64,000 bases of DNA, from assembly GCF_024362385.1 (NCBI RefSeq), contig NZ_CP101466.1, positions 3,410,001 through 3,474,000 of the forward strand, read 5' to 3'. Positions 1-64,000 of this stretch are shown here, piece after piece (positions within the stretch are counted from its first letter, which is position 1; each line of letters begins with the position of its first letter). Source of the DNA: Arthrobacter sp. DNA4. GTDB lineage: Bacteria > Actinomycetota > Actinomycetes > Actinomycetales > Micrococcaceae. Made by a program: the position numbers and the translations under genes. Below the pieces are notes generated by a model. That model was given only the letters and a program-made list of their open reading frames with translations, was not told the origin of the DNA and ran no database searches.

Positions 1-251
1 GCGGGGTCGGAGGCACCCACGCTGGTCACGGCGATGCCTGAGCCCAGGTCGATGAAGGAGTTGCCGTCGACGTCGTGGATGATGCCGCCGTCGGCGTCTG
101 CAACGTAGACCGGGACGCTGGAGGCGACGCCGGCGGCCACCACGGACTTGCGGCGTTCGGTCAGTGCGACGGACTTGGGACCCGGGAAGTCGGCCTGGAC
201 GTTGCGCTTCTGCTCCAGGCGGTAGGTGATGTCTGCTGCGGTGGTGGTCAT
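1..251 (-). CDS. gabT: 4-aminobutyrate aminotransferase, N-terminal part (runs off window)
   Basis: The gene starts at ATG 251 and leaves the window leftward, so only about 83 N-terminal residues are seen. They include the segment VADADGGIIHDVDGNSFIDL followed by GSGIAVTSVG, which is the usual N-terminal stretch of class III (GabT-type) PLP aminotransferases. The family transfers the amino group of GABA to 2-oxoglutarate, giving succinic semialdehyde. The PLP lysine lies outside the window. The aminobutyraldehyde dehydrogenase gene lies just upstream on the same strand (55-base gap), so the two probably form one operon converting aminobutyraldehyde to GABA to succinate semialdehyde. A purine-rich stretch precedes the ATG. 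Confidence 0.85.
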   Translation of the reverse strand, partial: MTTTAADITYRLEQKRNVQADFPGPKSVALTERRKSVVAAGVASSVPVYVADADGGIIHDVDGNSFIDLGSGIAVTSVGASDP

Positions 252-306
252 GGTTCTTTTCTTTCTACGATTCCGGGTTTCGGCAAGCTCAACCAGCGGG
301 AAATGG

Positions 307-1737
307 TCAGGCGTCGAGGGCGGACATCACGTGCTTGATGCGCGTGTAGTCCTCCACGCCGTACATGGAGAGGTCCTTGCCGTAGCCGGACTGCTTGAAG
401 CCGCCGTGCGGCATTTCGGCGGTAAGGAGGATGTGGGTGTTGATCCAGACGGCGCCGAAGTCCAGGTCACGGCTCAACCGCATGGCCGTGCCGTGGTTGG
501 TGGTCCAGACGCTGGAGGCCAGCGCGTAGTCCACGTCGTTTGCCAGGGCCACGGCTTCTTCCTCGGTGCTGAACTTCTGGACGGTGATGACGGGGCCGAA
601 TGTTTCCTTCTGCACCACGTCGTCGGTCTGCTTGGCGCCGGTGATGATGGTGGGTTCGAAGAAGTAGCCCTTCTCCCCTGCGCGGTGTCCACCCGTTTCG
701 ATCCGGCAGTTGGCCGGCAGGTTCTCCACCACGGAGGCCACGGCGTTGAAGTGGTTCACGTTGTTCAGCGGGCCGAAGTAGTTGTCTTCGTCGTTCTGCG
801 AACCGGTGTGCAGGGTCCGGGTGTGTTCCACCATGGCTGCCACGACGTCGTCGTGCACGGAATCCTGTACCAGCACCCGGGTGATGGCCGTGCAGTCCTG
901 GCCGGCGTTGAAGAACGCGAACTCGGCGATGGCCGCCGCGCTCTTCTTGATGTCCGCGTCCGCGAAGACGATGGCCGGGGCCTTGCCGCCGAGCTCCAGG
1001 TGGGCGCGCTTGAGACCCTTGGCGGCGCCGGAAGCCACCGCGATTCCCGCGCGGACAGATCCCGTGATGGACACCAGGCCGGGGACCTTGTGCTCCACCA
1101 TCATGGCACCGGTTTCGCCGGTGCCCAGGACCACGTTCAGGACGCCCGCGGGCAGGATGTCGCCGGCCAGGCGGGCCAGGACCAGCGTGGACTCGGGGGT
1201 GGTGTCGGAGGGCTTGAGGACCACGGTGTTGCCGGCCGCGAGCGCGGGACCAATCTTCCAGATGGCCATCAGGAAGGGGTAGTTCCACGGGGCCACCTGG
1301 GCTACGACGCCGATGGGTTCGCGGCGGACGTAGGAGGTGTGGCCTTCAAAGTACTCGCCGGCGGACTTCCCCTCCAGGATGCGGGCGGCACCGGCGAAGA
1401 AGCGCAGCTGGTCGGCGCCGGCAGCCACTTCCTCGGAGGCGATGAGGGAGCGGACCTGGCCGGTGTTGCGGTGCTGGGCTTCGACGAGTTCGTCGCTGTT
1501 GGCCTCGATGGCGTCGGCAAGCTTGAGCAGCATCAGCTGGCGCTGGCCCGGGGTGACGTGCTTCCAGGTCCTGAAGGCGTCCTTGGCTGCCGTCATGGCC
1601 GCATCCACATCCGCCTGCACGGAAACGGGGGCCTGCGCCACCACTTCCCCGTTGGTGGGGTTGACCACGTCCAGCAGGGTGGTGCCGGCGGGGGTGACGA
1701 ACTTCCCGTTGATGAAGTTCTGCAAGGTTTGGACCAC
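307..1737 (-). CDS. Gamma-aminobutyraldehyde dehydrogenase (NAD-dependent ALDH)
   Basis: A full-length aldehyde dehydrogenase of about 476 residues. Visible family hallmarks are the PWNYPF motif (Asn about 152), the general-base motif ELGGKAP (Glu about 248) and the nucleophile in NAGQDC (Cys about 282). The FGPV motif lies near the C-terminus. I choose GTG 1737 because an AGAGG ribosome site lies 8 bases upstream; a TTG at 1746 would add three residues. Lying directly upstream of gabT, it most likely oxidises 4-aminobutyraldehyde from putrescine to GABA. Betaine-aldehyde dehydrogenase is the main alternative, since the families are close. The PucR-type regulator diverges from it. Confidence 0.85.
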   Translation of the reverse strand: MVQTLQNFINGKFVTPAGTTLLDVVNPTNGEVVAQAPVSVQADVDAAMTAAKDAFRTWKHVTPGQRQLMLLKLADAIEANSDELVEAQHRNTGQVRSLIASEEVAAGADQLRFFAGAARILEGKSAGEYFEGHTSYVRREPIGVVAQVAPWNYPFLMAIWKIGPALAAGNTVVLKPSDTTPESTLVLARLAGDILPAGVLNVVLGTGETGAMMVEHKVPGLVSITGSVRAGIAVASGAAKGLKRAHLELGGKAPAIVFADADIKKSAAAIAEFAFFNAGQDCTAITRVLVQDSVHDDVVAAMVEHTRTLHTGSQNDEDNYFGPLNNVNHFNAVASVVENLPANCRIETGGHRAGEKGYFFEPTIITGAKQTDDVVQKETFGPVITVQKFSTEEEAVALANDVDYALASSVWTTNHGTAMRLSRDLDFGAVWINTHILLTAEMPHGGFKQSGYGKDLSMYGVEDYTRIKHVMSALDA

Positions 1738-1893
1738 GGTGTGCAACCTCTTTCGTAAGGGCCATCGGCGGCCGGGCGGAGACCAGGACGGATGGATGGA
1801 ACTGCCTTGAGCCTATGCCAGCGCCCAAGCAGGGTGAATAGCCACCTGCACACCCTTGCCGAAGGGGTTTAGTGCGGTTGCCCAGCTCACGTT

Positions 1894-1905
1894 TATCCTT
1901 GCTTC
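1894..1905 (+). promoter_or_regulatory. Leaderless -10 element of the PucR gene
   Basis: TATCCT lies exactly 6 bases before the ATG at 1906 and there is no ribosome-binding site. This is the spacing expected if transcription starts on the A of the start codon. The same TANNNT-N6/7-ATG layout recurs at several genes in this window. Confidence 0.5.
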
Positions 1906-3342
1906 ATGGCCATTTCCCTTGCTGCCCTGGTGGGCGTGACCTCCTTGAAGCTGTCCAAGGCGGGCGTGGCGGAGACTACCTGGAACCAGGACATCAACTG
2001 GGTGGCCGTGACGGAACTCGAGGATCCGCAGCGGTTCCTCAACGGCGGGGAATTGGTGCTCACCACCGGCCTGCGGCTGCGGTCCGCGCCGGAGCAGCGC
2101 CGCTTTGTGCGGCAGGTGCAGCGGGCCGGCGCGGTGGGCATCGGGTTCGGTGTGGGGCTGTCGCATGAGGCGGTGCCGCCGGCCCTCCTGGCAGAGGCCA
2201 ACCGGTGGGGCCTGCCGGTGGTGGAAGTGCCTTACGAAACCCCGTTCATCGCCATCACCAAGCTGGTGGCGGACGCCCAGTCGGCTGACCACTACGCCAA
2301 GCTGGAACGGCTCATTGCCGGGCACCAGGTGCTGGCCCGGGCGCTGCTGACCGGCGGCGGGCTCGCAGAGCTGCTGAAGAACCTGGGCGGCATGCTGCGC
2401 ACCGACGTAGCGCTGACCCAGTTCACGGCGCAGTTGTACAACAGCGGCAGCACCCACCCGTCGGCCGATACCTGGTCCAGCTACCCCGTGCCCACGGGCC
2501 GGCGCGATGCCTGCACGCTGTGGGTCCGCCAGCCCTTCGAGGACACCGGCATCATCGGTTACGCGCAGAACCTGATCAGCGTGGAGCTGAACAACATGGT
2601 CAAGCAACGCCAGGCCCAGCGCGCCCTGTGCGGCCAGGTACTGGAGGACGTGATCCACGGGGCATTGGAGACCAGCGAGGCCCAGCGCCGCCTGGCCGGG
2701 GTGGGCGTGAACAGCACCCGCAAGAACGTGGTGCTGCTGGCCGTATCGGCCGCCCATGGGAAGGCGTTGGGGAGCACCTCAGTGCCGCAGGAGCTGGAGA
2801 AGGCGGTTGCCGCCGTCGTGGGCAAGGACCTGGTGCTGGTAGTCAATGACGACGGCGGGACGGCGCCGGCGCTGGCACGGAAGCTGAGCGACCACCTCGC
2901 CGAGGCCGGGATCCACGCCACGATCGGCATCGGCGGGGCGTACACCAAGCCCAACGGCCTGCGCTGGAGCTACTTCGAAGCCCGCGACGCCGCCAGCCAT
3001 GGGCTGCCGGTCAACGAACCGGAACGGCTCAGCCTGACATCGCTGCTGCTGGCCAGCGAGGATGTCCCGCTGGCGGACATGGCGCACGAGTCCCTGAACC
3101 CGCTGCGGGCCTTCGATGCCGCGCACGGCTCGGAGCTGATGTCCACGCTGGAGAGCTACCTGAACAACAACGGCTCGGTGGCTGCGGTGGCGGAAGAGCT
3201 CACGCTGCACCGCAACACGGTCCGGTACCGGCTGGCGCAGATCACCGAGCTCACCGGCTATGACCCCTCCGTCACCGCAGACCGGGTGCAGCTGTGGCTG
3301 GCCCTGGCCGTGGCCCGGTTGTCCGCCCGGCAGGGCAAGTAG
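1906..3342 (+). CDS. PucR-family transcriptional regulator
   Basis: 478 residues with PucR-family architecture. An N-terminal PucR domain (about residues 1-120, with DINWVAVTELEDPQRFLNGG) precedes a middle region, and a C-terminal PucR-type helix-turn-helix follows (about 405-470, motif LTLHRNTVRYRLAQI). These regulators usually act as activators of purine, GABA or amino-acid catabolism. Divergence from the aldehyde dehydrogenase/gabT unit, with about 170 bases between starts, makes that unit the probable target. The start is supported by a leaderless -10 element and fits the usual family length. Confidence 0.88.
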   Translation: MAISLAALVGVTSLKLSKAGVAETTWNQDINWVAVTELEDPQRFLNGGELVLTTGLRLRSAPEQRRFVRQVQRAGAVGIGFGVGLSHEAVPPALLAEANRWGLPVVEVPYETPFIAITKLVADAQSADHYAKLERLIAGHQVLARALLTGGGLAELLKNLGGMLRTDVALTQFTAQLYNSGSTHPSADTWSSYPVPTGRRDACTLWVRQPFEDTGIIGYAQNLISVELNNMVKQRQAQRALCGQVLEDVIHGALETSEAQRRLAGVGVNSTRKNVVLLAVSAAHGKALGSTSVPQELEKAVAAVVGKDLVLVVNDDGGTAPALARKLSDHLAEAGIHATIGIGGAYTKPNGLRWSYFEARDAASHGLPVNEPERLSLTSLLLASEDVPLADMAHESLNPLRAFDAAHGSELMSTLESYLNNNGSVAAVAEELTLHRNTVRYRLAQITELTGYDPSVTADRVQLWLALAVARLSARQGK

Positions 3343-3362
3343 GCCGGAAACCGCGGTCCGCC

Positions 3363-4954
3363 TCAGAGGACGCCGTGGCCCAAGAGGTCGCGCGACTTCT
3401 TCCTGGCCTTCCGGTACCCGGCCCGGGCCGCCAGCATCCGTTCTTCCTGCTGGCTGAGCAGCTCCGCGTAAATGCCTGCCGTGGCGGGCTCGCTGTACTC
3501 CGCGGCGATGTCTGCCAGCAGGTCGCGGGCCACCACGGCGTCCTGGAACTGGCCCAGGACCTTCTGCTGCCGGCGGGCGGCCTTGGCCACCTTGCCCGCA
3601 CGCTTGCCGTGCACCAGGGCCGCTGATTCAGCCACGTGGCGCAGCCGCTTGGCATCCTTGCGCACCCGGTGGAGGGCAAGTTCCTGGCCCCTGCCGCGCC
3701 GCGCGCCCTTGACCGCTTTGCGGGAGCGCTCCAGCCGCCTGGCGGCCTTGTCCACGGCTTTCGCGGCCGCCCGGCGTCCCGGGGCCACCGCGTCGGCGCG
3801 CACCGGCGGGTTGTCGCGGAAATCCTCGAGCTTGTCCAGGAGCCGGAAATAGCGCCCCGAGCCCAGGGCTTCCAGCAGGAGCCGGTACCCGGCGTCATAG
3901 TCCCCGCCCGTGCGCTGCTCCACCCGTGCCGTGGCCCCGGCGGTACCATCCCCCGGCTGCAGCCCGCCCAACTGGTCACGGAGCCGGGACCGCAGGACCT
4001 CGGCGTCGCGCGGCTGGCCGAGCAGCTGGCCCAGCCACTTCAGCTCGCTCCGCAGTTTGCGCACCGGCGATGCCCGGTAGAGCTTGGCGTACGCTGCCAG
4101 GACGGAGCGGATCCGGCGCGTGGCGGACCGCATGTTGTGGATGGCCTCCGGCTCCTCCCCCCGGACGGCGGCGTCGCTGGCGAGGATCTGGTCGATCTGT
4201 GCGGCCACATATACGGTGACGACGGCGGCGGTAGCGCGCGCTTCCCGGCCAGCAGGGCAGGGGTGCCTTCGGGTCCGGCAGCACCGGCGGGCGCCTCGCC
4301 GGCGGCGGCACGCTTGCCCGCTTTGGTGTCAGCACCCAGGGCACGGACCAGCTTCGAGGCATGGCCGGCGGGCCGGGCGCCGGCGGCTGCGAGCAGCTCC
4401 TCCACTGGGCCAAAGAGGTCCGGCCCACCGTGGACCAGCTCCAGCTCCCATTCGCGCCATTCCTGCCTTATGGCGTTGTCCCCGTCCCCCAGGCGTTCGG
4501 CGGTGACCTGGTCGTCCGCGAGGTCGGCGAGGTGGGCGCCGTCGGCCCCGTACAGGGGGTAGGTGGTGCGCCGGGTGTCCAGGCGCACCACCGGGACGGG
4601 GACGGCACCCCTGAGGTAGGCGTAAAGGTGGGTGAGCAGGGCGTCCGGGACGACGTCGGGCCGGCCGAGGGGTGCATGCAGTTCCGTCCGCTCCTGCGGT
4701 CCTTCGCCGCTGGCCGCCGCCTGGGGAGGCAGCTTCAGGTGCCAGCCCGCGTCCTTCCCGCCGGTGCGGCGGCGGAGGGTGATGCGGCGTCCGGCCAGGG
4801 CATGGGTGGGGGTGTCAAAGTACACCGCCTCCAGCAGGTCGGTGTGGGGCTTTCCTGTGCGGGCCACCCCCGCGGCCTGCTCCAGGGTCGGCACCACGGC
4901 GCCGGTATCGACGTCGTACTTCTTCTCAATCTCGAGTCCCCTGGAAGCCTCCAC
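3363..4954 (-). pseudogene. CYTH-CHAD domain protein, split by a frameshift near 4230-4245
   Basis: The first part, starting at GTG 4954, is a CYTH (triphosphate tunnel) domain. It has the EIEKKYDVD signature (ExExK-type motif), repeated RR/R-rich strands and ASKLVRAL at its end. The second part, read in another frame to the stop at 3363, is a CHAD domain with the expected helical, basic sequence (EAIHNMRSATRRIRSVLAAY, then VRKDAKRLRH). In relatives these two domains form one protein of about 500 residues. Here the CYTH frame continues into non-homologous sequence after LLAGKRALPP, while the CHAD frame opens as ATAAVVTVYVAAQ. The switch lies in a GCGCGCGC run. CHAD could still be made from GTG 4208. 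CYTH-CHAD proteins are linked to inorganic polyphosphate; that role is inferred from the family. Confidence 0.75.
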
Positions 4955-5076
4955 AGCCGCCCTTCCGCACCGCCTGGTCCGCGCCAGGCTCTCCGACAGT
5001 CCGTTGGCAGTCTATTGCAGGCACCGAAACCGGGAGAGGTTGGCCACAAAAGCGCAAACATCAAACGTCTAACCTT

Positions 5077-5089
5077 TAGGGTGGTTCGT
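5077..5089 (+). promoter_or_regulatory. Leaderless -10 element of the MFS transporter gene
   Basis: TAGGGT is followed by 7 bases and then ATG 5090, with no ribosome site. This decides the start of a frame that stays open far upstream. Confidence 0.4.
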
Positions 5090-6364
5090 ATGCCCGCCAC
5101 TCCCCCCGTTTCCGTTCCCACCGCCAACCAGGCGCCCGTTGCGGTGCCCGGCACACCGCCCGCCGGCGCCGCCCCGGCAAAGCCGCGCTCCGCCGTCGTC
5201 TTCGGCGTCATTGCGCTGGTGCTGATCGGGCTGAACCTGCGCGCGGGCATCACCGGTGCATCCGCGCTGCTGCACGACCTGCAGGCGGTGCTGGGTTACG
5301 GGGTGCTGGTGGCGGCGATCATCCCCTCCATCCCCACCCTCTGTTTCGCGCTGGCCGGTGCCGCCACGTCCTGGCTCACCGGCAGGCTTGGCGTGGAGAA
5401 GGCCATCCTCCTGTCCCTGGCGCTGCTGGCCGGCGGGCTGCTGCTGCGCGGCATCCCCGCCACGGGCATGCTGGTGGTAAGCAGCGTGGTGGGCATGTCC
5501 GGGCTGGCCATCTGCAACGTGGCAATGCCGTCCTTCATCCGGGAGCACTTCGCATCCCGGACGTCACTCATGACCGCCGTCTACACGGTGACCATGACCA
5601 CCGGCGGCACCCTGACCTCGGTCGCGGTGGTCCCGCTGGCACAGGCGCTCGGTTCCCCGTCCGCCGCCGTCGGCGCCGTGGGCATCGCGGCCGTGGCCGC
5701 CTTCCTGGGCTTCCTGCCGGTGGCTCTGCACGCCCACCGCAATACGGTGCGGACCACGGCCGGGCATGTGTCGCCCTGGCCGCTGCTGCGGACCCGCAAG
5801 GGGCAGCTCCTCACCGCGATCTTCACCCTGCAGGCCCTGCTGGCGTACGCCTTGTTGAGCTGGTTCCCGTACATGCTCACCACCATGGGCCTGAGCGCCT
5901 CGGACAGCGGGCTGATGTTCGGCCTCATGCAGCTGGTCTCCGTCCCCGCGGGCATGGTGCTGATAGCCATCGGCGCCCGGCCCCGGATGCTGCGTCCGGC
6001 GTTCTACCTGGTGAGCATCACCATGGCCGTGGGAATTGCGGCGCTGCTGGTCCTCCCCGTCGCCCTGGCGGCCGTCCCCGCTGTCCTGCTGGGCTTCGGC
6101 CTGGGCATTTTCCCTCTGGTCATGGTGATGATCAGCCGCAGCGGCACCAGCACCGCCGAGACCACCGCCCTCTCCACACTGGCCCAGTCCTCCGGTTACC
6201 TGCTGGCCACCGCGGGCCCGTTCGGCATGGGCCTGCTGCACAGCGCCACCGGCGGCTGGTCCCTGCCGCTGGTGCTGCTGCTGGCACTGGCCCTGGTCCA
6301 GATCGTGGTGTCCCACCTGATCACCGGCCCAGCGATGTCCGGCAAGCCCGCGGAGAGGAAGTAA
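5090..6364 (+). CDS. MFS transporter, CynX/NimT (cyanate/nitroimidazole) type
   Basis: 424 residues with about 12 hydrophobic segments after a Pro/Ala-rich N-terminal tail. The first membrane segment (LVLIGLNLRAGITGASALL) and the following ...GYGVLVAAIIPSIPTLCFAL are characteristic of the CynX/NimT/YycB branch of the major facilitator superfamily. The frame is open upstream to about 4361, but that stretch is antisense to the CYTH gene, so I use ATG 5090. The FadR-type regulator starts 4 bases after its stop, so the pair is co-transcribed and probably self-regulated. The substrate is unknown. Confidence 0.8.
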   Translation: MPATPPVSVPTANQAPVAVPGTPPAGAAPAKPRSAVVFGVIALVLIGLNLRAGITGASALLHDLQAVLGYGVLVAAIIPSIPTLCFALAGAATSWLTGRLGVEKAILLSLALLAGGLLLRGIPATGMLVVSSVVGMSGLAICNVAMPSFIREHFASRTSLMTAVYTVTMTTGGTLTSVAVVPLAQALGSPSAAVGAVGIAAVAAFLGFLPVALHAHRNTVRTTAGHVSPWPLLRTRKGQLLTAIFTLQALLAYALLSWFPYMLTTMGLSASDSGLMFGLMQLVSVPAGMVLIAIGARPRMLRPAFYLVSITMAVGIAALLVLPVALAAVPAVLLGFGLGIFPLVMVMISRSGTSTAETTALSTLAQSSGYLLATAGPFGMGLLHSATGGWSLPLVLLLALALVQIVVSHLITGPAMSGKPAERK

Positions 6365-6368
6365 TCCC

Positions 6369-7049
6369 ATGACCCTGAGTCCTTCCGTCCGTCCGCCGCT
6401 CGCGGCCGAGGTCACGGCCAAGCTGCGGGGCATGGTCCACTCCGGCGAGTGGCCGCTGAACCAGCGCATCCCGTCCGAACCTGAGCTCATGGCCAGGCTG
6501 GGGGTTTCCCGCGGCACCCTCCGCGAAGCGGTCAAGGCCCTTGCCCACGGGGGAATGCTGGAGGTGCGGCGGGGGGACGGCACCTACGTGCGCGCCACGA
6601 GCGAAATGTCCGGCGCCGCGCGCCGCATGTACCAGGACCACACCGAGCAGCACATCCTGGAGGTCCGGCTGGGCCTGGACACCCAGGCTGCCCGGCTGGC
6701 CGCGCGCAACGCAACGGACGACGACGTCGCCGCCCTGGGGGCCCTCCTCGCCACCCGGGACCAGGCCTGGAACAACGGCGACTTCGAAGCCTGGGCGGAC
6801 GCGGACTGGAGCTTCCACGAGGGCATCGCCCGGGCGTCCGGCAACCCGCTGCTGCACGAGCTGTACGCCAGCTTCGGAACCGTGTTCCACCAGGACCTGC
6901 TCACGCAGCAGCGCCGGTCGGGGTTCAACGGACTCCCCCGCGACGGCCACGAAACACTGCTCGACGCCATCGCCCAGCGGGACGAAGACGCTGCCGTGGC
7001 CAGTGTGAACCGGAACCTGAACTCGTGCGCGGAGTGGCTGGCGGAGTAA
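6369..7049 (+). CDS. FadR/GntR-family transcriptional regulator with FCD domain
   Basis: 226 residues. The N-terminal winged helix-turn-helix (about 12-75) contains RIPSEPELMARLGVSRGTLR and ends in VRRGDGTYV, the classic GntR wing. The rest is an all-helical FCD ligand domain with spaced acidic/His residues (for example FHEGIARASGN and GHETLLDAI) that often bind a metal. It is translated 4 bases after the MFS gene. The likely role is to repress or tune that transporter in response to its substrate; this is inferred from context. Confidence 0.88.
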   Translation: MTLSPSVRPPLAAEVTAKLRGMVHSGEWPLNQRIPSEPELMARLGVSRGTLREAVKALAHGGMLEVRRGDGTYVRATSEMSGAARRMYQDHTEQHILEVRLGLDTQAARLAARNATDDDVAALGALLATRDQAWNNGDFEAWADADWSFHEGIARASGNPLLHELYASFGTVFHQDLLTQQRRSGFNGLPRDGHETLLDAIAQRDEDAAVASVNRNLNSCAEWLAE

Positions 7050-7092
7050 CCCGGCCCTGCGCCCCGCCCTGTCCACCCCGTGGGCATGCCGG

Positions 7093-7118
7093 CGGCCCGG
7101 CACTGTGGTGCCGGGCCG
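7093..7118 (+). terminator. Hairpin terminator after the FadR-type gene
   Basis: A perfect 11-bp inverted repeat (CGGCCCGGCAC / GTGCCGGGCCG) around a TGTG loop lies 44 bases after the stop. It could also serve the convergent gene ending at 7150. Confidence 0.65.
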
Positions 7119-7149
7119 TCGTCGTCCGCTCTATGTCTGGCTGGTAGCG

Positions 7150-7689
7150 CTAGTCGCGGCGCAGGCCCGAAAGGACGTTCTTGGGGCGCTGCATCTCGCC
7201 GTGCTTGGCGCCGAGGATGATCACCAGGGCAGCGAAACCGGGGATGGCCCACTGCAGTGCCTTGAGCTGCTGCTGGGCCGACTTCAGCTCGTCCGAGGCT
7301 GCACCGTGCGGCTCGGTGGCACCTTCGGCACCCTCACCGGCCAGCTTCTCCACCTTCTTGCCCAGGATGCCCGAGTACAGGGTCACTGCGGCGCCCACCA
7401 CGGTCACGGCCGTCTTGATGACGGTGTCGCGGGCCACGCCCTCCTGCTTGGCGATGCGGCCCTTGTTCTCCCACGCAATGGCCAGGTCCGCCACCAGGTG
7501 GGAGGCGAAGGCTGCGGTCTGGAACGGTGCCCACTTCATCCAGCCGGCGCTGGAAAGCCGGGTGCGCTCTGCGGGGTCCTTGGCCTGGGCCGCTGCCCCG
7601 TTGAGTCCGATGGCGCCCATCAGGGATCCACCAAACCATGCTGCTGCCGTCAGGTCGTGAACTGAACGGGCAATGAGATTTCCTGCCAT
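7150..7689 (-). CDS. Small membrane protein of unknown function
   Basis: 179 residues. I do not recognise a named family. Three hydrophobic stretches are visible: about residues 14-35 (AAWFGGSLMGAIGLNGAA), about 95-115 (VIKTAVTVVGAAVTLYSG) and about 148-165 (WAIPGFAALVIILGA). A charged, Ala/Glu-rich linker resembling a coiled coil separates the last two. ATG 7689 is preferred because an AGGA site lies 8-9 bases upstream; an ATG at 7698 sits too close to it. The gene diverges from the small gene at 7849 and could belong to the same envelope-related neighbourhood. No function is proposed. Confidence 0.7.
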   Translation of the reverse strand: MAGNLIARSVHDLTAAAWFGGSLMGAIGLNGAAAQAKDPAERTRLSSAGWMKWAPFQTAAFASHLVADLAIAWENKGRIAKQEGVARDTVIKTAVTVVGAAVTLYSGILGKKVEKLAGEGAEGATEPHGAASDELKSAQQQLKALQWAIPGFAALVIILGAKHGEMQRPKNVLSGLRRD

Positions 7690-7835
7690 GATGTGCATTC
7701 CTAACGTTATGGACTGGTTCCGTGTTGCCGCTGTGCCGCGGACTCCACCTGCCGTGTTCCTTCGAGGTATGGTCCGCCCATGGTAAGCACACTTACTAAT
7801 ATTACGAAACCCCATCCCCGAGAGGGGCAACCGCG

Positions 7836-7848
7836 TAATATCGTCGCC
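7836..7848 (+). promoter_or_regulatory. Leaderless -10 element of the 7849 gene
   Basis: A near-consensus TAATAT is followed by exactly 7 bases and ATG 7849, with no ribosome site. It argues against the upstream in-frame ATG at 7780, which would add 23 residues. Confidence 0.5.
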
Positions 7849-8139
7849 ATGAGAAATACAGGGACATTGTTCGGCTGGGCCTTCGGGGACCCCGCCCGTG
7901 GAAGTGACGGCGGCTACGTGGACGGACTGCAGCGCGAGGCGCTGGGGAACGCCAGGGAAACGGCAAAGGCCAAGGGCGTTGGCGTTGTAGCCGGTTCGGA
8001 GGTGTTCACCGTCCTCAGCGCGGACGATTCCCTGGTGGAGCTGGACAACGCCCCCGGCCAGCTGGTGGTCCGCTGCACCGTACACGTGGAGGGACCCGGC
8101 GCAGAGAAGCTGCGGGCCGAAGGCCCCATGAACGGCTAA
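7849..8139 (+). CDS. Small hypothetical protein
   Basis: 96 residues beginning MRNTGTLFGWAFGDPARG. No recognisable domain, signal peptide or membrane segment. The middle is Ala/Lys/Glu-rich (LGNARETAKAKG) and the C-terminal half looks like a small beta structure (VVAGSEVFTVLSADDSLVEL, then QLVVRCTVHVEG). The DUF1206 gene starts 3 bases after its stop, so the two are translated from one message. The start rests on the leaderless -10 element. Confidence 0.6.
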   Translation: MRNTGTLFGWAFGDPARGSDGGYVDGLQREALGNARETAKAKGVGVVAGSEVFTVLSADDSLVELDNAPGQLVVRCTVHVEGPGAEKLRAEGPMNG

Positions 8140-8142
8140 GAG

Positions 8143-8970
8143 ATGTCCGACGGCGAATCCACCCTCAGCCAGGCAGCGGACGCTGTCGAGGACGCGTCCA
8201 ATGCCAAAGCCCTGGACGTCCTGGCCCGTTCCGGATTCGCCGTCATGGCGCTGCTCCACATCATCGTAGGGGTCATCGCCATCGCCATCGCGTTCGGCCA
8301 CCCCGGCGATGCCGAGGCCACCGGCGCCATCGCCCGGCTGGCGGACAACCCGTGGGGTCCCCTCGTCATGTGGGGATGCGTGGCCGCCTGCCTGGGCCTT
8401 GCGCTGTGGCAGGCCAGTGAAGCGACGCTGCGGGCCAGGAGCCTTCCCCGCAAGGAACGGCTGGCCAAGCTGGTGTCCTCGGGATTCCTGGCCATCGCGT
8501 ACGGCAGCGTGGGGCTGACCTTCGCAGGCTTCGCGTTGGGGCAGCGCAGCGACTCGGGCGACAATACCCGGGACTTCAGCGCCAGCCTGATGGCCAACCC
8601 CGTGGGGCCGTGGGTCCTCGTCGCCCTCGGCCTTACCATCCTCGGCATCGGCATCTACTTCGAGGTCAAGGGAATCCGGCGCGGGTTCAAGGAAGAGCTG
8701 TTCCACTTCGAGGGCACCCGCCGCGGCAGGCTCATCGACAGCCTGGGCGTCACCGGCCATGTGGCCAAAGGTGTGGCGCTGAACCTCACCGGACTCCTGT
8801 TCATCATCGCCGCCGCCAGGGACCGGCCGGACGAATCCACCGGGCTGGACGGCAGCCTCAAGGCCCTGCAGGGCCACCCGTTCGGGCCCACCCTGCTAGT
8901 GGCCATTGGTGCAGGGTTTATCGCCTACGGGATCTTCGCGCTGATCCGGGCCCGCTTTGGCCGCATGTAG
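8143..8970 (+). CDS. DUF1206-family integral membrane protein
   Basis: 275 residues made of three repeated two-helix units, the layout of DUF1206 proteins. Each unit carries a hydrophobic helix with a conserved Gly-rich/polar start (ARSGFAVMALLHIIVGV, VSSGFLAIAYGSVGLTFAGF, GVTGHVAKGVALNLTGLLFI). Between units are short segments with the pattern NPWGPLVMWG / NPVGPWVLVALG / HPFGPTLLVAIGAG. The molecular function of the family is not known to me. It sits in a tight rightward cluster with 7849 and 8999. Confidence 0.8.
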   Translation: MSDGESTLSQAADAVEDASNAKALDVLARSGFAVMALLHIIVGVIAIAIAFGHPGDAEATGAIARLADNPWGPLVMWGCVAACLGLALWQASEATLRARSLPRKERLAKLVSSGFLAIAYGSVGLTFAGFALGQRSDSGDNTRDFSASLMANPVGPWVLVALGLTILGIGIYFEVKGIRRGFKEELFHFEGTRRGRLIDSLGVTGHVAKGVALNLTGLLFIIAAARDRPDESTGLDGSLKALQGHPFGPTLLVAIGAGFIAYGIFALIRARFGRM

Positions 8971-8998
8971 TTCCGGGGTTTGTGGGTAGGGAGGAAGT

Positions 8999-10195
8999 AT
9001 GACCCAGCAGCTGCGCGTTAGTTCCGCCGTGACTTCCAGTGCCGGCCAGGCCTTCGCCGGCCTCTTCCGGCTCCTGAAACTCGCCAGGCCGGACCGGCCC
9101 ATCCACCCGCAGGGGCTGGGCCTGCACGGAACGTTGACCAGGACCGGCAACCCGTCCGGCCCCTGCGGCATCGACTGGCTGGACGCGCCCGGTACGGACC
9201 AGGTTGTGGCCCGCTTCTCCAGGTCAGTAGGGCTGCCGCAGGCGCTGGCGGACATCCTTGGCCTGGCCCTGCGGGTTTCGCCGCCCGGCGCCGGCGGCCC
9301 CGCGGACGTGCTGTTTGCCTCCACCGGCTGGGGGCTGCCGGGCCGGTTCCTGCTGGTGCCGCGCCTGGATGTTGCAGGAGCCTCCATGACCACGCTGATG
9401 CCCTACCGCGGAAGCCGGGGCCCCGTGCTGTTGGGACTCCAGACGCGGAGCCTTCCGCCGGGTTCGCTGGCGTCCGGTGAATGGGTGCTGGGACTGCACT
9501 GGGCCACACCGGGCGGACGCTGGCGGGAATGCGGCGAAGTGCGGCTGCAGGCCGGTGCCAGTCCCACCGACATCCCGCTGCGTTTCGATCCCCTGGAGCA
9601 CCAGCCGCCCGGGGCGCAGGCCTACAGCTGGACCCGGCGGCTGCGGAAGCCGTCCTACCGGGCCGCACGGCGGCCCGCACCTCCCGCCGTCGGACGCCCG
9701 CCAGAATCCCCCGCATCGCCCGGGAAAAGCACTACCGCAACCGGAAGGAACTCCATGTCCACCGTCTCGCAGCTGTTCAAAACCCCCTCTGCCGACGTTT
9801 GGCGGGTGATCGCCGACGGCTGGCTGTACTCCGGCTGGGTGGTGGGCGCGTCCCGGATCAGGGATGTGGACGCCGAATGGCCAAGGGTGGGCGCCCAACT
9901 CCACCATTCGGTGGGAGCCTGGCCGCTGGTGATCGACGACAGCAGCCGCGTGACCGCCGTCGAGCCCGGCCGCTCGCTGGAACTGGTGGCACGCGGCTGG
10001 CCCATGGGCGAGGCCAAGGTGGAGATGACACTGGAGGACCGCGGCAACCAGTGCCTGGTGACCATCGCTGAGGACGCCATCCGGGGGCCCGGCAAGCTGA
10101 TGCCCAAGTTCCTGCGCGATCCCATGATTTCCGCCCGGAACCGGGAGACCCTGCGCCGCCTGGAGCTCATGGCCATCGGCGGCGCGGGGAAATAG
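8999..10195 (+). CDS. Two-domain protein: phosphodiesterase-like N-part joined in frame to an SRPBCC domain
   Basis: 398 residues with a strong GGGAGGAAG site before ATG 8999. Residues 1-215 resemble small actinobacterial proteins often annotated as phosphodiesterases. The pattern HPQGLGLHGTLTRTG...VARFSRSVGLP is reminiscent of the catalase barrel, which is my inference. A Pro/Ser/Arg-rich linker (about 216-250) leads to an SRPBCC/START-like domain (MSTVSQLFKTPSADVWRVIA to the end). The SRPBCC part has its own ATG at 9755, preceded by GGAAGGAA 4 bases upstream, and would make a 146-residue protein. The first gene may have lost its stop, or both forms may be made. The linker's low complexity fits a former intergenic region. 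Confidence 0.65.
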   Translation: MTQQLRVSSAVTSSAGQAFAGLFRLLKLARPDRPIHPQGLGLHGTLTRTGNPSGPCGIDWLDAPGTDQVVARFSRSVGLPQALADILGLALRVSPPGAGGPADVLFASTGWGLPGRFLLVPRLDVAGASMTTLMPYRGSRGPVLLGLQTRSLPPGSLASGEWVLGLHWATPGGRWRECGEVRLQAGASPTDIPLRFDPLEHQPPGAQAYSWTRRLRKPSYRAARRPAPPAVGRPPESPASPGKSTTATGRNSMSTVSQLFKTPSADVWRVIADGWLYSGWVVGASRIRDVDAEWPRVGAQLHHSVGAWPLVIDDSSRVTAVEPGRSLELVARGWPMGEAKVEMTLEDRGNQCLVTIAEDAIRGPGKLMPKFLRDPMISARNRETLRRLELMAIGGAGK

Positions 10196-10225
10196 CGCAT
10201 CAGGGTTAAAGGGTTGTTAAACGCC

Positions 10226-10257
10226 GGAACCGCGGGACGGTTACGTCCCGCGGTTCC
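10226..10257. terminator. Bidirectional terminator between convergent genes
   Basis: A perfect 13-bp stem (GGAACCGCGGGAC / GTCCCGCGGTTCC) with a 6-base loop lies between the stops at 10195 (+) and 10290 (-). It can serve both genes. Confidence 0.75.
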
Positions 10258-10289
10258 TGCCTTCAGTTCCTGGAGCCGGGCGTCAGCTC

Positions 10290-11756
10290 CTAGACCTGGG
10301 CGGAGACGCCGTCGCGGGAGATGTCCACCATGTCCTCGCGCGGCACCACCTTGATGCGCTCACGCTTGACCTCCACGCCGTGCGAGCCGCCGGCTTCGGT
10401 GGCCGCTGCGCCGAGGGCCAGCTCGTGGGCGTCCAGCGCCAGCCAGCCTTCCCAGCTGGTGAACTTCACGCCGCGGGCGTCGAGGAGTTCGGTGACTGCG
10501 TCCTCCTGCGGAACCGAAGCCACCGGCAGGTTTTCGCGGTCTTCCAGCAGGTAGGTGACGGTCTCCAGGGCGTCGCCCTTGGTGTGGCCGATCAGGCCCA
10601 CCGGTCCGCGCTTGATCCAACCCGTGGCGTAGAGGCCCGGTACATGCTGGCCGGACGCATCCAGGACGCGGCCGCCGTCGTTCGTGACCACGCCCTTCTT
10701 GTGGTCGAACTCCACGTCCGGCAGGGCCGACCCGAAGTAGCCGATGGCGCGGTACACGGCCTGGACCGGGTAGTCCACGTACTCGCCGGTGCCGCGGGCG
10801 TTGCCGGTGCCGTCCAGCTCGGTGCGCTCGAACTTGATGCCCGCCACCTTGCCGGGGGTCCCGGCATCGTCGTAGATCTCCACCGGGCTGTGCAGGAAGT
10901 GCAGGTGCAGGCGGCGGGAGGCCTTGAGCTCGGAGACGTCCTCGGGCTGCTCGGCGATCCAGTTGGTGAGCGTGCCCACCATGGTCTTGGTCTGGTTGTT
11001 CGTCTGGATCTGGCGGTCCGATTCCTCGTCGAACTCGAAGTCCTCGGGGTACAGGATGATGTCCACGTCCTTGGAGTGGGACAGCTCGCGCAGCTCCAGC
11101 GGGGTGAACTTGACCTGGGCGGGGCCGCGGCGGCCGAAGACGTGCACGTCGGTGACGGGCGAGGCCTTCAGGCCGGCGTAGACGTTGTCCGGGATTTCGG
11201 TGACCAGCAGGTCATCGGCGTGCTTGGACAGGACGCGGGCCACGTCCAGGGCCACGTTGCCGTTGCCGATCACGGCTATTTCCTTGGCCTCCAGCGGCCA
11301 TTCGCGCGGCACGTCCGGGTGGCCGTCGTACCAGGAGACGAAGTCGGCGCCGCCGAAGGAGCCCTCCAGCTCGACGCCGGGAATGTTCAGGTCCGCGTCC
11401 TTGATGGCGCCGGTGGCGAAGATGACGGCGTCGTAGTGGGTGCGGAGGTCCTCGATGGTGAGGTCCGTGCCGTAGTCCACGTTGCCGAAGAAGCGGATGT
11501 CGCCGCGGTCCAGCACCTTGTGGAGGGCGTTGACGATGCCCTTGATGCGGGGGTGGTCCGGGGCCACGCCGTAGCGGATCAGGCCGTAGGGTGCCGGGTA
11601 GCGGTCGAAGAGGTCGATGCTGACGGTCAGCTCACCGCTCTTGACGGCTTCGCTCTTGGTGAGGATGTCAGCGGCGTAGACGCCGGCCGGGCCGGAGCCC
11701 ACGACGGCGACGCGCAGGGGACGCGCAGCAGATCCTACGGTAGTGCTGGATGACAC
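10290..11756 (-). CDS. FAD-dependent ferredoxin-NADP(+) reductase (FprA/adrenodoxin-reductase type)
   Basis: About 488 residues. The FAD-binding Rossmann motif VAVVGSGPAGVYAAD is at about 17-31 and a second nucleotide site (IAVIGNGNVALDVARVL) near 170. The APYGLIRYGVAPDHP and FGRRGP motifs are typical of FprA-type enzymes. The family passes electrons between NADPH and ferredoxin. Position upstream of sulfite-reduction genes suggests it supplies reduced ferredoxin to Sir. I prefer GTG 11756 (AAGGA site 8 bases upstream). ATG 11780 lies inside the 62-bp palindromic element and lacks a well-spaced site. The preceding gene on the strand is siroheme synthase. Confidence 0.85.
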   Translation of the reverse strand: MSSSTTVGSAARPLRVAVVGSGPAGVYAADILTKSEAVKSGELTVSIDLFDRYPAPYGLIRYGVAPDHPRIKGIVNALHKVLDRGDIRFFGNVDYGTDLTIEDLRTHYDAVIFATGAIKDADLNIPGVELEGSFGGADFVSWYDGHPDVPREWPLEAKEIAVIGNGNVALDVARVLSKHADDLLVTEIPDNVYAGLKASPVTDVHVFGRRGPAQVKFTPLELRELSHSKDVDIILYPEDFEFDEESDRQIQTNNQTKTMVGTLTNWIAEQPEDVSELKASRRLHLHFLHSPVEIYDDAGTPGKVAGIKFERTELDGTGNARGTGEYVDYPVQAVYRAIGYFGSALPDVEFDHKKGVVTNDGGRVLDASGQHVPGLYATGWIKRGPVGLIGHTKGDALETVTYLLEDRENLPVASVPQEDAVTELLDARGVKFTSWEGWLALDAHELALGAAATEAGGSHGVEVKRERIKVVPREDMVDISRDGVSAQV

Positions 11757-11777
11757 GGCTGTGTTCCTTTTCTTCTG

Positions 11778-11839
11778 CATCGATTGCTGAGTAACTGCCG
11801 TTTTGAAGGCTCATAACGGCGGTTACGGAGCAATCGATG
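11778..11839. repeat. 62-bp palindromic element, copy 1
   Basis: Outer arms CATCGATTGCT / AGCAATCGATG (11 bp, perfect) enclose an imperfect inner stem built on TAACTGCCGTT / AACGGCGGTTA with a short loop. A second 62-base copy lies at 46260-46321. It sits between the reductase and siroheme synthase genes, and an ATG of the reductase frame (11780) falls on its edge. Its small size, palindromy and intergenic location resemble REP/MITE-like units. Confidence 0.7.
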
Positions 11840-11843
11840 GGTT

Positions 11844-13106
11844 TCAGGTGGTGAGGACGGTCTTGCGGGGGCTGTTCGGGGTGGTGGTGCTGTAGTCAGC
11901 GGTCTTGAAGTGCGACGGCGCAAACGGGCTCACGCGCACCACGTCACCGATGACAATCACGGCAGGATTTGCGACGCCGGCCGCCTGGGCCTGGTCGGCG
12001 ATGGAACCGAGCGTGCCGATCGTGACGCGCTGGTCCGGCAAATAGCCGTTTTCCACGATACCAACAGGGGTGCCTGCAGGCAGCCCGGCTTCGCCCAGCG
12101 CGGACGCGGATTCGCGGAGCTGGCCCACGCCCATGAGCAGGATAATGGTGTGGTCTGCGCGGGCAGGAACCTCGGAGAGTTCCTCGTGTCCGGTGACCAC
12201 GCTGAAGCCCTTGGCCAGGCCGCGGTGGGTGACGGGAATGCCTGCGGCTGCGGGTACAGAGATGGCGGACGTAACGCCGGAGACCACCTCAACCTCGACT
12301 CCGTGCTGGCGGCAGTATTCGGCTTCCTCGCCGCCGCGTCCCAACACGTACGGGTCGCCGCCCTTGAGCCGGACCACCCGGTTTCCCTTGAGCGCTTCCT
12401 CCACCAGGATGCGGTTGATTTCCGCCTGCGGCACCGGGTGGTGGCCGGGGGTCTTGCCCACTTCGATGACGCGGACGTCCGGGGCGAGTTCATTCAGCAG
12501 TTCGCGGGGGCCGAGGCGGTCGGCGACCACGACGTCGGCCTGCCCCAGGAGCCGGCGCCCGCGGACGGTGATGAGGCCGGTATCGCCGGGGCCGCCACCA
12601 ACGAGGGCCACGCTTCCCTGGTGGGCACGGCGGCGGCGCAGCGGAAGATCGCCGGTCTCCAGGGCGGTGGCGACGGCGTCGCGGACGGCCATGGCACGGC
12701 GGGGGTCTCCCCCGGCGTTGATGGCAATCTTGACGTCGTCCACCTCAGCGACCGCGGGGGTCCAGGCGGCAGAAGCTTCATGGTTGGAGGCGTTGACGCA
12801 CCAAACCCGCTGCGCCTCGGCGTCCGCCGATACCTGGGCGTCCACCTCAGGAGCGCCTGTTGCGGTCTGGACGAACCAGACGCCGTCGACGTCGCTGGAA
12901 AGGTAAGGCCGCGCTTCCCAAGTGAGCAGGCCGGCGTCGGCCATCTCCTGCAGCGCGGGCGAGGCAACCGGGGCCACGACGGTGACCAGGGCACCGGCGT
13001 CGAGCAGTCCCTTGGCGCGGCGGGCCGCAACCGGGCCGCCGCCCACCACCAGCACGGGGCGGCCGAGCAGCCGCAGCGCCGTGGGGTATATGTCCTGAAT
13101 TGCCAT
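11844..13106 (-). CDS. cysG: Siroheme synthase: precorrin-2 dehydrogenase / uroporphyrinogen-III C-methyltransferase
   Basis: 420 residues. The N-terminal part (1 to about 155) is a Rossmann precorrin-2 dehydrogenase-like domain (VLVVGGGPVAARRAKGLL). The C-terminal part (about 165-400) is the SAM-dependent methyltransferase, with VALVGGGPGDTGLIT, the VADRLG region, RLKGGDPYVLGRGGEE and SAISVPAAAGIPVTHRG. Together they turn uroporphyrinogen III toward siroheme, the cofactor of the sulfite reductase at 22538-24283. The last chelation step may be done by the product of 24338-25195. The start at ATG 13106 is supported by a leaderless promoter nearly identical to that of sir. Confidence 0.9.
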   Translation of the reverse strand: MAIQDIYPTALRLLGRPVLVVGGGPVAARRAKGLLDAGALVTVVAPVASPALQEMADAGLLTWEARPYLSSDVDGVWFVQTATGAPEVDAQVSADAEAQRVWCVNASNHEASAAWTPAVAEVDDVKIAINAGGDPRRAMAVRDAVATALETGDLPLRRRRAHQGSVALVGGGPGDTGLITVRGRRLLGQADVVVADRLGPRELLNELAPDVRVIEVGKTPGHHPVPQAEINRILVEEALKGNRVVRLKGGDPYVLGRGGEEAEYCRQHGVEVEVVSGVTSAISVPAAAGIPVTHRGLAKGFSVVTGHEELSEVPARADHTIILLMGVGQLRESASALGEAGLPAGTPVGIVENGYLPDQRVTIGTLGSIADQAQAAGVANPAVIVIGDVVRVSPFAPSHFKTADYSTTTPNSPRKTVLTT

Positions 13107-13184
13107 GAATCAACGGTAGGGCGGCGTCACATTGGCCCACAAAGGGTCAGCAACACCAGTTCACGTAAGGTAACGCTGCGTCAC
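13107..13184 (-). promoter_or_regulatory. cysG promoter, leaderless, shared design with sir
   Basis: Read on the minus strand: CCTTTGTGGG (13136-13145), 17 bases ending CGCCGCCC, TACCGT (13113-13118), 6 bases, ATG. The sir promoter has CCTTTGTGAC, 17 bases ending CGCCGCCC, TACAGT, 6 bases, ATG. A further box GTGACGCAGCGTTA (13171-13184) matches GTGACTTAGCGTTT upstream of sir. Confidence 0.7.
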
Positions 13185-13639
13185 AAAAAATCTGCCATAC
13201 TGCCGGCGAGGAAGCTGCCGCGGTCCCGGATCAGCCGTTCGAGGTACCGGGCCAGGAAGAGGCGCTCGACGGCGCGGCCCAGGACTCCCAGCGGGGCGGT
13301 GAACTCCACTCTGTCCGTCATAGTGCTCCCCGTGGCGGTTGATGCGAACTCATGGACGTGCCGGAATGACGTGAACGGCCCCTTGACCTGTTCGTCGGTG
13401 AAGCTGCGGGGGAAGTCCACGTGGGTGATCCGGCTGGTCATGGTCAGTGGAATGCCGAAGTGTTTTGCCCGCCAGGTCACCTCCTGGCCTTCTCCGATCA
13501 GGCCCCTGGTGACGCCGCCGATCGCCCGCTCCCCTGATTTCTGCTGGGAGTCCACATGCAGGTCGATGCTGCGCGCCAGGTCGAACAGCTGCTCCGCGGG
13601 CAGCGGCGACTCGGTGCGGCATACGAAGCTGACGGTCAT
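13181..13639 (-). CDS. SRPBCC-family protein (START-like fold)
   Basis: 152 residues with the SRPBCC pattern. A first beta strand with conserved aromatic/charged residues (VSFVCRTESPLPAEQLFDLA) is followed by a helix, a strand-rich middle (EVTWRAKHFGIPLTMTSRI, then PFTSFRHVHEF) and a long C-terminal helix (AVERLFLARYLERLIRDRG). The ligand is unknown. It is transcribed toward cysG, and its stop overlaps the distal box of the cysG promoter. It has no clear ribosome site. Two further SRPBCC domains are encoded nearby (9755 and 18002), but the three are not close copies. Confidence 0.75.
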   Translation of the reverse strand: MTVSFVCRTESPLPAEQLFDLARSIDLHVDSQQKSGERAIGGVTRGLIGEGQEVTWRAKHFGIPLTMTSRITHVDFPRSFTDEQVKGPFTSFRHVHEFASTATGSTMTDRVEFTAPLGVLGRAVERLFLARYLERLIRDRGSFLAGSMADFL

Positions 13640-13669
13640 GGCGCCAGTCTGCCATGCGTCAGGGAACAG

Positions 13670-13705
13670 CAGAGCCCGACGGCGGGAGGTCGCCGTCGGG
13701 CTCTG
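13670..13705 (-). terminator. Terminator after the sulfonate-type ABC operon
   Basis: A perfect 15-bp stem (CAGAGCCCGACGGCG and its complement) with a 6-base loop lies 25 bases beyond the permease stop at 13730. Confidence 0.8.
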
Positions 13706-13729
13706 AGGGTGCGTTGGGGAGGGGCTGGG

Positions 13730-14764
13730 TCAGCGGGTACTGCTTACCAGGAGGCCCCGGCGCCGCAGCAGCCGCTTCTCGATGGGTCCGAAGACCAGCA
13801 GCTCGATGAGGATGCCGACGCCGAGGATCAGCAGGATGGCAGCCATCACGATGGTCATGTCGGACAGGTCGCGGCCCTGGTCCAGCATGGATCCCAGGCC
13901 GAAGCCGATGGTGCCGCCCACCGCGATGATCTCCGCCGCCATGAGTGAGCGCCAGGAGAAGGCCCACCCCTGCTTGAGGCCGCTGAGGTAGCCGGGCAGT
14001 GCGGCGGGAAGGATCACCTGCAGAGCCATCTGCAGCCGGGACGCGCCCAGGACGGTCCCCACGCGCCGGTACTGCGGCGGGATCTGGTCCACGCCGGAGA
14101 TGAGGCCGTTGATGATGGACGGGATGGCGCCCATGAACACCACGAAATAAACAGTGGCATCCGTGAGGCCGAACCAGATGATGGCCGCGGGAACCCAGGC
14201 CACGGATGGCAGCACCTGCAGGCCGGAGATCAGCGGCCCGAATGCGCGTCGAAGCGGGGCAACCTGGGCCAGCAGCAGGCCCACAGGAGTGGCAATGGCC
14301 ACCGAAATCAGGAAGCCCACCACCCCGCGCTGCAGCGAGGTCCAGATCGCTTCCTGGAACTTGCCGTCGCCCCACAGGACGCCCATCTGCGTCACCACGT
14401 CCAGCGGCCCCGGAACCAGGTCGCGCCGCTTCACGCCGAGCGAGACGTAGAACTGCCAGATGAGCACCAGGACCACCAGCGCGGCCGCCGGCAGGAGTAT
14501 CCGGCTCCAGTCGACGCGGTGCTTGCGGTCGGCGTCGGACTGCAGGGAGTCCAGCCCGGATTCGAGCTCGCGCAGGTCCTCATTGCCCGTGGACGTCCGC
14601 GTCAAGGCGGCGTGCACGTGGGCTGCAGGCGCAGCGCCGGATGCCGCCCAGGGAGTGGCATCGGGCCTGTCGGAGCGGGACGCTTCGTCCGAAGGACGAA
14701 AGCCGTCCCGCGAAGGGGCGGGGGCGGCATCCGGCGCGGAGCCGGACAGGGACTTACTTGGCAT
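13730..14764 (-). CDS. ABC transporter permease, aliphatic sulfonate/nitrate/taurine type
   Basis: 344 residues from ATG 14764, which overlaps the ATPase stop by 11 bases and has a GGAG site about 9 bases upstream; a GTG at 14782 is also in frame. A Ser/Ala-rich cytoplasmic tail of about 90 residues precedes six membrane helices. The coupling loop of the SsuC/TauC class is present (GASRLQMALQVILPAALPGYLSGL). With the ATPase and binding protein it forms an importer for sulfonates or a similar oxyanion. The surrounding sulfate-assimilation genes favour sulfonates. The long polar N-terminus is unusual for the family. Confidence 0.8.
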   Translation of the reverse strand: MPSKSLSGSAPDAAPAPSRDGFRPSDEASRSDRPDATPWAASGAAPAAHVHAALTRTSTGNEDLRELESGLDSLQSDADRKHRVDWSRILLPAAALVVLVLIWQFYVSLGVKRRDLVPGPLDVVTQMGVLWGDGKFQEAIWTSLQRGVVGFLISVAIATPVGLLLAQVAPLRRAFGPLISGLQVLPSVAWVPAAIIWFGLTDATVYFVVFMGAIPSIINGLISGVDQIPPQYRRVGTVLGASRLQMALQVILPAALPGYLSGLKQGWAFSWRSLMAAEIIAVGGTIGFGLGSMLDQGRDLSDMTIVMAAILLILGVGILIELLVFGPIEKRLLRRRGLLVSSTR

Positions 14765-15479
14765 GGCGGCGAATCTCCTCACGCAGCCGGGCGGTGATGA
14801 CCCCGGTCAGCTGGCCGGCGAGCCCGGCATCGGTTCGGTGTTCCTCGGTGACGTCCCATTCCTGGACCACGCGGCCGGGGCGGGAGGAGAGCAGCAGGAC
14901 GCGCTGGCCCAGCCGGACAGCCTCCCGGACGTTGTGGGTGACGAAGACAATGGTCCGCCCGGTTTCCTTCCAGATGCGCTCGAGTTCGTCGTGCAGCAGG
15001 TCGCGGGTGATGGCGTCCAGTGCGGCGAACGGTTCATCCATGAGCAGCAGCTGCCGGTCCTGGGCCAGGGAGCGGGCCAGGGATACGCGCTGGCGCATGC
15101 CGCCGGACAGTTCGTGCGGGCGCTTGTCCCCCGCGGATCCCAGGTGCACCAGTTCGAGGAGTTCCTGGGCCTTGGTGCGGCGTTCGGCCTTGCCCACTCC
15201 ACGCAGTTTCAGGGCCAGCTCGATGTTCTCCCGGGCGGTGAGCCACGGGAAGAGTGCCGCGTCCTGGAACATGAAGGCGGCGCCGTCGCTGGGCACTTCC
15301 AGGGCGCCCGACGTCGGCGCTTCCAGTCCCGCGATGATGTTCAGGAGGGTGGATTTGCCGCAGCCGGAGGCACCAAGGAGGGCAACGAACTCGCCCTGCT
15401 TGATGTTGGCGTTGACGTCGTCCAGTACCGGGGCGCCGTCGCCGAAGCGCTTGCCCAGGTGTTCCAGTACGACTGGCAT
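14754..15479 (-). CDS. ABC transporter ATP-binding protein, sulfonate/nitrate/taurine type
   Basis: 241 residues. Walker A is ALLGASGCGKSTLLN (about 35-47), the signature is ELSGGMRQRVSLARSLA, and Walker B is QLLLMDEPFAALD, followed by the H-loop VFVTHNVREA. The pattern MFQDAALFPWLTARENI is the SsuB/TauB-type Q-loop. The gene overlaps the downstream permease start by 11 bases, so translation is coupled. It would power import of the compound captured by the binding protein upstream, but that gene is frameshifted here. Confidence 0.88.
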   Translation of the reverse strand: MPVVLEHLGKRFGDGAPVLDDVNANIKQGEFVALLGASGCGKSTLLNIIAGLEAPTSGALEVPSDGAAFMFQDAALFPWLTARENIELALKLRGVGKAERRTKAQELLELVHLGSAGDKRPHELSGGMRQRVSLARSLAQDRQLLLMDEPFAALDAITRDLLHDELERIWKETGRTIVFVTHNVREAVRLGQRVLLLSSRPGRVVQEWDVTEEHRTDAGLAGQLTGVITARLREEIRRHAK

Positions 15480-15506
15480 GGTGGCGTCCTTAGGTAGTGG
15501 TGGGGG

Positions 15507-16650
15507 TCAGTCCTGGCCGAGGCCGGCTGCCGAAATCCTGCCGGCGCCGGTGACCTGGTTAAGCGCGGTGAGGTCGAAGAGGCCGTTGATGTCAGCCTTC
15601 TTGGTGGTGCCGGCGTCCACCCCGTCCTGCAGCAGTTTGGGGTAGCTTCAGCGGGTCGAGGGTGAAGGTGATGTTGGCGAGGGAACGGTTCAGCACATCA
15701 GCCGGCAGTGCGGCCCCGGCGGATTCCTGCAGGGCTTCATTGACCAGTGCAGCCTTCTCGTCGGCCGGTGCCGAGTTGAGCCATGCGACCGACTTGGCAT
15801 GCCCGGCCAGCAGCGCCTTGACGGTGTCCGGGTGGTCGGCGGCGAACGTCTGGTTCACGATCAGGATGGTGGTGGGGAACTCTCCGGGCTTGCCGGTGCC
15901 TGCCCCGTCCCACAGGTCCTTTTCGTCCACGAGGACCTTGGCTCCGGCCTGGAGCACCAGGCGTGACGCCCAGGGCTCAGGCAGCCACGCGCCGTCGAGC
16001 TTTCCGTCCTGGAACAGCTTGAGGGTCTGGGCGTTGTCCGTGGGGTTGATGGCGACGTCGCCGCTGCCGTCCACGTTGGTCTTGTAGCCCTGCTTGGTGA
16101 GCCACGCGCGCAGGGCCACGTCCTGGGTGCCGCCCAGCTGCGGGGAGGCGAGCGTCCTGCCCCTGAGGTCCGCGGCGGAGGTGATGCCGGGCTTGACCAC
16201 CAGCTGGGCACCGCCTGCCGCGGCTCCGGCGATCACGCGCACTGACTGGCCCTGGCTCTTGGCGAAGGAGTTGATGGCGGGGTTCGGGCCGATGTAGGCG
16301 GCGTCGATGGCCCCTGCGTTGAGGGCTTCGATGGCTGCGGGTCCGGCGTTGAACGTCTCGGTGCTGAGCTTGGTGCCGCCCAGGGCCTCAGCCAGGAACC
16401 CTTTTTTGACCCCGACCAGGGCGGGGGCGTGCGTGACGTTGCCGAAGTACCCCAGTTTCAGCTCTGCGGCCGGGGTGGGCTCGGCGGCCTGCGCCTCGGT
16501 GTTGCGGGAGATGTTGGAGGCAACAATGGCCCCGATAGCGATCAGCAGGACCAGCCCTATGGCCAGGGCAGCCTCGACGGCGCGCCTGCGCGTGGGGACC
16601 GCGCTCTCGCCTGCCACGATGCGGGTCATCCCGGGCTTGGAACTAGTCAT
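15507..16650 (-). pseudogene. ABC substrate-binding protein (sulfonate/nitrate type) with a C-terminal frameshift
   Basis: From ATG 16650 the frame gives an N-terminal membrane segment (VEAALAIGLVLLIAIGAIV). An NMT1/SsuA-like binding domain follows (LKLGYFGNVTHAPALVG, AAYIGPNPAINSF, LASPQLGGTQDVALRAWL, GAWLPEPWASRL). After ANITFTLDPL the frame turns into an Arg/Gly-rich tail and stops at 15592. The next frame continues the expected ending (KLLQDGVDAGTTKKADINGL ... AAGLGQD) and stops at 15507. One base inserted near 15641-15650 explains this. Loss of the last 40 or so residues would probably disable binding. The GTG/ATG choice upstream of 16650 is open. Confidence 0.75.
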
Positions 16651-16759
16651 TGTTTCACCATAGGGAGCGGCCCCAACCCGTTCAATGAGGCGGAAACGGG
16701 GGGTCACGCACGTTCATTTAGCGTCACATTCCGCCGCACTGCTGCCCGGTTTCGCAGAG

Positions 16760-17926
16760 TCAGTTGCCTTTGACGTTGACCAACTGCCGCAGCTTGTGCC
16801 GCACCGTCACCAGGTCCGCGGCGTCCTGCATGACCTGGTCGATCGGCTTGTACGCGGCCGGGATCTCGTCGATGAAGGCCTCCGACGCCCGGAACTCAAT
16901 GCCCTTCATGGCCCGCTTCAGTTCCTCCAGGGTGAAGGCCTTGCGGGCTGCGTTGCGTGAGTATTCCCGCCCTGCCCCGTGCGGGGACGAGTTCAGCGAC
17001 GCCGGGTTGCCCCTGCCTTCCACCACATACGACGCCGTCCCCATGGATCCGGGGATCAATCCGGGATCGCCGTGCGCGGCTTTGATGGCACCCTTGCGGG
17101 ACACCCAGACCGGCTTGCCGTAGTGCGTCTCCTGCTCTGTGAAGTTGTGGTGGCAGTTGATCCGCTCAAGCTCGCGCACCTTGCCTCCCACCCAGCGGCT
17201 GAACTGGGCAGCCACCCGGTCCATCATTTCCTCCCGGTTCAGCAGAGCGAAGTGCTGGGCCCACCGCAGTTCTGCGATGTAGCGCTCAAACTGAGGCGTG
17301 CCCTCATCCAGGTACGCCAGGTCAGGATCCGGCAGGTAGATCTGGTTCTTGCGGCTCACGTGCTGGGCCACCCCGATGTGGTGCTGGGCGATCCTGTTGC
17401 CGACGCCCCGCGAGCCCGAATGCAGGAAGAGCCACACGCCGTCGTCCTCATCTGCGGAGATTTCGATGAAGTGGTTCCCGGAGCCCAGGGACCCCAGCTG
17501 CAGCTCCCACTTGGGAACGTATTGGGCGGGGTTGAACCCGGCTTTCGCGGCCCGCCGTTTGAGCTCGGCGATCCGCGGCTCCGCCGTGGGCAGGACGCTC
17601 CTGTTGTTGTGCCCGGCGGACAGCGGGATGACCCGCTCGATATCCTCCCGGAGGCGCTTCCGGTCTTTCGGCAGGTCCTTCACGGAGTACTGGGTGCGCA
17701 CCGCAATCATGCCGCAGCCGATGTCCACGCCCACGGCCGCCGGGATGATGGCGCGCAGGGTGGGGATGACGGATCCCACGGTGGCCCCCTTGCCCAGGTG
17801 CGCGTCCGGCATCAGCGCCAGGTGGGGGTAGATGAACGGCAGGGCCGCCGTCATCACGGCCTGCGCGCGGGTTTTGTCATCCAGGATGGACGCCCAGTTG
17901 AGAAGCTTCGGGCTGATGGTTTCCAT
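16760..17926 (-). CDS. rtcB: RtcB-family RNA ligase
   Basis: 388 residues with the full RtcB motif set. These are DAHLGKGATVGSVIPT (about 41-56), the metal-binding GVDIGCGM (Asp68, Cys71), HNNRSVLP, GSLGSGNHFIEI, LHSGSRGVGN, and HGAGREYSR carrying the guanylated histidine. RtcB joins 2',3'-cyclic phosphate or 3'-phosphate RNA ends to 5'-OH ends using GTP and Mn2+. The start at ATG 17926 has a GGGAGG site. No archease or RtcA gene is adjacent, so the role may be stress RNA repair rather than tRNA splicing (inference). It diverges from an SRPBCC gene. Confidence 0.92.
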   Translation of the reverse strand: METISPKLLNWASILDDKTRAQAVMTAALPFIYPHLALMPDAHLGKGATVGSVIPTLRAIIPAAVGVDIGCGMIAVRTQYSVKDLPKDRKRLREDIERVIPLSAGHNNRSVLPTAEPRIAELKRRAAKAGFNPAQYVPKWELQLGSLGSGNHFIEISADEDDGVWLFLHSGSRGVGNRIAQHHIGVAQHVSRKNQIYLPDPDLAYLDEGTPQFERYIAELRWAQHFALLNREEMMDRVAAQFSRWVGGKVRELERINCHHNFTEQETHYGKPVWVSRKGAIKAAHGDPGLIPGSMGTASYVVEGRGNPASLNSSPHGAGREYSRNAARKAFTLEELKRAMKGIEFRASEAFIDEIPAAYKPIDQVMQDAADLVTVRHKLRQLVNVKGN

Positions 17927-17948
17927 TGCCGCCTCCCGCCGCGGTGAC

Positions 17949-17966
17949 CAGGACTAGGGTAAGTCC
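17949..17966. promoter_or_regulatory. Operator-like inverted repeat between rtcB and the SRPBCC gene
   Basis: AGGACT, six bases, AGTCCT lies in the 75-base divergent intergenic region and overlaps TAGGGT and TAGGCT sequences that could act as -10 elements. It may be a binding site for a regulator of both genes. Confidence 0.35.
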
Positions 17967-18001
17967 TAGGCTAAACCCGCGCTTCGAAAGGAGATGCAGC
18001 A

Positions 18002-18469
18002 ATGGTCAGTGTCCAGACGGATATCCACATCGACAGGCCGCGTGAGGAAGTTGCTGGCTTTGCGGCGAACCCCGAAAATGCGCCCCGGTGGTACGTCAAC
18101 ATCCACAAATCGCAGCGGCTGGACAGCAGTCCCCTGGGCCCCGGCTCGAAGGTCGCATTCACTGCGAAGTTCCTGGGCCGGGAGCTCAACTACACCTACG
18201 AGTTCGTGGAGTACGTCCCCGGTGAGAGATTGGTGATGCGCACCGCCCAGGGCCCCTTCCCCATGCAGACCACCTACACATGGACGGACGACGACGGTGG
18301 GACGCGCATGACGCTCGGCAACAGCGGGAGCCCCTCGGGTTTCTCCCGCCTGGTAAGCCTGGTTATGGAACCAATGATCCGCCGGGAGACCCGGAAGGAC
18401 CTGCAGAAACTCAAGGCAATCCTTGAAGGTGACAGCCGGCGCTGGCCGCGGGCGGGCGAAGCCGAATAG
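18002..18469 (+). CDS. SRPBCC-family protein
   Basis: 155 residues. A strong AAGGAGATG site lies 7 bases before ATG 18002. The sequence follows the polyketide cyclase/START-like layout. It opens with a strand (VSVQTDIHIDRPREEVAGFA), followed by the conserved NPENAPRWYVNIHKSQRL, antiparallel strands with YTYEFVEYVPGERLVMRT, and a long C-terminal helix (IRRETRKDLQKLKAILE). Such proteins bind hydrophobic ligands; the ligand here is unknown. It converges on the membrane gene at 18475 and diverges from rtcB. Confidence 0.82.
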   Translation: MVSVQTDIHIDRPREEVAGFAANPENAPRWYVNIHKSQRLDSSPLGPGSKVAFTAKFLGRELNYTYEFVEYVPGERLVMRTAQGPFPMQTTYTWTDDDGGTRMTLGNSGSPSGFSRLVSLVMEPMIRRETRKDLQKLKAILEGDSRRWPRAGEAE

Positions 18470-18474
18470 GGAAC

Positions 18475-19248
18475 TTACGCCGTGGCGGTAAGCCGGTGCC
18501 TCGGGGTGCGGGCGGCGGCCCTGGCAACCATCAGGCGGCGCAGGTTGAACCAGCAGAACAGCGCGAGTCCCAGATACAGGGAAAGCTCCATCACTTCGCC
18601 GTACTCGGAGATACCGTAGTCAGGTGCGGGCCAGACCAGCAGGCGGAAGAGACGGTAGGCCGCCGCCAGCCCGAAGGCCGGCACCACGCAAAGGGGCGGA
18701 ACCAGCAGGTGTGCAGACTCCAGGTGCTTCCAGCGGCCGCGGAAGGCGTTCCAGACCAAGGGAGCACAGGCGCCGTAAAGGCTTGCCAGCAGCATGGCGG
18801 CGGGTACCAGTTCCTGCACACCACCAATGTTGTGCACGGTGGTCTCCCCCTGGCGGTTGATCGCCTCCATGGCTTCCGGTGTCTGCCAGCCGAAGATACG
18901 TTGTCCCCAGGAGATCTCCTCCCCTGCCAGGAACCAGACGCCGGCGGTGACCACCCCGTAAAGCAATGCCATGATCTTGTGCCCGGTTCTGGACAGGCGG
19001 AACGCCAGGAGGGGCAGGAAGATGCCTGCAGCCGCCAGGGAGAAGAACTGGAGCCATTCGACCAGGGAGTCCTCGTCGAGGAGCCAGATGAAGAGTGGCG
19101 GGTGCAGGACGGCGGCCGCGGTTGCGAGGGCGATGCCCAAAGGCAGCAAAGCGATGATCAGCGCCCGGCGCGGGAGGATTCCCCATTCGCGGGCGTCGCG
19201 TGCGAAACGGATAGCGGTTTTGGTGTTCCACCGGTGGATGGCCGGCAT
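18475..19248 (-). CDS. Multi-pass membrane protein with GEEISWGQR motif, unknown function
   Basis: 257 residues with six to seven hydrophobic helices. Between helices is a conserved-looking polar motif, FLAGEEISWGQRIFGWQTPE followed by N-x-Q-x-E-x-x-x-HN. It has several acidic and aromatic residues and could form an active or binding site on one membrane face. I recognise the motif as recurring in uncharacterised bacterial membrane proteins but cannot name a function. The start ATG 19248 has a GAGGGGG site. The stop is 6 bases from the convergent SRPBCC stop. Confidence 0.72.
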   Translation of the reverse strand: MPAIHRWNTKTAIRFARDAREWGILPRRALIIALLPLGIALATAAAVLHPPLFIWLLDEDSLVEWLQFFSLAAAGIFLPLLAFRLSRTGHKIMALLYGVVTAGVWFLAGEEISWGQRIFGWQTPEAMEAINRQGETTVHNIGGVQELVPAAMLLASLYGACAPLVWNAFRGRWKHLESAHLLVPPLCVVPAFGLAAAYRLFRLLVWPAPDYGISEYGEVMELSLYLGLALFCWFNLRRLMVARAAARTPRHRLTATA

Positions 19249-19404
19249 CGTGTCCCCCTCAACGAACAGGCCGGAACCTGGAATCGCGGCACCGGCGAAG
19301 CGATGCCTGAGCTTCCCATGCCGCCCGCGGCCACGAAAGGTTCGGGGGGAACCTTTGCGGTTTATTGTGCGGATTACCGCAGGCCCTCGAAATCGCCGGA
19401 AACA

Positions 19405-19440
19405 CTGCGGGGCCGCCGTAACGATACGGCGGCCCCGCAG
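19405..19440 (-). terminator. Terminator of the sir-cysHDN operon
   Basis: A perfect 16-bp stem (CTGCGGGGCCGCCGTA and complement) with a 4-base ACGA loop lies 23 bases beyond the cysN stop. Confidence 0.85.
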
Positions 19441-19462
19441 GGTTCCAGCGATGTGGGCGGAC

Positions 19463-20869
19463 CTAGATGCTGTAGCGCTCGTCCTCGTGGTCGCCCGGGT
19501 GGTCCTTGACCAGGCCCGCGGCCAGGGTGTTGCCGTCGAGCGGATCGATCACCAGGAACGCGCCGGTGCGGCGGTGGTGCAGGTAGTTCTCCAGCGGCAA
19601 CGGGGCGGCGAGGCGGAGCTGCGCGTGCCCGATGTCGTTGAGCTCCAGGCTGGAGGCACCTTCGAGCTTGAAGGTGGCCAGGTCCAGCTTGCCGGAGACG
19701 CTGCGGACCATCGCCTGGACGGTGCGGGTGCCGTGCTTGACCAGGACCTTCTGGCCCTCGCGGAGCGGCTTCGGGGACAGCCAGCACAGGGCGGCGTAGA
19801 GGTCGGCAGAGGCTTCGCGGACCGTGCCGGCGGCGGCGATGGTGTCACCGCGGGCGACATCGAACTCGTCCGCCAGCCGGATGGCCACGGACTGCGGGGC
19901 GGCGGCTTCCTGCAGGGAGGAGCCGGCGAAGTCGATGCCCACCACGGTAGTGGTCCGCGGCGACTGGCCCGGCGTCAGCACGGACACCTGGTCACCCATC
20001 TTCACCGAACCTTCCGTGATCTGGCCGGCATACGCGCGGTAGTCGCGGTAGGCCTCTACATCCAGCCCGGCGGCGACGGCGTCGGGAGCCAGCGCACCCT
20101 GGGGCCGGATGACCAGCTGCACGGGGAAGCGGAAGCTTTCCAGGTGGCTCTCGAGCTCATCGGCGGCGGGGAGGGTTTCGAGGACCTCCAGCAGCGCGGG
20201 GCCGGTGTACCACGGGGTGCGCTCAGAGCGCTCCACCACGTTGTCGCCGTCGAGTGCGGAGACGGGGATCACCAGCAGGTCGCTGATTCCGTCGGAGCCC
20301 AGGCCCAGTTCGCGGCCCACCTGTTGCACGTCGGCTTCGATGTCGCGGAACACCGACTCGCTGAAGTCCACCAGGTCGATCTTGTTCACGGCCACGATCA
20401 CGTGGGCCACACGCAGCAGCTGCAGCACGGACAGGTGCCGGCGGGTCTGCTCCAGGACACCCTTGCGGGCGTCAATGAGGACGACGACGGCATCCGCAGT
20501 GGACGCGCCCGTCACCGTGTTCTTGGTGTACTGCACGTGCCCGGGGCAGTCGGCCAGGATGAAGCTGCGCTGGTCGGTGGCGAAGTAGCGGTAGGCCACG
20601 TCGATGGTGATGCCCTGTTCGCGCTCTGCACGCAGGCCGTCAGTCAGCAGGGCCAGGTCGATGCCGCCCTTGTCACCGCCAAATCCGCGGTCCGCGGAGG
20701 TACGGGCCACGGCGTCGAGCTGGTCGGCCAGGATTGCCTTCGAATCGTGCAGGAGGCGGCCCACCAAAGTGGACTTTCCGTCGTCGACCGATCCTGCCGT
20801 GGCAAAGCGGAAGAGGGTGGTGGGCAGGGCCGTTTCCAGGTCCGCCGGGAGAACTGCTTCGGTGGTCAT
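19463..20869 (-). CDS. cysN: Sulfate adenylyltransferase subunit 1 (GTPase)
   Basis: 468 residues of the EF-Tu-like GTPase family. The P-loop is AGSVDDGKSTLVGRLL (about 25-40), the switch region contains GITIDVAYRYF, the G3 motif is DCPGH and the G4 motif is NKID. CysN couples GTP hydrolysis to adenylation of sulfate by CysD, giving APS. The ATG shares its A with the TAA stop of cysD (TAATG), so the two are translationally coupled. There is no fused APS kinase domain, which fits a pathway using APS directly. Confidence 0.95.
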   Translation of the reverse strand: MTTEAVLPADLETALPTTLFRFATAGSVDDGKSTLVGRLLHDSKAILADQLDAVARTSADRGFGGDKGGIDLALLTDGLRAEREQGITIDVAYRYFATDQRSFILADCPGHVQYTKNTVTGASTADAVVVLIDARKGVLEQTRRHLSVLQLLRVAHVIVAVNKIDLVDFSESVFRDIEADVQQVGRELGLGSDGISDLLVIPVSALDGDNVVERSERTPWYTGPALLEVLETLPAADELESHLESFRFPVQLVIRPQGALAPDAVAAGLDVEAYRDYRAYAGQITEGSVKMGDQVSVLTPGQSPRTTTVVGIDFAGSSLQEAAAPQSVAIRLADEFDVARGDTIAAAGTVREASADLYAALCWLSPKPLREGQKVLVKHGTRTVQAMVRSVSGKLDLATFKLEGASSLELNDIGHAQLRLAAPLPLENYLHHRRTGAFLVIDPLDGNTLAAGLVKDHPGDHEDERYSI

Positions 20870-21813
20870 TAGAAGTACCCGTCCTTCTTGCGGTCTTCCA
20901 TGGCGGCCTCGGAGATGCGGTCATCTGCGCGGGTGGCGCCACGTTCGGTCAGGGTGGAGGCGGCGACTTCGACCACGACGTCGGACACCGTGTACGCGTT
21001 GGACTCCACGGCACCGGTGCAGGACATGTCCCCTACGGTGCGGTAGCGGACGGTCTTGGTGATGACTTCCTCATCGGGGCGCGGCTGGGACACTTCACCC
21101 ACTGCGCGCCACATGCCGTCGCGGGCGAAGACTTCGCGTTCGTGGGCGTAGTACAGGCCGGGCAGTTCGATGCTCTCGCGCTCGATGTAGCGCCAGATGT
21201 CCAGTTCGGTCCAGTTGCTGATGGGGAACGCACGGACGTGCTGGCCCACAGTGTGGCGGCCGTTATAGAGGTTCCACAGCTCGGGGCGCTGGTTACGGGG
21301 GTCCCACTGGCCGAACTCGTCGCGAAGGCTCAGGATGCGCTCCTTGGCGCGGGCCTTGTCCTCGTCGCGGCGGCCGCCACCGAAGACGGCGTCGAATTTG
21401 TTCTGCTGGATGGCGTCCAGCAGCGGCACGGTCTGCAGCGGGTTGCGGGTTCCGTCGGCACGCTCAGCCAGCTCACCGCGGTCGATGAACTCCTGCACGG
21501 AGCCCACCACCAGTTTCAGGCCCAGGCGCTCAACGGTCCGGTCGCGGAAGTCGATGACCTCGGGGAAGTTGTGGCCGGTGTCCACGTGCAGCACGGGGAA
21601 GGGGACCTTGCCCGGCCAGAAGGCCTTGGTGGCCAGGTGCAGCATCACCACGGAGTCCTTGCCGCCGGAGAACAGCAGCGCAGGCTTCTCGAACTCGGCG
21701 ACAACCTCGCGGATGATGTGGATGGCCTCGGACTCAAGGGTGTCCAGGCTGGACAGTCGGGTTGAGACGCCGGCCTCGGTCACCTGGGTCTCCTCGGTAA
21801 GTGAAGTGCTCAT
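20869..21813 (-). CDS. cysD: Sulfate adenylyltransferase subunit 2
   Basis: 314 residues from ATG 21813. The PP-loop is LLFSGGKDSVVMLHLA. Other hallmarks are HVDTGHNFPEVIDFRD, FGGGRRDEDKARAKER, FPISNWTELDIWRYI and the C-terminal RISEAAMEDRKKDGYF. CysD adenylates sulfate with ATP in complex with CysN. Its ATG overlaps the cysH stop by 4 bases (ATGA). Upstream in-frame codons read back into cysH and are not used. Confidence 0.95.
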   Translation of the reverse strand: MSTSLTEETQVTEAGVSTRLSSLDTLESEAIHIIREVVAEFEKPALLFSGGKDSVVMLHLATKAFWPGKVPFPVLHVDTGHNFPEVIDFRDRTVERLGLKLVVGSVQEFIDRGELAERADGTRNPLQTVPLLDAIQQNKFDAVFGGGRRDEDKARAKERILSLRDEFGQWDPRNQRPELWNLYNGRHTVGQHVRAFPISNWTELDIWRYIERESIELPGLYYAHEREVFARDGMWRAVGEVSQPRPDEEVITKTVRYRTVGDMSCTGAVESNAYTVSDVVVEVAASTLTERGATRADDRISEAAMEDRKKDGYF

Positions 21814-22538
21814 ACGTGTAGTCCGCATTCTGTCTTGTCGGATCCTGCCCAGCGGCCGGCTCGGGGATCTTCGCCGGGCGCCACCTTGCGGGTGCAGGGC
21901 TGGCAGCCAATGGAGGGGTAACCCTGGGAAAGCAGCGGGTTGACGGGCAAAAGGTTGTCGTCCGAGTACTGGACCAACTGGTCGAACGTCCACGCTGCCA
22001 TGGGGTTGACCTTGACCAGGCCGTTCTTTTCGTCCCAGGTGACCAGCGGCGTGTTGGTGCGGGTGGGGGCTTCGTCGCGGCGGACGCCGGTGAACCACAG
22101 TTCGTAGCCGGCGAGCGTGCGCTGCAGCGGCGCCACTTTGCGCAGGGCGCAGCACTGGGCGGCGTCACGGGCAAAGAGGTCCTTGCCCAGGAGCCGGTCC
22201 TGCTGTTCCACGGTATTCTCCGGCAGCACGTCCACCACGTTGACGCGGAGGTTCGCGGCCACCTCGTCGCGCGTGGCGTAGGTTTCCGGGAAATGGTAGC
22301 CGGTCTCCAGGAACAGGACGTCGACGCCGGGCATCTGGTCAGCGACCAGGGCCGGCAGGACGGCGTCGGCCATGGAGCAGGCGACGGCGACGGCGGGCAG
22401 GTCGAAGTTGCGCTCCACCCACGCGATCACGTCGCGGGCGGGGGCGTCCCAGCCGAGCTCAGCGGCGCCGGCTTCTGCAATGGCCTTGAGCTCTTCGGCA
22501 GGGCGCTTGGCGGGTGCGGGTGCGAGATGTTTTGCCAT
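21810..22538 (-). CDS. cysH: Phosphoadenylyl/adenylyl-sulfate reductase (APS-reductase type)
   Basis: 242 residues. PP-loop-like region VAVACSMADAVLPALVA, then LFLETGYHFPET. Cysteine pairs QCCALRKV and IGCQPCTRKV are the four ligands of the [4Fe-4S] cluster found in APS reductases. The catalytic C-terminal cysteine is in the ending KTECGLHV. With the cluster present, and no cysC-like kinase in the window, the enzyme should reduce APS directly to sulfite with thioredoxin. The start ATG 22538 overlaps the sir stop. Confidence 0.93.
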   Translation of the reverse strand: MAKHLAPAPAKRPAEELKAIAEAGAAELGWDAPARDVIAWVERNFDLPAVAVACSMADAVLPALVADQMPGVDVLFLETGYHFPETYATRDEVAANLRVNVVDVLPENTVEQQDRLLGKDLFARDAAQCCALRKVAPLQRTLAGYELWFTGVRRDEAPTRTNTPLVTWDEKNGLVKVNPMAAWTFDQLVQYSDDNLLPVNPLLSQGYPSIGCQPCTRKVAPGEDPRAGRWAGSDKTECGLHV

Positions 22539-24283
22539 TACTGCAGTGCCTCCTCGTCTGCTGCGTGGGCCCATTCGGCGAAGGTCTGGCCTTCGGCGCG
22601 GTCGGCCACGAACCGGCGGACCACGCGCTCCACATAGTCGGGCAGGTCGTTGACGTAGACCTTCAGGCCGCGGACGGTGCGTCCCAGCCCGGCTTCCTCG
22701 CGGTCGTTGTTGGCCAGCCCGCCGCCCAGGTGGACCTGGAAACCCGGGGAGGGGTCGCCGTCGGGCGTTGGCAGCATCATGCCCTTCAGGCCGATGTCCG
22801 CCGTCTGGATGCGGGCGCAGGAGTTGGGGCAGCCGTTGATGTGCAGCGACAGTGCCTGCGGCAGCTGGCCCGAGCCGGCGAGGTCTGCCAGGCGGCGCTC
22901 GAGTTCGGCGACGGCGGTAGCGGCCGTGTACTTGGTCTCTACGATGGCCAGCTTGCAGTACTCGATGCCGGTGCAGGCAATGGTGCCGCGCCGGAAGACG
23001 GACGGGCGGGCGGACAGGCCCAGACCGTCCAGTTCGGCGATGAGCGGCTCCACCTGGTCCTTTTCCACATCGAGGACCACGATTTTCTGGTGCGGGGTGG
23101 TGCGCAGCCGGTACGAGCCGCGGGACTCCAGGGTGTCCGCGAGCTTGAACAGGCCGGACCCGGAAAGGCGGCCTGCGATCGGGGTGGCACCGATGAAGAA
23201 CTTGCCGTCCTTCTGCTCGTGCACGCCCACGTGGTCGCCCGGGGTGGCGGGCTTGGGCGCAGCGGGGCCGTCGGCCAGCTTGTAGCCCAGGTATTCGTCC
23301 TCGAGGATCTGGCGGAACTTCTCCGGGCCCCAGTCGGCCAGCAGGAACTTCAGGCGGGCCTTGGTGCGCATGCGGCGGTAGCCGTAGTCGCGGAAGATGC
23401 TGGTGACGCCCAGCCACACGTCCGCGGCCTGGTCCGGCTTCACGAACGCACCGAGGCGCTTGCCCAGCATGGGATTGGTGGACAGCGCGCCGCCAACCCA
23501 GAGGTCGTAGCCGGCGCCGAGTTCCGGGTGTTCGATGCCCACGAACGCGCAGTCGTTGATCTCATGGACCACATCCTGGCTGGGGTGGCCGGTGATGGCG
23601 GTCTTGTACTTGCGGGGCAGGTTGGACAGCAGCGGGTTGCCGATGAACCGCTCCCCCAGCTCGGCGATGAGCGGGGTGGGGTCGATGATCTCGTCCTTGG
23701 CGATCCCGGCCACGGGCGAGCCCAGGATGACACGGGGCACGTCGCCGCAGGCTTCGGTGGTGGACAGGCCCACGGACTCCAGTCGGTTCCAGATCTCCGG
23801 GATGTCTTCGACCCGGATCCAGTGCAGCTGGATGTTCTGGCGGTCGGTGAGGTCGGCGGAGTCCCGGGCGAAGTCCACGGAGATCTGGCCGATGACGCGC
23901 AGCTGCTCGGTAGTGAGCGCGCCGCCATCGATGCGCACGCGCAGCATGAAGTACTTGTCTTCGAGCTCGTGCGGCTCCAAGGTGGCGGTCTTGCCGCCGT
24001 CGATCCCCTGCTTGCGCTGGGTGTACAGGCCCCACCAGCGGAAACGGCCGTGCAGGTCCTGGCCGGGGATGGCGTCGAAGCCTTCCTTGGCGTAGATGGT
24101 CTCGATACGCTCGCGGACGTTCAGGCCGTCGTCTTCCTGCTTCCAGGTTTCGTTGGCGTTCAGCGGCGTCTTGCCGTCCACTTTCCACTGGCCATGCGGC
24201 TTCGCAGCGGGGCGGGACGGGCGGGCGGGGCGCTTGGGGGCAGCGGGGTCCGCCGACGCTCCGGCTAGAGCTGTATCAGTCAT
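22538..24283 (-). CDS. sir: Ferredoxin-dependent sulfite (nitrite/sulfite) reductase
   Basis: 581 residues with two ferredoxin-like/siroheme half repeats. The siroheme-[4Fe-4S] ligands are in IACTGIEYCKLA and HINGCPNSCARI. TDRQNIQLHWI and the ACGDVPRVILGSP region are typical. It reduces sulfite to sulfide with six electrons, probably from ferredoxin kept reduced by the enzyme encoded at 10290. It opens the sir-cysH-cysD-cysN operon; all junctions overlap or nearly touch. Nitrite reductase activity is possible in this family, but the cys context argues for sulfite. The leaderless promoter directly precedes ATG 24283. Confidence 0.92.
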   Translation of the reverse strand: MTDTALAGASADPAAPKRPARPSRPAAKPHGQWKVDGKTPLNANETWKQEDDGLNVRERIETIYAKEGFDAIPGQDLHGRFRWWGLYTQRKQGIDGGKTATLEPHELEDKYFMLRVRIDGGALTTEQLRVIGQISVDFARDSADLTDRQNIQLHWIRVEDIPEIWNRLESVGLSTTEACGDVPRVILGSPVAGIAKDEIIDPTPLIAELGERFIGNPLLSNLPRKYKTAITGHPSQDVVHEINDCAFVGIEHPELGAGYDLWVGGALSTNPMLGKRLGAFVKPDQAADVWLGVTSIFRDYGYRRMRTKARLKFLLADWGPEKFRQILEDEYLGYKLADGPAAPKPATPGDHVGVHEQKDGKFFIGATPIAGRLSGSGLFKLADTLESRGSYRLRTTPHQKIVVLDVEKDQVEPLIAELDGLGLSARPSVFRRGTIACTGIEYCKLAIVETKYTAATAVAELERRLADLAGSGQLPQALSLHINGCPNSCARIQTADIGLKGMMLPTPDGDPSPGFQVHLGGGLANNDREEAGLGRTVRGLKVYVNDLPDYVERVVRRFVADRAEGQTFAEWAHAADEEALQ

Positions 24284-24341
24284 GCATCGACTGTAGGGCG
24301 GCGCCGAATACCGTCACAAAGGCCCGGAAACGCTAAGTCAC
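24284..24341 (-). promoter_or_regulatory. sir operon promoter, leaderless, shared design with cysG
   Basis: Minus strand: CCTTTGTGAC (24313-24322), 17 bases ending CGCCGCCC, TACAGT (24290-24295), 6 bases, ATG. The upstream box GTGACTTAGCGTTT (24328-24341) overlaps the stop codon of the chelatase gene, so sir has its own promoter. Confidence 0.7.
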
Positions 24342-25195
24342 CTAGGGAAATATTTCGTCACGAAACGCTGGAGGGCCTTGAAGAACCCATCCTGCTGTGC
24401 ATCGGCGGGAGCCTTGTCCGGGGCTTCGGCGGAGGCCGCCGCGGGTGCTTCCGCGGGAGTTCCGTCCATGGCGGCGACGGCGGCGTCGTACCTGTCGAGC
24501 GCGATCTCCGCGAGTGTCGGGGACGGCAGCAGGGGCCGGGTCACGACGTCGGCACCCGCCTTCGCCAGCTGGTCGTGGAAGAAGCCCGGCGCCAGGAGAT
24601 ACGAGGCAATCACCACCCGGCCGCCGACGTCGACCGCTCCGGCGGACTCCCCCGCCCCGGCACCCCCGGCGAGCTCTTCGCGGAGCATGGCGACGGCGTC
24701 GGGCACTGAAGGCTGGGCGGAGGCACCGTAGGCGGCCACCATCCGGTTGGACCGCAAGGCCCGGAGCTGGCCCAGCAACTCCTCGACGCTCACGGCGGCG
24801 TTGGGGTTGGATGAGCCCGCAGCGGCCAGGACGATGACGTCATTGTCGGTGGTGCCGGCCTCGCGGAGCCGCTGGTCCAGCAGGGCCGCGAGTCGCTGGT
24901 CGGGGCCAAGCGGTGCTGCGGCGGCACTGCCCGGCCGGCTCTTCACGGCCCGGGCGATGTCAACCTTCACGTGGTATCCAACGCTCAGCAGGAGCGGCAC
25001 CACCACCGCAGCTTGCCCCTCCGGCAGGCCCGCCACCACATCCACCAGGTCCGGCTGCTGGACGTCCACATAGGCTTCCCGGACATCGAGGCCCGGGCGC
25101 AGTTCCGCGATGGCGGCGCGCAGGGCGTTGACCTCCGCGGCCCCCTGTGTGTTGGACGTCCCATGGGCACAGGCGATCATGATGGGGCTGTTCAT
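24338..25195 (-). CDS. Sirohydrochlorin chelatase-like (CbiX-type) protein
   Basis: 285 residues made of two CbiX/CbiK-like repeats. The first begins IMIACAHGTSNTQGAAEVNALR (metal-site His in AHG). It continues VVVPLLLSVGYHVKVDIARA with the second metal-site His. The second repeat keeps IVLAAAGSSNPNAAVSVEEL and VVIASYLLAPGFFHDQL. A polar Ala/Pro/Glu tail precedes the C-terminus. It probably inserts Fe2+ into sirohydrochlorin, finishing siroheme for Sir, and so complements CysG. It is followed 54 bases later by sir. Its own leaderless -10 (TACGCT, 25203-25208, 7 bases before ATG) is visible. Confidence 0.82.
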   Translation of the reverse strand: MNSPIMIACAHGTSNTQGAAEVNALRAAIAELRPGLDVREAYVDVQQPDLVDVVAGLPEGQAAVVVPLLLSVGYHVKVDIARAVKSRPGSAAAAPLGPDQRLAALLDQRLREAGTTDNDVIVLAAAGSSNPNAAVSVEELLGQLRALRSNRMVAAYGASAQPSVPDAVAMLREELAGGAGAGESAGAVDVGGRVVIASYLLAPGFFHDQLAKAGADVVTRPLLPSPTLAEIALDRYDAAVAAMDGTPAEAPAAASAEAPDKAPADAQQDGFFKALQRFVTKYFPR

Positions 25196-25208
25196 AGGGG
25201 CTAGCGTA
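25196..25208 (-). promoter_or_regulatory. Leaderless -10 element of the chelatase gene
   Basis: On the minus strand TACGCT is followed by 7 bases and the ATG at 25195. No ribosome site is present. Confidence 0.4.
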
Positions 25209-25240
25209 ACGTTGGAGCCGCCCTGTCCGCCCTCTTTGAA

Positions 25241-25909
25241 ATGCCGGGACGCCCCATGACATTCGCCTTTGACAACTCCCCGGTGTGGCTGGACCTGCTG
25301 GGCGTGTTCTTCTTCGCGGTATCGGGCTCGCTGCTGGCGGCGCGGAAGCAGATCGACATTGTGGGATCCCTGCTGCTGGCCTCCCTGGTAGGGCTTGGCG
25401 GCGGCGTCATCCGCGACATCATCCTGGGCATAGTTCCGGCGGCCTTCACCAACCCGGCGTATCTGGCACCACCGCTGCTGGCCACCGTGCTGGTGTTCTT
25501 CCTGTTCTCCAGCGTCCAGCGCTACACCTCGCTGTTGACCCTGTTCGACGCCGCCGGCCTGGCCCTGTTCTGCATGACCGGCACCATCAAGGCGCTGGCC
25601 ACCGGTCTCAACCCGGTGGCCTCAGTACTGCTCGGGGTGACGTCGGCGGTGGGCGGCGGCCTGCTCCGGGACATCACGGCCAACGAGGTGCCCGAGCTAT
25701 TCAACCCAAAGGACATTTACGCACTGCCCGCGTTCGTGGGGTCCTCGCTGACAGCGGTGCTCTGGGTCCTTGGCGTGTTCAACGTGCTGACAGCAGGCGG
25801 GATTGCGGCGCTGGTCTTCACGTTCCGCATCCTGGCGTGGCGGCGCTCCTGGCAGGCGCCGCTTGCCGTCCGCGGGTGGCACCGGAGGGCAGGCGATTCA
25901 GGGCTGTGA
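25241..25909 (+). CDS. TRIC-type trimeric intracellular cation channel family protein (UPF0126)
   Basis: 222 residues with seven hydrophobic helices arranged as two three-helix repeats. Each repeat carries the glycine-rich kinked segment of the family: GLGGGVIRDIILG and AVGGGLLRDITANEVP. Prokaryotic TRIC homologues form trimeric channels with preference for monovalent cations. The start is either ATG 25241 or ATG 25256; neither has a clear ribosome site. It diverges from the chelatase gene with a 45-base gap. No functional link to sulfur metabolism is evident. Confidence 0.82.
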   Translation: MPGRPMTFAFDNSPVWLDLLGVFFFAVSGSLLAARKQIDIVGSLLLASLVGLGGGVIRDIILGIVPAAFTNPAYLAPPLLATVLVFFLFSSVQRYTSLLTLFDAAGLALFCMTGTIKALATGLNPVASVLLGVTSAVGGGLLRDITANEVPELFNPKDIYALPAFVGSSLTAVLWVLGVFNVLTAGGIAALVFTFRILAWRRSWQAPLAVRGWHRRAGDSGL

Positions 25910-25948
25910 CGTTGGTTTCCATGTCATTTTGGGAGCGCCGCGATTAGC

Positions 25949-25960
25949 TAGGATATGAGC
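25949..25960 (+). promoter_or_regulatory. Leaderless -10 element of the SUKH-like gene
   Basis: TAGGAT is followed by 6 bases and ATG 25961. The ATG at 25955 directly abuts the hexamer and is therefore unlikely to be used. Confidence 0.45.
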
Positions 25961-26389
25961 ATGACTGACATGTTCCTCGAGAAGTTCCGCGCGCTTGTTC
26001 CGAAGTATCTCGAGGATGAATGGCAGGAAGCGGACGGCCTGACGCCCGAGGAGCTGGACAAGGCCCTCGCAGACCACCAATTCGAGATCCCCCTGGTCCT
26101 GCGCGAGTTCTACCTTGCACTGGGCGGCTGCGAGGACCTGATGGAGGCCTACCACTACTTCTGGGACCCTGAAGAGCTCGAGGTCGACGACGAAGGCTTC
26201 CTTATGTTCCTCGAAGACGAAGAGGAAGCATTCACCTGGGGCTTCCGCGTGGGCGACCTCAGCGTCCCGGACCCCATCGTGTACCGCCGCAACAATGCCC
26301 GCGGCCAGTGGAAGTCCGAGGAAGGCACCTTCTCCGAGTTCGTCTTCGACATGTTCGAGTGGGCGTTCGAGGACGAAGAGGAAGAGTAA
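25961..26389 (+). CDS. Small highly acidic protein, SMI1/KNR4 (SUKH)-like
   Basis: 142 residues, extremely acidic, ending FEWAFEDEEEE. The segment FEIPLVLREFYLALGGCEDL matches the SUKH-fold start (helix with P-x-x-L-R-E-F-Y and GG). FLMFLEDEEEAFTWGFRVGD matches the later strand pair. SUKH proteins include immunity proteins of toxin systems and general cytoplasmic proteins. No toxin gene is adjacent, so an immunity role is not supported. The leaderless promoter sets the start. A strong terminator follows. Confidence 0.72.
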   Translation: MTDMFLEKFRALVPKYLEDEWQEADGLTPEELDKALADHQFEIPLVLREFYLALGGCEDLMEAYHYFWDPEELEVDDEGFLMFLEDEEEAFTWGFRVGDLSVPDPIVYRRNNARGQWKSEEGTFSEFVFDMFEWAFEDEEEE

Positions 26390-26443
26390 AGGGCTCCCTT
26401 TTCTTTCGTTGACGTAAATGCGTCACTTATGGACCGGACCTTG

Positions 26444-26475
26444 GCGAGTGCCCCTGCGTTTGCAGGGGCACTCGC
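26444..26475. terminator. Bidirectional terminator between convergent genes
   Basis: A perfect 14-bp stem (GCGAGTGCCCCTGC and complement) with loop GTTT lies between stops at 26389 (+) and 26494 (-). It is followed by TGGTT. Confidence 0.8.
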
Positions 26476-26493
26476 TGGTTAACACCCCGTAAA

Positions 26494-27345
26494 TCACGCA
26501 AACAGGTCGCCAGGCCTGCTGTTTGCCGGCCTTCGCCACACCCGCAGCACCGCCTTGACCTCCGCGACCATGGCTTCGGGACGGTGGATGACGTCCTCAT
26601 AGTAGTAGCGCAGCACCAGGTAGCCCCCAACGATGCTCCGGTTGTTGCGCCGCTGGTCCCGCTTGATGGACTTCGGCTCGAAGTGCGTTGAGCCATCCGT
26701 CTCCACCACCAGGCACTCCTCGACCAGGAAATCCACCTCTCCAACTCCGGCAATGTAGACATGCCGCCGAACCCGTAGTCCAGCCCGAGCGAAATAGACA
26801 TTCGCGAGTACCTCCAGCACGGAGTCCGCGCGGGGAATCACCAGGTCCAAAACCGACCGGGCGCGCCCGTTGCGGCGTCCCTGGCAGCGCGCGTAAAGGA
26901 AATCGAGTGAAATGGCTCCGGCGCCCACAGCTGACTGCACCATCACCAGGGCCTCCATTTCCGGCAGGCAGTGCAACGCATGAAGAAGCACATCCGCGAG
27001 CCCCAGCGCAGGCAGCCAGGGATGCCGCGAATGCTTGGGCTTACCATGGTCAACGACTCCGGACGTATGGGTGGGGTGACTCCGGCTTAGGTGCAGGTCA
27101 GATGGGTCGTTCAGAGTCCACAGCTGGTAGATGGGCGCGGCGGACAAACACGTGAGCCGCCCGCCGGCTGTCAGAGCCCTTGCAACCCGTCCATCGCCCG
27201 GCAGTGCATAGACACCGCGCCTGATTCTTATCACGAGGCCCAGCGCCACCGACTGTCCCACACGGGTACGCGTGAAGCCGACCCTTTGCAGTTCGAGAGA
27301 GCGGGCTGCTCCCCCACGCCTGGCCAGGTAGTCGCAGATGTCCAT
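26494..27345 (-). CDS. AbiEi-like N-terminal domain plus DUF559/Vsr-like nuclease-fold domain protein
   Basis: 283 residues. Residues 1-60 look like the winged-helix domain found in AbiEi antitoxins and related regulators (ARRGGAARSLELQRVGFTR then IRRGVYALP). Residues about 190-270 resemble the DUF559 endonuclease-like fold. This has VGEVDFLVEECLVVETDG with candidate catalytic acids, a conserved K/RRDQRRN segment and YLVLRYYYEDVIHRPEAM. This pairing is common in actinobacteria and is of unknown role; no AbiEii toxin partner is next to it. A 12-base sequence at its stop is repeated upstream of its start (26490 and 27500). Confidence 0.72.
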   Translation of the reverse strand: MDICDYLARRGGAARSLELQRVGFTRTRVGQSVALGLVIRIRRGVYALPGDGRVARALTAGGRLTCLSAAPIYQLWTLNDPSDLHLSRSHPTHTSGVVDHGKPKHSRHPWLPALGLADVLLHALHCLPEMEALVMVQSAVGAGAISLDFLYARCQGRRNGRARSVLDLVIPRADSVLEVLANVYFARAGLRVRRHVYIAGVGEVDFLVEECLVVETDGSTHFEPKSIKRDQRRNNRSIVGGYLVLRYYYEDVIHRPEAMVAEVKAVLRVWRRPANSRPGDLFA

Positions 27346-27426
27346 CCCTCATCGTGGCCGTGCGCAGCCCTCGACGAAGCAGAGGATTCTGGCCATGTGA
27401 ATAACGGCCGCACAGTCGCTGACGCG

Positions 27427-27512
27427 ATTGCGTGATTTTTTGGCTGTGCAGGAATCCAGTCCCGCGTACTTGAGGGGTGTGGAACCGCCGGTCCAGCTAT
27501 AAATCACGCAAT
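27427..27512. repeat. 12-bp inverted repeat pair with a third copy at 26490
   Basis: ATTGCGTGATTT (27427-27438) and its exact complement AAATCACGCAAT (27501-27512) are separated by 62 bases. TAAATCACGCAA occurs both at 27500-27511 and at 26490-26501. The direct copies bracket the nuclease-like gene. No transposase is present. Confidence 0.5.
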
Positions 27513-27584
27513 TGAGCGAGTACTCTTCCACGGCAGTAAGCGGAGCTGGCTGAAAACTCTTTGACACACACAGTTACAGAGGAC

Positions 27585-27614
27585 TTGCGCGTTATGACAA
27601 ACTTGTCATAAGCT
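27585..27614 (+). promoter_or_regulatory. Operator-like 20-bp palindrome inside a candidate promoter
   Basis: TTATGACAA AC TTGTCATAA (27592-27611) is a perfect 9-bp inverted repeat. It fills the spacer between TTGCGC (27585-27590) and TAAGCT (27609-27614), an 18-base gap. No open reading frame follows rightward before the hairpin at 27663. The surrounding 27346-27752 contains no gene I can support. Confidence 0.4.
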
Positions 27615-27662
27615 ATTCACGGATCCGCTAAACGCCTCCGGCGGGTCTGATGCGAACGGAGA

Positions 27663-27710
27663 GATAGCCCCGGTTCACAGCAGCTTCGGTTGTTGAGGAC
27701 CGGGGCTATC
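27663..27710. terminator. Long hairpin with UUCG tetraloop (terminator or 3' end of a small RNA)
   Basis: A 12-bp perfect outer stem (GATAGCCCCGGT / ACCGGGGCTATC) continues through two more pairs and one mismatch. It ends in a 7-pair inner stem, including two G-U pairs, capped by TTCG. No gene ends immediately to its left. It may end a short RNA initiated near 27620. Confidence 0.55.
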
Positions 27711-27752
27711 CCGTTAAGCCCGGCTGCCACGGCCGGACCGGCACAACGAAGA

Positions 27753-27795
27753 AGCCCGGCACCTCGCGGCTGGATCAGCCAGAGGGTCCCGGGCT
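27753..27795 (-). terminator. Terminator of the menG-menJ-polyprenyl synthase operon
   Basis: AGCCCGG ... CCGGGCT arms enclose an inner CTGG/CCAG hairpin, 16 bases beyond the stop at 27811. Confidence 0.55.
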
Positions 27796-27810
27796 CCTAA
27801 CGGACAGTAA

Positions 27811-28911
27811 TCAGCTGGCGCGGTCCACCACAGCCAGGGCGAAGTTGGACAGTGACTCCTTGACCACGCCCTCGGGCAGCGGAGCGAGCGCTTCAATGGC
27901 TTCCTTGGCCCACTGCCGCGCCACCACCCAGGACTCCGCGGTGACAGGGTGCTCGCGCAGTCCGGCAACGGCGGCAGCCAGCGCCTCGTCCGAGGACAGG
28001 TCGCCGTCGATCAGCTTCAGGAGGTCGACCGCGGACTGGTCGCCATCAGCGGCAGCCTTGCGCAGGAGCAGCACCGGCAGGGTGGGTACCCCTTCGCGCA
28101 GGTCGGTTCCCGGCGACTTGCCGGACTTGACCTTCACTCCGGTGACATCGATGACGTCATCGGCGAGCTGGAAGGCCACGCCCACCTTCTCGCCGTACTC
28201 CACCAGGACGTCCTCGTAGGCCTCGTCGGCGCCGGAGAAGATGGCGCCGAACTGGCCGGAGGCGGCAACCAGCGATCCGGTCTTGTCTGCGATGACGGAG
28301 AGGTAGTGCGCCACGGGATCCTCGTCCGGACGCGGACCGACGGTCTCGTGCAGCTGGCCCAGGCACAGCCGCTCGAAGGTGCGCGCCTGGATGCCCAGTG
28401 CGCGGCCGCCCAGCTCGGAGACCAGGATCGAGGCACGGGCAAAGATCAGGTCTCCGGTCAGGACGGCGACGGAGTTGCCCCACACCTCGTGAGCCGTGGG
28501 AGCGCCGCGGCGGAAGGGCGCGGAGTCCATGACGTCGTCGTGGTAAAGGGTTGCCAGGTGCGTCAGTTCCACCACGACGGCGGCCTGCACCACGGCGGGC
28601 AGGGACGCGTCACCGAGGTGGGCACACAGCAGGGTCAGCAGTGGACGGATCCGCTTGCCGCCGGCTTCCACCAGGTGGCGCGACGTTGCGTCAGCCAGGG
28701 GATCCGAGTTGGCGATGGCTTCGCGGAGCTTCTTCTCCACCTTGGCCAGGTTGTTGGTGATGGCCGGGCCCAGCTCGGCGTCCCCCGCGATGGCCGCAAA
28801 GCCTGCAGGCAGCTGGAGGCCCGTGGCGATGGCGGTGGTGTTGAGGCTGGGTTCGGAGTCCGGCAGGCCGTGCCCGGCGTGCGTCCAGCTGTGGTCTGCG
28901 GAGTTGGTCAC
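27811..28911 (-). CDS. Polyprenyl diphosphate synthase (menaquinone side chain)
   Basis: 366 residues of the trans-isoprenyl diphosphate synthase family. The first Asp-rich motif is in LYHDDVMDSAPFRRG, the second in FQLADDVIDVTG. Also present are the substrate-binding VEAGGKRIRPLLTLL and KTGSLVAASGQFG. It condenses isopentenyl diphosphate units onto an allylic primer; chain length cannot be read here. Its GTG start overlaps the stop of the MenJ-like gene by 4 bases. Being in a unit with menG and a menJ-like gene, it probably makes the menaquinone tail. Confidence 0.88.
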   Translation of the reverse strand: MTNSADHSWTHAGHGLPDSEPSLNTTAIATGLQLPAGFAAIAGDAELGPAITNNLAKVEKKLREAIANSDPLADATSRHLVEAGGKRIRPLLTLLCAHLGDASLPAVVQAAVVVELTHLATLYHDDVMDSAPFRRGAPTAHEVWGNSVAVLTGDLIFARASILVSELGGRALGIQARTFERLCLGQLHETVGPRPDEDPVAHYLSVIADKTGSLVAASGQFGAIFSGADEAYEDVLVEYGEKVGVAFQLADDVIDVTGVKVKSGKSPGTDLREGVPTLPVLLLRKAAADGDQSAVDLLKLIDGDLSSDEALAAAVAGLREHPVTAESWVVARQWAKEAIEALAPLPEGVVKESLSNFALAVVDRAS

Positions 28912-30239
28912 GGGTTAACCCTAACTTTTTGTTGCGGATACCGCTGGTTCGGAGCTGACGGGGTATTGGATGTGGCCGGAACCAGTGATTCCAGGACGCG
29001 GATCACCCGGTCCTCGAAGCCCTTTGCGGCGGGGTCTGTGAGGTTGGCCAGAAGCCGGACCACGAACCGCATCAGCACGGGGATGGGCATGCCGGTGCGC
29101 AGTGCGAGCTTCATGACGGCCGGCTTCCCGATCAGCGCGGCGAAGGCCCGCCCAAGCGTGAAGTGCGATCCCCAATGGTTCCGCACATAGTCCGCGTACC
29201 GCGCAAGGTGCGCATCGGCGTCGTACGTTCCGCCCGAAGCAGCCGTGCGTGAGGAGGCGTCGATGATGAATTCGGCGGCGAACCGCGCGGACTCCATGGC
29301 GTAGGAGATACCCTCGCCGTTGAAGGGCGAGACCATGCCGCCGGCGTCGCCCAGCAGGAGCAGGCCGGGCGAGTAGTGCGGGGTGCGGTTGAAGCCCATG
29401 GGCAGGGCGGCACCGCGGATTTCGCCCACCTGGTTCTCCGGCGTGAAGCCCCAGTCGGCGGGCATCCCCGCGGTCCATTCACGGAGGACCTGCTTGTAGT
29501 CGAGCTTGCCGAACTCCTTGGAGGAGTTCAGGATGCCCAGGCCCACGTTGGACGTGCCGTCGCCGACGCCGAACACCCAGCCGTAGCCGGGCAACAGCTT
29601 GCCGTCTCGGCCGGGGAGCTCCAGCCAGCCTTCCATCCAGTCGTCGTCGGTGCGCGGGGAGGTGAAGTAGGTGCGGACAGCGACGCCCAGGGGGCGGTCA
29701 TCGCGCTTCTGGATCCCCAGGGACACGGCGGTGCGCGTGGAGTTGCCGTCGGCAGCTAGGACGACGTCGGCACTGAACTCGCTCGTCTCCCCCGTCTTGC
29801 GTCCGGACGCGTCCAGGAGCGCTGCGCGGACACCGGTGACCCGGCCGGCGTCGTCCCGGAGGGCTTCGGTCACGCTGTGCCGCTCGAGGATGGTGGCCCC
29901 GGCGGCCTCGGCGTGCCGCGCCAGTTCCTCGTCGAAGCCCAGGCGCGTGCGGATCAATCCGTATTGCGGAAAGTCGGACACCTCGGGCCAGGGCAGCTCG
30001 ATGGTGCGGCCGCCGGCGATCAGGCGCAGGCCCTTGTTCCGGCGCCAGCCGTCGTTCTCCGGGTGCGGCAGGCCGAGCTTCTGGATTTCGCGGACGGCGC
30101 GCGGGGTCAGCCCGTCACCGCAGACCTTCTCCCGCGGAAACGAGGTCTTTTCCAGGACTGTTACCTCGAGGCCGGCCTTGGCCAGGTAGTACGCGGCGGT
30201 GGATCCGGCCGGACCGGCGCCGACAATCAGTACCTTCAC
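28908..30239 (-). CDS. Geranylgeranyl reductase-family flavoprotein, probable menaquinone reductase (MenJ-like)
   Basis: 443 residues. FAD-binding Rossmann motif VLIVGAGPAGSTAAYYLA at residues 3-20. The family motif GDGLTPRAVREI follows, then DVVLAADGNSTRTAV and LLGDAGGMVSPFNGEGISYAM. This is the geranylgeranyl reductase family. Actinobacterial members next to menG and a polyprenyl synthase reduce one double bond of the menaquinone isoprenoid chain, which is the likely role here. The start is GTG 30239, three bases after the menG stop region. A C-terminal segment (about 390-415) is hydrophobic and may contact the membrane. Confidence 0.85.
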   Translation of the reverse strand: MKVLIVGAGPAGSTAAYYLAKAGLEVTVLEKTSFPREKVCGDGLTPRAVREIQKLGLPHPENDGWRRNKGLRLIAGGRTIELPWPEVSDFPQYGLIRTRLGFDEELARHAEAAGATILERHSVTEALRDDAGRVTGVRAALLDASGRKTGETSEFSADVVLAADGNSTRTAVSLGIQKRDDRPLGVAVRTYFTSPRTDDDWMEGWLELPGRDGKLLPGYGWVFGVGDGTSNVGLGILNSSKEFGKLDYKQVLREWTAGMPADWGFTPENQVGEIRGAALPMGFNRTPHYSPGLLLLGDAGGMVSPFNGEGISYAMESARFAAEFIIDASSRTAASGGTYDADAHLARYADYVRNHWGSHFTLGRAFAALIGKPAVMKLALRTGMPIPVLMRFVVRLLANLTDPAAKGFEDRVIRVLESLVPATSNTPSAPNQRYPQQKVRVNP

Positions 30240-30242
30240 AGG

Positions 30243-31022
30243 TCAGCGGACAGTGTTGCGGCGCAGCTTGGCCACCGGGCCCTTGTGCGCAGCGATGGCG
30301 GCAGCAGCGCCGTCGGGCGAGGAATCAGCCGGCTTGAACGCGCGGTGCACGGCCACGATGCCGCCGGTGAGGTTGCGGTAGGTGACCTTCTCCCAACCGC
30401 TCTCCTGCAGCCATGCGGCCAGGTGGTCCTGGTCCGGCCAGGCGCGGATGGATTCGGCGAGGTAGACGTATGCGTCCGGGTTGGAGGCGACCTTGACGGC
30501 GATGGCCGGCAGGGCGCGCATCAGGTATTCGGTGTACATGGTGCGCCACAGCGGAACCACCGGCTGCGAGAACTCGGCGATGACCAGCCTGCCGCCGGGC
30601 TTGGTGACGCGCAGCATTTCCTGCAGCGCCTTCTTGGGTTCGTTCACGTTCCGCAGCCCGAAGGAGATGGTGGTGGCGTCAAACGTGTTGTCGGCGAACG
30701 GCAGGTTGGTGGCGTCACCGGCGATGAAGTCGATGTCAGGGCGGCGGCGCTTGCCCACCTTGAGCATACCCAGGGAGAAATCGCAGGCCACAACGTCTAT
30801 GCCGGCGTCCGCATACGGTTCGCTGGAGGTGCCGGTTCCGGCCGCGAGGTCCAGGACCCGCTGGCCCTTGGAGACTTCCATGGCGTCCACCACGATCTTC
30901 CGCCAGCGGCGGGTCTGCCCCATGGAGAGGACATCGTTGACGACGTCGTATTTCGGTGCGACGTCGTCAAACATCGTGGCTACTTCGTCCGGACGCTTAT
31001 CCAAGGATGCTCGGTTCACCAT
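30243..31022 (-). CDS. menG: Demethylmenaquinone methyltransferase
   Basis: 259 residues of the UbiE/MenG family. [20 protein letters not shown] at the N-terminus is a family signature. The SAM-binding motif I is [14 protein letters not shown], then ISFGLRNV and [12 protein letters not shown]. It methylates demethylmenaquinone in the last step of menaquinone synthesis. It is the first gene of the leftward unit menG, menJ-like, polyprenyl synthase. It diverges from menF with about 110 bases between starts. The C-terminal 30 residues are an Ala-rich extension. Confidence 0.92.
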
Positions 31023-31133
31023 GACATTGTCTCAAATGTTCCTGACGGTCCTGACCAGCCATGCCGGGCTCCTTCGGAGGGTGTCCGGGCGCCGGGAAGG
31101 CCCCGGCGTACGCGGGAGTAGTGTTGTCTCATC

Positions 31134-32534
31134 ATGACGAGCACGTTCCGCACCCTGACGGTCCCCCTGGATGGCAAAGCATTCCCCGGGGGACTGCCTT
31201 CGTTTCTGGTCCGGGACGATGTCCTCTGCTGGACCCGCCGCGAAGCCGGGCTGGCCGGTTTTGGCGAGATTGCACGGTTCACTTCCACGGGCCCTGACCG
31301 GTTCCTTGAGGCGGACATCTGGTGGCGGCACCTGGTCCTGGAGGCTGAGGTGGCGGATTCCGTGGAGCTGCCAGGCACCGGTCCCGTGGCTTTTGGTTCC
31401 TTTGCTTTCTCCAAGACGTCAGCCCACGGGTCACGGCTGATCGTGCCGGAAATCGTGGTGGGCGTGCGGGACAACCAGGCATGGCTTACCCAGCTGACGT
31501 TCGACGGCGGCCCGCTCACCGAAGAGACGGCCCTCGCCGCACTGGACCGCTGGCTGGACGGCGGTTCCCACGCCGCCTCCGCCACGGAAGGCACGACGCC
31601 GGCAGCGGACTCAGCCGGGGACGCTTCAGTCGGTGACGTGCCCGCCCAGGCAGGGGGCGCCGTCGTGCGTCCCCTCCCGCTGGCTGCCGGCGCAACGCTG
31701 CACACAGGTTCCCTCAGCGAAGAAGCGTGGATGGAGGCCGTGGCCGCCGGTGTTGCCGAAATCCGCACAGGCGCCCTGGAAAAGCTGGTGTTGGCACGGG
31801 ACGTCGTGGCAACTATTCCCTCCGGCGTACATGCCGCGGACGTGCTGCGGGAGCTGGCTGCACGGTACCGCGAATGCTGGACCTATGGCGTGGACGGCCT
31901 GGTGGGGGCCACACCCGAGATGCTGATCCAGGTGGAGGGTCGCACCGCCCAGGCCCGCGTGCTGGCCGGCACCCTGGACCGCCGCGACGCGCACGGCGAG
32001 GACGGTCCGCCGATGGACTACGCCACCCGCGTCCTGGCCGTCTCCGAGAAGCAACGGCATGAGCATGAGATCGCCATCCAGTCGCTGACCAAGCAGCTGG
32101 CACCTTTCTCCGAGGCGATGAATGCCCATGACGAACCTTTCATCCTGGAACTGCCCAACGTCTGGCACCTGGCCTCCGACGTCAAGGCCGAGCTCACCGA
32201 GGTGGAAGGCCACGTGCCCACCTGTTTGGCCCTGATCAACGCGCTGCACCCCACCGCCGCGGTCTGCGGGACGCCCACACTGGTGGCCGGTGAACTGATC
32301 CGCAGGCTGGAGCACCTGGACCGCGGGCCGTACGCCGGGCCGGTGGGCTGGCTGGACGCTGCCGGCAACGGCGAGTGGGGCATCGCCCTGCGCGGGGCGG
32401 TCATAGAGTCCCCTGGGACCGTGCGGCTGTATGCCGGCTGCGGCATCGTTGACGGCTCCCAGCCGGAGGCCGAACTGGCCGAGACCTGGGCCAAGTTCCG
32501 GCCGATGCTGGAGTCCCTGGGCATCAGCAGCTGA
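31134..32534 (+). CDS. menF: Isochorismate synthase
   Basis: 466 residues of the chorismate-binding family. C-terminal catalytic domain motifs are KLVLARDVV, the WTYGVDGLVGATPEMLIQ region, ARVLAGTLDRR, SEKQRHEHEIAI, HPTAAVCGTPT and YAGPVGWLDAAGNGEWGIAL. It converts chorismate to isochorismate, the first committed menaquinone step. Divergent placement from menG and proximity to menD and menC support MenF rather than a siderophore enzyme. The start is ATG 31134. TAGTGT lies 9 bases before it, so the leader, if any, is very short. Confidence 0.88.
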   Translation: MTSTFRTLTVPLDGKAFPGGLPSFLVRDDVLCWTRREAGLAGFGEIARFTSTGPDRFLEADIWWRHLVLEAEVADSVELPGTGPVAFGSFAFSKTSAHGSRLIVPEIVVGVRDNQAWLTQLTFDGGPLTEETALAALDRWLDGGSHAASATEGTTPAADSAGDASVGDVPAQAGGAVVRPLPLAAGATLHTGSLSEEAWMEAVAAGVAEIRTGALEKLVLARDVVATIPSGVHAADVLRELAARYRECWTYGVDGLVGATPEMLIQVEGRTAQARVLAGTLDRRDAHGEDGPPMDYATRVLAVSEKQRHEHEIAIQSLTKQLAPFSEAMNAHDEPFILELPNVWHLASDVKAELTEVEGHVPTCLALINALHPTAAVCGTPTLVAGELIRRLEHLDRGPYAGPVGWLDAAGNGEWGIALRGAVIESPGTVRLYAGCGIVDGSQPEAELAETWAKFRPMLESLGISS

Positions 32535-32723
32535 GGGTCCTCCGCACCCCAACTGGGCAAGGAGTCTGGGATGACAGACGACTGCTGCTCTGGAAGGCTT
32601 GATTTTGTCACCGTTACAGTTATCCAATAGTGAAACTTAGTTGCGTGTGACGTACCTCTCTTGTTGAGCGTTACACTATAAGCCGCGTTAGTACCTCATA
32701 GCCCCTGCAACAAAAGGTAAGAA
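32535..32723 (+). promoter_or_regulatory. Intergenic promoter region of the amino-acid ABC operon
   Basis: 189 bases, more AT-rich than its surroundings. TACACT (32672-32677) overlapping TATAAG (32677-32682) is the best -10 candidate, but no well-spaced -35 is obvious. An AAAAGGTAAG ribosome site lies just before ATG 32724. No terminator is evident after menF. Confidence 0.35.
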
Positions 32724-33677
32724 ATGCAGACTCCCCGTACCCTCCTGGGCACGTCCAAGCTGACCGCTGCCACCATGATCGCCATCAGCGCCCTGGCCCT
32801 CTCAGCATGCACCAACGCCTCGGAAACGGGTCCCTCCAGCGCGGCCACCTCCTCGGGCAGCGCCAGCGCCAGCTTTGATCCCACCACCGTCAAGAAGGAC
32901 GACGCCCTGGCCGCCATGGTCCCGGACGCCATCAAGTCCAAGGGCACCATCACGGTTGGCTCCGACACCAGCTACGCCCCGGCCGAATTCCTCGGTGCGG
33001 ACGGCCAGACACCTGTCGGCTACGACGTGGACATCGCCAAGGCCATCGGCGCCACCCTGGGACTCAAGGTCCAGGTCCAGACCGCAGAGTTCACCGGCAT
33101 CCTCCCGGCCCTCGGCCCCAAGTACGATCTGGGCATCTCCTCGTTCACCATTAACCCGGAGCGCCTGGGGGCAGTGAACATGGTCAGCTACTTCAACGCA
33201 GGCACTGCCTGGGCCGTGAAGAAGGGCAACCCCAACAAGTTCTCCCTGGACGACGTGTGCGGCAAGTCCATCGGTGTGCAGACCGGCACCGTCCAGGAGG
33301 ACCCGGACCTTGCCGACCGCAACAAGAAGTGCGTTGCTGACGGCAAGAAGCCCATTGACATCGTCACCCTGAAGAACCAGACGGATGTCACCACCCGCCT
33401 GGTGAACGGCAGCATCGACGCCATGGCTGCCGACTCCCCCATCATCGGCTACGCCCTGACCCAGACCAATGGCCAGCTGGAGAAGCTGGGCGACGTCTAC
33501 GACTCCGCTCCGCAGGGCATCGCCGTGGCCAAGGCCGATACCGCCTGGGCAGAGGTCATCCAGAAGACCGTCACCAAGCTGATGGAAGACGGCTCCTACA
33601 AGAAGATCCTGGACGGCTGGGGCAACTCTGAAGGCGCCATCACCAAGTCCGAGGTCAACCCGGCGGTCAAGTCTTGA
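32724..33677 (+). CDS. Polar amino-acid ABC transporter substrate-binding lipoprotein
   Basis: 317 residues. Signal peptide with lipobox LSAC (Cys29), followed by a Ser/Ala-rich linker. The mature part is an SBP_bac_3 domain. GTITVGSDTSYAPAEFLGAD and GYDVDIAKAIGATLGLKVQ form the amino-acid-binding start, and FTGILPALGPKYDLGISSFT is the second signature. This lipid-anchored protein captures a polar amino acid outside the membrane. The permease start overlaps its stop (TTGA). The substrate could be glutamine, glutamate or a basic amino acid; the sequence does not decide. Confidence 0.88.
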   Translation: MQTPRTLLGTSKLTAATMIAISALALSACTNASETGPSSAATSSGSASASFDPTTVKKDDALAAMVPDAIKSKGTITVGSDTSYAPAEFLGADGQTPVGYDVDIAKAIGATLGLKVQVQTAEFTGILPALGPKYDLGISSFTINPERLGAVNMVSYFNAGTAWAVKKGNPNKFSLDDVCGKSIGVQTGTVQEDPDLADRNKKCVADGKKPIDIVTLKNQTDVTTRLVNGSIDAMAADSPIIGYALTQTNGQLEKLGDVYDSAPQGIAVAKADTAWAEVIQKTVTKLMEDGSYKKILDGWGNSEGAITKSEVNPAVKS

Positions 33678-34668
33678 GTTTTCGCGTTACCGACGACAAG
33701 TCAGGCGTGCACATGGAACACCATCAACACGGGGACGCGCCGGTCCTGAACAAGTCAGTGCCGGTGCGCCACCCGGGCCGGTGGGTCAGCGCCGTCATTA
33801 TCCTTCTCCTGGTGGCGGCATTCCTGCAGAGCCTGTTCACCAACCCCAACTTCCGCTGGGACGTTGTGGGCACCTACATCCTGGATGTGAAGGTCGTCCA
33901 GGGCGTGGGCTGGACCCTCCTGCTGACGGTTGCTTCCATGGTGCTGGCCATTGTCCTGGCCATCCTGCTGGCGGTCATGCGGCAATCCGACAACCCGGTG
34001 TTCCGCTGGACCAGCTGGGTGTGGGTGTGGTTCTTCCGTGGCACGCCTGTCTACACGCAGCTCGTGTTCTGGGGCCTGGTGACGGTTCTCTACCCGGCCT
34101 TTACCCTGGGCATTCCGTTTGGACCGGAGCTCTTCAGCTACGCGCTGTCAGATCCCAGCAAAGGCCTGATCCCTGCGATCCTCGGCCTGGGCCTCAACGA
34201 ATCCGCCTACCTCGCGGAGATTTTCCGGGCCGGCCTCAAGTCCGTGGACAAGGGCCAGCAGGAAGCCGCCGAGGCGCTGGGCATGTCCAAGGGCAAGATC
34301 ATGTGGCGGATCATCCTGCCGCAGGCCATGCGGATCATTGTTCCGCCCACGGGCAACGAAACGATTGGCATGCTGAAGACCACGTCGCTGGTCCTGGCCG
34401 TCCCGTTCACCCTTGACCTGACCTTTGCCACCAACGCCCTGGCCAACCGCATTTACCTCCCTATCCCGCTCCTGATCGTTGCGGCATTCTGGTACCTGCT
34501 GGTCACCAGCATCCTGATGGTCGGGCAGCACTACCTTGAGGCGTACTACGGCAGGGGTGTGGACAATTCGGCCCCGGCAGCGGTCAACCCGGCAGCTGCC
34601 AAAGCCGCGGGCGCCGGTGCTGATGCACATCGCTCAATGAAGACGGACTTCCCCGAGGAGAGTGCACG

Positions 34669-34672
<4 letters not shown>
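33674..34672 (+). CDS. Amino-acid ABC transporter permease (HisM/GlnP family)
   Basis: 332 residues. After a polar N-terminal tail of about 35 residues there are six or so helices. The [12 protein letters not shown] segment and the coupling loop [24 protein letters not shown] with [16 protein letters not shown] are typical of polar amino-acid permeases. The TTG start overlaps the upstream stop by four bases; an ATG at 33713 is an alternative without a better ribosome site. The ATPase start overlaps its stop (ATGA). The last 40 residues form an Ala-rich cytoplasmic tail, which is longer than usual. Confidence 0.85.
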
Positions 34673-35445
<773 letters not shown>

Positions 35446-35469
35446 CGCGGTTCCTCACTTTCGACACGC

Positions 35470-35513
35470 AAATGCCCTGTCGCTGCCGGTATATCGGTAG
35501 CGGCAGGGCATTT
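35470..35513. terminator. Strong bidirectional terminator between the ABC operon and menD
   Basis: AAATGCCCTG / CAGGGCATTT (10 bp, perfect) continues into CGCTGCCG / CGGTAGCG with one mismatch. It has A/T-rich ends suited to termination in both directions. Confidence 0.88.
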
Positions 35514-35544
35514 CCGTGTCACAGCGGATTGTGCGCGTCGGCAG

Positions 35545-37305
35545 CTACTGCCCCGACAACACAGCCTCCACGGCGGCGGAGACTGCTTCCTTGATCCGGG
35601 CGTGGAGTTCGCGCAGCGCCCCGCGGTCCGCGCGGACCTCCACGATGCTGCGTCCCTGCACAGGCCGGTCAAGCGCCTCGGCGAGTCCCGCCGTCGTACT
35701 GACCAGGGAATGCCCGACGCCGTACGCCGCCGCGAGTGCCGCGATGTCCACCGAGTGCGGGGTGCCAAAGAGTCGCTCGACGGCGTCTCCGTAGCGGCCG
35801 CCTTCCTCCACTCCCCCGTGCTCGAGCAGGCTGAAGATGGCGCCGCCGGCGTCGTTCAGGACCACGATCCGCAGGTCCGGCTCTTCTTCCCCCGCGCCGA
35901 GGAGGAGGCCGCCCGCGTCGTGCAGGAAGGTCACGTCGCCCAGCAGGACGGTGGTCTGCTGCCGGCCGCCCAAAGCGATGCCGGTGGCGGTGGAAATGGT
36001 GCCGTCGATGCCGGCCAGGCCCCGGTTGGCGTACACGGTGGCGGCTGGATCCGCGGCGGGAAGTCCGGCGAGGTCCACGTCGCGGATGCCGTTGGAGGAA
36101 CCGAGCAGCAGCTGGCCGCGCGAATGCTTCCAGACCAGCGACGCCACCGAGGGGCCGGTGGCAGCGGGGTCGGCGGACACCACCTGGTCCAGTGCGTGCT
36201 GCGCGGCCGATCCGGCAAGCAGCCACGTGTCCAGCCAGCTGGAGCTGCCGCGGCCGGCGAATCCGGCGAGGTCCGCGAGGTTTTCCAGCGGCAGTTCGGT
36301 GCGGCGCCCGGGCTCGTACCAGGCGACCGGGACAGGCTGGTACAGGGCAGATTCGACGTCGGCACTGGCCAGCAGCGCGGCCACCGGACGGGACAGCGTG
36401 GGCCGGCCGAACAACACCACGCGTTCGATCGGTTGCGCGGAACCGGCCCGGAAGTGCTCCAGCAGCAGCCGGTACGGACCCACGGCGTTTGGACCGAAGC
36501 GGGCGTTGGAGGATGGCTCAGCGAGCAGCGGCAGGTTGTGGGCACGGGCGAATGCTTCGGCCACGGGGCCGGCGTCGTGCCCTGCCAGCACCACCGTGCG
36601 CCGCTCCGGCAGCGTGTCCGGGGCCGTCGGCAGGTTCATGACCAGCGGCTCGGATCCCACCCGGTAGCGCTGGCGCTCCACGGCGTCGGGCAGCCGGTCC
36701 CCGGGGGCCGGAACCAGCGGGTCCCTGAACGCGAGGTTGAGCTGGACCGGGCCCGGCGGAAGGTCCGGGAATGCGCCGGTTGCTGCGGAGAGTCCGGTCT
36801 GGATGGCCCGCTCGGGGTTGCTGCCGGCGGGAACATCGGCGGCGAACCGGACGTGCTCGCCAAAGAGGTCCGGCTGCACCGTGGTCTGGTTGGCCCCGGT
36901 TCCGCGCAGCTCATCGGGCCGGTCTGCCGAAAGGACGATCAGCGGGACAGCGGCATGGTTGGCTTCCATCACCGCAGGCATCAGGTTTCCGACGGCGGTT
37001 CCGGACGTGGTGAGGACGGCTGCGGGCGAGCCGCTGGACAGGGCAAGGCCCAGCGCGGTGAATCCTGCGGAACGCTCATCGATGCGGACCAGCATGTCCA
37101 CCCGGCCCGCGGCGGAGGCTTCGGCGAGGGCGTATGCCATGGGGGCCGACCGCGAACCCGGCGATACCACCACGTGCCGCACGCCGCCGTCGAGCAGGAC
37201 CTCGACGGCGATCCTCGCCGCAGCGAGCGCACTCAGCTCAGCGTCGGGGGCGTCAGGGCTGCTCAGCCCGGGGGTGTCCGGGGCAGGTTCGTTCAACGAA
37301 GTCAC
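35545..37305 (-). CDS. menD: SEPHCHC synthase (MenD)
   Basis: About 586 residues of the thiamine-diphosphate enzyme family. RIDERSAGFTALGLAL holds the conserved Glu that activates the cofactor. VLTTSGTAVGNLMPAVMEA and SADRPDELRGTGANQT are MenD signatures. ANRGLAGIDGTISTATG and LLGDVTFLHDAGGLL form the ThDP/Mg site. It joins isochorismate and 2-oxoglutarate in the second menaquinone step. I use GTG 37305; the adjacent TTG 37308 is possible. The 32-bp repeat array begins only about 20 bases upstream of the start and so lies in or next to its promoter. Confidence 0.92.
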   Translation of the reverse strand: MTSLNEPAPDTPGLSSPDAPDAELSALAAARIAVEVLLDGGVRHVVVSPGSRSAPMAYALAEASAAGRVDMLVRIDERSAGFTALGLALSSGSPAAVLTTSGTAVGNLMPAVMEANHAAVPLIVLSADRPDELRGTGANQTTVQPDLFGEHVRFAADVPAGSNPERAIQTGLSAATGAFPDLPPGPVQLNLAFRDPLVPAPGDRLPDAVERQRYRVGSEPLVMNLPTAPDTLPERRTVVLAGHDAGPVAEAFARAHNLPLLAEPSSNARFGPNAVGPYRLLLEHFRAGSAQPIERVVLFGRPTLSRPVAALLASADVESALYQPVPVAWYEPGRRTELPLENLADLAGFAGRGSSSWLDTWLLAGSAAQHALDQVVSADPAATGPSVASLVWKHSRGQLLLGSSNGIRDVDLAGLPAADPAATVYANRGLAGIDGTISTATGIALGGRQQTTVLLGDVTFLHDAGGLLLGAGEEEPDLRIVVLNDAGGAIFSLLEHGGVEEGGRYGDAVERLFGTPHSVDIAALAAAYGVGHSLVSTTAGLAEALDRPVQGRSIVEVRADRGALRELHARIKEAVSAAVEAVLSGQ

Positions 37306-37326
37306 CAACCCAGTTTGCCACCCTCC

Positions 37327-37600
37327 AACGCCCCATCACTTCCTGCCCCGAATCGCCATACGCCCCATCACCTCCTGCACCGAATCGTCAAACGCCCCAT
37401 CACCTCCTGCCCCGGCGCCCCCGGGAAGTGATGGGGCGTTGCCGAAAAGGGGGCTAAAGGTGATGGGGCGTTCCCGGGAAGGGGGCTAAAGGTGATGGGG
37501 CGTTCCCGGGAAGGGGGCTAAAGGTGATGGGGCGTTCCCGGGAAGGGGGCTAAAGGTGATGGGGCGTTCCCGGGAAGGGGGCGGGAAGTGATGGGGCGTC
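37327..37600. repeat. 32-bp-phased repeat array with internal inversion (9 copies)
   Basis: The core GTGATGGGGCGTT occurs as its complement at 37327, 37359 and 37391, and directly at 37428, 37460, 37492, 37524, 37556 and 37588 (last and second copies one mismatch). Successive copies in each half are exactly 32 bases apart. Four complete 32-base units (37451-37578) are identical and contain the palindrome TTCCCGGGAA. The array fills the divergent region between menD and the lacI-type gene. It encodes no protein. Confidence 0.9.
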
Positions 37601-37614
37601 GGAACGGAGCGGAA

Positions 37615-37636
37615 GCTCACACGAGTTAGGTAAACT
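37615..37636 (+). promoter_or_regulatory. LacI-type operator and -10 of the regulator gene (autoregulation)
   Basis: The 16 bases at 37615-37630 match the operator CCTAACACGTGTTAGG at 13 of 16 positions, with the right half (GTTAGG) perfect. They abut TAAACT (37631-37636), a plausible -10. This suggests the LacI-family protein controls its own gene. Confidence 0.55.
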
Positions 37637-37675
37637 TCATCCAAGCAAGAGATCCGAGCATGCGAAGGACCGCCC

Positions 37676-38764
37676 ATGAAGCGCAAGGCCACCGCCCTCG
37701 ACGTCGCCAAGCTGGCAGGCGTTTCGCGCAGTGCCGTGTCGCTGGTGCTGAACGGCCGCGGCGACGGAAACGTGGCGCTCGAAAGCCAGCAACGGATCCG
37801 GGAGGCGGCGGCAGCGCTCAACTACTCCCCCAACAAGATCGCCCTGAGCCTGCGCAACCAGCAATCGCGGGTCATCGGCATCGTGTCCGACCAGGTGGTC
37901 ACGAGCCCGTTCGACGGCAACATCATTGCCGGCGCTGATGCCGTGGCCCGGGAACACGGCTTCGTGACCGTGGTGATGGACACCGAGCTGGACGAGTCCC
38001 GCGATGAGAGCGCCGTGGAAACCCTGCTGGACCGCCAGGTGGACGGCCTGATGTACGTGACCGTGGGCCTGCGGCCGCTGCACGTGCCCGCAAACATGGC
38101 GCGTGTACCGTCGATCCTGGCCAACTGCTTCGATGACCGTCCGGAGGCAGGGCTTCCGGCCGTGATTCCTGACGAAGTGCGCGGTGGCCGGGAAGCCGCA
38201 GAGCACGTGATGTCCCTGGGCCACCGGGACATCGCATTCCTCGCGGGCGACTCCCTGACCCCCGCGGCGCCCCGCCGGATCGAGGGCTACCGTGCGGCCT
38301 TCAGCGGCGCGGGGATGCCCGTCAACGAGGACCGCGTCATCCAGGTGGGCTGGGACATCGACGCCGGTTTCCACGGTGCCATGAAACTCCTCGAAGGCGT
38401 GGAACCGGCCGCCCGGCCCACTGCCATCCTGTGCGCCAACGACCGTCTGTCCATCGGTGTAGTGCTGGCCTGCTACCGCCTGGGCCTGAGCGTCCCGCAG
38501 GATGTGTCCGTCATGGGGTACGACGACGAATTCCGCATCGCGAAGGCCATGGTCCCCGCGCTGAGCACCATGGCCCTGCCGCTCCGGGAGATGGGGGCGG
38601 CGGCCATGGCGTCACTGCTCGCCGAGGTGGGGTCTGCACCGGAGGGAACGTCCGACGACGACGGCCCGGCTGCCGCCGCCGTCTCCGGCACCGCGAGGGA
38701 GACGATGGTTCCCTGCCGGCTGGTGGTCAGGGAATCCACCGGCCCGGTCCCGGCCGGACGCTGA
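37676..38764 (+). CDS. LacI-family transcriptional regulator of the fructoside locus
   Basis: 362 residues. N-terminal LacI helix-turn-helix and hinge (ALDVAKLAGVSRSAVSLVLNGRGD, residues about 7-30, then SLRNQQSRVIGIV). A periplasmic-binding-like sensor domain follows, with AILCANDRLSIGVVLACYRLGLSVPQDVSVMGYDD. It should bind the palindromic operators at 43600-43619 and 43634-43649, in front of the sugar ABC/GH32 operon, and release on binding a sugar. A similar site lies at its own promoter. The last 40 residues are a low-complexity Ala/Asp stretch plus a short conserved end. The gene is convergent with the GH32 gene. Confidence 0.88.
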   Translation: MKRKATALDVAKLAGVSRSAVSLVLNGRGDGNVALESQQRIREAAAALNYSPNKIALSLRNQQSRVIGIVSDQVVTSPFDGNIIAGADAVAREHGFVTVVMDTELDESRDESAVETLLDRQVDGLMYVTVGLRPLHVPANMARVPSILANCFDDRPEAGLPAVIPDEVRGGREAAEHVMSLGHRDIAFLAGDSLTPAAPRRIEGYRAAFSGAGMPVNEDRVIQVGWDIDAGFHGAMKLLEGVEPAARPTAILCANDRLSIGVVLACYRLGLSVPQDVSVMGYDDEFRIAKAMVPALSTMALPLREMGAAAMASLLAEVGSAPEGTSDDDGPAAAAVSGTARETMVPCRLVVRESTGPVPAGR

Positions 38765-38806
38765 CCACGCCGCCGGCCGGGGCCCGCCAGGCCGGTTTGG
38801 AGCGGG

Positions 38807-40201
38807 CTATGCGGGCCTGGCCAGGCTCCAGACGTCCGCCGTTGCCCCTGCGGGAAGGCTTAGTTTCCATTTCTCCCCCGCAGCTGGGTAAGCACGCAGC
38901 GTGGTTGCCACCGACCCGGAACGGTACACCTCCACCAGGGAGGCATCCACGAACACCCGCAGCTCCTCCCCTGCGTCGACGCTGCCGCTGAAGACCACCT
39001 GCCGGCTTCCGTTCCCCACCAGGAGCAGCTCCACAGCACCGCCCATTCCTGCGGTGACCACGGCCTCGGCGAAGGCAGGCAACGGCACCGTCCCGGATGC
39101 CTGGCCGGTGAGCAACTCTCCACGGTAGGCATCGACTTCCGGGGCAGGGCTGACCGCAAGGGAACCGCCGACTATCGACAGCTCGCGCGGGAAGGTCAGG
39201 ACTCCGGCCCACCCGGCGGCGTCGATCTCTGCCTGGCTGCGGCCGCGGCGCCCGTCCCGCCCCGGGCCTTCGTTGGCCCAGCCCCACAGCAGGGCCCGGT
39301 CCGCCAGGGACACCACCTGCGGGGCGTAGAAGTCGCGGCCGAGATCGGACTTTCCGCCGGTCCGCGGCGTGAAGACGGGCAGCCCTGTGGCGGGGTCTTC
39401 GGCCAGCGATCCGATCAGGTGGCCCACGCCGTTGGCGTGTTCGTGTGAGTCGCCGGCGAGCCAGAGCGAGAACATCATCAGCCAGCTGCCCCCGGCAGGG
39501 GCATTGTTGTCGGGCACCTGCACCAGCTGCGGGCATTCCCAGATCTCCGCTGGCGTGAAGGTGGCGGCAACCGGGTTCTGCGAGGTCAGCCAGATGCCCT
39601 GGTACTTCCAGTCGGTCAGATCGTCCACGGTGTAGAGCAGCAGGGCGGCGTGCCCGTTGGCCAGTCCGGCGCCCTGCATGGCGTACCGCTTGCCGTTGAA
39701 GCGGAAAATGAACGGGTCCCGCACTGCGGTCACCAGTCCGTCGGCGGGCATGGTGGCGGAAACGTGGCCTGCCTGCTCCCAGTGGACAAGGTCCTCCGAG
39801 CCGCGGGCGATGACCACCTGTGAGTGGCCCCCGTCGCCGCGGACGCCGGAGTAGGCAGCGGTGGGAACACCGTCGTCGTCCGTCACCACCCCTGTCCAGC
39901 AGCCGTACTCGTCGGGGCCGCCATCCTGCGGGCGAAGCGCCACGGGGTGCTCCTCCCAGCGGACCAGGTCCACCGAGCTCACGTGTCCCCAGGCGATCCT
40001 GTGGTGCCGGGCCGAGTCCGGGTTGTACTGGAAGAACACGTGGTACCGGCCGTTGATGAAGCTGATGCCGTTGGGGTCATTGATCCAGCCCTGCGCCGGG
40101 CGCGGGTGGAAGCGGGGGAAGGCGGGGTCGGGGTGGGCGGCGGCAACGTCGTCGAAGGTGACGGTGCCGGGATGGACGGCGGCGAGGTCCGGGGAGGTCA
40201 T
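38807..40201 (-). CDS. Glycoside hydrolase family 32 (beta-fructosidase/sucrose hydrolase type)
   Basis: 464 residues. The five-bladed catalytic domain shows the nucleophile motif GWINDPNG (Asp42), the transition-state motif AVRDPF (Asp162), the acid/base in EIWECPQL (Glu222), and FYAPQVVSL. A C-terminal beta-sandwich ends the protein. No signal peptide is seen, so it should act in the cytoplasm on sucrose or short fructans brought in by the ABC transporter. It is the last gene of the leftward LacI-controlled operon, 33 bases after the second permease. Exact substrate (sucrose, levanbiose, inulin fragments) cannot be read from sequence. Confidence 0.9.
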   Translation of the reverse strand: MTSPDLAAVHPGTVTFDDVAAAHPDPAFPRFHPRPAQGWINDPNGISFINGRYHVFFQYNPDSARHHRIAWGHVSSVDLVRWEEHPVALRPQDGGPDEYGCWTGVVTDDDGVPTAAYSGVRGDGGHSQVVIARGSEDLVHWEQAGHVSATMPADGLVTAVRDPFIFRFNGKRYAMQGAGLANGHAALLLYTVDDLTDWKYQGIWLTSQNPVAATFTPAEIWECPQLVQVPDNNAPAGGSWLMMFSLWLAGDSHEHANGVGHLIGSLAEDPATGLPVFTPRTGGKSDLGRDFYAPQVVSLADRALLWGWANEGPGRDGRRGRSQAEIDAAGWAGVLTFPRELSIVGGSLAVSPAPEVDAYRGELLTGQASGTVPLPAFAEAVVTAGMGGAVELLLVGNGSRQVVFSGSVDAGEELRVFVDASLVEVYRSGSVATTLRAYPAAGEKWKLSLPAGATADVWSLARPA

Positions 40202-40234
40202 GGAACGGCCTTTCGGGCTTGAGGGAGGAAGGGT

Positions 40235-41137
40235 TTACTTGCCGGTTCCGGCTGTGAGGCCGTCCTGCAGGGCGCGTTGGCCGAAAATGAAGACCACCAG
40301 CGCGGGGATCATGGACAGGACTACGCCCGCCAGGACCACCGAAATGCTGCCGGTGCCCAGGTTGCCCTGCAGTGAGACGAGGCCCAGCGGGAGGGTGAAG
40401 TTCTGTTCGGAAATGGTGAGGATCAGCGGGCGGAAGAACTCGTTCCAGTGGAAGTTGAACGCGAGGATTCCCACAATCGCCATGCCGGGCATCGCCAGGG
40501 GCGCGTATACCGAACGGAATGTCCGCCACGGGCTGGCGCCGTCGATCGAGGCGGCTTCGGCGAGTTCGGCCGGCAGCCCCATGAAGTACTGGCGCATCAG
40601 GAACGTGCCGAACGCCGTCGGGATGGCCGGCAGGATCAGCGCGAGCAGGGTGTCGGACAGGCCCATGCCGCGGATCAGCATGAAGACGGGGACGATCGTC
40701 ACCTGTACGGGCACCATCATGGTGGCCAGCACGATCGAGAACAGCGCCCCGCGACCACGGAATTTCAGGTGCGCGAACGCGTAGCCGGTCAGGGCGGCGG
40801 AGACCATCTGGCCCACCGCGATCACGCCGGTGACCAGGGCGCTGTTGAGGACCAGCAGGAAAATATTCAGCTGCTTGAATACTTCGCCGTAGGAGGTGAA
40901 GTCCGGGTTCCAGGGAATGAACGACGGCGGCAGCTTGAACGATTCCGACGGCGAACGCAGCGACGTGGACAGGGTCCAGAGCACAGGTCCGAGCGTGAGG
41001 GCGGCTGCGAGCAGCAGCAGGAGGGTCCGGACGGCGAAGCTCCCGTTGAACTTCTTCCGGTTGGGCGTGGTGATGGGGAGGCCTTGGGAGAGCCGGGGCG
41101 AATGTCCGGCCAGGCCGTGGTCAGTTGTGGTTGTCAT
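40235..41137 (-). CDS. Carbohydrate ABC transporter permease (MalG-like)
   Basis: 300 residues with six helices. The CUT1-family coupling loop is intact (ELAEAASIDGASPWRTFRSVYAPLAMPG). N-terminal SPSESFKLPPSFIPWNPDFT is typical for MalG-type permeases. It forms the membrane pore with the permease encoded upstream. The operon has no ATPase, so it probably shares a chromosomal MsiK-like ATPase, as many actinobacterial sugar importers do (inference from family knowledge). An 8-base gap separates it from the upstream permease stop. Confidence 0.88.
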   Translation of the reverse strand: MTTTTDHGLAGHSPRLSQGLPITTPNRKKFNGSFAVRTLLLLLAAALTLGPVLWTLSTSLRSPSESFKLPPSFIPWNPDFTSYGEVFKQLNIFLLVLNSALVTGVIAVGQMVSAALTGYAFAHLKFRGRGALFSIVLATMMVPVQVTIVPVFMLIRGMGLSDTLLALILPAIPTAFGTFLMRQYFMGLPAELAEAASIDGASPWRTFRSVYAPLAMPGMAIVGILAFNFHWNEFFRPLILTISEQNFTLPLGLVSLQGNLGTGSISVVLAGVVLSMIPALVVFIFGQRALQDGLTAGTGK

Positions 41138-41145
41138 GGCTGGCC

Positions 41146-42171
41146 TTACTGGTAGAAGACGAATCGTTTGCTGAGCCGGAACTGTGCGGCCGTGATGGCC
41201 ATGATGATCAGCGTGAGCAGCACGCCGATGGCTGACGCCTGTCCGAATTCGAGCCGCTGGAACGCCGATTCGAAGATGACCATGACGGCGGTGCGGGTGG
41301 AGTCGCCGGGGCCGCCGCGGGTCAGGACGTAGGGCTGGTCGAAGACCTGCAGGGCGCTGATGATGGCCATGACCGAGGCGACGAGCGTGGTGGGGCTCAG
41401 CAGCGGCAACGTCACGTGGAGGTGTTTGCGCCAGCCGGTGGCGCCGTCAATCGCGGCGGTGGCGCCGTCAATCGCGGCTGCCTCGTATGTCTCGACGGGA
41501 ATGGAGGCCAGGCCCCCGATGAACAGGAGGAAGGAGAAGCCGAAGTTCTGCCAGACGTACACCAGGATCACGACGGCGGCCGATCCGCCCGGTGTGGTCA
41601 GCCACGGCACGGCGGGGATGCCCACCAGGGACAGGAACCAGTTGACCACGCCGAACTGTTCGTTAAAGAGGTACCGCATGAAGATGGACACCGAGGCGGC
41701 GGACAGGATCAGCGGGAAGAAGAACGCGGACCGGAAGAATACCCGCAGCCACGCCGGCATCTTCTCCTGCACCATGACCGCCAGTGCCAGGGCGAGTCCC
41801 AGCTGGAGTGCCACCGCCACCACCACGAACACGATGGTGTTCAGGAAGGACACCCGCACGGTGGGGTCCTGGACCACTTCCGAGAAGTTGTCGAAGCCCA
41901 CGAAGGTTGGCGCCGAGATGATGTCCCAGCGGAAGAAGGCCAGGACAACCGAGGCCACGATGGGAACCAGGGTGAACAGGCCCATGCCCAGGATGGTGGG
42001 CGCCAGGAAGATCCAGGCCAGCCAGCGCTGGTTGTGCCTGGCGCCGGTGGTGCGGCCTCCGGCGCCCGAGGCACCGCTGGTGCCGCTGGCGGCGTGGGTG
42101 CGGGCCGTCGTCGTACTTGCCCGGCCGGCTGCCCGCCTGGGCCGTTCGCGGGGCGGGGTGGTGGTGCTCAT
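41146..42171 (-). CDS. Carbohydrate ABC transporter permease (MalF-like) with duplicated coupling-loop segment
   Basis: 341 residues. A Ser/Ala/Thr-rich tail of about 50 residues is followed by six helices. The cytoplasmic EAA loop reads VETYEAAAIDGATAAIDGAT then GWRKHLHVTLPLLSP. A 21-base perfect tandem duplication (41437-41457 and 41458-41478) inserts seven extra residues between EAA-IDGA and GW. This loop docks onto the ATPase, so the insertion may weaken coupling. The start overlaps the binding-protein stop. Otherwise it is a standard CUT1 permease. Confidence 0.87.
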   Translation of the reverse strand: MSTTTPPRERPRRAAGRASTTTARTHAASGTSGASGAGGRTTGARHNQRWLAWIFLAPTILGMGLFTLVPIVASVVLAFFRWDIISAPTFVGFDNFSEVVQDPTVRVSFLNTIVFVVVAVALQLGLALALAVMVQEKMPAWLRVFFRSAFFFPLILSAASVSIFMRYLFNEQFGVVNWFLSLVGIPAVPWLTTPGGSAAVVILVYVWQNFGFSFLLFIGGLASIPVETYEAAAIDGATAAIDGATGWRKHLHVTLPLLSPTTLVASVMAIISALQVFDQPYVLTRGGPGDSTRTAVMVIFESAFQRLEFGQASAIGVLLTLIIMAITAAQFRLSKRFVFYQ

Positions 42172-43589
42172 GACTGCCTCCTCAGGGCAAGTTCAAGGTC
42201 GCGCTGCATGGATGCGAGGGCCTGCTTGAGCTGCTGCTCGTCCCCGCTGACGGCAAGGGATACGTTCTTCATCAGGGCCGTTTCGACGGCGGCCTGCTGG
42301 GGTGGTGCCGGGATGGGGCCCGTGGTGGGGAACCGGTCCAGGGTGTCGTAGAAGACCTTCCAGTGGGCGGGACCCTTGCCGGCATACAGCTGTTCGTTGA
42401 CCATGGAGCGGCGCGCCGGCGTGGTGATCGGGCTAGGGAAGATCAGCGCCATTGCCTCACGGCTGGAGCTGAACTTGATCCATTCCCAGGCGGCATCCTT
42501 GTCCTTGGCGGTCTTCATGATCGCGTAGCCGGCGGTGCCGAACTGGTGGCGCTGGGTCTTCCAGCGCGGGAAGAACTGGACGTCGAAGTCGTTGGCGCCC
42601 ATGCCGGCCTCATGCAGGCCCTGCACCCAGTAGCCGCCGGCGGGCGTGGTTCCGATCCGGTTGGAGGCGAACAGGCCCACCAGGGAACTGCCCCCGCCTT
42701 CTTCCGGCCGGACGCCCAGTCCGTCCTTGACCAGGCCGCGGAGGTAGTCGAAGGACTCGAACACCCGGTCGTCGTTCGCGTTCGGTTCCAGCCACTGGTA
42801 GCCGCCGGAGCGGAGGCTGCGGGAGGGGTCGTTGGCGTAGAAGCCGTCCCAGAGCCAGTCGCCTCCTGCGGACCTGGTCTCTTTGAGGAAGCTGGTGTCG
42901 TTGGCATAGAGCCACGGCACCACGCCGCCAAAGAGCCTGTTGGTCCAGTAGTAGGGCGTGAAGTCGGAGGTCCGGGCCTTGCGCATCGCGGCGAGGCTGT
43001 TGCGGAAATCGATGTGGGTCCAGTCGTCCGCCGGCCGGTCCAAGCCTGCCTGCGCAAACGCGGCCGTGTTGTAGTACATGTTGGCCGCATTCCAGTCCAT
43101 GGGGAGCTGGTAGAGGCTGCCCTTGTACATGAAGGCTTCCACCAGGCTGGGGTGCACGTCATCGAAGAATTCGCGCATGTCCGCGGCATCGCGGCGGATG
43201 TACTCGTCCAGCGGGTGGGCCAGCTTTTCCGCGAACAGTTGGGCGCCCTCGGTGGCCACGTACACCACGTCCGGCGGGGTTCCCGCGGCCACCATGGTGA
43301 GGATTTTGGTGAAGAAGTCTTTCCAGTCCACGGCCTGGATGGCTTGGACCTTGACCCGGATTTCCGGGTGGAGGCGGGTGAATGTGTCGATGGCCCGCTG
43401 GCGGGCGGCGGCGTCCGCGGCGGTGCCCATGATGGCGATGCTGAGGCTGTTGTCTCCGCGGCCCGGAATGTCCGTTCCGGAGAGCCGCGGCCACGACGCC
43501 ACGGTTGCTCCGATGATTCCCGTGCCGAGGGCACCCAGGGCGGTACGGCGGGTGATGTCCCGCAGGTGCCCGTCTATGGCTCCGGTCAT
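42168..43589 (-). CDS. Sugar ABC transporter substrate-binding protein
   Basis: 473 residues of the extracellular solute-binding family 1. The N-terminus carries DITRRTALGALGTGIIGA, a twin-arginine-like signal without a lipobox. The mature domain shows the repeat pattern VKVQAIQAVDWKDFFTKIL, AGTPPDVVYVATEGAQLF, PMDWNAANMYYNTAAF and TAGYAIMKTAKDKDAAWEWI. It should capture a fructoside and deliver it to the two permeases. A strong AAGGAAAAGGAC ribosome site precedes ATG 43589. The promoter with two LacI-type operators is directly upstream. Confidence 0.87.
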   Translation of the reverse strand: MTGAIDGHLRDITRRTALGALGTGIIGATVASWPRLSGTDIPGRGDNSLSIAIMGTAADAAARQRAIDTFTRLHPEIRVKVQAIQAVDWKDFFTKILTMVAAGTPPDVVYVATEGAQLFAEKLAHPLDEYIRRDAADMREFFDDVHPSLVEAFMYKGSLYQLPMDWNAANMYYNTAAFAQAGLDRPADDWTHIDFRNSLAAMRKARTSDFTPYYWTNRLFGGVVPWLYANDTSFLKETRSAGGDWLWDGFYANDPSRSLRSGGYQWLEPNANDDRVFESFDYLRGLVKDGLGVRPEEGGGSSLVGLFASNRIGTTPAGGYWVQGLHEAGMGANDFDVQFFPRWKTQRHQFGTAGYAIMKTAKDKDAAWEWIKFSSSREAMALIFPSPITTPARRSMVNEQLYAGKGPAHWKVFYDTLDRFPTTGPIPAPPQQAAVETALMKNVSLAVSGDEQQLKQALASMQRDLELALRRQS

Positions 43590-43599
43590 GTCCTTTTCC

Positions 43600-43649
43600 T
43601 TCCTAACACGTGTTAGGAACTGTAGATGACCGACCTAACACGTGTCAAG
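43600..43649 (-). promoter_or_regulatory. Promoter and twin LacI-type operators of the sugar operon
   Basis: Minus strand: TTGACA (43643-43648), 18-base spacer, TACAGT (43619-43624). Operator O1 is a perfect 20-bp palindrome, 43600-43619, with centre CACGTG, just downstream of the -10. Operator O2 (43634-43649, CCTAACACGTGTCAAG) overlaps the -35. Their centres are 32 bases apart. Confidence 0.82.
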
Positions 43650-43702
43650 CATCACATGGGGGTGCCTCCGCGGCAGCGGGGTAGGGCGGCGTTTAAGCCC
43701 GA

Positions 43703-43815
43703 AACGCCCGCCCACCATTCCGCCGGAGGGGGCAGAAGGTGAGCGGGCGTTGCCGGAAAAGCCGCCAAAGGTGATGGCGCGTCCCCGGAAAAGCCACCAA
43801 AGGTGATGGCGCGTC
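43703..43815. repeat. 32-bp-phased repeat array, second copy (4 diverged units)
   Basis: One inverted core (AACGCCCGCCCAC, 43703) and direct cores at 43739, 43771 (GTGATGGCGCGTC) and 43803, the direct cores again exactly 32 bases apart. The first inverted/direct pair forms a 14-base stem with one mismatch. It lies between the phoX stop and the sugar-operon promoter. Confidence 0.8.
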
Positions 43816-43830
43816 CACGGTTGGAAGGGG

Positions 43831-45897
43831 TTAGCCGCGGAACACCTGGACAACTGAGGGACGGGGCGCGCGCACCTGGCCGGGTGCCGGCGTCGTGCCT
43901 GCCGGGACGTAGTCCGGGAAGAACGAGTGCGGCGCCTCGAAGGTGCCTTCCTCGCCCGGGTGCTGCACGGAGACGAACACGGTGCGCTCGTCATCGTGGA
44001 TGACCGGGCCGCAGGTTTCGGCGTCGCGGGGAACGGAAAGGAACTGCTCCACCTTGCCGCGCTCGGCGCCGTCCAGGGTGACCTTGAAGAGGCCGTCGTT
44101 GTAGCCGATGCCGGAGGGGGCGCCGTCGGTGGAGATCCAGAGGTTGCCCACGGAGTCGAAGGCCACGTTGTCCGGGCAGGAGATGGGCGAGACCTTGTCC
44201 GCCGGGTAGCCGGAGAAGTAGGTGACGTCGCCCTGCGCCGGATCGCCGCAAACCATCAGGAGGGTCCAGTTGAACTTCATGGAGGTCTGGTCGCCGGTTT
44301 CGGTGATTTCCACGATGTGGCCGTCGCGGTTCTGCGTGCGCGGGTTGACCTCCGTGGCGCCTTCCTTGGTGCCGGTGCCGCGGTCGGAGTTGTTGGTGCA
44401 GACCACGTAGACCTTGCCGGTGTGCAGGCTGGGCTGGACGTCCTCGCAGCGGTCCATCTTGGTGGGGCCCACCTTGTCCGCGGCCAGGCGGGTGTACACC
44501 AGGACCTCTTCGACGGACATGCCGGGGACTGCCGACTTTCCGCCGACCACTAGGGGCAGCCATTCGCCGGTGCCGTCGAACGCGCCGTCGGAGGGAAGCG
44601 CCCCGGTCCCGGTGATCTCCGCGCCGGGCGAGTTGCCGGTGAACTTGGCAACGTAGAGGTCGCCCTCGGACAGCAGGTTCATGTTGTGCCTGCGGTCGCC
44701 CTCCCGGTACTTATCCGCCGAGACGAACTTGTAAAGGTAGTCGAACTTCTCGTCGTCGCCCATGTAGGCCACCACGTGGCCGGACTCGGCCACGATCACG
44801 TTGGCGCCCTCATGCTTGAAGCGGCCCATGGCGGAGCGCTTCTTGGGGGTGGAGGCAGGGTCGAACGGGTCAACTTCGACGATCCAGCCGAAGCGGTTGG
44901 CCTCGTTCTCGTACCCGGCATTGCGGGTGTCGAAGCGGGGGTCATCGAGTTCCCACTTGCGTGCGGTGGGCTTGGCGGTGAGCCCGTAGCGCTTGTCGCC
45001 GGCTGACGTTCCGCCTGCGACGAAGTAGCCGTTGAAGTTTTCCTCGCCGGAGAGGATGGTCCCCCAGGGGGTGGTGCCGCCGGAGCAGTTGCCGAACGTG
45101 CCCTTGATGGCGCGGCCGGACGGGTCGGCCACGGTCTTCACCAGCGCCGAGCCGGCAACCGGACCGGTCAGTTCGTAGGTGGTGTCCGAGAGGTAGCGGC
45201 GATTCAGCGGCGCGCCCTTCACGTAGCTCCACGGCTTGGTGGTGTTCTTGCGCTCCAACTCCACCACGGCCAGGCCGTGCGCGGCGCGGCCGATGGCACG
45301 GGTTTCCACGGGGTCGTAGCCAGCCGGCACCATGATGTTTTCGTTGGTGTACTCGTGGTTGGTGAACAGCACAGCGCGGCGGCCCTTGCTGCCCGGGATT
45401 TCCACGATGTCCGTGTAGTCGTTGTTGTAGCCGAACTGGCGGGCCTGGGCTGCGGCGGTCTGGTTGTTCAGGTCGAACTCGGGGGAATCGCTGAACAGCG
45501 GGTCGCCCCAGCGGATGATCGGCTGCCAGGTGAAGCCCTCCGGCACGGTAAAGGCGTCGACGGCCTTGTCGACCGGCTTGATGGCGGTGAACTGCAGCTT
45601 GGAGTTGCCGAAGCCTTCCTTGGCGGCCTTGGACAGGCCCGCGGCGGAGGCAGGTTCGGCGGAGCTCACGGCTGAACCGAGGGCGACGGCGAGCGCACCG
45701 GCGGCGCCAAGGCCCAGGGCGGCGCGGCGGGACATGGTGGCGGAGGCGATGTCGCGGAAGTAGCTGTTGGAGCTGGTGTTGCAGACGTCACCGGCGCAGG
45801 CGTTGTCGCACTTGAGTGCACACGTGACGGGGCTGCGCTTGCCCTTGGTATGGCCGAGCATGGGCAGCAGGGTGAACTTGCGGGCGGTTTCAGACAT
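43831..45897 (-). CDS. phoX: PhoX-family alkaline phosphatase
   Basis: 688 residues from ATG 45897. A long N-terminal region (about 55 residues, including a Cys-rich stretch) precedes a Tat signal (SRRAALGLGAAGALAVALGS) as in other PhoX enzymes. The mature part is the DUF839/PhoX beta-propeller. It has VLFTNHEYTNENIMVP, NCSGGTTPWGTILSGEEN, RFGWIVEVDPFDP, DRCEDVQPSLHTGKVYVVCTN and SCPDNVAFD, which supply the Ca/Fe ligands. It releases phosphate from organic esters outside the cell. A candidate PHO box lies about 75 bases upstream. Confidence 0.9.
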   Translation of the reverse strand: MSETARKFTLLPMLGHTKGKRSPVTCALKCDNACAGDVCNTSSNSYFRDIASATMSRRAALGLGAAGALAVALGSAVSSAEPASAAGLSKAAKEGFGNSKLQFTAIKPVDKAVDAFTVPEGFTWQPIIRWGDPLFSDSPEFDLNNQTAAAQARQFGYNNDYTDIVEIPGSKGRRAVLFTNHEYTNENIMVPAGYDPVETRAIGRAAHGLAVVELERKNTTKPWSYVKGAPLNRRYLSDTTYELTGPVAGSALVKTVADPSGRAIKGTFGNCSGGTTPWGTILSGEENFNGYFVAGGTSAGDKRYGLTAKPTARKWELDDPRFDTRNAGYENEANRFGWIVEVDPFDPASTPKKRSAMGRFKHEGANVIVAESGHVVAYMGDDEKFDYLYKFVSADKYREGDRRHNMNLLSEGDLYVAKFTGNSPGAEITGTGALPSDGAFDGTGEWLPLVVGGKSAVPGMSVEEVLVYTRLAADKVGPTKMDRCEDVQPSLHTGKVYVVCTNNSDRGTGTKEGATEVNPRTQNRDGHIVEITETGDQTSMKFNWTLLMVCGDPAQGDVTYFSGYPADKVSPISCPDNVAFDSVGNLWISTDGAPSGIGYNDGLFKVTLDGAERGKVEQFLSVPRDAETCGPVIHDDERTVFVSVQHPGEEGTFEAPHSFFPDYVPAGTTPAPGQVRAPRPSVVQVFRG

Positions 45898-45972
45898 GGG
45901 GAACCTTCCAAGGAATCTCTCTGGGGTGCCCGACCACCCTTCCAGCCGCTTCCTACAGGAACCCATCCAGTT

Positions 45973-46001
45973 GATGAAGTTAGGGTTAACCGCCCGTGAC
46001 C
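45973..46001 (-). promoter_or_regulatory. Candidate PHO box upstream of phoX
   Basis: Minus strand: GGTCACG, GTTAACC, CTTCATC on an exact 11-base period. Each resembles the actinobacterial PhoP-binding unit GTTCACC/GTTCATC (5, 6 and 6 of 7 matches). Confidence 0.5.
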
Positions 46002-46023
46002 TGCAGGAACGTTGCCCAATCCC

Positions 46024-46254
46024 TCATCGGCTGCTCCGTGGCGGGAAGAAGGCGCGGACAGGCAGCAGGAGCCCGGCGAGCGAAAGGGCGATGAAGACCA
46101 CCTGGTGGACGTGGTCGTTACCCGGAGGGAGATTCCCGATGAGATGCGCCGCCCAAAACAACGGATAGAACCAGAGTGCGTACCAGGCCCAGCGTTCGCG
46201 CCGCCGGTACGGCACCAGCACGATCAGCGCACCGAAAAGGCCAAGTCCCGCCAC
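46024..46254 (-). pseudogene. Remnant of a membrane protein, N-terminus cut by the palindromic element
   Basis: 76 codons with two to three hydrophobic helices (LGLFGALIVLVPYRR, WAWYALWFYPLFWAAHLIG, HQVVFIALSLAGLLLPV). Upstream of GTG 46254 the frame continues sensibly (ADEAVAGLG), but a stop in the 62-bp palindromic element closes it. The natural protein would be expected to start further upstream, so this is probably a truncated gene. Its stop also sits in a sequence (CCTCATCGGCTGCT, 46021-46034) repeated at 46258-46271. Expression as a short protein from GTG cannot be excluded. Confidence 0.45.
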
Positions 46255-46259
46255 CGCCT

Positions 46260-46321
46260 CATCGGCTGCTGACTAACTGCCGTTTTGGGGTCTGAAAACG
46301 GCAGTTATGGAGCAATCGATG
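46260..46321. repeat. 62-bp palindromic element, copy 2
   Basis: Outer arms CATCGGCTGCT / AGCAATCGATG and a perfect 13-bp inner stem (TAACTGCCGTTTT / AAAACGGCAGTTA) with an 8-base loop. It is the same length and design as the copy at 11778-11839. It provides the menC stop codon and last residues, and could act as a terminator. Confidence 0.75.
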
Positions 46322-47345
46322 GGGTGAGGAGGGCGTGGACGCGGCGGAGCCGGTCCAGCCACCAGTCCCGCCGCTCAGCGGAAGCCGCAAAGCGCTCCAG
46401 CAGCCCGGCGTCAGCGGCCACGTCGCGGAGGCGGATGGCGCCGTCGTCGGCCACCAAGGGGTCCAGCGTGATGTCCGATTCGAACAGCGACACCGTGCCC
46501 AGGCCGCAGGCGTACGGCAGGTCCGGCAGGGCGGCGGCCAGCGCCAGCCCGGCCCGGATGCCCACGGACGTGTCCAGTGCGGAACTGACGACGGCGGGAA
46601 GTCCGGCCTGTGCCACGATGTCCAGGGCGCGCCGCACTCCCCCAAGCGGTGCCGCCTTGACCACGATCAGGTCCGCCGCGCCGGCCCGGGCCACGCGGAG
46701 GGGGTCGGTCTCCTTGCGGACACTCTCGTCCGCGGCGATCAACACCGGAGTTCCGGCGTCACGGAGCCGGGTCCGGACCTCGGCCAGGCCCTCGATGGAC
46801 GGCACCGGCTGCTCTGCGTACTCGAGCCCCACCGGGGCGAGCCGCGTCAGTGCCTCCACGGCGCCCGGCACGTCCCAGCCGCCGTTGGCATCCACACGGA
46901 CCGCAGCATCCGGCAAAGCCGCGCGGACAGCGTGAAGCCGCGCAACGTCGTCGTCCAGTGACTGCCCCTGCTCCGCCACCTTGACCTTGACGGCGTCCAC
47001 CCGGCCGAACCGTGCCAGCACGTCCGGCACCCGGTGGGCGGGTACGGCCGGGACCGTGGCGTTGACCGGAACCGACGTCCGCAGGGGGGCCGGGAAACCG
47101 TGCCACCCTGCCTCGATGGCGGCGGCCAGCCACCGGGAGGCCTCGGCGTCGCCGTACTCAGGGAACGGGCAGAACTCGCCCCAGCCCGCGGGACCCTGGA
47201 GCAGGAGGGATTCCCGCTGCATGATCCCGCGGAACTTCACGCGCATGGGCAGGCTGACCACGCGGGCCCCTGCCAGCAGTTCCGCCAGCGGGGGAACTGG
47301 TTGGGGCGGGTAGGCAGGAGCGGACAAGAGACCGGGGTTGGGCAT
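46305..47345 (-). CDS. menC: o-Succinylbenzoate synthase
   Basis: 346 residues of the enolase superfamily. VDAVKVKVAEQ supplies the catalytic Lys pair. Metal ligands are in VRVDANGGW, LEYAEQP and IAADES, and the second Lys is in DLIVVKAAPLGG. It dehydrates SHCHC to o-succinylbenzoate, the step after MenH in menaquinone synthesis. It stands alone here, away from menD and menF. The final residues (TPSIAP) and the TAA are encoded by the palindromic element, so the native C-terminus has probably been replaced. Confidence 0.88.
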   Translation of the reverse strand: MPNPGLLSAPAYPPQPVPPLAELLAGARVVSLPMRVKFRGIMQRESLLLQGPAGWGEFCPFPEYGDAEASRWLAAAIEAGWHGFPAPLRTSVPVNATVPAVPAHRVPDVLARFGRVDAVKVKVAEQGQSLDDDVARLHAVRAALPDAAVRVDANGGWDVPGAVEALTRLAPVGLEYAEQPVPSIEGLAEVRTRLRDAGTPVLIAADESVRKETDPLRVARAGAADLIVVKAAPLGGVRRALDIVAQAGLPAVVSSALDTSVGIRAGLALAAALPDLPYACGLGTVSLFESDITLDPLVADDGAIRLRDVAADAGLLERFAASAERRDWWLDRLRRVHALLTPSIAP

Positions 47346-47382
47346 GCCGTTTACTGTACGCCGCAGGCCGGGTGCCGCTTGG

Positions 47383-48843
47383 TTACTCCCGCACCACCCG
47401 GATGGTGCCCAGGGACGGATCGGCCGGATCGGGCAGGACCATCCCGGCCTTCAGCCCCGATTCCAGGTACTCAATGACGGCTTCGTTGATCCTTTCGCCG
47501 GGAACAACCACCGGGATGCCGGGCGGGTAGGGCGTGATCTGCTCGGCAGCGACCCGTCCCACAGCTTCCCGGGCGGGCACATCCTCTCGGGGACCGAAGA
47601 AGGCGTCCCGGGGAAGGGCAACCGTCTCCAGTTCCAGGTCCGAGGGCGAGGGCAGGGAAACCTCCGGCGGGGCCGGAAGTGACGGGGCGGCGTCGATAAG
47701 GGCCCGGAGCGCCGCCAGCAGCCGCTCTGCCGAGGCGTCGTCGTCGGCCATGGACATGGTGGCCATGATGCGGCGGTGGTCGCTGAGCCCCATGTCGATC
47801 CGGCAGTTTTCCCGCAGCCAGTCCGCCGCCTGGTAGCCGCTGATCCCCAGCCCCGAAAGGTCCATGAGGATCTGCAGCCGGTCCAGGTCGTGCGAGGATT
47901 CCTCCGCGAGGAGCTCGTCCTCGAGCACATGGATCCCGGGGAGCGCGTCGATGCCGCTGCGCAGCCTCCTGGCCAGGCCCAGGGCATTGCCAAGGAGTTC
48001 GGTCCCGTGCTGGACCATTTGCCGGCGCCACCCGTCGATGGCCGAGTACAGGATGGCGTTGGGGCTGGTGGTCATCAAGAGGTCCGCGCACTGGGACAGG
48101 TGCGCGGTGTCCACGAGGTCCCCCTGGACGTGGTAGACGGAACCCTGCTCAAAACCGGCGCCCATCTTGTGCACCGATACCACGCAGACGTCGGCGCCGG
48201 CGCTCATCGCCCAGGTGGGCAGGTCCTCGTGGAACGGCAGGTGCGCGCCCCAGGCCTCATCAACGATCAGGGGCTTCCCGCGGTCGTGGCAGATCTTTGC
48301 GATGGCGGCGATGTCCGCGCAGGTGCCGTAGGGTGTGGGGCTGACGATCAGGGCGCCGGTCGCGTCCGGGTAGCGTTCCCACATCTCCTCCACATCCGCG
48401 GGCGACGGTGGGTGGGCGATATGCAGGTTGGGGTCCCAGCGGGGGCGGATCCAGCGGGGTTGGATGCCGGAGAACACCAGTCCGGCCGTGATGGATTTGT
48501 GGGCATCGCGGCTGACGAGCAAATCACCTTTGCCGGCGGCCACGGCAATGACGGCTGCCTTCACGGACAACGAGCTGCCGCAGGTGGAGAAGAAGGCCTG
48601 GTCCGCACCCACGGCATCAGCCATCAGCTGCTCTGCCTTCTTCAGGTATCCGCCGGAAGAGGAGCGGTCGTCCAGGCCTGCCGAGGCGAGGACGTCCGCA
48701 CGGAAGGTGTCGGGCCCGAGGATGTCCCGGACGCGGGGATCCGCGCCGCGGCCCTGCCGGTGGCCGGGCGGGGTGAAGCCGTAGCGGTCCAACTTGTGAT
48801 AGCTGTCCAGTGCGTCCAGCAACGGCGCTTCGTTGTGGTCCAT
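47383..48843 (-). CDS. Orn/Lys/Arg decarboxylase-family PLP enzyme (SpeA/YaaO type)
   Basis: 486 residues. N-terminal YGFTPPGHRQGRG is the family start, and FFSTCGSSLSVKAAV and RDAHKSITAGLVFSG follow. The PLP lysine lies in SVHKMGAGFEQGSVYH, preceded by LIVDEAWGAHLPFH. The C-terminal domain has EQITPYPPGIPVVVPGERI. This is the short, fold-III-like class of arginine/lysine decarboxylases found in Gram-positives, probably making agmatine or cadaverine. A polyamine role would fit the putrescine/GABA genes at the left end, but they are 47 kb apart. Confidence 0.85.
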   Translation of the reverse strand: MDHNEAPLLDALDSYHKLDRYGFTPPGHRQGRGADPRVRDILGPDTFRADVLASAGLDDRSSSGGYLKKAEQLMADAVGADQAFFSTCGSSLSVKAAVIAVAAGKGDLLVSRDAHKSITAGLVFSGIQPRWIRPRWDPNLHIAHPPSPADVEEMWERYPDATGALIVSPTPYGTCADIAAIAKICHDRGKPLIVDEAWGAHLPFHEDLPTWAMSAGADVCVVSVHKMGAGFEQGSVYHVQGDLVDTAHLSQCADLLMTTSPNAILYSAIDGWRRQMVQHGTELLGNALGLARRLRSGIDALPGIHVLEDELLAEESSHDLDRLQILMDLSGLGISGYQAADWLRENCRIDMGLSDHRRIMATMSMADDDASAERLLAALRALIDAAPSLPAPPEVSLPSPSDLELETVALPRDAFFGPREDVPAREAVGRVAAEQITPYPPGIPVVVPGERINEAVIEYLESGLKAGMVLPDPADPSLGTIRVVRE

Positions 48844-48936
48844 GCTGTTGTTCCTTTCGTTGGATCGGTCAGTAGGGTCGCGGTACGTGGTTTAGAGGGG
48901 CGCGTACGACGGCGGCGGTACCGTGCGGCGGCCGGG

Positions 48937-50289
48937 CTAAGCTCCGGTGAGGGTCGTCCAGACGCCCACGGTGCCTGCCACCACCATGACTGCCGCGGTG
49001 AACCAGCCCAGCGTGGCGGCGAGCCTGCCGTTGCGGTACTCGCCCATGATGGCTTTGTCCCGCGAGATCAGCATGGTGACCACCAGGAACGGGGCGGCGG
49101 CAATGCCGTTGACGGTGGCGCTGAAGACCAGAAGTCCAATGGGGTCGGAGGAGAAGAAGCTGATGAGGACACCGGCCACAATGCCCACCCCCAGCAGCGT
49201 GTAGAACAAGGGGGCGCGCCGTGGGCTGAGGTCCAGGCCCCAATCCCTGCCCAGCAGGCCGGCCAGCCCCGCTGCCCCGGAGGCTGCGAGTACCGGAACG
49301 CCCAGGATGCCGGTGCCGATGAAACCGGCGGCGAACAGGATGGTGGCGGCCGGCCCCACGACTGGGTCCAGCGCCTTGGCTACGTCGGCAGCCGTATTCA
49401 CCTCGGTGCCTTCCCGGCCCAGGGTTGCTGCCGTGGCCGCCATGATGGAGAACATCACCAGGACCGAGAAGACCATGCCGATGAAGACGTCGGCGCGGGC
49501 CTTCCGGAGGGTGTGGGCGGCGGCGGCAGCGTCAGGCCGGTCCTTCAGCCCCACGGCCTCGTCACCGCCGTGCTCCTCGGCCCGCAGTTCCTGGACCCGG
49601 TGGGCACTCTGCCAGAAGAACAGGTACGGCGAGATGGTGGTGCCCAGCACGGCGACCACCAGGCCAAGGTATTCAGGGGCGAAACTGAACTTCATGCCCA
49701 GCATGCCTTCAAGGACGTCGGGCCAATCCACGTTGGCGACGAACAGGACCGCGACGTATGCCAGCAGGGTGAGGCACAGCCATTTGAAGACCTTCGCAAT
49801 GACGGCAAACGAACCGCTGATGAGCGCCACGGCAATCCCGATCCCCGCTATGGCGCTCCACAGGTGGTCCGGGCCGGCGCCAAGCATTTGCATGCCCTGC
49901 CCGATTGCCATGAGGTCCGCTGCGGCATTGAGGATGTTGCCCACCAGCAGGGCGATGATGAGCACGGCGATCACCACCCGCGGGCGGCGGGTGAACTTGC
50001 GCCGGGCCAGCCTGCCCAGGCTTTCGCCGGTAGCCAGCGCGGTCCGGTCGCAGATCTCCTGGACCGCCATCATCATGGGCAGGACCACCGGCGCGGTCCA
50101 CAGCATGCCGTTGGAGTAGGTGGCGCCGGCCTTTGCATAGGTGGCAATGCCTGATGGGTCATCGTCGGCGGCACCGGTCACCAGGCCGGGGCCCAGGAGG
50201 GAACTGAAGCGGCGAAGGAGGGACTTGCGCGCTTCGCCAGGGGCCGTGCCCCCAATGTTGGGTGGCCCGGTGGTTTCGGCCTTGCTCAT
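48937..50289 (-). CDS. Nramp-related divalent metal transporter
   Basis: 450 residues, about 11 helices. The first helix carries GAADDDPSGIATYAKAG, corresponding to the Nramp DPGN region. The sixth has LGTTISPYLFFWQSAHRV where classical Mn/Fe Nramps have a Met-Pro-His motif. Lack of that methionine is reported for Nramp-related Mg2+ transporters, so selectivity may differ from Mn/Fe (inference). An Nramp label is safe; the ion is not. An operator-like palindrome lies about 45 bases upstream, and a CorA gene follows further upstream. Confidence 0.82.
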   Translation of the reverse strand: MSKAETTGPPNIGGTAPGEARKSLLRRFSSLLGPGLVTGAADDDPSGIATYAKAGATYSNGMLWTAPVVLPMMMAVQEICDRTALATGESLGRLARRKFTRRPRVVIAVLIIALLVGNILNAAADLMAIGQGMQMLGAGPDHLWSAIAGIGIAVALISGSFAVIAKVFKWLCLTLLAYVAVLFVANVDWPDVLEGMLGMKFSFAPEYLGLVVAVLGTTISPYLFFWQSAHRVQELRAEEHGGDEAVGLKDRPDAAAAAHTLRKARADVFIGMVFSVLVMFSIMAATAATLGREGTEVNTAADVAKALDPVVGPAATILFAAGFIGTGILGVPVLAASGAAGLAGLLGRDWGLDLSPRRAPLFYTLLGVGIVAGVLISFFSSDPIGLLVFSATVNGIAAAPFLVVTMLISRDKAIMGEYRNGRLAATLGWFTAAVMVVAGTVGVWTTLTGA

Positions 50290-50331
50290 CCGGTCTTCTC
50301 CGCTCGCGATCGGCTGCCAAGCCCCCCACTA

Positions 50332-50345
50332 CTAAGCAAGCTTAG
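50332..50345 (-). promoter_or_regulatory. Operator-like palindrome upstream of the Nramp-related gene
   Basis: CTAAGC AA GCTTAG, a 6-bp inverted repeat in the promoter region. It resembles, weakly, DtxR/MntR-type metal-responsive sites. Confidence 0.35.
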
Positions 50346-50401
50346 GATTTGTAGCCCATGGTAGGGCATGAATCTGGGAAGGCAGCTTCAGGAAAGGCGG
50401 C

Positions 50402-51418
50402 TCAGATCCATTTGTTGTGCTTGAACGCCAGGTAGAGGGCCAGGCCCATGGCCACCATCAGGCCCAGCGCATAGGGGTAGCCGTAGGTCCAGGCCAGTTC
50501 GGGCATGTTGGCAAAATTCATGCCGTAGATGGATGCCACCAGGGTGGGGGCGAACAGGATGGCAGCCCACGAGGAAATGCGCTTGACCTGCTCGTTCTGT
50601 TCAAAGCTGGACTCGGTCATGCGCTGCATCTCGTCATTTTGCCGCTGTGCCACCAGGGCGGCGTTGACGGCGAGCGCGTTCTGGAGCAAAGCGCGGAACG
50701 AGGCCACCCGTTCGTTGAGCCGGATGACGTGGTCCAGGACATCCCGGTAGTGGTCCCTGAGTTCTGTGGCCCGCTCGCGGTCCGGAGTTCCGGCGATGAG
50801 GGCCTGCAGGATTCCCGCCAGCGGGCTCGTGGCCCGCTGGAAGGTGATGACCTGGCGGGACAACTCGTAGATCCTCCGGGACACGTCGGGGTCTGCGCCG
50901 AAAAGGTCGTCCTCGATTTCGTCGATATCGTTTTCCAGGCTTACCACCACGGGCTCGTATTCGTCCACCACCTGGTCCAGGATGCCGTACAGCACGGCAT
51001 CGGGTCCCAGGGCCAGGAACTCCGGCATGGCCTCCATGCGGCGGCGGACCTTGGCCAGGTCCGGCGACTCGGCGTGCCGGACGGTGACCACGTACTCATC
51101 GCCGACAAAAACGTGGATCTCGCCGAAGTCCACCTTCTCGACGTCGTCCCGGTACCGCGCCGGCCGGAGGACCAGGAACAGGCACTCCCCGTAATGCTCC
51201 AGCTTGGCCCGTTGGTGGCCGTCGAGCGCGTCCTCGATGGCCAGGGCGTTGAGGTCGAATTCCTCGCCCACGGACTGCAGTTCTTCCGCGTCCGGCCGGT
51301 AGAGGCCGATCCACGCCATCCCCTCGCGCTGGCGGAGCAGGAAGTACGTCTCGTCAAGGTCTTCCGGATCCTCGGTGCGCAGCCCGTTCACGTAGACGGC
51401 GTTGTCGATGATGGTCAC
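50402..51418 (-). CDS. corA: CorA-family magnesium/cobalt transporter
   Basis: 338 residues from GTG 51418. The large N-terminal cytoplasmic domain (LRQREGMAWIGLYRPDAEEL, HVFVGDEYVVTVRH) is followed by a long helix. Two C-terminal membrane segments follow, with the selectivity motif YGMNFANMPE between them and a basic end (FKHNKWI). It forms a pentameric Mg2+ channel. The start overlaps the stop of the MarR-like gene by four bases (GTGA), so it is the last gene of the ABC-MarR-CorA unit. Confidence 0.9.
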   Translation of the reverse strand: MTIIDNAVYVNGLRTEDPEDLDETYFLLRQREGMAWIGLYRPDAEELQSVGEEFDLNALAIEDALDGHQRAKLEHYGECLFLVLRPARYRDDVEKVDFGEIHVFVGDEYVVTVRHAESPDLAKVRRRMEAMPEFLALGPDAVLYGILDQVVDEYEPVVVSLENDIDEIEDDLFGADPDVSRRIYELSRQVITFQRATSPLAGILQALIAGTPDRERATELRDHYRDVLDHVIRLNERVASFRALLQNALAVNAALVAQRQNDEMQRMTESSFEQNEQVKRISSWAAILFAPTLVASIYGMNFANMPELAWTYGYPYALGLMVAMGLALYLAFKHNKWI

Positions 51419-51921
51419 GGCTCCCCCTCCCGCTCCCGTTCCCATTCGTCCAGCAGTGCCGGCATCCGTGCTTTAAGGAAGCGGTAGAACCTGGCCATCT
51501 CCGCCACCCTGGCGCGTGCCGGGGAGCCCTCCGGGAGTGTTTCCGCCGTCGCATCGGTCAGTGCCGCCAGCTTCTCGTAGACGGGACTGTTCCGCATGGA
51601 CACCACGTACCACTCGTCCTCATGCAGGGCATAGAGGTCGCGGCGGCTGCCGGGCTGCGAGATCCGGTGGACAAAGCCCACGGTCTGAAGGTACCGGACG
51701 GCGCCGGACACCGCGGCGGCGCTGGCGCCCAGCCGGTCCGCGAGTTCGGCGGCCGTGAGGCTCCCCTGCTCGGAGGACACCAGCGCCAGCAGCGTCCGGG
51801 CGGGCATCTTGGGGAACCCTGCTGCGGCGAACGCCGCTGCAGTCCGTTCGGCCGCGGCGGCGGTGGAAGCCGCGGCGGCCAGCGTGTCCCTGGCAGCCGC
51901 CACCTCTGCGCCGGCGCTCAT
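51415..51921 (-). CDS. MarR/GbsR-like winged-helix regulator
   Basis: 168 residues from ATG 51921. After an Ala-rich helix the winged helix reads GSLTAAELADRLGASAAAVS, GAVRYLQTVGFVHRI, then the wing PGSRRDLYALHED. A C-terminal helical dimer region follows. This matches MarR-type regulators that control the ABC exporters they are encoded with. The start overlaps the ABC permease stop (ATGA). The probable operator is the TTCACAA-CA-TTGTGAA palindrome at 54551-54566, at the head of the operon. Confidence 0.82.
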   Translation of the reverse strand: MSAGAEVAAARDTLAAAASTAAAAERTAAAFAAAGFPKMPARTLLALVSSEQGSLTAAELADRLGASAAAVSGAVRYLQTVGFVHRISQPGSRRDLYALHEDEWYVVSMRNSPVYEKLAALTDATAETLPEGSPARARVAEMARFYRFLKARMPALLDEWEREREGEP

Positions 51922-53540
51922 GCCGAGCCCACCTCCCGCCGCCGCATCACCGCAACGGCCAGCGCGGCGGCAATGGCCGAAATCAGCAGCATCCACCATG
52001 CTCCGCTCCAGTCAGTCGCGTCGCCGCGGGGCACTGGTGTGTGGGCGAACGGCGAGAGGTCGCGCAGGCTTTGGTCAATGCCCAGCATGGCCCCGAAAAT
52101 TCCCAGCATCACCCCAAGGGCCAGCAAGGCCCAGCTGGCGGCGATGGTGGCGGCGGGCCACAGGACAAACACCAGCGCCGGCACCGACAGGTAGATCAGT
52201 GCCGCCGGCAGTTGGGCGGCGGCGGTCTGCCAGAGGGCGTCGGCAGGCATGGATTCATCGCCCGTGCCGGTGAGGGTGGCCCACGCGCCCACTCCGGCCA
52301 GGCCCACCACCAGCACCACGGCGGCCCCGCCGAGCACCAGGTAACCGGCCAGCCACCGGACCCGTCCCACCGGGGCGGACAGCAGGAGTTCAGCGGTCCC
52401 TGCCGCTTCCTCCTGCCGCAGCCTGATCACCGCCTGCAGGGCGCACGCGGCAGCCAGGACCCCGGCCATGGAGAACAGCACCGAGACCATGAGCTGGGTC
52501 AGCGAGGTTCCCTGCGACTGGAGCATCGCGCGCAGCATCGCCGTGATGTTGGTGTCCGGGGTGTCGACGGCGGCAATCGCCTTTCCGAGCGAGCCCGCCA
52601 GCAGGCCCAGGGCCAAGCCGCTGAAGCCCCAGCCGGTAATGGAGCCCGCCTGCAGCCGCAGGGCAAGGGCCACGGGACTGCTCAGGCCCCGCCGGGCAGC
52701 TGCCCGTCCCGGCAGCGCTCCCCAGACGCTGGCGCCGCTGTCGCGCGTGCCCAGGAGGAGCCACGCCGCCGTGAGGCAGCCTGCGCCCAGCCCCACCGGC
52801 AGCAGCAACGGCCAGCCACGGTTGCCCGAGTACGCAAAGGTCTGCTGGCCCCAGCCGATGGGTGAGAACCAGCTGGCTGCCCCTTGGGTCATCGTGGTCC
52901 CGCTGGCGCCGGGCGTCCCCGTGGCGTCCCCGATCCCGCGCAGGACGTAGGCCAGGACCACCAGCGCGGCGGAGACGCCGTTCGCTCCGCGTGAGGTCCC
53001 CATGAACTGTGCCACCAGCAGCCCCACGCCCAGGAAAGCGAGGCCGACGGCGCCCGTCGCGGAGCCGGCGAGCAGGGAACCCTGGGGCTCCAGGCCCTGC
53101 GACATGAATCCGGCAAAGACTGCGAGCGCCACCAGGATGTTGGCCGTGATGCCGTGCAGCAGGGTGGCGGTGTTGGGCAGCAGGCGTCCGGCAGGTGTGG
53201 CGGCCACCAGTTCCGCGCCGCCGCTTTCCTCGTCGGCCCGGGAGTGGCGTACCGCCAGGAACGTGCTCATCAGGCCTGCCAGCAGGGCGAGGAACGCGTA
53301 GATCAGGAAGAACGTGAAGGCCCCCTGGTCTGCGCCCCGGGGCAGACCGCGCAGCATCAGGATGGCGGGGGTGGCGATGGCCACCTGAAGGATCTCGGTC
53401 CGGCTCGCCACGTTGCCGTAGGTCTGGGTGACGGCGGCGGCCGCGAACATGGCAAACGCACCGATGGCCACCACCCAGCTCAGCAGCTGCCAGCGGTCCC
53501 GGCGTACCCGCTGGCCCCACAGGACCAGGAGAACGCCCAT
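51918..53540 (-). CDS. ABC exporter permease (polyketide/antibiotic transporter type)
   Basis: 540 residues from ATG 53540 with about 12 hydrophobic segments in two similar halves. Examples are the N-terminal WVVAIGAFAMFAAAAV and the repeat RHSRADEESGGAELVAATPA / RLRQEEAAGTAELLLSAPV, which marks each half. This repeat is the hallmark of actinobacterial TetAB-type antibiotic exporters. It pairs with the ATPase ending one base upstream. The substrate is unknown; drug or lipid export is usual for the class. The MarR gene overlaps its end. Confidence 0.83.
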   Translation of the reverse strand: MGVLLVLWGQRVRRDRWQLLSWVVAIGAFAMFAAAAVTQTYGNVASRTEILQVAIATPAILMLRGLPRGADQGAFTFFLIYAFLALLAGLMSTFLAVRHSRADEESGGAELVAATPAGRLLPNTATLLHGITANILVALAVFAGFMSQGLEPQGSLLAGSATGAVGLAFLGVGLLVAQFMGTSRGANGVSAALVVLAYVLRGIGDATGTPGASGTTMTQGAASWFSPIGWGQQTFAYSGNRGWPLLLPVGLGAGCLTAAWLLLGTRDSGASVWGALPGRAAARRGLSSPVALALRLQAGSITGWGFSGLALGLLAGSLGKAIAAVDTPDTNITAMLRAMLQSQGTSLTQLMVSVLFSMAGVLAAACALQAVIRLRQEEAAGTAELLLSAPVGRVRWLAGYLVLGGAAVVLVVGLAGVGAWATLTGTGDESMPADALWQTAAAQLPAALIYLSVPALVFVLWPAATIAASWALLALGVMLGIFGAMLGIDQSLRDLSPFAHTPVPRGDATDWSGAWWMLLISAIAAALAVAVMRRREVGSA

Positions 53541-53541
53541 G

Positions 53542-54531
53542 TCAGCTCCGCCCCCTCGCGCCGAGCAGGTGGCGCCGGGAGCCGGGGGCGGACTCGGAAG
53601 GCGTTTCGGCCGGGGCGTCAGCGCCCAGGGAGGTATCCCCGTAGTGCCGCAGGAAGAGCTCCTCAAGGGACGGCGGGACGATGGTCAAGCCTTGCACGCC
53701 CAGGGCGCCCAGGGCGGGAAGCACCTCTGCGATCCGGTCCGAGTCCGCGCTGAACCGGACCCGCCCGGCGTCGAGCGTCAGGCCATGCACCGCACCCAGC
53801 CGGGCCAGAGCCTCCGGGTCCAACCCGTCCGCGGCGAAGGAGACTTCCGACCTGGTGAGGTGCCGCAGCGAGTCCAGCGTGCCGCCGTCGACAATCCTGC
53901 CTCCCCGGATGATGCTCACGCGGTGGCACAGCACCTCCACCTCGGAAAGGATGTGGCTGGACAGCAGCACGGTTGCTCCGCGGTCGACGGCGGCGAGCAG
54001 CTCCCGGCGGAAGACTTCCTCCATGAGCGGGTCAAGGCCGCTGGTGGGCTCGTCCAGCAGGTAGAGCTCGGCTTCGGCGGCGAGGGCGGCGATCAGGGCA
54101 ACCTTCTGCCGGTTGCCCTTGGAGTAGGCGCGGCCTTTCTTCGCCGGATCGAAGTCGAACACCTGGCACAGGTGGTCCTTCCGTCGGCGGTACGCGGCCC
54201 CATCAGCCGTGCCGCCGCGCAGCCGCGAGAGCAGGTCGATGGTTTCACCGCCGGAGAGGTTGGGCCAGAGCCGGACGTCGCCGGGCACGTAGGCCAGGCG
54301 GCGGTGCAGTTCCACGGCCTGGGTCCAGGGCTCGTATCCCAGGACGGTTGCAGAGCCGGAGGTTGCCCGGGCCAGGCCCAGCAGGACGCGCAGGGTGGTG
54401 GACTTTCCCGCGCCGTTCGGCCCAAGGAATCCGTGGATCTCCCCGCGCTGGACTTCCAGGTCCAACCCGTCGAGGGCCCTGACGTGCCCGAAGTGTTTGT
54501 GCAACCCCACTGTTTCGACAACGGTGTTCAT
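53542..54531 (-). CDS. ABC exporter ATP-binding protein (drug-export type)
   Basis: 329 residues from ATG 54531. Walker A is FLGPNGAGKSTTLRVLLG. The signature is the variant RAYSKGNRQKVALIAALA, typical of drug-export ATPases. Walker B is LYLLDEPTSGLDPLMEE, and the H-loop is VLLSSHILSEVE. A C-terminal accessory domain of about 90 residues ends with PPSLEELFLRHYG. It heads the leftward unit ATPase, permease, MarR-like, corA. It diverges from an MFS gene across an operator-containing region of about 50 bases. Confidence 0.88.
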   Translation of the reverse strand: MNTVVETVGLHKHFGHVRALDGLDLEVQRGEIHGFLGPNGAGKSTTLRVLLGLARATSGSATVLGYEPWTQAVELHRRLAYVPGDVRLWPNLSGGETIDLLSRLRGGTADGAAYRRRKDHLCQVFDFDPAKKGRAYSKGNRQKVALIAALAAEAELYLLDEPTSGLDPLMEEVFRRELLAAVDRGATVLLSSHILSEVEVLCHRVSIIRGGRIVDGGTLDSLRHLTRSEVSFAADGLDPEALARLGAVHGLTLDAGRVRFSADSDRIAEVLPALGALGVQGLTIVPPSLEELFLRHYGDTSLGADAPAETPSESAPGSRRHLLGARGRS

Positions 54532-54550
54532 GGTCCAAGTCTTAGAAGTT

Positions 54551-54584
54551 TTCACAACATTGTGAAGGTACTAAAGTCCCAGCT
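54551..54584. promoter_or_regulatory. MarR-type operator and leaderless promoter in the divergent ABC/MFS region
   Basis: TTCACAA CA TTGTGAA (54551-54566) is a perfect 7-bp inverted repeat. On the plus strand TAAAGT (54572-54577) lies 7 bases before ATG 54585, and a TTTCAC-like -35 lies 16 bases further up. The operator falls in the spacer, so a bound repressor would block the MFS promoter and probably the ABC promoter as well. Confidence 0.62.
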
Positions 54585-55769
54585 ATGACCCCCGACAGAT
54601 CCGTGCCAGGCGCGCAGGCCACCCGCTCGTCAACGGCACCACTGTATGCTGCGGGCTTCGTCACGGCTTTCGGCGCCCACAGCATCGCGGCGGGGCTGGG
54701 CGCGCAGAGCGGGAACATCGGCCTGACCCTGCTGAACCTCGGCATCCTGCTGGCCCTCTACGACGTGGCGGAGGTATTCCTCAAGCCGGTCTTCGGCGCC
54801 CTCAGCGACCGCATCGGCGCCAAACCCGTCATCGTCGGCGGCCTGCTCGCCTTCGCAGCACTGTCGCTGATTGGCCTCGGCGCCGCCGACCCGTTCATCC
54901 TGGCCCTGGCCCGGCTGGGACAGGGGGCCGCAGCGTCGGCCTTCTCGCCGTCGTCGTCCGCCATGGTGGCAAGGATGGCCCGCGGCGGAAAGGCCGGGAC
55001 CTACTTTGGCCGGTACGGGTCCTGGAAGAGCCTTGGCTACATCATTGGCCCGCCGCTGGGCGCCGGCCTGATCCTGGCCGGCGGGTTCCCCCTGCTGTTC
55101 GGCACGCTGTCCGCGCTGGCGGCCGCCACGGCCGTCTGGGCGCTGGTGTCGGTGCCGCACCTGGCGCCGCTGCCGCGCAAGCGGTACACCGTGATGGACC
55201 TGGTCCGGCAGGTGGGCGAGCGCCGTTTCCTGGTCCCGACGCTGGTGCTTGCCGCTTCGACGGGTGCGCTGGGTGCCGCCGTCGGCTTCCTCCCGGCGCT
55301 GGCCACGCACCACGGACTGGACGCATTCGCCGGCACGGCGGCGGTGAGCGTCGTGGCGCTCGGCTCGGTGCTCACCCAGCCGTGGATCGGAAGGCTGCGG
55401 GACCGGCACGCCGTCAGCGACAACAAGGGCACGACGACGGGCCTGCTGCTGATCGCCGCCGGCATCGCTTTGGTGGCGGCCGCCCCGGGAGCGGTCACCA
55501 TCTTCGTTGCGGCTGCACTGATTGGCTCGGGCATCGGCGTGGCCACCCCACTGGGATTCGCGCACCTGGCCGACACCACGCCGCCGGAGCGGATGGGCCG
55601 GACCATGGGCTCGGCAGAGCTGGGCCGCGAACTGGGCGACGCCGGCGGACCCCTGCTGGTGGGCGCCATTGCCACGGCCACCGCCCTGCCGTTCGGGCTG
55701 GGCGCGCTGGCACTGCTGGTGGCCGCCGCCGCCGTCCCCCGGCTGGACCCGGTCAAGCCCACCGCCTGA
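54585..55769 (+). CDS. MFS transporter (drug/metabolite efflux type)
   Basis: 394 residues with 12 predicted helices. The loop between helices 2 and 3 has KPVFGALSDRIGAKPVIVGG, the MFS motif A. LGRLGQGAAASAFSPSSSA-type motif and the later GSAELGRELGDAGGPLLVG are as in MFS efflux proteins. It shares an operator with the divergent ABC exporter, suggesting joint control of two export systems by the MarR-like protein. The substrate is unknown. The ATG is leaderless. Confidence 0.85.
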   Translation: MTPDRSVPGAQATRSSTAPLYAAGFVTAFGAHSIAAGLGAQSGNIGLTLLNLGILLALYDVAEVFLKPVFGALSDRIGAKPVIVGGLLAFAALSLIGLGAADPFILALARLGQGAAASAFSPSSSAMVARMARGGKAGTYFGRYGSWKSLGYIIGPPLGAGLILAGGFPLLFGTLSALAAATAVWALVSVPHLAPLPRKRYTVMDLVRQVGERRFLVPTLVLAASTGALGAAVGFLPALATHHGLDAFAGTAAVSVVALGSVLTQPWIGRLRDRHAVSDNKGTTTGLLLIAAGIALVAAAPGAVTIFVAAALIGSGIGVATPLGFAHLADTTPPERMGRTMGSAELGRELGDAGGPLLVGAIATATALPFGLGALALLVAAAAVPRLDPVKPTA

Positions 55770-55805
55770 GCGGCCTTCCAGCTTTTTGTGTCACCCTTAA
55801 CCGCG

Positions 55806-56711
55806 ATGACTTCTTCACGGCAACTCTCCACCAGGACTCCGGCACGGCCTGCCCCGGGCTCGGCGTCCCTGTTTGTGCTGTCCACGGTGGCGTGCATTGC
55901 CGGGCTGGTTGCCACCTACTACTTCTTCGTCCAGACCACCACGGGCCAGTTCATCGATGAGTCCGCGCTGGTGGAAGCGGTGCAGATCCATGGGCCCGCG
56001 GGGAAGGCCGCCACCCAGTTCCTCGACTGGCTGCCCACCATTTCCCTGGTGATGGCCGCCGTCGTGGTCCTGTTTGTGACCGTGATCCGGCGGCACTGGG
56101 CGGAGGCCGGGATTGCCGTGGCCGCGTGCATCGGCGCGAACGTCGCGACGCAGGTGCTCAAGGACCTGCTGCCGCCGCGCCCGGACAAAGGCGTACTGAC
56201 CCTGGAGCTGAACTCGCTGCCCTCCGGCCACACCACGCTGGCGGCGTCCGCTGCCGCCGCGGTGTTCCTCATGGCGTCCCCGCGCTGGCGGCCCATGGCC
56301 GGCTTCATTGGCGGTTCGTTCGCCATCGCGTCCGGGGTGTCCACCCTGATCAACCAGTGGCACCGGCCCGCGGACGTGGTGGCGGCGTTCCTGCTGGTGG
56401 GCTCCTTCATGATTCCGGCGGGCTGGCTGATCCTCCGGCGCGGGTCCTGGAACGAGTGGGACGGGTTCGGCGACCACCTCGGTTCGGCCCGGATCTGGCT
56501 TACGCTGCCGGTGCTGATCGGCCTGGGTTCGGCCGGGGTTGCGGTGTACTCGCTCATCCGGATTGCGCCCAGCCCGTGGCAGGAAGCCAGCACCACCAAC
56601 TACTTCTGGGTAAGCATCTCGCTGATCGTGATCGCGGGATACCTGGCCACGGTGGCCACCACGTCCCTGTTCGCGTACGCCTCACGGCGGCAGGGCGCGT
56701 CCAGGCGGTAG
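55806..56711 (+). CDS. PAP2-family phosphatase (membrane)
   Basis: 301 residues from ATG 55806. Six hydrophobic helices carry the three-part phosphatase motif: KDLLPPRPDK, then SLPSGHTTLAAS with the catalytic His, and HRPADVVAA with the second His. The family dephosphorylates lipid phosphates such as phosphatidate or undecaprenyl diphosphate at the outer face of the membrane. An in-frame TTG at 55788 would add six residues. It lies 36 bases after the MFS gene and may be co-transcribed. Confidence 0.85.
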   Translation: MTSSRQLSTRTPARPAPGSASLFVLSTVACIAGLVATYYFFVQTTTGQFIDESALVEAVQIHGPAGKAATQFLDWLPTISLVMAAVVVLFVTVIRRHWAEAGIAVAACIGANVATQVLKDLLPPRPDKGVLTLELNSLPSGHTTLAASAAAAVFLMASPRWRPMAGFIGGSFAIASGVSTLINQWHRPADVVAAFLLVGSFMIPAGWLILRRGSWNEWDGFGDHLGSARIWLTLPVLIGLGSAGVAVYSLIRIAPSPWQEASTTNYFWVSISLIVIAGYLATVATTSLFAYASRRQGASRR

Positions 56712-56715
56712 AGGC

Positions 56716-57021
56716 TCACCCGGGGGGATCCCGGGAGTCCCGTCCCATGCTTTCCCCCATGGCTGCGGCAAGCTCAATGTCGTCGAGGTACCGGGCGGCA
56801 GGCCGCCCCGTGGCCTCGGCGAGCCGGTCCAGCGTGGCGAGGTGCTGGCGCGCCAGCTCGACGGCCAGCTCCTCCACGATGCTGGGACCGTTCCGGACAA
56901 CGAGGTCGCTGAGGTACGCCCGGAGGCTGCTTACCGGGCGCCCCTTGGCTTCAATGTCCGCGGCAACCAGCCTGGTAAGGGCAGCCGCGGCGAGTGCAGG
57001 TTTGTCGCTGAAGAGCTCCAC
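56716..57021 (-). CDS. Small hypothetical protein
   Basis: 101 residues from GTG 57021, chosen for the AGAGGGA site 6 bases upstream. The protein is helical and rich in Ala, Leu and Arg. The segment ALTRLVAADIEAKGRPVSSL is followed by LAVELARQHLATLDRLAEATGRPAARYLDDI, which could form a helical bundle. No recognised domain or membrane segment. It is convergent with the PAP2 gene (stops 4 bases apart). It could be an accessory or regulatory protein, but nothing here shows it. Confidence 0.6.
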   Translation of the reverse strand: MELFSDKPALAAAALTRLVAADIEAKGRPVSSLRAYLSDLVVRNGPSIVEELAVELARQHLATLDRLAEATGRPAARYLDDIELAAAMGESMGRDSRDPPG

Positions 57022-57122
57022 GTTAATCCCTCTGTGGCGATGGGCTGCGATGGCAAACGCCCGCATGCGTAGCTACAATCTAGCGTTCCCGCGCCTGCCC
57101 CGTAAGGGTCGCGAGTCCTGGC

Positions 57123-57764
57123 TTAAAGGCTGGCACCGGCCTCCGCCCGGGCGGGCACACCGGCCCACGTTTCGTGCTCCGGCACGTTGTGCAGCACAGC
57201 GGAACGCATCTCCACGTTGGAGTAGTCCCCCACCGCCAACCCGTCCCCTACCCCTGCGTTCATGCCGAGGTGCGCCGCCCGGCCGATCCGTGCGCCCTCT
57301 CCTACGGAAACGCCGGGGAAAAGCGTGGCGAAATCACTGACCCGGACACAGCACCCCACGTTCACCTGCGGCTGCAGCAGCACGTGCCGGCCGATATGGG
57401 CCTGCGGAGCAATCGTGGCGTTCCGCATCACAATGCTGCCCGGTCCGATCCAGGAATCCCTTGGTACGCGCACATCCGGATCCACCACGGTGGCGTACCG
57501 GTCCTCGTGCACACCGAGCATTGCCAGCCGGTCAACCACGGCTTCCCTGTCCCGCCCGGAGGGGAGGCAAACCGTAAAAAGGGCCTTTTTGAAGGTATGT
57601 GCGTCCGAGAGCGAGCCCATCACCACTGTGCCGTCGATGGATGTACCCAGCAGTTCCGGGTCATCGTCCAGGATCCCCAGGACGTCGTATTGCCCACTGA
57701 CCCGGACCGCCGCCAGTACTTCCTGCGCCAGTCCGCTCATGGCCAGCAACATCAACTCGCTCAA
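57123..57764 (-). CDS. NeuD/PglD-like acyltransferase (left-handed beta helix)
   Basis: 213 residues. The N-terminal part (1 to about 85) looks like a PglD_N Rossmann-type domain (VLGILDDDPELLGTSIDGTVVMG). The rest is hexapeptide repeats (IGPGSIVMRNATIAPQAHIG, VGEGARIGRAAHLGMNAGVG) ending WAGVPARAE. Such enzymes acetylate an amino sugar, often in cell-wall or polysaccharide synthesis. The usual catalytic His may be in the HLG or HIG repeats. No sugar-modification genes are adjacent, so the substrate is unknown. Confidence 0.8.
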   Translation of the reverse strand: MSELMLLAMSGLAQEVLAAVRVSGQYDVLGILDDDPELLGTSIDGTVVMGSLSDAHTFKKALFTVCLPSGRDREAVVDRLAMLGVHEDRYATVVDPDVRVPRDSWIGPGSIVMRNATIAPQAHIGRHVLLQPQVNVGCCVRVSDFATLFPGVSVGEGARIGRAAHLGMNAGVGDGLAVGDYSNVEMRSAVLHNVPEHETWAGVPARAEAGASL

Positions 57765-58004
57765 AGTGCGCCTCTTCCAGCCCCTGCACCGTTGCAGGAA
57801 TATCGTCCGGCCCGTTCACCTGCTGCTTGATACCTGGCTGTCTCCAAACCCTATGCCGGACTTGGACGGCAGGAAAGGTTTCCCGGGGCAAAATTCAGGA
57901 CGGAGCCCGGCATTAGCACGATCAGGCGTCCTGCCGGGAAGTCTTGCGGCAACCTTGAGGAATTGGAGTCCCCCGCCTTGATCGGCGCGGTGAATAGTTG
58001 CAGG

Positions 58005-58041
58005 TGCCAGGGCGGCGTTTTGAAGTGGGCGCCGCCCGGCA
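58005..58041 (-). terminator. Terminator after the VOC gene; rest of 57765-58077 without genes
   Basis: TGCC-A-GGGCGGCG pairs with CGCCGCCC-GGCA around a 12-base loop, 37 bases beyond the VOC stop. The remainder of the 313-base interval holds no supported gene or other repeat. Confidence 0.65.
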
Positions 58042-58077
58042 CTGCCCCTCGCGCCTTTTCCGCTGCGCGGTCCTGTG

Positions 58078-58455
58078 TCAGGGATCGAGGCGCTTCCGCA
58101 GGAGGCAGAATTCGTTTCCTTCGGGGTCCTGCAGGACGTGCCACTGCTCGTCCCCGGTCTGCCCCACGTCGGCCGGTCGGGCACCGAGGGCCAGCAGCCG
58201 TTCCAGTTCGGCGTCCTGGTCCCGGTCCACCGGGTTGACGTCGATGTGCAGCGGAAGCCGCCCCACCCGCGGGTTGCTGCTGGCGCTCAAGATGATCGTG
58301 GGCTGCAGGCCGCCGAACCCGGCGTTAGCCGGCCCGATCTCAATCATGCCGTCCTCCCTGTCCAGCTCGACATAACCAAGGACGTCACTCCAGAACCGCG
58401 CAAGCAGTTCCGGGTCGTCGCAGTTCAGGACCAGTTCACTGATTCGGCATGACAT
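58078..58455 (-). CDS. VOC-family (glyoxalase/bleomycin-resistance-like) protein
   Basis: 125 residues from ATG 58455. Two beta-alpha-beta-beta-beta units: the first begins RISELVLNCDDPELLARFWSDVLGY, the second LPLHIDVNPVDRDQDAELER, ending VLQDPEGNEFCLL. Metal ligands expected in this fold would come from His in LPLHID and Glu in GNEFC. The substrate is unknown. The usual annotation is glyoxalase-like. The leaderless -10 directly upstream fixes the start. Confidence 0.83.
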   Translation of the reverse strand: MSCRISELVLNCDDPELLARFWSDVLGYVELDREDGMIEIGPANAGFGGLQPTIILSASSNPRVGRLPLHIDVNPVDRDQDAELERLLALGARPADVGQTGDEQWHVLQDPEGNEFCLLRKRLDP

Positions 58456-58467
58456 GGTGCCAGTGTA
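58456..58467 (-). promoter_or_regulatory. Leaderless -10 element of the VOC gene
   Basis: Minus strand TACACT (58462-58467) followed by 6 bases and ATG 58455. Confidence 0.45.
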
Positions 58468-58752
58468 CGGATCGCCCCAAGCCACCGGCCGTACGGACAC
58501 GGGGAAGGCACGACGGCAGCACGCACCTTCGCTGGCCCTGCAACCCGATGATCCGTCCCGGCGCCCCTGCTCCCCTCGACGCGGACATGCATCCGCGACC
58601 CGCATCCTGCCTCTCGCGGCCCCAATATCCGGAGCACAGGGGAAGCGGCGGGTCGGACAGGAATATGCGCGTCGCCCGGGCCCATTCCCGGAACAACCAT
58701 CTCAGCACCCCCACGTCGCCGGCACGATCCAACGTGCCCAAATACCCAAATA

Positions 58753-58820
58753 GCCAGCTCGGCGGGAGACGGTGCCACTGCATGGGGGGATGCAGCGGCA
58801 CCTTCTTCCGCCGAGCTGGC
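58753..58820. repeat. Near-perfect 68-base hairpin of unknown role
   Basis: Outer 13-bp stem GCCAGCTCGGCGG / CCGCCGAGCTGGC, then four more pairs (one G-U), one mismatch, GGTGCC/GGCACC, one mismatch, CTGCAT/ATGCAG, and a GGGGGG loop. It is too long and regular for a simple terminator. Confidence 0.65.
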
Positions 58821-58944
58821 GGGTGGAAACCTCAGGCGCAATAGATCTTCCTAAATCCCGTTCCGATCTCCAGGCTCACCTTCACGGTGCGGTAGCCTGG
58901 GCACCGCCTGCGAACGTGGCCACGATCCTGACCCCCGCCGGGGT

Positions 58945-58966
58945 GGTGGTCTAACTGAGGACCACC
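58945..58966 (+). terminator. Terminator-like hairpin in the gene-poor interval
   Basis: GGTGGTC / GACCACC with an 8-base loop, directly around a TAA that closes a short rightward frame. No intact gene precedes it. Confidence 0.35.
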
Positions 58967-59110
58967 TTGCCCGGCCAACCTCAGGAAGCGAGGAGGAAAA
59001 ACGTCAACAAAAGCTCAAGTTATGTGAAAATTCATTCAACCCTGCTCTGACCTGCGCTTCTATCGCAAATGCTGCTCTTGGCGCCAAGCCCGCCGGGGTC
59101 AGCGCGCCAG

Positions 59111-59716
59111 CTACCGTTGCCGGCCCAGTTCGGCGTCAAGAATGTCCAGGGCGTTGGCGCGCATGGCACTGAATGCCTGGTCCGGCCGGAGGCCTGCCAC
59201 GTCCCGCAGCCAGACGTATGGTTCAATCCCTGCAACCGCACGAAGCCGCACGGCAAGGGCGGCGATGTCGATCCCGGATCCGGCGGCTTCCAGCGGAGAC
59301 AGGGCGTCGCGGTACCAGCCCACAGCCCGGCCCCCGCGAAGAGTGGGGCGGGCGGTGCCCGGGGTAAGGGACAGCCGCAGCGATGCCCGCAGCTGCGGTT
59401 CCCAGGTCCGGATGAACTCGAAGTGCGCGTCCAGGGTGCGCACCAGGCGGGCACGGACGTCCGACGGCGGTTCCTCGCCGAGCAGCGACGCCAACCCGGT
59501 CTCGGGGAGGGCCGCGTGCAGGAGGGCTTCCTTGTCCGGGAAGTAGCGGTAGGCAGTCGTCCGCGATATCCCGGCAATGGCGGCGACTTCCGCAACGGAC
59601 GGATCCTGCCCGTCCTTCAGCAGGTCCCGGAGCGAGGACACCAGCTCTTCGCGGGTCCGCGACTTCTGCCGGGTCCTGCCGGTCTCCAGATATTTTTCAT
59701 TGTGGCGTTCGGACAC
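59111..59716 (-). CDS. TetR-family regulator (divergent from cupin gene)
   Basis: 201 residues from GTG 59716. N-terminal TetR helix-turn-helix: LVSSLRDLLKDGQDPSVAEV, AAIAGISRTTAYRYFPDKEAL. The remainder is an all-helical ligand domain with no family-specific signature that I recognise. An inverted repeat CGTACC-GTTAT-GGTACG lies between it and the divergent cupin gene. It overlaps both predicted promoters (minus-strand TATCAT at 59724-59729, plus-strand TATGGT at 59742-59747). It probably represses itself and the cupin gene. Confidence 0.86.
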   Translation of the reverse strand: MSERHNEKYLETGRTRQKSRTREELVSSLRDLLKDGQDPSVAEVAAIAGISRTTAYRYFPDKEALLHAALPETGLASLLGEEPPSDVRARLVRTLDAHFEFIRTWEPQLRASLRLSLTPGTARPTLRGGRAVGWYRDALSPLEAAGSGIDIAALAVRLRAVAGIEPYVWLRDVAGLRPDQAFSAMRANALDILDAELGRQR

Positions 59717-59733
59717 AGGACTTATGATACAGA

Positions 59734-59750
59734 CGTACCGTTATGGTACG
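59734..59750. promoter_or_regulatory. TetR-type operator between tetR and cupin genes
   Basis: CGTACC, five bases, GGTACG. The repeat overlaps the plus-strand -10 TATGGT and lies five bases from the minus-strand -10 TATCAT. Confidence 0.6.
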
Positions 59751-59784
59751 GATGTCCCATAAAAGACTCACCGAGGGGTTTCCC

Positions 59785-60147
59785 GTGGCCGATCCCATTG
59801 CAGTGAATCCGCAGCACTACAGGCTCGTCTTTGAAAACGACCGTGTCCGCGTCCTCGAGTACAGCGACGGCCCCGGAGACACCACCGGCACCCATTCCCA
59901 CCCTGACAGCGTGATGGTTACGCTCAGTTCCTTCGCCCGCCGCCTCCGGTCAGGAGACCGGGAAGCGGACGTGGAGCTGCAGGCAGGGCAAGCCCGCTGG
60001 CTCGACGCGCAGGAACACTCCGGGACGAACACCGGCTCCACGCCTACACGCTGCCTCTTTATCGAGCTGAAGGAACCCCGCCGGGAGAACCCGGGCGTGG
60101 ATGAATCGCCCGCCCACACAGGCCGCCTTGGTCCTGCTGATTCCTAG
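59785..60147 (+). CDS. Small cupin-domain protein
   Basis: 120 residues from GTG 59785, chosen for the GAGGGG site 6 bases upstream; an ATG at 59743 lies inside the operator and would add 14 residues. The cupin barrel shows YRLVFENDRVRVLEYSDGPG, then the first metal motif in THSHPDSVMVTL and the second in ARWLDAQEHSGTNTG. The metal and substrate are unknown. Regulation by the divergent TetR is likely. It converges on the next TetR gene with a 15-base gap. Confidence 0.82.
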   Translation: MADPIAVNPQHYRLVFENDRVRVLEYSDGPGDTTGTHSHPDSVMVTLSSFARRLRSGDREADVELQAGQARWLDAQEHSGTNTGSTPTRCLFIELKEPRRENPGVDESPAHTGRLGPADS

Positions 60148-60162
60148 CCGCCGGAAAGCCCC

Positions 60163-60822
60163 CTACGACCGATCCCCTGTCAGCAACAGCCTGCACCAGG
60201 CATCGGTCAGCCACTCAGCGAACTGCCGGTGCCCCCACCCCCGCCGGTCCACCAGGAGCACCCAGTACTCGGGCCCACTCATACTCCAGACCGCATCGGC
60301 GAGTTCGGCCGCGGGGCGGTCCGTTCGCAACTCCCCGGTCGCAGCGAGGTCCTTAACAAAGAGCAGCATGTTTGCAGCGCGGCGGTCGGAAATCTCAGTC
60401 CACAGCGCAGCGCAGTCGGGATCGGTGCCGGCGGCGTCGCGCAGCGCCAAATAGACCGGCGCGAGGCGGGGCTGGATGCTTACCAGAGCGTGGGCATAGA
60501 TGGAGATCTTCTCGGACGCCGCCTTCGCGTCCCGCAGGCGGACCACGTAATCGCGGCGCTCCGCGGGTACCGCCTGGCCGGTACCCGAGATCGCTGTTTC
60601 CACCACTTCACGCAGCAAATCCGACTTCCGCCCGATGGTCGCATAGATGGTGTCGACGGCGACTCCGGCCCTCCGCGCAATGCCAGCCACCGTGGTGGAC
60701 CGGTACCCCTCCCCCACAAAGAGCTCGCGGGCGGCGGCCAGCACGGCATCGCGGGTGGCAGCCGCCTGCTCCTTCCGCCGGGGCGAGTGGTAGCGGCGTG
60801 CGGGGGCATTGACTTCACTCAT
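60163..60822 (-). CDS. TetR-family regulator (divergent from flavin monooxygenase)
   Basis: 219 residues from ATG 60822. A basic N-terminal arm leads to the helix-turn-helix ATRDAVLAAARELFVGEGYR, STTVAGIARRAGVAVDTIYATIG. The C-terminal ligand domain has WSMSGPEYWVLLVDRRGWG, typical of a TetR subgroup of actinobacteria. The 12-bp inverted repeat at 60839-60867 is its likely operator. The divergent target is the frameshifted monooxygenase gene at 60956. Confidence 0.87.
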   Translation of the reverse strand: MSEVNAPARRYHSPRRKEQAAATRDAVLAAARELFVGEGYRSTTVAGIARRAGVAVDTIYATIGRKSDLLREVVETAISGTGQAVPAERRDYVVRLRDAKAASEKISIYAHALVSIQPRLAPVYLALRDAAGTDPDCAALWTEISDRRAANMLLFVKDLAATGELRTDRPAAELADAVWSMSGPEYWVLLVDRRGWGHRQFAEWLTDAWCRLLLTGDRS

Positions 60823-60838
60823 CGCCGGGCCTAGCCTT

Positions 60839-60867
60839 AATTCATCCGAATGCCGTTCGGATGAATT
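60839..60867. promoter_or_regulatory. TetR-type operator, 12-bp inverted repeat
   Basis: AATTCATCCGAA, 5 bases, TTCGGATGAATT: a perfect palindrome of 29 bases, 17 bases upstream of the TetR start and about 90 bases upstream of the monooxygenase ATG. Confidence 0.8.
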
Positions 60868-60955
60868 GTAGCAGGAAGTCCCGGACAGCAACGCACGGCG
60901 TAGACCCAAGGCACGGCATCCACGCAGCGGAACAGGGGCGGAAGGGCAGGACACC

Positions 60956-62081
60956 ATGTCAGAGCATTTCGACACCGTGGTGATCGGCGGCGGCCAGGCA
61001 GGCCTGGCCATGGGCTACCACTTGTCCCGCGCTAAGCGTTCGTTCGTGATCCTCGATGAGAACCCCCGGACCGGAGACAGCTGGCGCACACGCTGGGACT
61101 CCCTCAGGCTCTTCACGCCGGCCCGGTACGATGCCCTTCCCGGAAGCCGCTACCCCGCCCCGCCCTGGTCCTACCCGTCGCGTGAAGAGTTCGCCGAGTA
61201 CCTCAGCAGCTATGCGGAGAAGTTTGGGCTGCCGGTACGGAACAACGTCCGGGTCAACCGCGTCAGCCACAATGGAAACAGCTTCACTATCGAAGCTGGC
61301 GGCCAATACCTGGAAGCCGACAATGTGGTGGTGGCACCCGGCTGGGACAGAACACCCAAGGTGCCGGCCTTCGCGCAGCAGCTCAACCCGGACATCAAGC
61401 AACTCACGGCGGGAAGCTACAAGAACCCGAAGGACCTTGCGCCAGGCCCTGTCCTGGTGGTTGGGGGCAACTCCGGCGCGGACATCGCCCTGGAACTCGC
61501 CCCCAAACGCACGACCTACCTCTCCGGGGCACCCCGGCCAGATCCCCTGGCCCATCGATGCCGTGGCGGCCCGGCCCCTCACCCTCGCTGTCTTCTTCGC
61601 GTTCTCCCACGTCCTCAACCTCAACACTCCCGCCGGCCGGAAGGCGCGCCCGCAGATCCTTGCGCACAGCGGGCCACTGGTCAGGGTGAAGAACCGGGAC
61701 CTGGTGCGTGCCGGCGTCGAACGCGTCCCCAGGACGGAAGGCGTCCGGGACGGCCGGCCGCTGCTGGCTGACGGACGAACGCCGGACATCGCCAACGTCA
61801 TCTGGTGCACCGGCTTCCGGCCGGACCTGGCGTGGATTGACCTGCCGGTGTTCGGCCCGGACGGGGAGCCGGACCAGGACCGCGGGGTGGCCAAAGCCCA
61901 GGCGGGACTGTACTTCCTGGGAGCCACGTTCCAGCAGTCGCTGGCATCCTCCATGGTCCACGGCGTGGGCAGGGACGCAGCCTTCATAGCCCGGTGCATC
62001 GCCGCCCAAGTGCCACGCGGATCAGGGACAACGCAACTGCCCGGGGACGTCAGGCCGGAAGGTTCAGCTGCTCCACAATGA
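60956..62081 (+). pseudogene. Flavin-containing monooxygenase-like gene, frameshifted near 61521-61540
   Basis: The first part has the FAD motif VVIGGGQAGLAMGYHL (about 8-23), then RTRWDSLRLFTPARYD and the NADP motif VLVVGGNSGADIALELA. After TTYLSG the frame becomes Arg/Pro-rich. The next frame continues the family sequence (HPGQIPWPIDAVAARPLT, then DIANVIWCTGFRPDLAWIDLP and LYFLGATFQQSLASSM) to the stop at 62081. The intact gene would make about 375 residues of the NAD(P)/FAD monooxygenase type. One indel within CTCCGGGGCACCCC explains it. The 3' end overlaps the convergent hydrolase by about 32 bases. Confidence 0.78.
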
Positions 62082-62751
62082 TGCGGGCGGTCGCGGGGTC
62101 CCCGAGGATCCGAAAATGCCCGGCCACCGGCAGCTCGATGTTGGTGGCCCCGGGCAGGACACTCCCCTCCGGAATGTGCGGATCGAACGGTCCGTAGAGG
62201 GACGTGATGCGGCTGTTGATGGTCAGCTCGCGGGACATCTGGAGGGTCAGGGCGTTCCGCGGCGAGAAGATCCGGAGGCTGGGCAGCAGCATGTACCGGG
62301 CGTAGCGCGAGCCGGAAAAGGGCGAGCACACAGCGATCATCCGGTCGATCCGGTGCTCGGGATCCAGGGACAGCATGGTGTACTTGCCGATCAGGCCGCC
62401 CTTGCTGTGCGCCACCAGGATGGCATCGCGCAGCCCCGCCTCCTCCAGGTGCTGGGCCACCAGTTTGGCGGCGTCCGGCACCTTCAGCTTGTTGCGCTGG
62501 AGCACCGTGACCACATGCACCGGATGACCGGCATCGTGGATGGCCTGGATGAGCGGCATCATGAACTGCCAGTTTTCGTACACACCGGGGATGATCACCA
62601 CGGGCGGCCGGGTCCCGTTGCGGAAGGACGCCGGCTGCACGCGCGACAGGAATCCGCGGACCTGCCAGCCTGCGGCATACACATAGTCCTGCGCCCACCA
62701 CACAGCCTTCTGCAGCGGACTGATGCGGGCAGCGGCGCCGGGATCACTCAT
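62050..62751 (-). CDS. Alpha/beta hydrolase (lipase-like)
   Basis: 233 residues. PPVVIIPGVYENWQFMMPLI holds the oxyanion region, ILVAHSKGGLIGKY the nucleophile (GxSxGG form with Ser in HSKGG). LYGPFDPHIPEGS supplies the likely acid and VAGHFRILGD the catalytic His. This resembles small lipase/acyltransferase-type hydrolases. No signal peptide is seen. Its 3' end overlaps the convergent monooxygenase gene. The substrate is unknown. Confidence 0.82.
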   Translation of the reverse strand: MSDPGAAARISPLQKAVWWAQDYVYAAGWQVRGFLSRVQPASFRNGTRPPVVIIPGVYENWQFMMPLIQAIHDAGHPVHVVTVLQRNKLKVPDAAKLVAQHLEEAGLRDAILVAHSKGGLIGKYTMLSLDPEHRIDRMIAVCSPFSGSRYARYMLLPSLRIFSPRNALTLQMSRELTINSRITSLYGPFDPHIPEGSVLPGATNIELPVAGHFRILGDPATARIIVEQLNLPA

Positions 62752-62808
62752 GAGTCGAGAATAACCTCGGCGGGGCGCCTACCCACCAACCGGGCCCGCA
62801 AACACGCC

Positions 62809-64000
62809 TCAGTAGTTGCGGCGGTGCTTCAGGCGGGGAATCACGACGGCGAACACGGCCGCCGCAGCGAAGCCCAGAACACCCGTGGCTGAGATCCCCG
62901 GGCCCAGGGAGGCGAGGGCCGTCACCCCGGAGAGGAGCACCGGTCCACCGGTGGAGCCGGCGTCCGCCATGAAACGCCAGAGGCCCAGGAACTGTCCCCG
63001 GCCGCGGTCCGGTGAGAAATCGGCGCCCAGGGTCATCACCAGCCCGGAACTGATGCCGTTGCCGAACCCGATCAGCAGCGCGGCCAGCAGCAGCCCCACA
63101 AACGACCCGGTCAGCGGGATCAGGAGCAGCGCCGTCCCCATGAGCAGCGTGGACGGAACCGCCACCCACTGCCGGCCCTTGCGGTCCATGAGTTTTCCCG
63201 CCGGGTAGAACACCAGCATGTCGATGGCGCCGGACAGCCCGTAGATCAGGGACGCTGAGGTGGCATCCATGCCAAGGTGGTCGGACCAGAGCGGGATTAC
63301 CACCTGCCGGGAGGAACGCAATGCGCTGAGCAGCAGGATGCCGATCCCCAGCGAAAGAAACACGCCGGCATGGGATACCGCCACGCTGCGGAGCGTGGGC
63401 TGGGGGCCCCCGTCCGCGCCCAAGTGGACGTCCGGCGTCGTGAGGTCCGGGATGGTGAGGGACAGCAGCGCGGCGGCCGCCATGGCCACCACCCCCACCC
63501 AGTAGGCGCCGGCGATGCCGAAGAACTGCATCACCGCTGCCCCCGCAAACGGGCCGATGAACACACCGATCCGGTTGACGCCGCCCAGCGTGGACAACGC
63601 ACGGGCGCGGAACGCCACGGGCACGGCCTCGGTGAGGTACTTTTGCCGCGCCAGGCCGAAGACCGCGCCGGACATTCCGACGACGGTCATCGCCACTGCA
63701 AGGAGCCACAGTCCGTTCGGGGCCAGGGCGGAGGTGGCGGCGGCCGCCAGGGCCAGGCCGGCAGCGACGGCGGCGCCCACGATGGACCAGCGTTCACCGA
63801 AGCGCAGGGTCACCAGGGAAGCGGGCAGGTTGAAGAACCAGGACCCCAGCCCGATCAGGGTGACGATCAGGGCGGCCACCGCCACCGAGGCGCCCAGGTC
63901 GCGGGCGGACAATGCCACCACCGGGAGGATGGCGCCCTGCCCGATTCCGAAAAGCAGTGTGGGGCCGAAGGCGGCCACCGCAATACTGCGCAGGCTGAAG
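62809..64000 (-). CDS. MFS transporter, N-terminus beyond the window
   Basis: About 397 residues are visible; the frame is open to the window edge, so the first residues are missing. The sequence has MFS-type helices throughout. LGRLYGERW-like motif A is in LPASLVTLRFGERWSIVG, and the second copy is YPAGKLMDRKGRQWVAVP. ALLIGFGNGISSGLVMTLGADFSPDRGRGQFLG is a conserved loop of this sugar/drug group. The stop is at 62809, 57 bases from the start of the hydrolase gene downstream. The substrate is unknown. Confidence 0.84.
   Translation of the reverse strand, partial: FSLRSIAVAAFGPTLLFGIGQGAILPVVALSARDLGASVAVAALIVTLIGLGSWFFNLPASLVTLRFGERWSIVGAAVAAGLALAAAATSALAPNGLWLLAVAMTVVGMSGAVFGLARQKYLTEAVPVAFRARALSTLGGVNRIGVFIGPFAGAAVMQFFGIAGAYWVGVVAMAAAALLSLTIPDLTTPDVHLGADGGPQPTLRSVAVSHAGVFLSLGIGILLLSALRSSRQVVIPLWSDHLGMDATSASLIYGLSGAIDMLVFYPAGKLMDRKGRQWVAVPSTLLMGTALLLIPLTGSFVGLLLAALLIGFGNGISSGLVMTLGADFSPDRGRGQFLGLWRFMADAGSTGGPVLLSGVTALASLGPGISATGVLGFAAAAVFAVVIPRLKHRRNY

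Follow-up and report, generated by a model that had tools for sequence, protein, structure and literature searches.

Phased 32-bp core arrays at gene 3' ends in Arthrobacter and relatives: candidate protein-binding arrays built on terminator-like dyads

The repeat array described here, from a 64,000-nucleotide stretch of the Arthrobacter sp. DNA4 genome (the window, to which all positions refer), is, on sequence comparison, a member of a family of gene-3'-end elements of the genus Arthrobacter and its relatives. The phasing of the units, their placement at 3' ends, the terminator geometry at many dyads and the genome-wide dialects of the core word can all be read from the sequences. On balance, we lean towards the view that these are phased binding arrays, nucleated on terminators, for a putative co-evolving DNA-binding protein that would reinforce the terminators as a roadblock. 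The array in the window has the following parts:

37327 to 37403, reverse strand: left arm, with inverted cores at 37327-37339, 37359-37371 and 37391-37403 and a 32-bp period
37404 to 37427, no strand: 24-bp dyad gap, within the set of family values (3, 13, 23-24 and 34-35)
37428 to 37600, forward strand: right arm, with direct cores starting at 37428, 37460, 37492, 37524, 37556 and 37588, a 32-bp period and recently amplified units
37391 to 37440, no strand: innermost inverted pair (rank-1 hairpin), with no adjacent T-tract and not a canonical terminator

The array occupies 37327-37600 and consists of three inverted and six direct 13-bp cores, nine in total, placed 32 bp apart within each half; the number, orientation and exact period reported in a first-pass annotation of this DNA are thus confirmed by the core coordinates. 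Seven of the nine cores are exact, and those at 37359 and 37588 differ in the last base (A and C, respectively). The halves are 37 bp apart from start to start, equivalent to a 24-bp gap between 12-mer cores. Four identical 32-mers, which had also been noted before, were recovered by eye in the register CTAAAG+core+CCCGGGAAGGGGG, and we too take the right-arm units to be recently amplified. With up to two mismatches allowed, the core occurs 16 times in the window, compared to a mean of 2.27 and a largest value of 7 in shuffled sequences, a count far beyond chance, and TRF reports tandem repeats in the window with scores of 148 and 295. The predicted fold of the array is very stable (z -7.5), good pairing between the arms being restricted to the cores and the innermost hairpin. 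No T-tract was found at this inner hairpin and no terminator-like site within 37200-37720, and the array itself does not present a hairpin followed by a U-tract. Rfam gave a single match for positions 37000-44000 of the window, with an E-value of 0.82 and 25.8 bits against a gathering cut-off of 90, i.e. no known RNA family.

The surroundings of the array are best described together with a second array of the same 32-bp family in the window, about 6 kb from the first (43703-43815), some 15 bp from the phoX stop and with a dyad gap of 23:

35545 to 37308, reverse strand: menD-like TPP enzyme (Pfam TPP_enzyme_N/C), with its 5' end toward the first array
37676 to 38764, forward strand: LacI-family regulator, with its 5' end toward the first array
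37379 to 43768, no strand: insertion relative to eight distinct sites in relatives, about 6.4 kb with approximate boundaries, breaking the ancestral array between menD and phoX
43703 to 43715, reverse strand: the one inverted core belonging to the second array, reading GTGGGCGGGCGTT on the strand that carries it
43739 to 43815, forward strand: three direct cores of the second array with a 32-bp period, with the GCGG word at 43739 and the TGGC word at 43771 and 43803
43831 to 45897, reverse strand: PhoX alkaline phosphatase, whose 3' end was the array's ancestral partner

The gene at 35545-37308 is presumably menD, a name that follows the earlier annotation, Pfam giving TPP_enzyme_N/C. In relatives, a single array is present between menD and phoX at eight distinct sites (nine loci, two of which are identical), and the alignment of the window to these sites extends to 37378-37471 and resumes from 43695-43832. 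The intervening cargo encodes lacI, GH32, two ABC permeases (one slightly below the Pfam cut-off) and a solute-binding protein, with array pieces at both ends. The relatives therefore indicate that the divergent setting of the window array was made by a later insertion, and the nine-unit array would be an expanded copy that stayed behind at the menD side when a sugar-utilisation segment entered the ancestral menD/phoX array. The first-pass annotation had placed the array in a divergent promoter region; it does lie between the menD and lacI starts, but a promoter or divergent role is not supported, as the family is found near stops and the setting reflects the insertion. Because its inner hairpin has no T-tract, the window array may be a bound array only, or a relic. 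The presence of the approximately 6.4-kb segment (37379-43768) inside an ancestral array raises the possibility that arrays act as insertion or recombination points. Directly upstream of the gene for the solute-binding protein are two operator-like palindromes, TTCCTAACACGTGTTAGGAA (43600-43619) and CCTAACACGTGTCA (about 43635-43648), which are plausible LacI-family sites.

The genome that contains the window (G000; 4.56 Mb, one contig) has 40 matches to GTGATGGGGCGTT with at most one mismatch; by coordinates, 34 of these are in arrays at eight places and 6 stand alone, the reversed-pattern control giving 3. Including the second array of the window, arrays are found at nine places in this genome, two of which (near 3.588 and 4.191 Mb) are known by coordinates only. 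The literal core was found in 4 of 39 genomes (its own included) and in 13 of 395 in a wider search, but this scarcity is misleading as a measure of the spread of the family. The pattern GTGRNNGNGCGT-N20-GTGRNNGNGCGT was identified in 35 of 325 genomes of the bacterial family, with 658 matches versus one for the reversed pattern: in 22 of the 29 genomes of the same genus, in 11 of the 23 of a second genus (g38) and in two genomes of a third (g21), with none in 29 other genera of the bacterial family. Seven of the 29 genomes of the genus have no match, one of which (G354) carries a single-dyad form, and the number of matches per genome within the genus ranges from 0 to 60. Named carriers include Pseudarthrobacter enclensis, P. 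phenanthrenivorans, Arthrobacter liuii and several Arthrobacter sp. The first-pass annotation had advised searching for the unit elsewhere in the genome and in other Micrococcaceae, and unit, core and 32-bp period do recur in both.

Many of the array sites are orthologous across species. The best sampled is the site between two convergent genes, which we take to be an aminotransferase gene and a LuxR-type gene; the aminotransferase gene beside its convergent neighbour was matched in 61 out of 61 genomes of the genus, with 30 loci retrieved. These comprise 22 arrays with the GTGRNNGNGCGT word, one array with GTGAGGACGCGT (L190), six single dyads, and one locus (L180) that was not read directly and beside which single-dyad matches were placed by coordinates. 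A chance tandem duplication is ruled out as the origin of the array, since the family recurs at orthologous sites. The single-dyad variant at this site (L168, L176, L179, L185, L189 and L191) is found in species without tandem arrays there; its cores are of the type GTGATRGAGCATC or GTGATGGAGCAAC, often with an inner TTTTGGTCCC, and there are at most eight AAGTGATRGAGCATC matches per genome.

For analysis of the architecture, the fetched loci were resolved into 225 arrays, which fall into 72 flank-similarity clusters. Four loci were excluded as unrelated from the spacer comparison, the 225-array set and later counts; before this, two of them (L093, L128) had been included in both early counts and two (L120, L144) in one. 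The units nearly always point outward from one dyad, with 117 junctions of the type -+ and only five of the type +- in the 225-array set. Same-strand pairs with identical words are found 263 times at 32 bp, eight times at 31, six times at 33 and once each at 34, 35 and 50 bp, with none below 31 bp, and a further 97 and 30 pairs at 64 and 96 bp; many loci were fetched with a fixed 32-bp pattern, and unbiased searches allowing 27-37 bp or 30-34 bp gave the same spacing. The 32-bp spacing holds throughout the family while spacers have diverged, in agreement with the earlier remark that the period is kept through diverged copies.

The gap at the dyad is also quantised. When gaps of 0-30 bp were allowed, 41 junctions were found in 15 of 206 genomes of the genus, with gaps of 3 (9 junctions), 4 (1), 13 (19), 23 (8) and 24 bp (4), and no other value. 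In the larger set, 108 of the 117 junctions lie within 1 bp of 3, 13, 23-24 or 34-35, so helical-phase spacing includes the dyad; the nine junctions off this grid have gaps of 5, 8, 8, 9, 9, 47, 52, 66 and 67. Taking one gap value per flank cluster, 29 of 30 clusters are on the grid, with a best period of 10.2 bp and a periodicity R of 0.90 compared to a maximum of 0.61 in 2000 null draws; two of 32 clusters (gaps 47 and 66) were excluded from this test, and flank clusters may not be fully independent. The single-dyad variant has a gap of 34-35 by coordinates, and one orthologous site shows gaps of both 3 and 13. The steps are one DNA turn. Such 10-bp steps fit DNA sites that have to lie on one face, whereas there is no evident reason for them in an RNA loop. 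Together with the genome-wide dialects described below, they support the earlier suggestion of a protein-binding array with all cores on one side of the DNA, 32 bases being about three helical turns.

The profile of 213 distinct TGGG-type units shows the core at positions 1-13, A or T at positions 19-22 (72, 92, 87 and 64%), GC at 26-27 and A at 31. The flank upstream of the core differs between words, being GC-R-G-R-A-G for TGGG, GC-C-A-A-A for GCGG, AC-G-T-G-G-A for GCGA and mixed for GAGA (68, 25, 42 and 14 interior units). As this flank changes with the core, the recognised word is probably about 20 bp long. Genomes differ in their core dialect (TGGG, GCGG, GAGA or GCGA), and species-specific words are found at the aminotransferase/LuxR site, i.e. 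GTGATGGGGCGT, GTGAGCGGGCGT, GTGATAGAGCGT/GTGAGAGAGCGT and GTGATGGAGCGT. In counts that cover part of each genome's arrays, the commonest word was found in 28 of 28 units read in G020, 44 of 46 in G165, 16 of 17 in G263, 29 of 31 in G253, 16 of 18 in G330, 24 of 28 in G100, 23 of 27 in G076, 29 of 35 in G000, 27 of 34 in G349, 7 of 9 in G317 and 22 of 39 in G001. The last is mixed (22 TGGG and 13 GCGG among its 39 units), and G330, which is mainly GCGG, has a TGGG dyad. On a tree of the neighbouring gene (30 rows), the word classes are clustered but have switched repeatedly, with nine changes where four is the least possible and the shuffled mean is 15.9; the GCGG class alone is unclustered (a count as low was reached in 167 of 500 shuffles), and good support is confined to few branches of this tree. 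Seven rows of the tree have class 'none', namely L168, L176, L185, L189 and L191 (single-dyad), L190 (other word) and L180 (unread).

In the aminotransferase/LuxR cluster the cores differ between word classes, but the spacers are still recognisably orthologous (mean identity 0.59 in 370 pairs, compared to 0.43 in the control), and its rank-1 spacers, i.e. those of the innermost units, stay alike from one class to another. All 771 cross-word spacer pairs have a mean identity of 0.52, and only 7% exceed the 99th percentile of the control; outside this cluster, spacer retention is mostly weak or absent, and some pairs represent the close words TAGA and GAGA.

Spacer comparison, from which three Sinomonas/g21 arrays (L074, L075 and L124) were also excluded, bears on the growth of the arms. 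Over spacer positions 14-25, adjacent units of the same arm are 77% identical (101 pairs), compared to 33% for units of the same rank in opposite arms (51 pairs) and 37% for unrelated loci. Judged by these identities, the arms grow separately and a long hairpin is not maintained. The one long hairpin of the first-pass annotation is therefore not the feature under conservation: there is pairing at the cores and at rank 1, but beyond rank 1 the same-rank spacers are no more alike than those of unrelated loci. Selection for one long hairpin is ruled out beyond rank 1, the outer spacers not being complementary.

At rank 1 the dyad has the properties of a terminator in many members. The rank-covariation test was entered by 113 arrays with a dyad gap of at most 36; among 46 arrays with differing rank-1 and rank-2 alleles, rank 1 matches across the dyad in 36, compared to 14 with the left rank-1 allele equal to the right rank-2 allele and 16 for the reverse. 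The rank-1 stem extends outward (cluster mean 0.53 versus 0.39 for the control), and no extension was seen at rank 2 (13 arrays) or rank 3 (3 arrays). In tandem gene contexts, TTT is present in the transcript-downstream arm in 29 of 47 cases, compared to 6 of 47 for the opposite arm; counted by cluster, 11 of 15 have the downstream direction, with two ties and two against. Among the convergent arrays that possess a dyad (56), TTT is found in both arms in 22, in a single arm in 19 and in neither in 15. The orientation of the rank-1 T-tract is what is predicted for an oriented intrinsic terminator, and the geometry appears in many, though not all, members; at the family level, hairpins are followed by a U-tract in the direction of the gene. 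In tandem contexts a sense-strand T bias extends in both arms to ranks 2 and 3. The convergent arrays have T equal to A at rank 1, and at outer ranks A exceeds T in outward reading, where A would be the sense-strand T of the gene entering that arm. This outer-rank bias may reflect function or inheritance from rank 1 by duplication.

Gene contexts were assigned with a home-made codon-usage gene caller, which placed 88 arrays in convergent, 78 in tandem and 13 in divergent contexts; the remaining 46 of 225 (44 'edge', 2 'inside') are unclassed. By cluster, 21 are convergent, 25 tandem and 5 divergent, compared to 8, 39 and 8 for the baseline of window gaps. Facing stops (n=254) lie at a median of 11 bp, 59% of them within 15 bp, and facing starts (n=104) at a median of 139 bp, 1% of them within 15 bp; in the 78 tandem arrays the stop is nearer in 63 and the start in 14. 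In the part of PMC1590033 that was available, stem-loops are described as enriched between convergent genes in bacteria generally, and array placement alone is therefore weak evidence.

The arrays are also unevenly placed along the chromosome. In four closed genomes (G000, G001, G100 and G349), no array among those listed lies beyond 55, 67, 74 and 77% of the distance toward the opposite pole, i.e. none in the ter-proximal 23-45% (P 0.005, 0.028, 0.028 and 0.003). Tests of the mean distance from dnaA are weaker (P 0.04, 0.30, 0.08 and 0.03), and the four P values must not be multiplied, since array sites are common to the genomes. The analysis used closed genomes whose contig starts with a DnaA-like frame containing the motif GGRDHTT. 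It excluded G165, for which the set of arrays is incomplete and the farthest array among those listed is at about 0.87 of the distance, as well as G020 and G263, which have no DnaA-like frame at the contig start.

We propose that each array is built on a dyad of two outward 12-bp cores, which in many members is laid out like an intrinsic terminator, and that further 32-bp units join the arms at intervals of about three helical turns, all on one face of the DNA. A trans-acting sequence-specific DNA-binding protein would recognise positions of about -7 to +12, comprising the core and the flank upstream of it, and may make a second contact at the A/T tract of +19 to +22. Assembled in order along one face, this protein would cover the array and reinforce the terminator as a roadblock, keeping transcription from leaving the gene, and dialects would shift when its specificity drifts. 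A protein that reads the sites is the best explanation for dispersed positions that lie on a helical grid and have a changing word in common. The protein-binding array suggested by the first-pass annotation hence gains from the 10-bp steps of the dyad gap and the genome-wide dialects, the protein itself being putative. More tentatively, and with considerable doubt, the system could represent roadblock-assisted termination, in which a rapidly co-evolving protein, bound head-to-tail on 32-bp sites flanking an intrinsic terminator, seals gene ends, and in which dozens of sites follow as the dialect word of a species diverges. Dozens of dispersed sites, many of them orthologous, appear to have changed their word together, a natural experiment in the co-evolution of a protein and its sites. 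The rules (32-bp unit, dyad gap of 3/13/23/34, dialect word) are precise enough to be used as bait for a pull-down of the protein, and allow testing whether bacteria reinforce terminators with ordered protein arrays. The family would also account for conspicuous repeats in many genomes of the genus.

Several other explanations share part of this evidence. A purely RNA-level element, in which an intrinsic terminator or mRNA 3'-end hairpin has its arms expanded by slippage and the outer cores serve as alternative pairing partners with no DNA-binding protein involved, would agree with the covariation and stem extension at rank 1, the oriented T-tracts, the 3'-end placement and the high stability of the fold predicted for the window array (z -7.5). 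It leaves unexplained, however, the 10-bp steps of the dyad gap, the 32-bp spacing with diverged spacers and the core words shared within a genome, and outer-rank spacers are not complementary (13 arrays at rank 2, three at rank 3); we regard it as rather unlikely. We hold it to be improbable that the arrays are selfish repeats of the REP/BIME or MITE kind, spread and homogenised by a putative mobilising enzyme and tolerated at gene ends. The arrays are indeed dispersed and palindromic, with 0 to 60 matches per genome within the genus, and show recent tandem amplification, but Y1 transposase (PF01797) was found in none of 30 genomes, whereas the control was positive in 5 of 14, blastn gave no plasmid or phage match for the window array, and the sole viral-contig match of the 32-bp pattern is a repeat of 16-bp period. 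Many sites are, moreover, orthologous across species, and one of them has kept its spacers although its cores changed. The selfish palindromic repeat of the first-pass annotation, in its RAYT form, is not supported, given the lack of Y1 transposase in the 30 genomes and of plasmid or phage blastn matches to the window array; the latter also led us to reject a plasmid or phage origin.

A site for supercoiling or chromosome architecture at convergent 3' ends, bound by gyrase or a nucleoid protein, has its model in BIME-2, which interacts with gyrase in E. coli. The convergent 3' ends, the helical phasing and the lack of arrays, among those listed, in the ter-proximal 23-45% (by distance from dnaA) of four closed genomes would suit such a role. 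Gyrase, however, is a conserved enzyme and an unlikely driver of core dialects; the ter bias could simply mirror the positions of conserved genes, sites are common to the genomes, and the mean-distance tests are weaker (P 0.03-0.30). We hold this explanation to be quite improbable. A signal resembling DNA-uptake sequences, with species dialects and inverted pairs at terminators, appears very improbable. Dialects and terminator-associated inverted pairs are indeed described for Neisseriaceae DUS in the available part of PMC3630211, but that same text gives hundreds to thousands of DUS per genome and has no phased tandem arrays in what could be consulted. The cores are not abundant outside arrays (in G000, 6 of 40 alone, reversed control 3), and DUS/USS were rejected for lack of a clear genome-wide excess of single cores in G000, the one genome considered for this.

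The favoured reading, of phased protein-binding arrays on terminators, can be set beside several known systems. In termination by RNA polymerase I, TTF-I bound at Sal boxes provides a parallel. The closest logical similarity is that a roadblock protein works together with a T-rich sequence and an RNA hairpin, as described in the available part of PMC12366685, although that system is eukaryotic and serves rDNA, whereas the arrays are bacterial, lie at protein-coding genes and have a protein that is only postulated. Bidirectional intrinsic terminators between convergent genes have in common the geometry, covariation and T-tracts at the innermost dyad of many members; the arrays differ in their added phased, non-pairing outer units, shared core word and dialects. 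Most features of REP/BIME elements used here for comparison are general background. REP/BIME of E. coli and Pseudomonas are likewise short palindromic repeats, dispersed, clustered and at gene 3' ends (PMC12306157 and PMC1590033, available parts). The arrays are dispersed palindromic extragenic repeats as well, but differ in their 32-bp head-to-tail phasing, single dyad, 10-bp gap steps, dialects and lack of Y1/RAYT (none in 30 genomes). The Haemophilus uptake signal sequence has a unit of about 30 bp with a core and an A/T tract about one turn away, as in the array unit; function, copy number and arrangement are different. Neisseriaceae DUS, finally, have a partly conserved 10-12-bp word that differs between species as dialects, and terminator-associated inverted pairs (PMC3630211, available part), and dialects between species are likewise found in the arrays; the latter differ from DUS in copy number (tens, as against hundreds to thousands), in having few copies outside arrays, and in tandem phasing.

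A search of the open literature, outside which most subscription papers fall, found no description of this array family, and texts containing a 12-base core word concern other subjects, judged by their titles. RepRanger provides counts for Arthrobacter livingstonensis, with no mention of such an array family in the available part of the paper (PMC12306157).

Some matches proved to be of another nature. The viral-contig match of GTGAKVGVGCGT is a repeat with a 16-bp period and looks the same as the M. gordonae match, in a mycobacterial contig; the two loci (L364 and L093, respectively) apparently contain the same stretch of 16-bp-period GTGATGGGGCGT repeats. A Streptomyces match also has a 16-bp period, and two Nocardioides matches are 32-bp repeats of other sequence. 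Three Sinomonas loci (L114, L124 and L135) contain tandem GTGGTGGGGCGTTTGG with a 32-bp period, in one orientation and little diverged; these are weakly linked to the family and possibly a distant offshoot.
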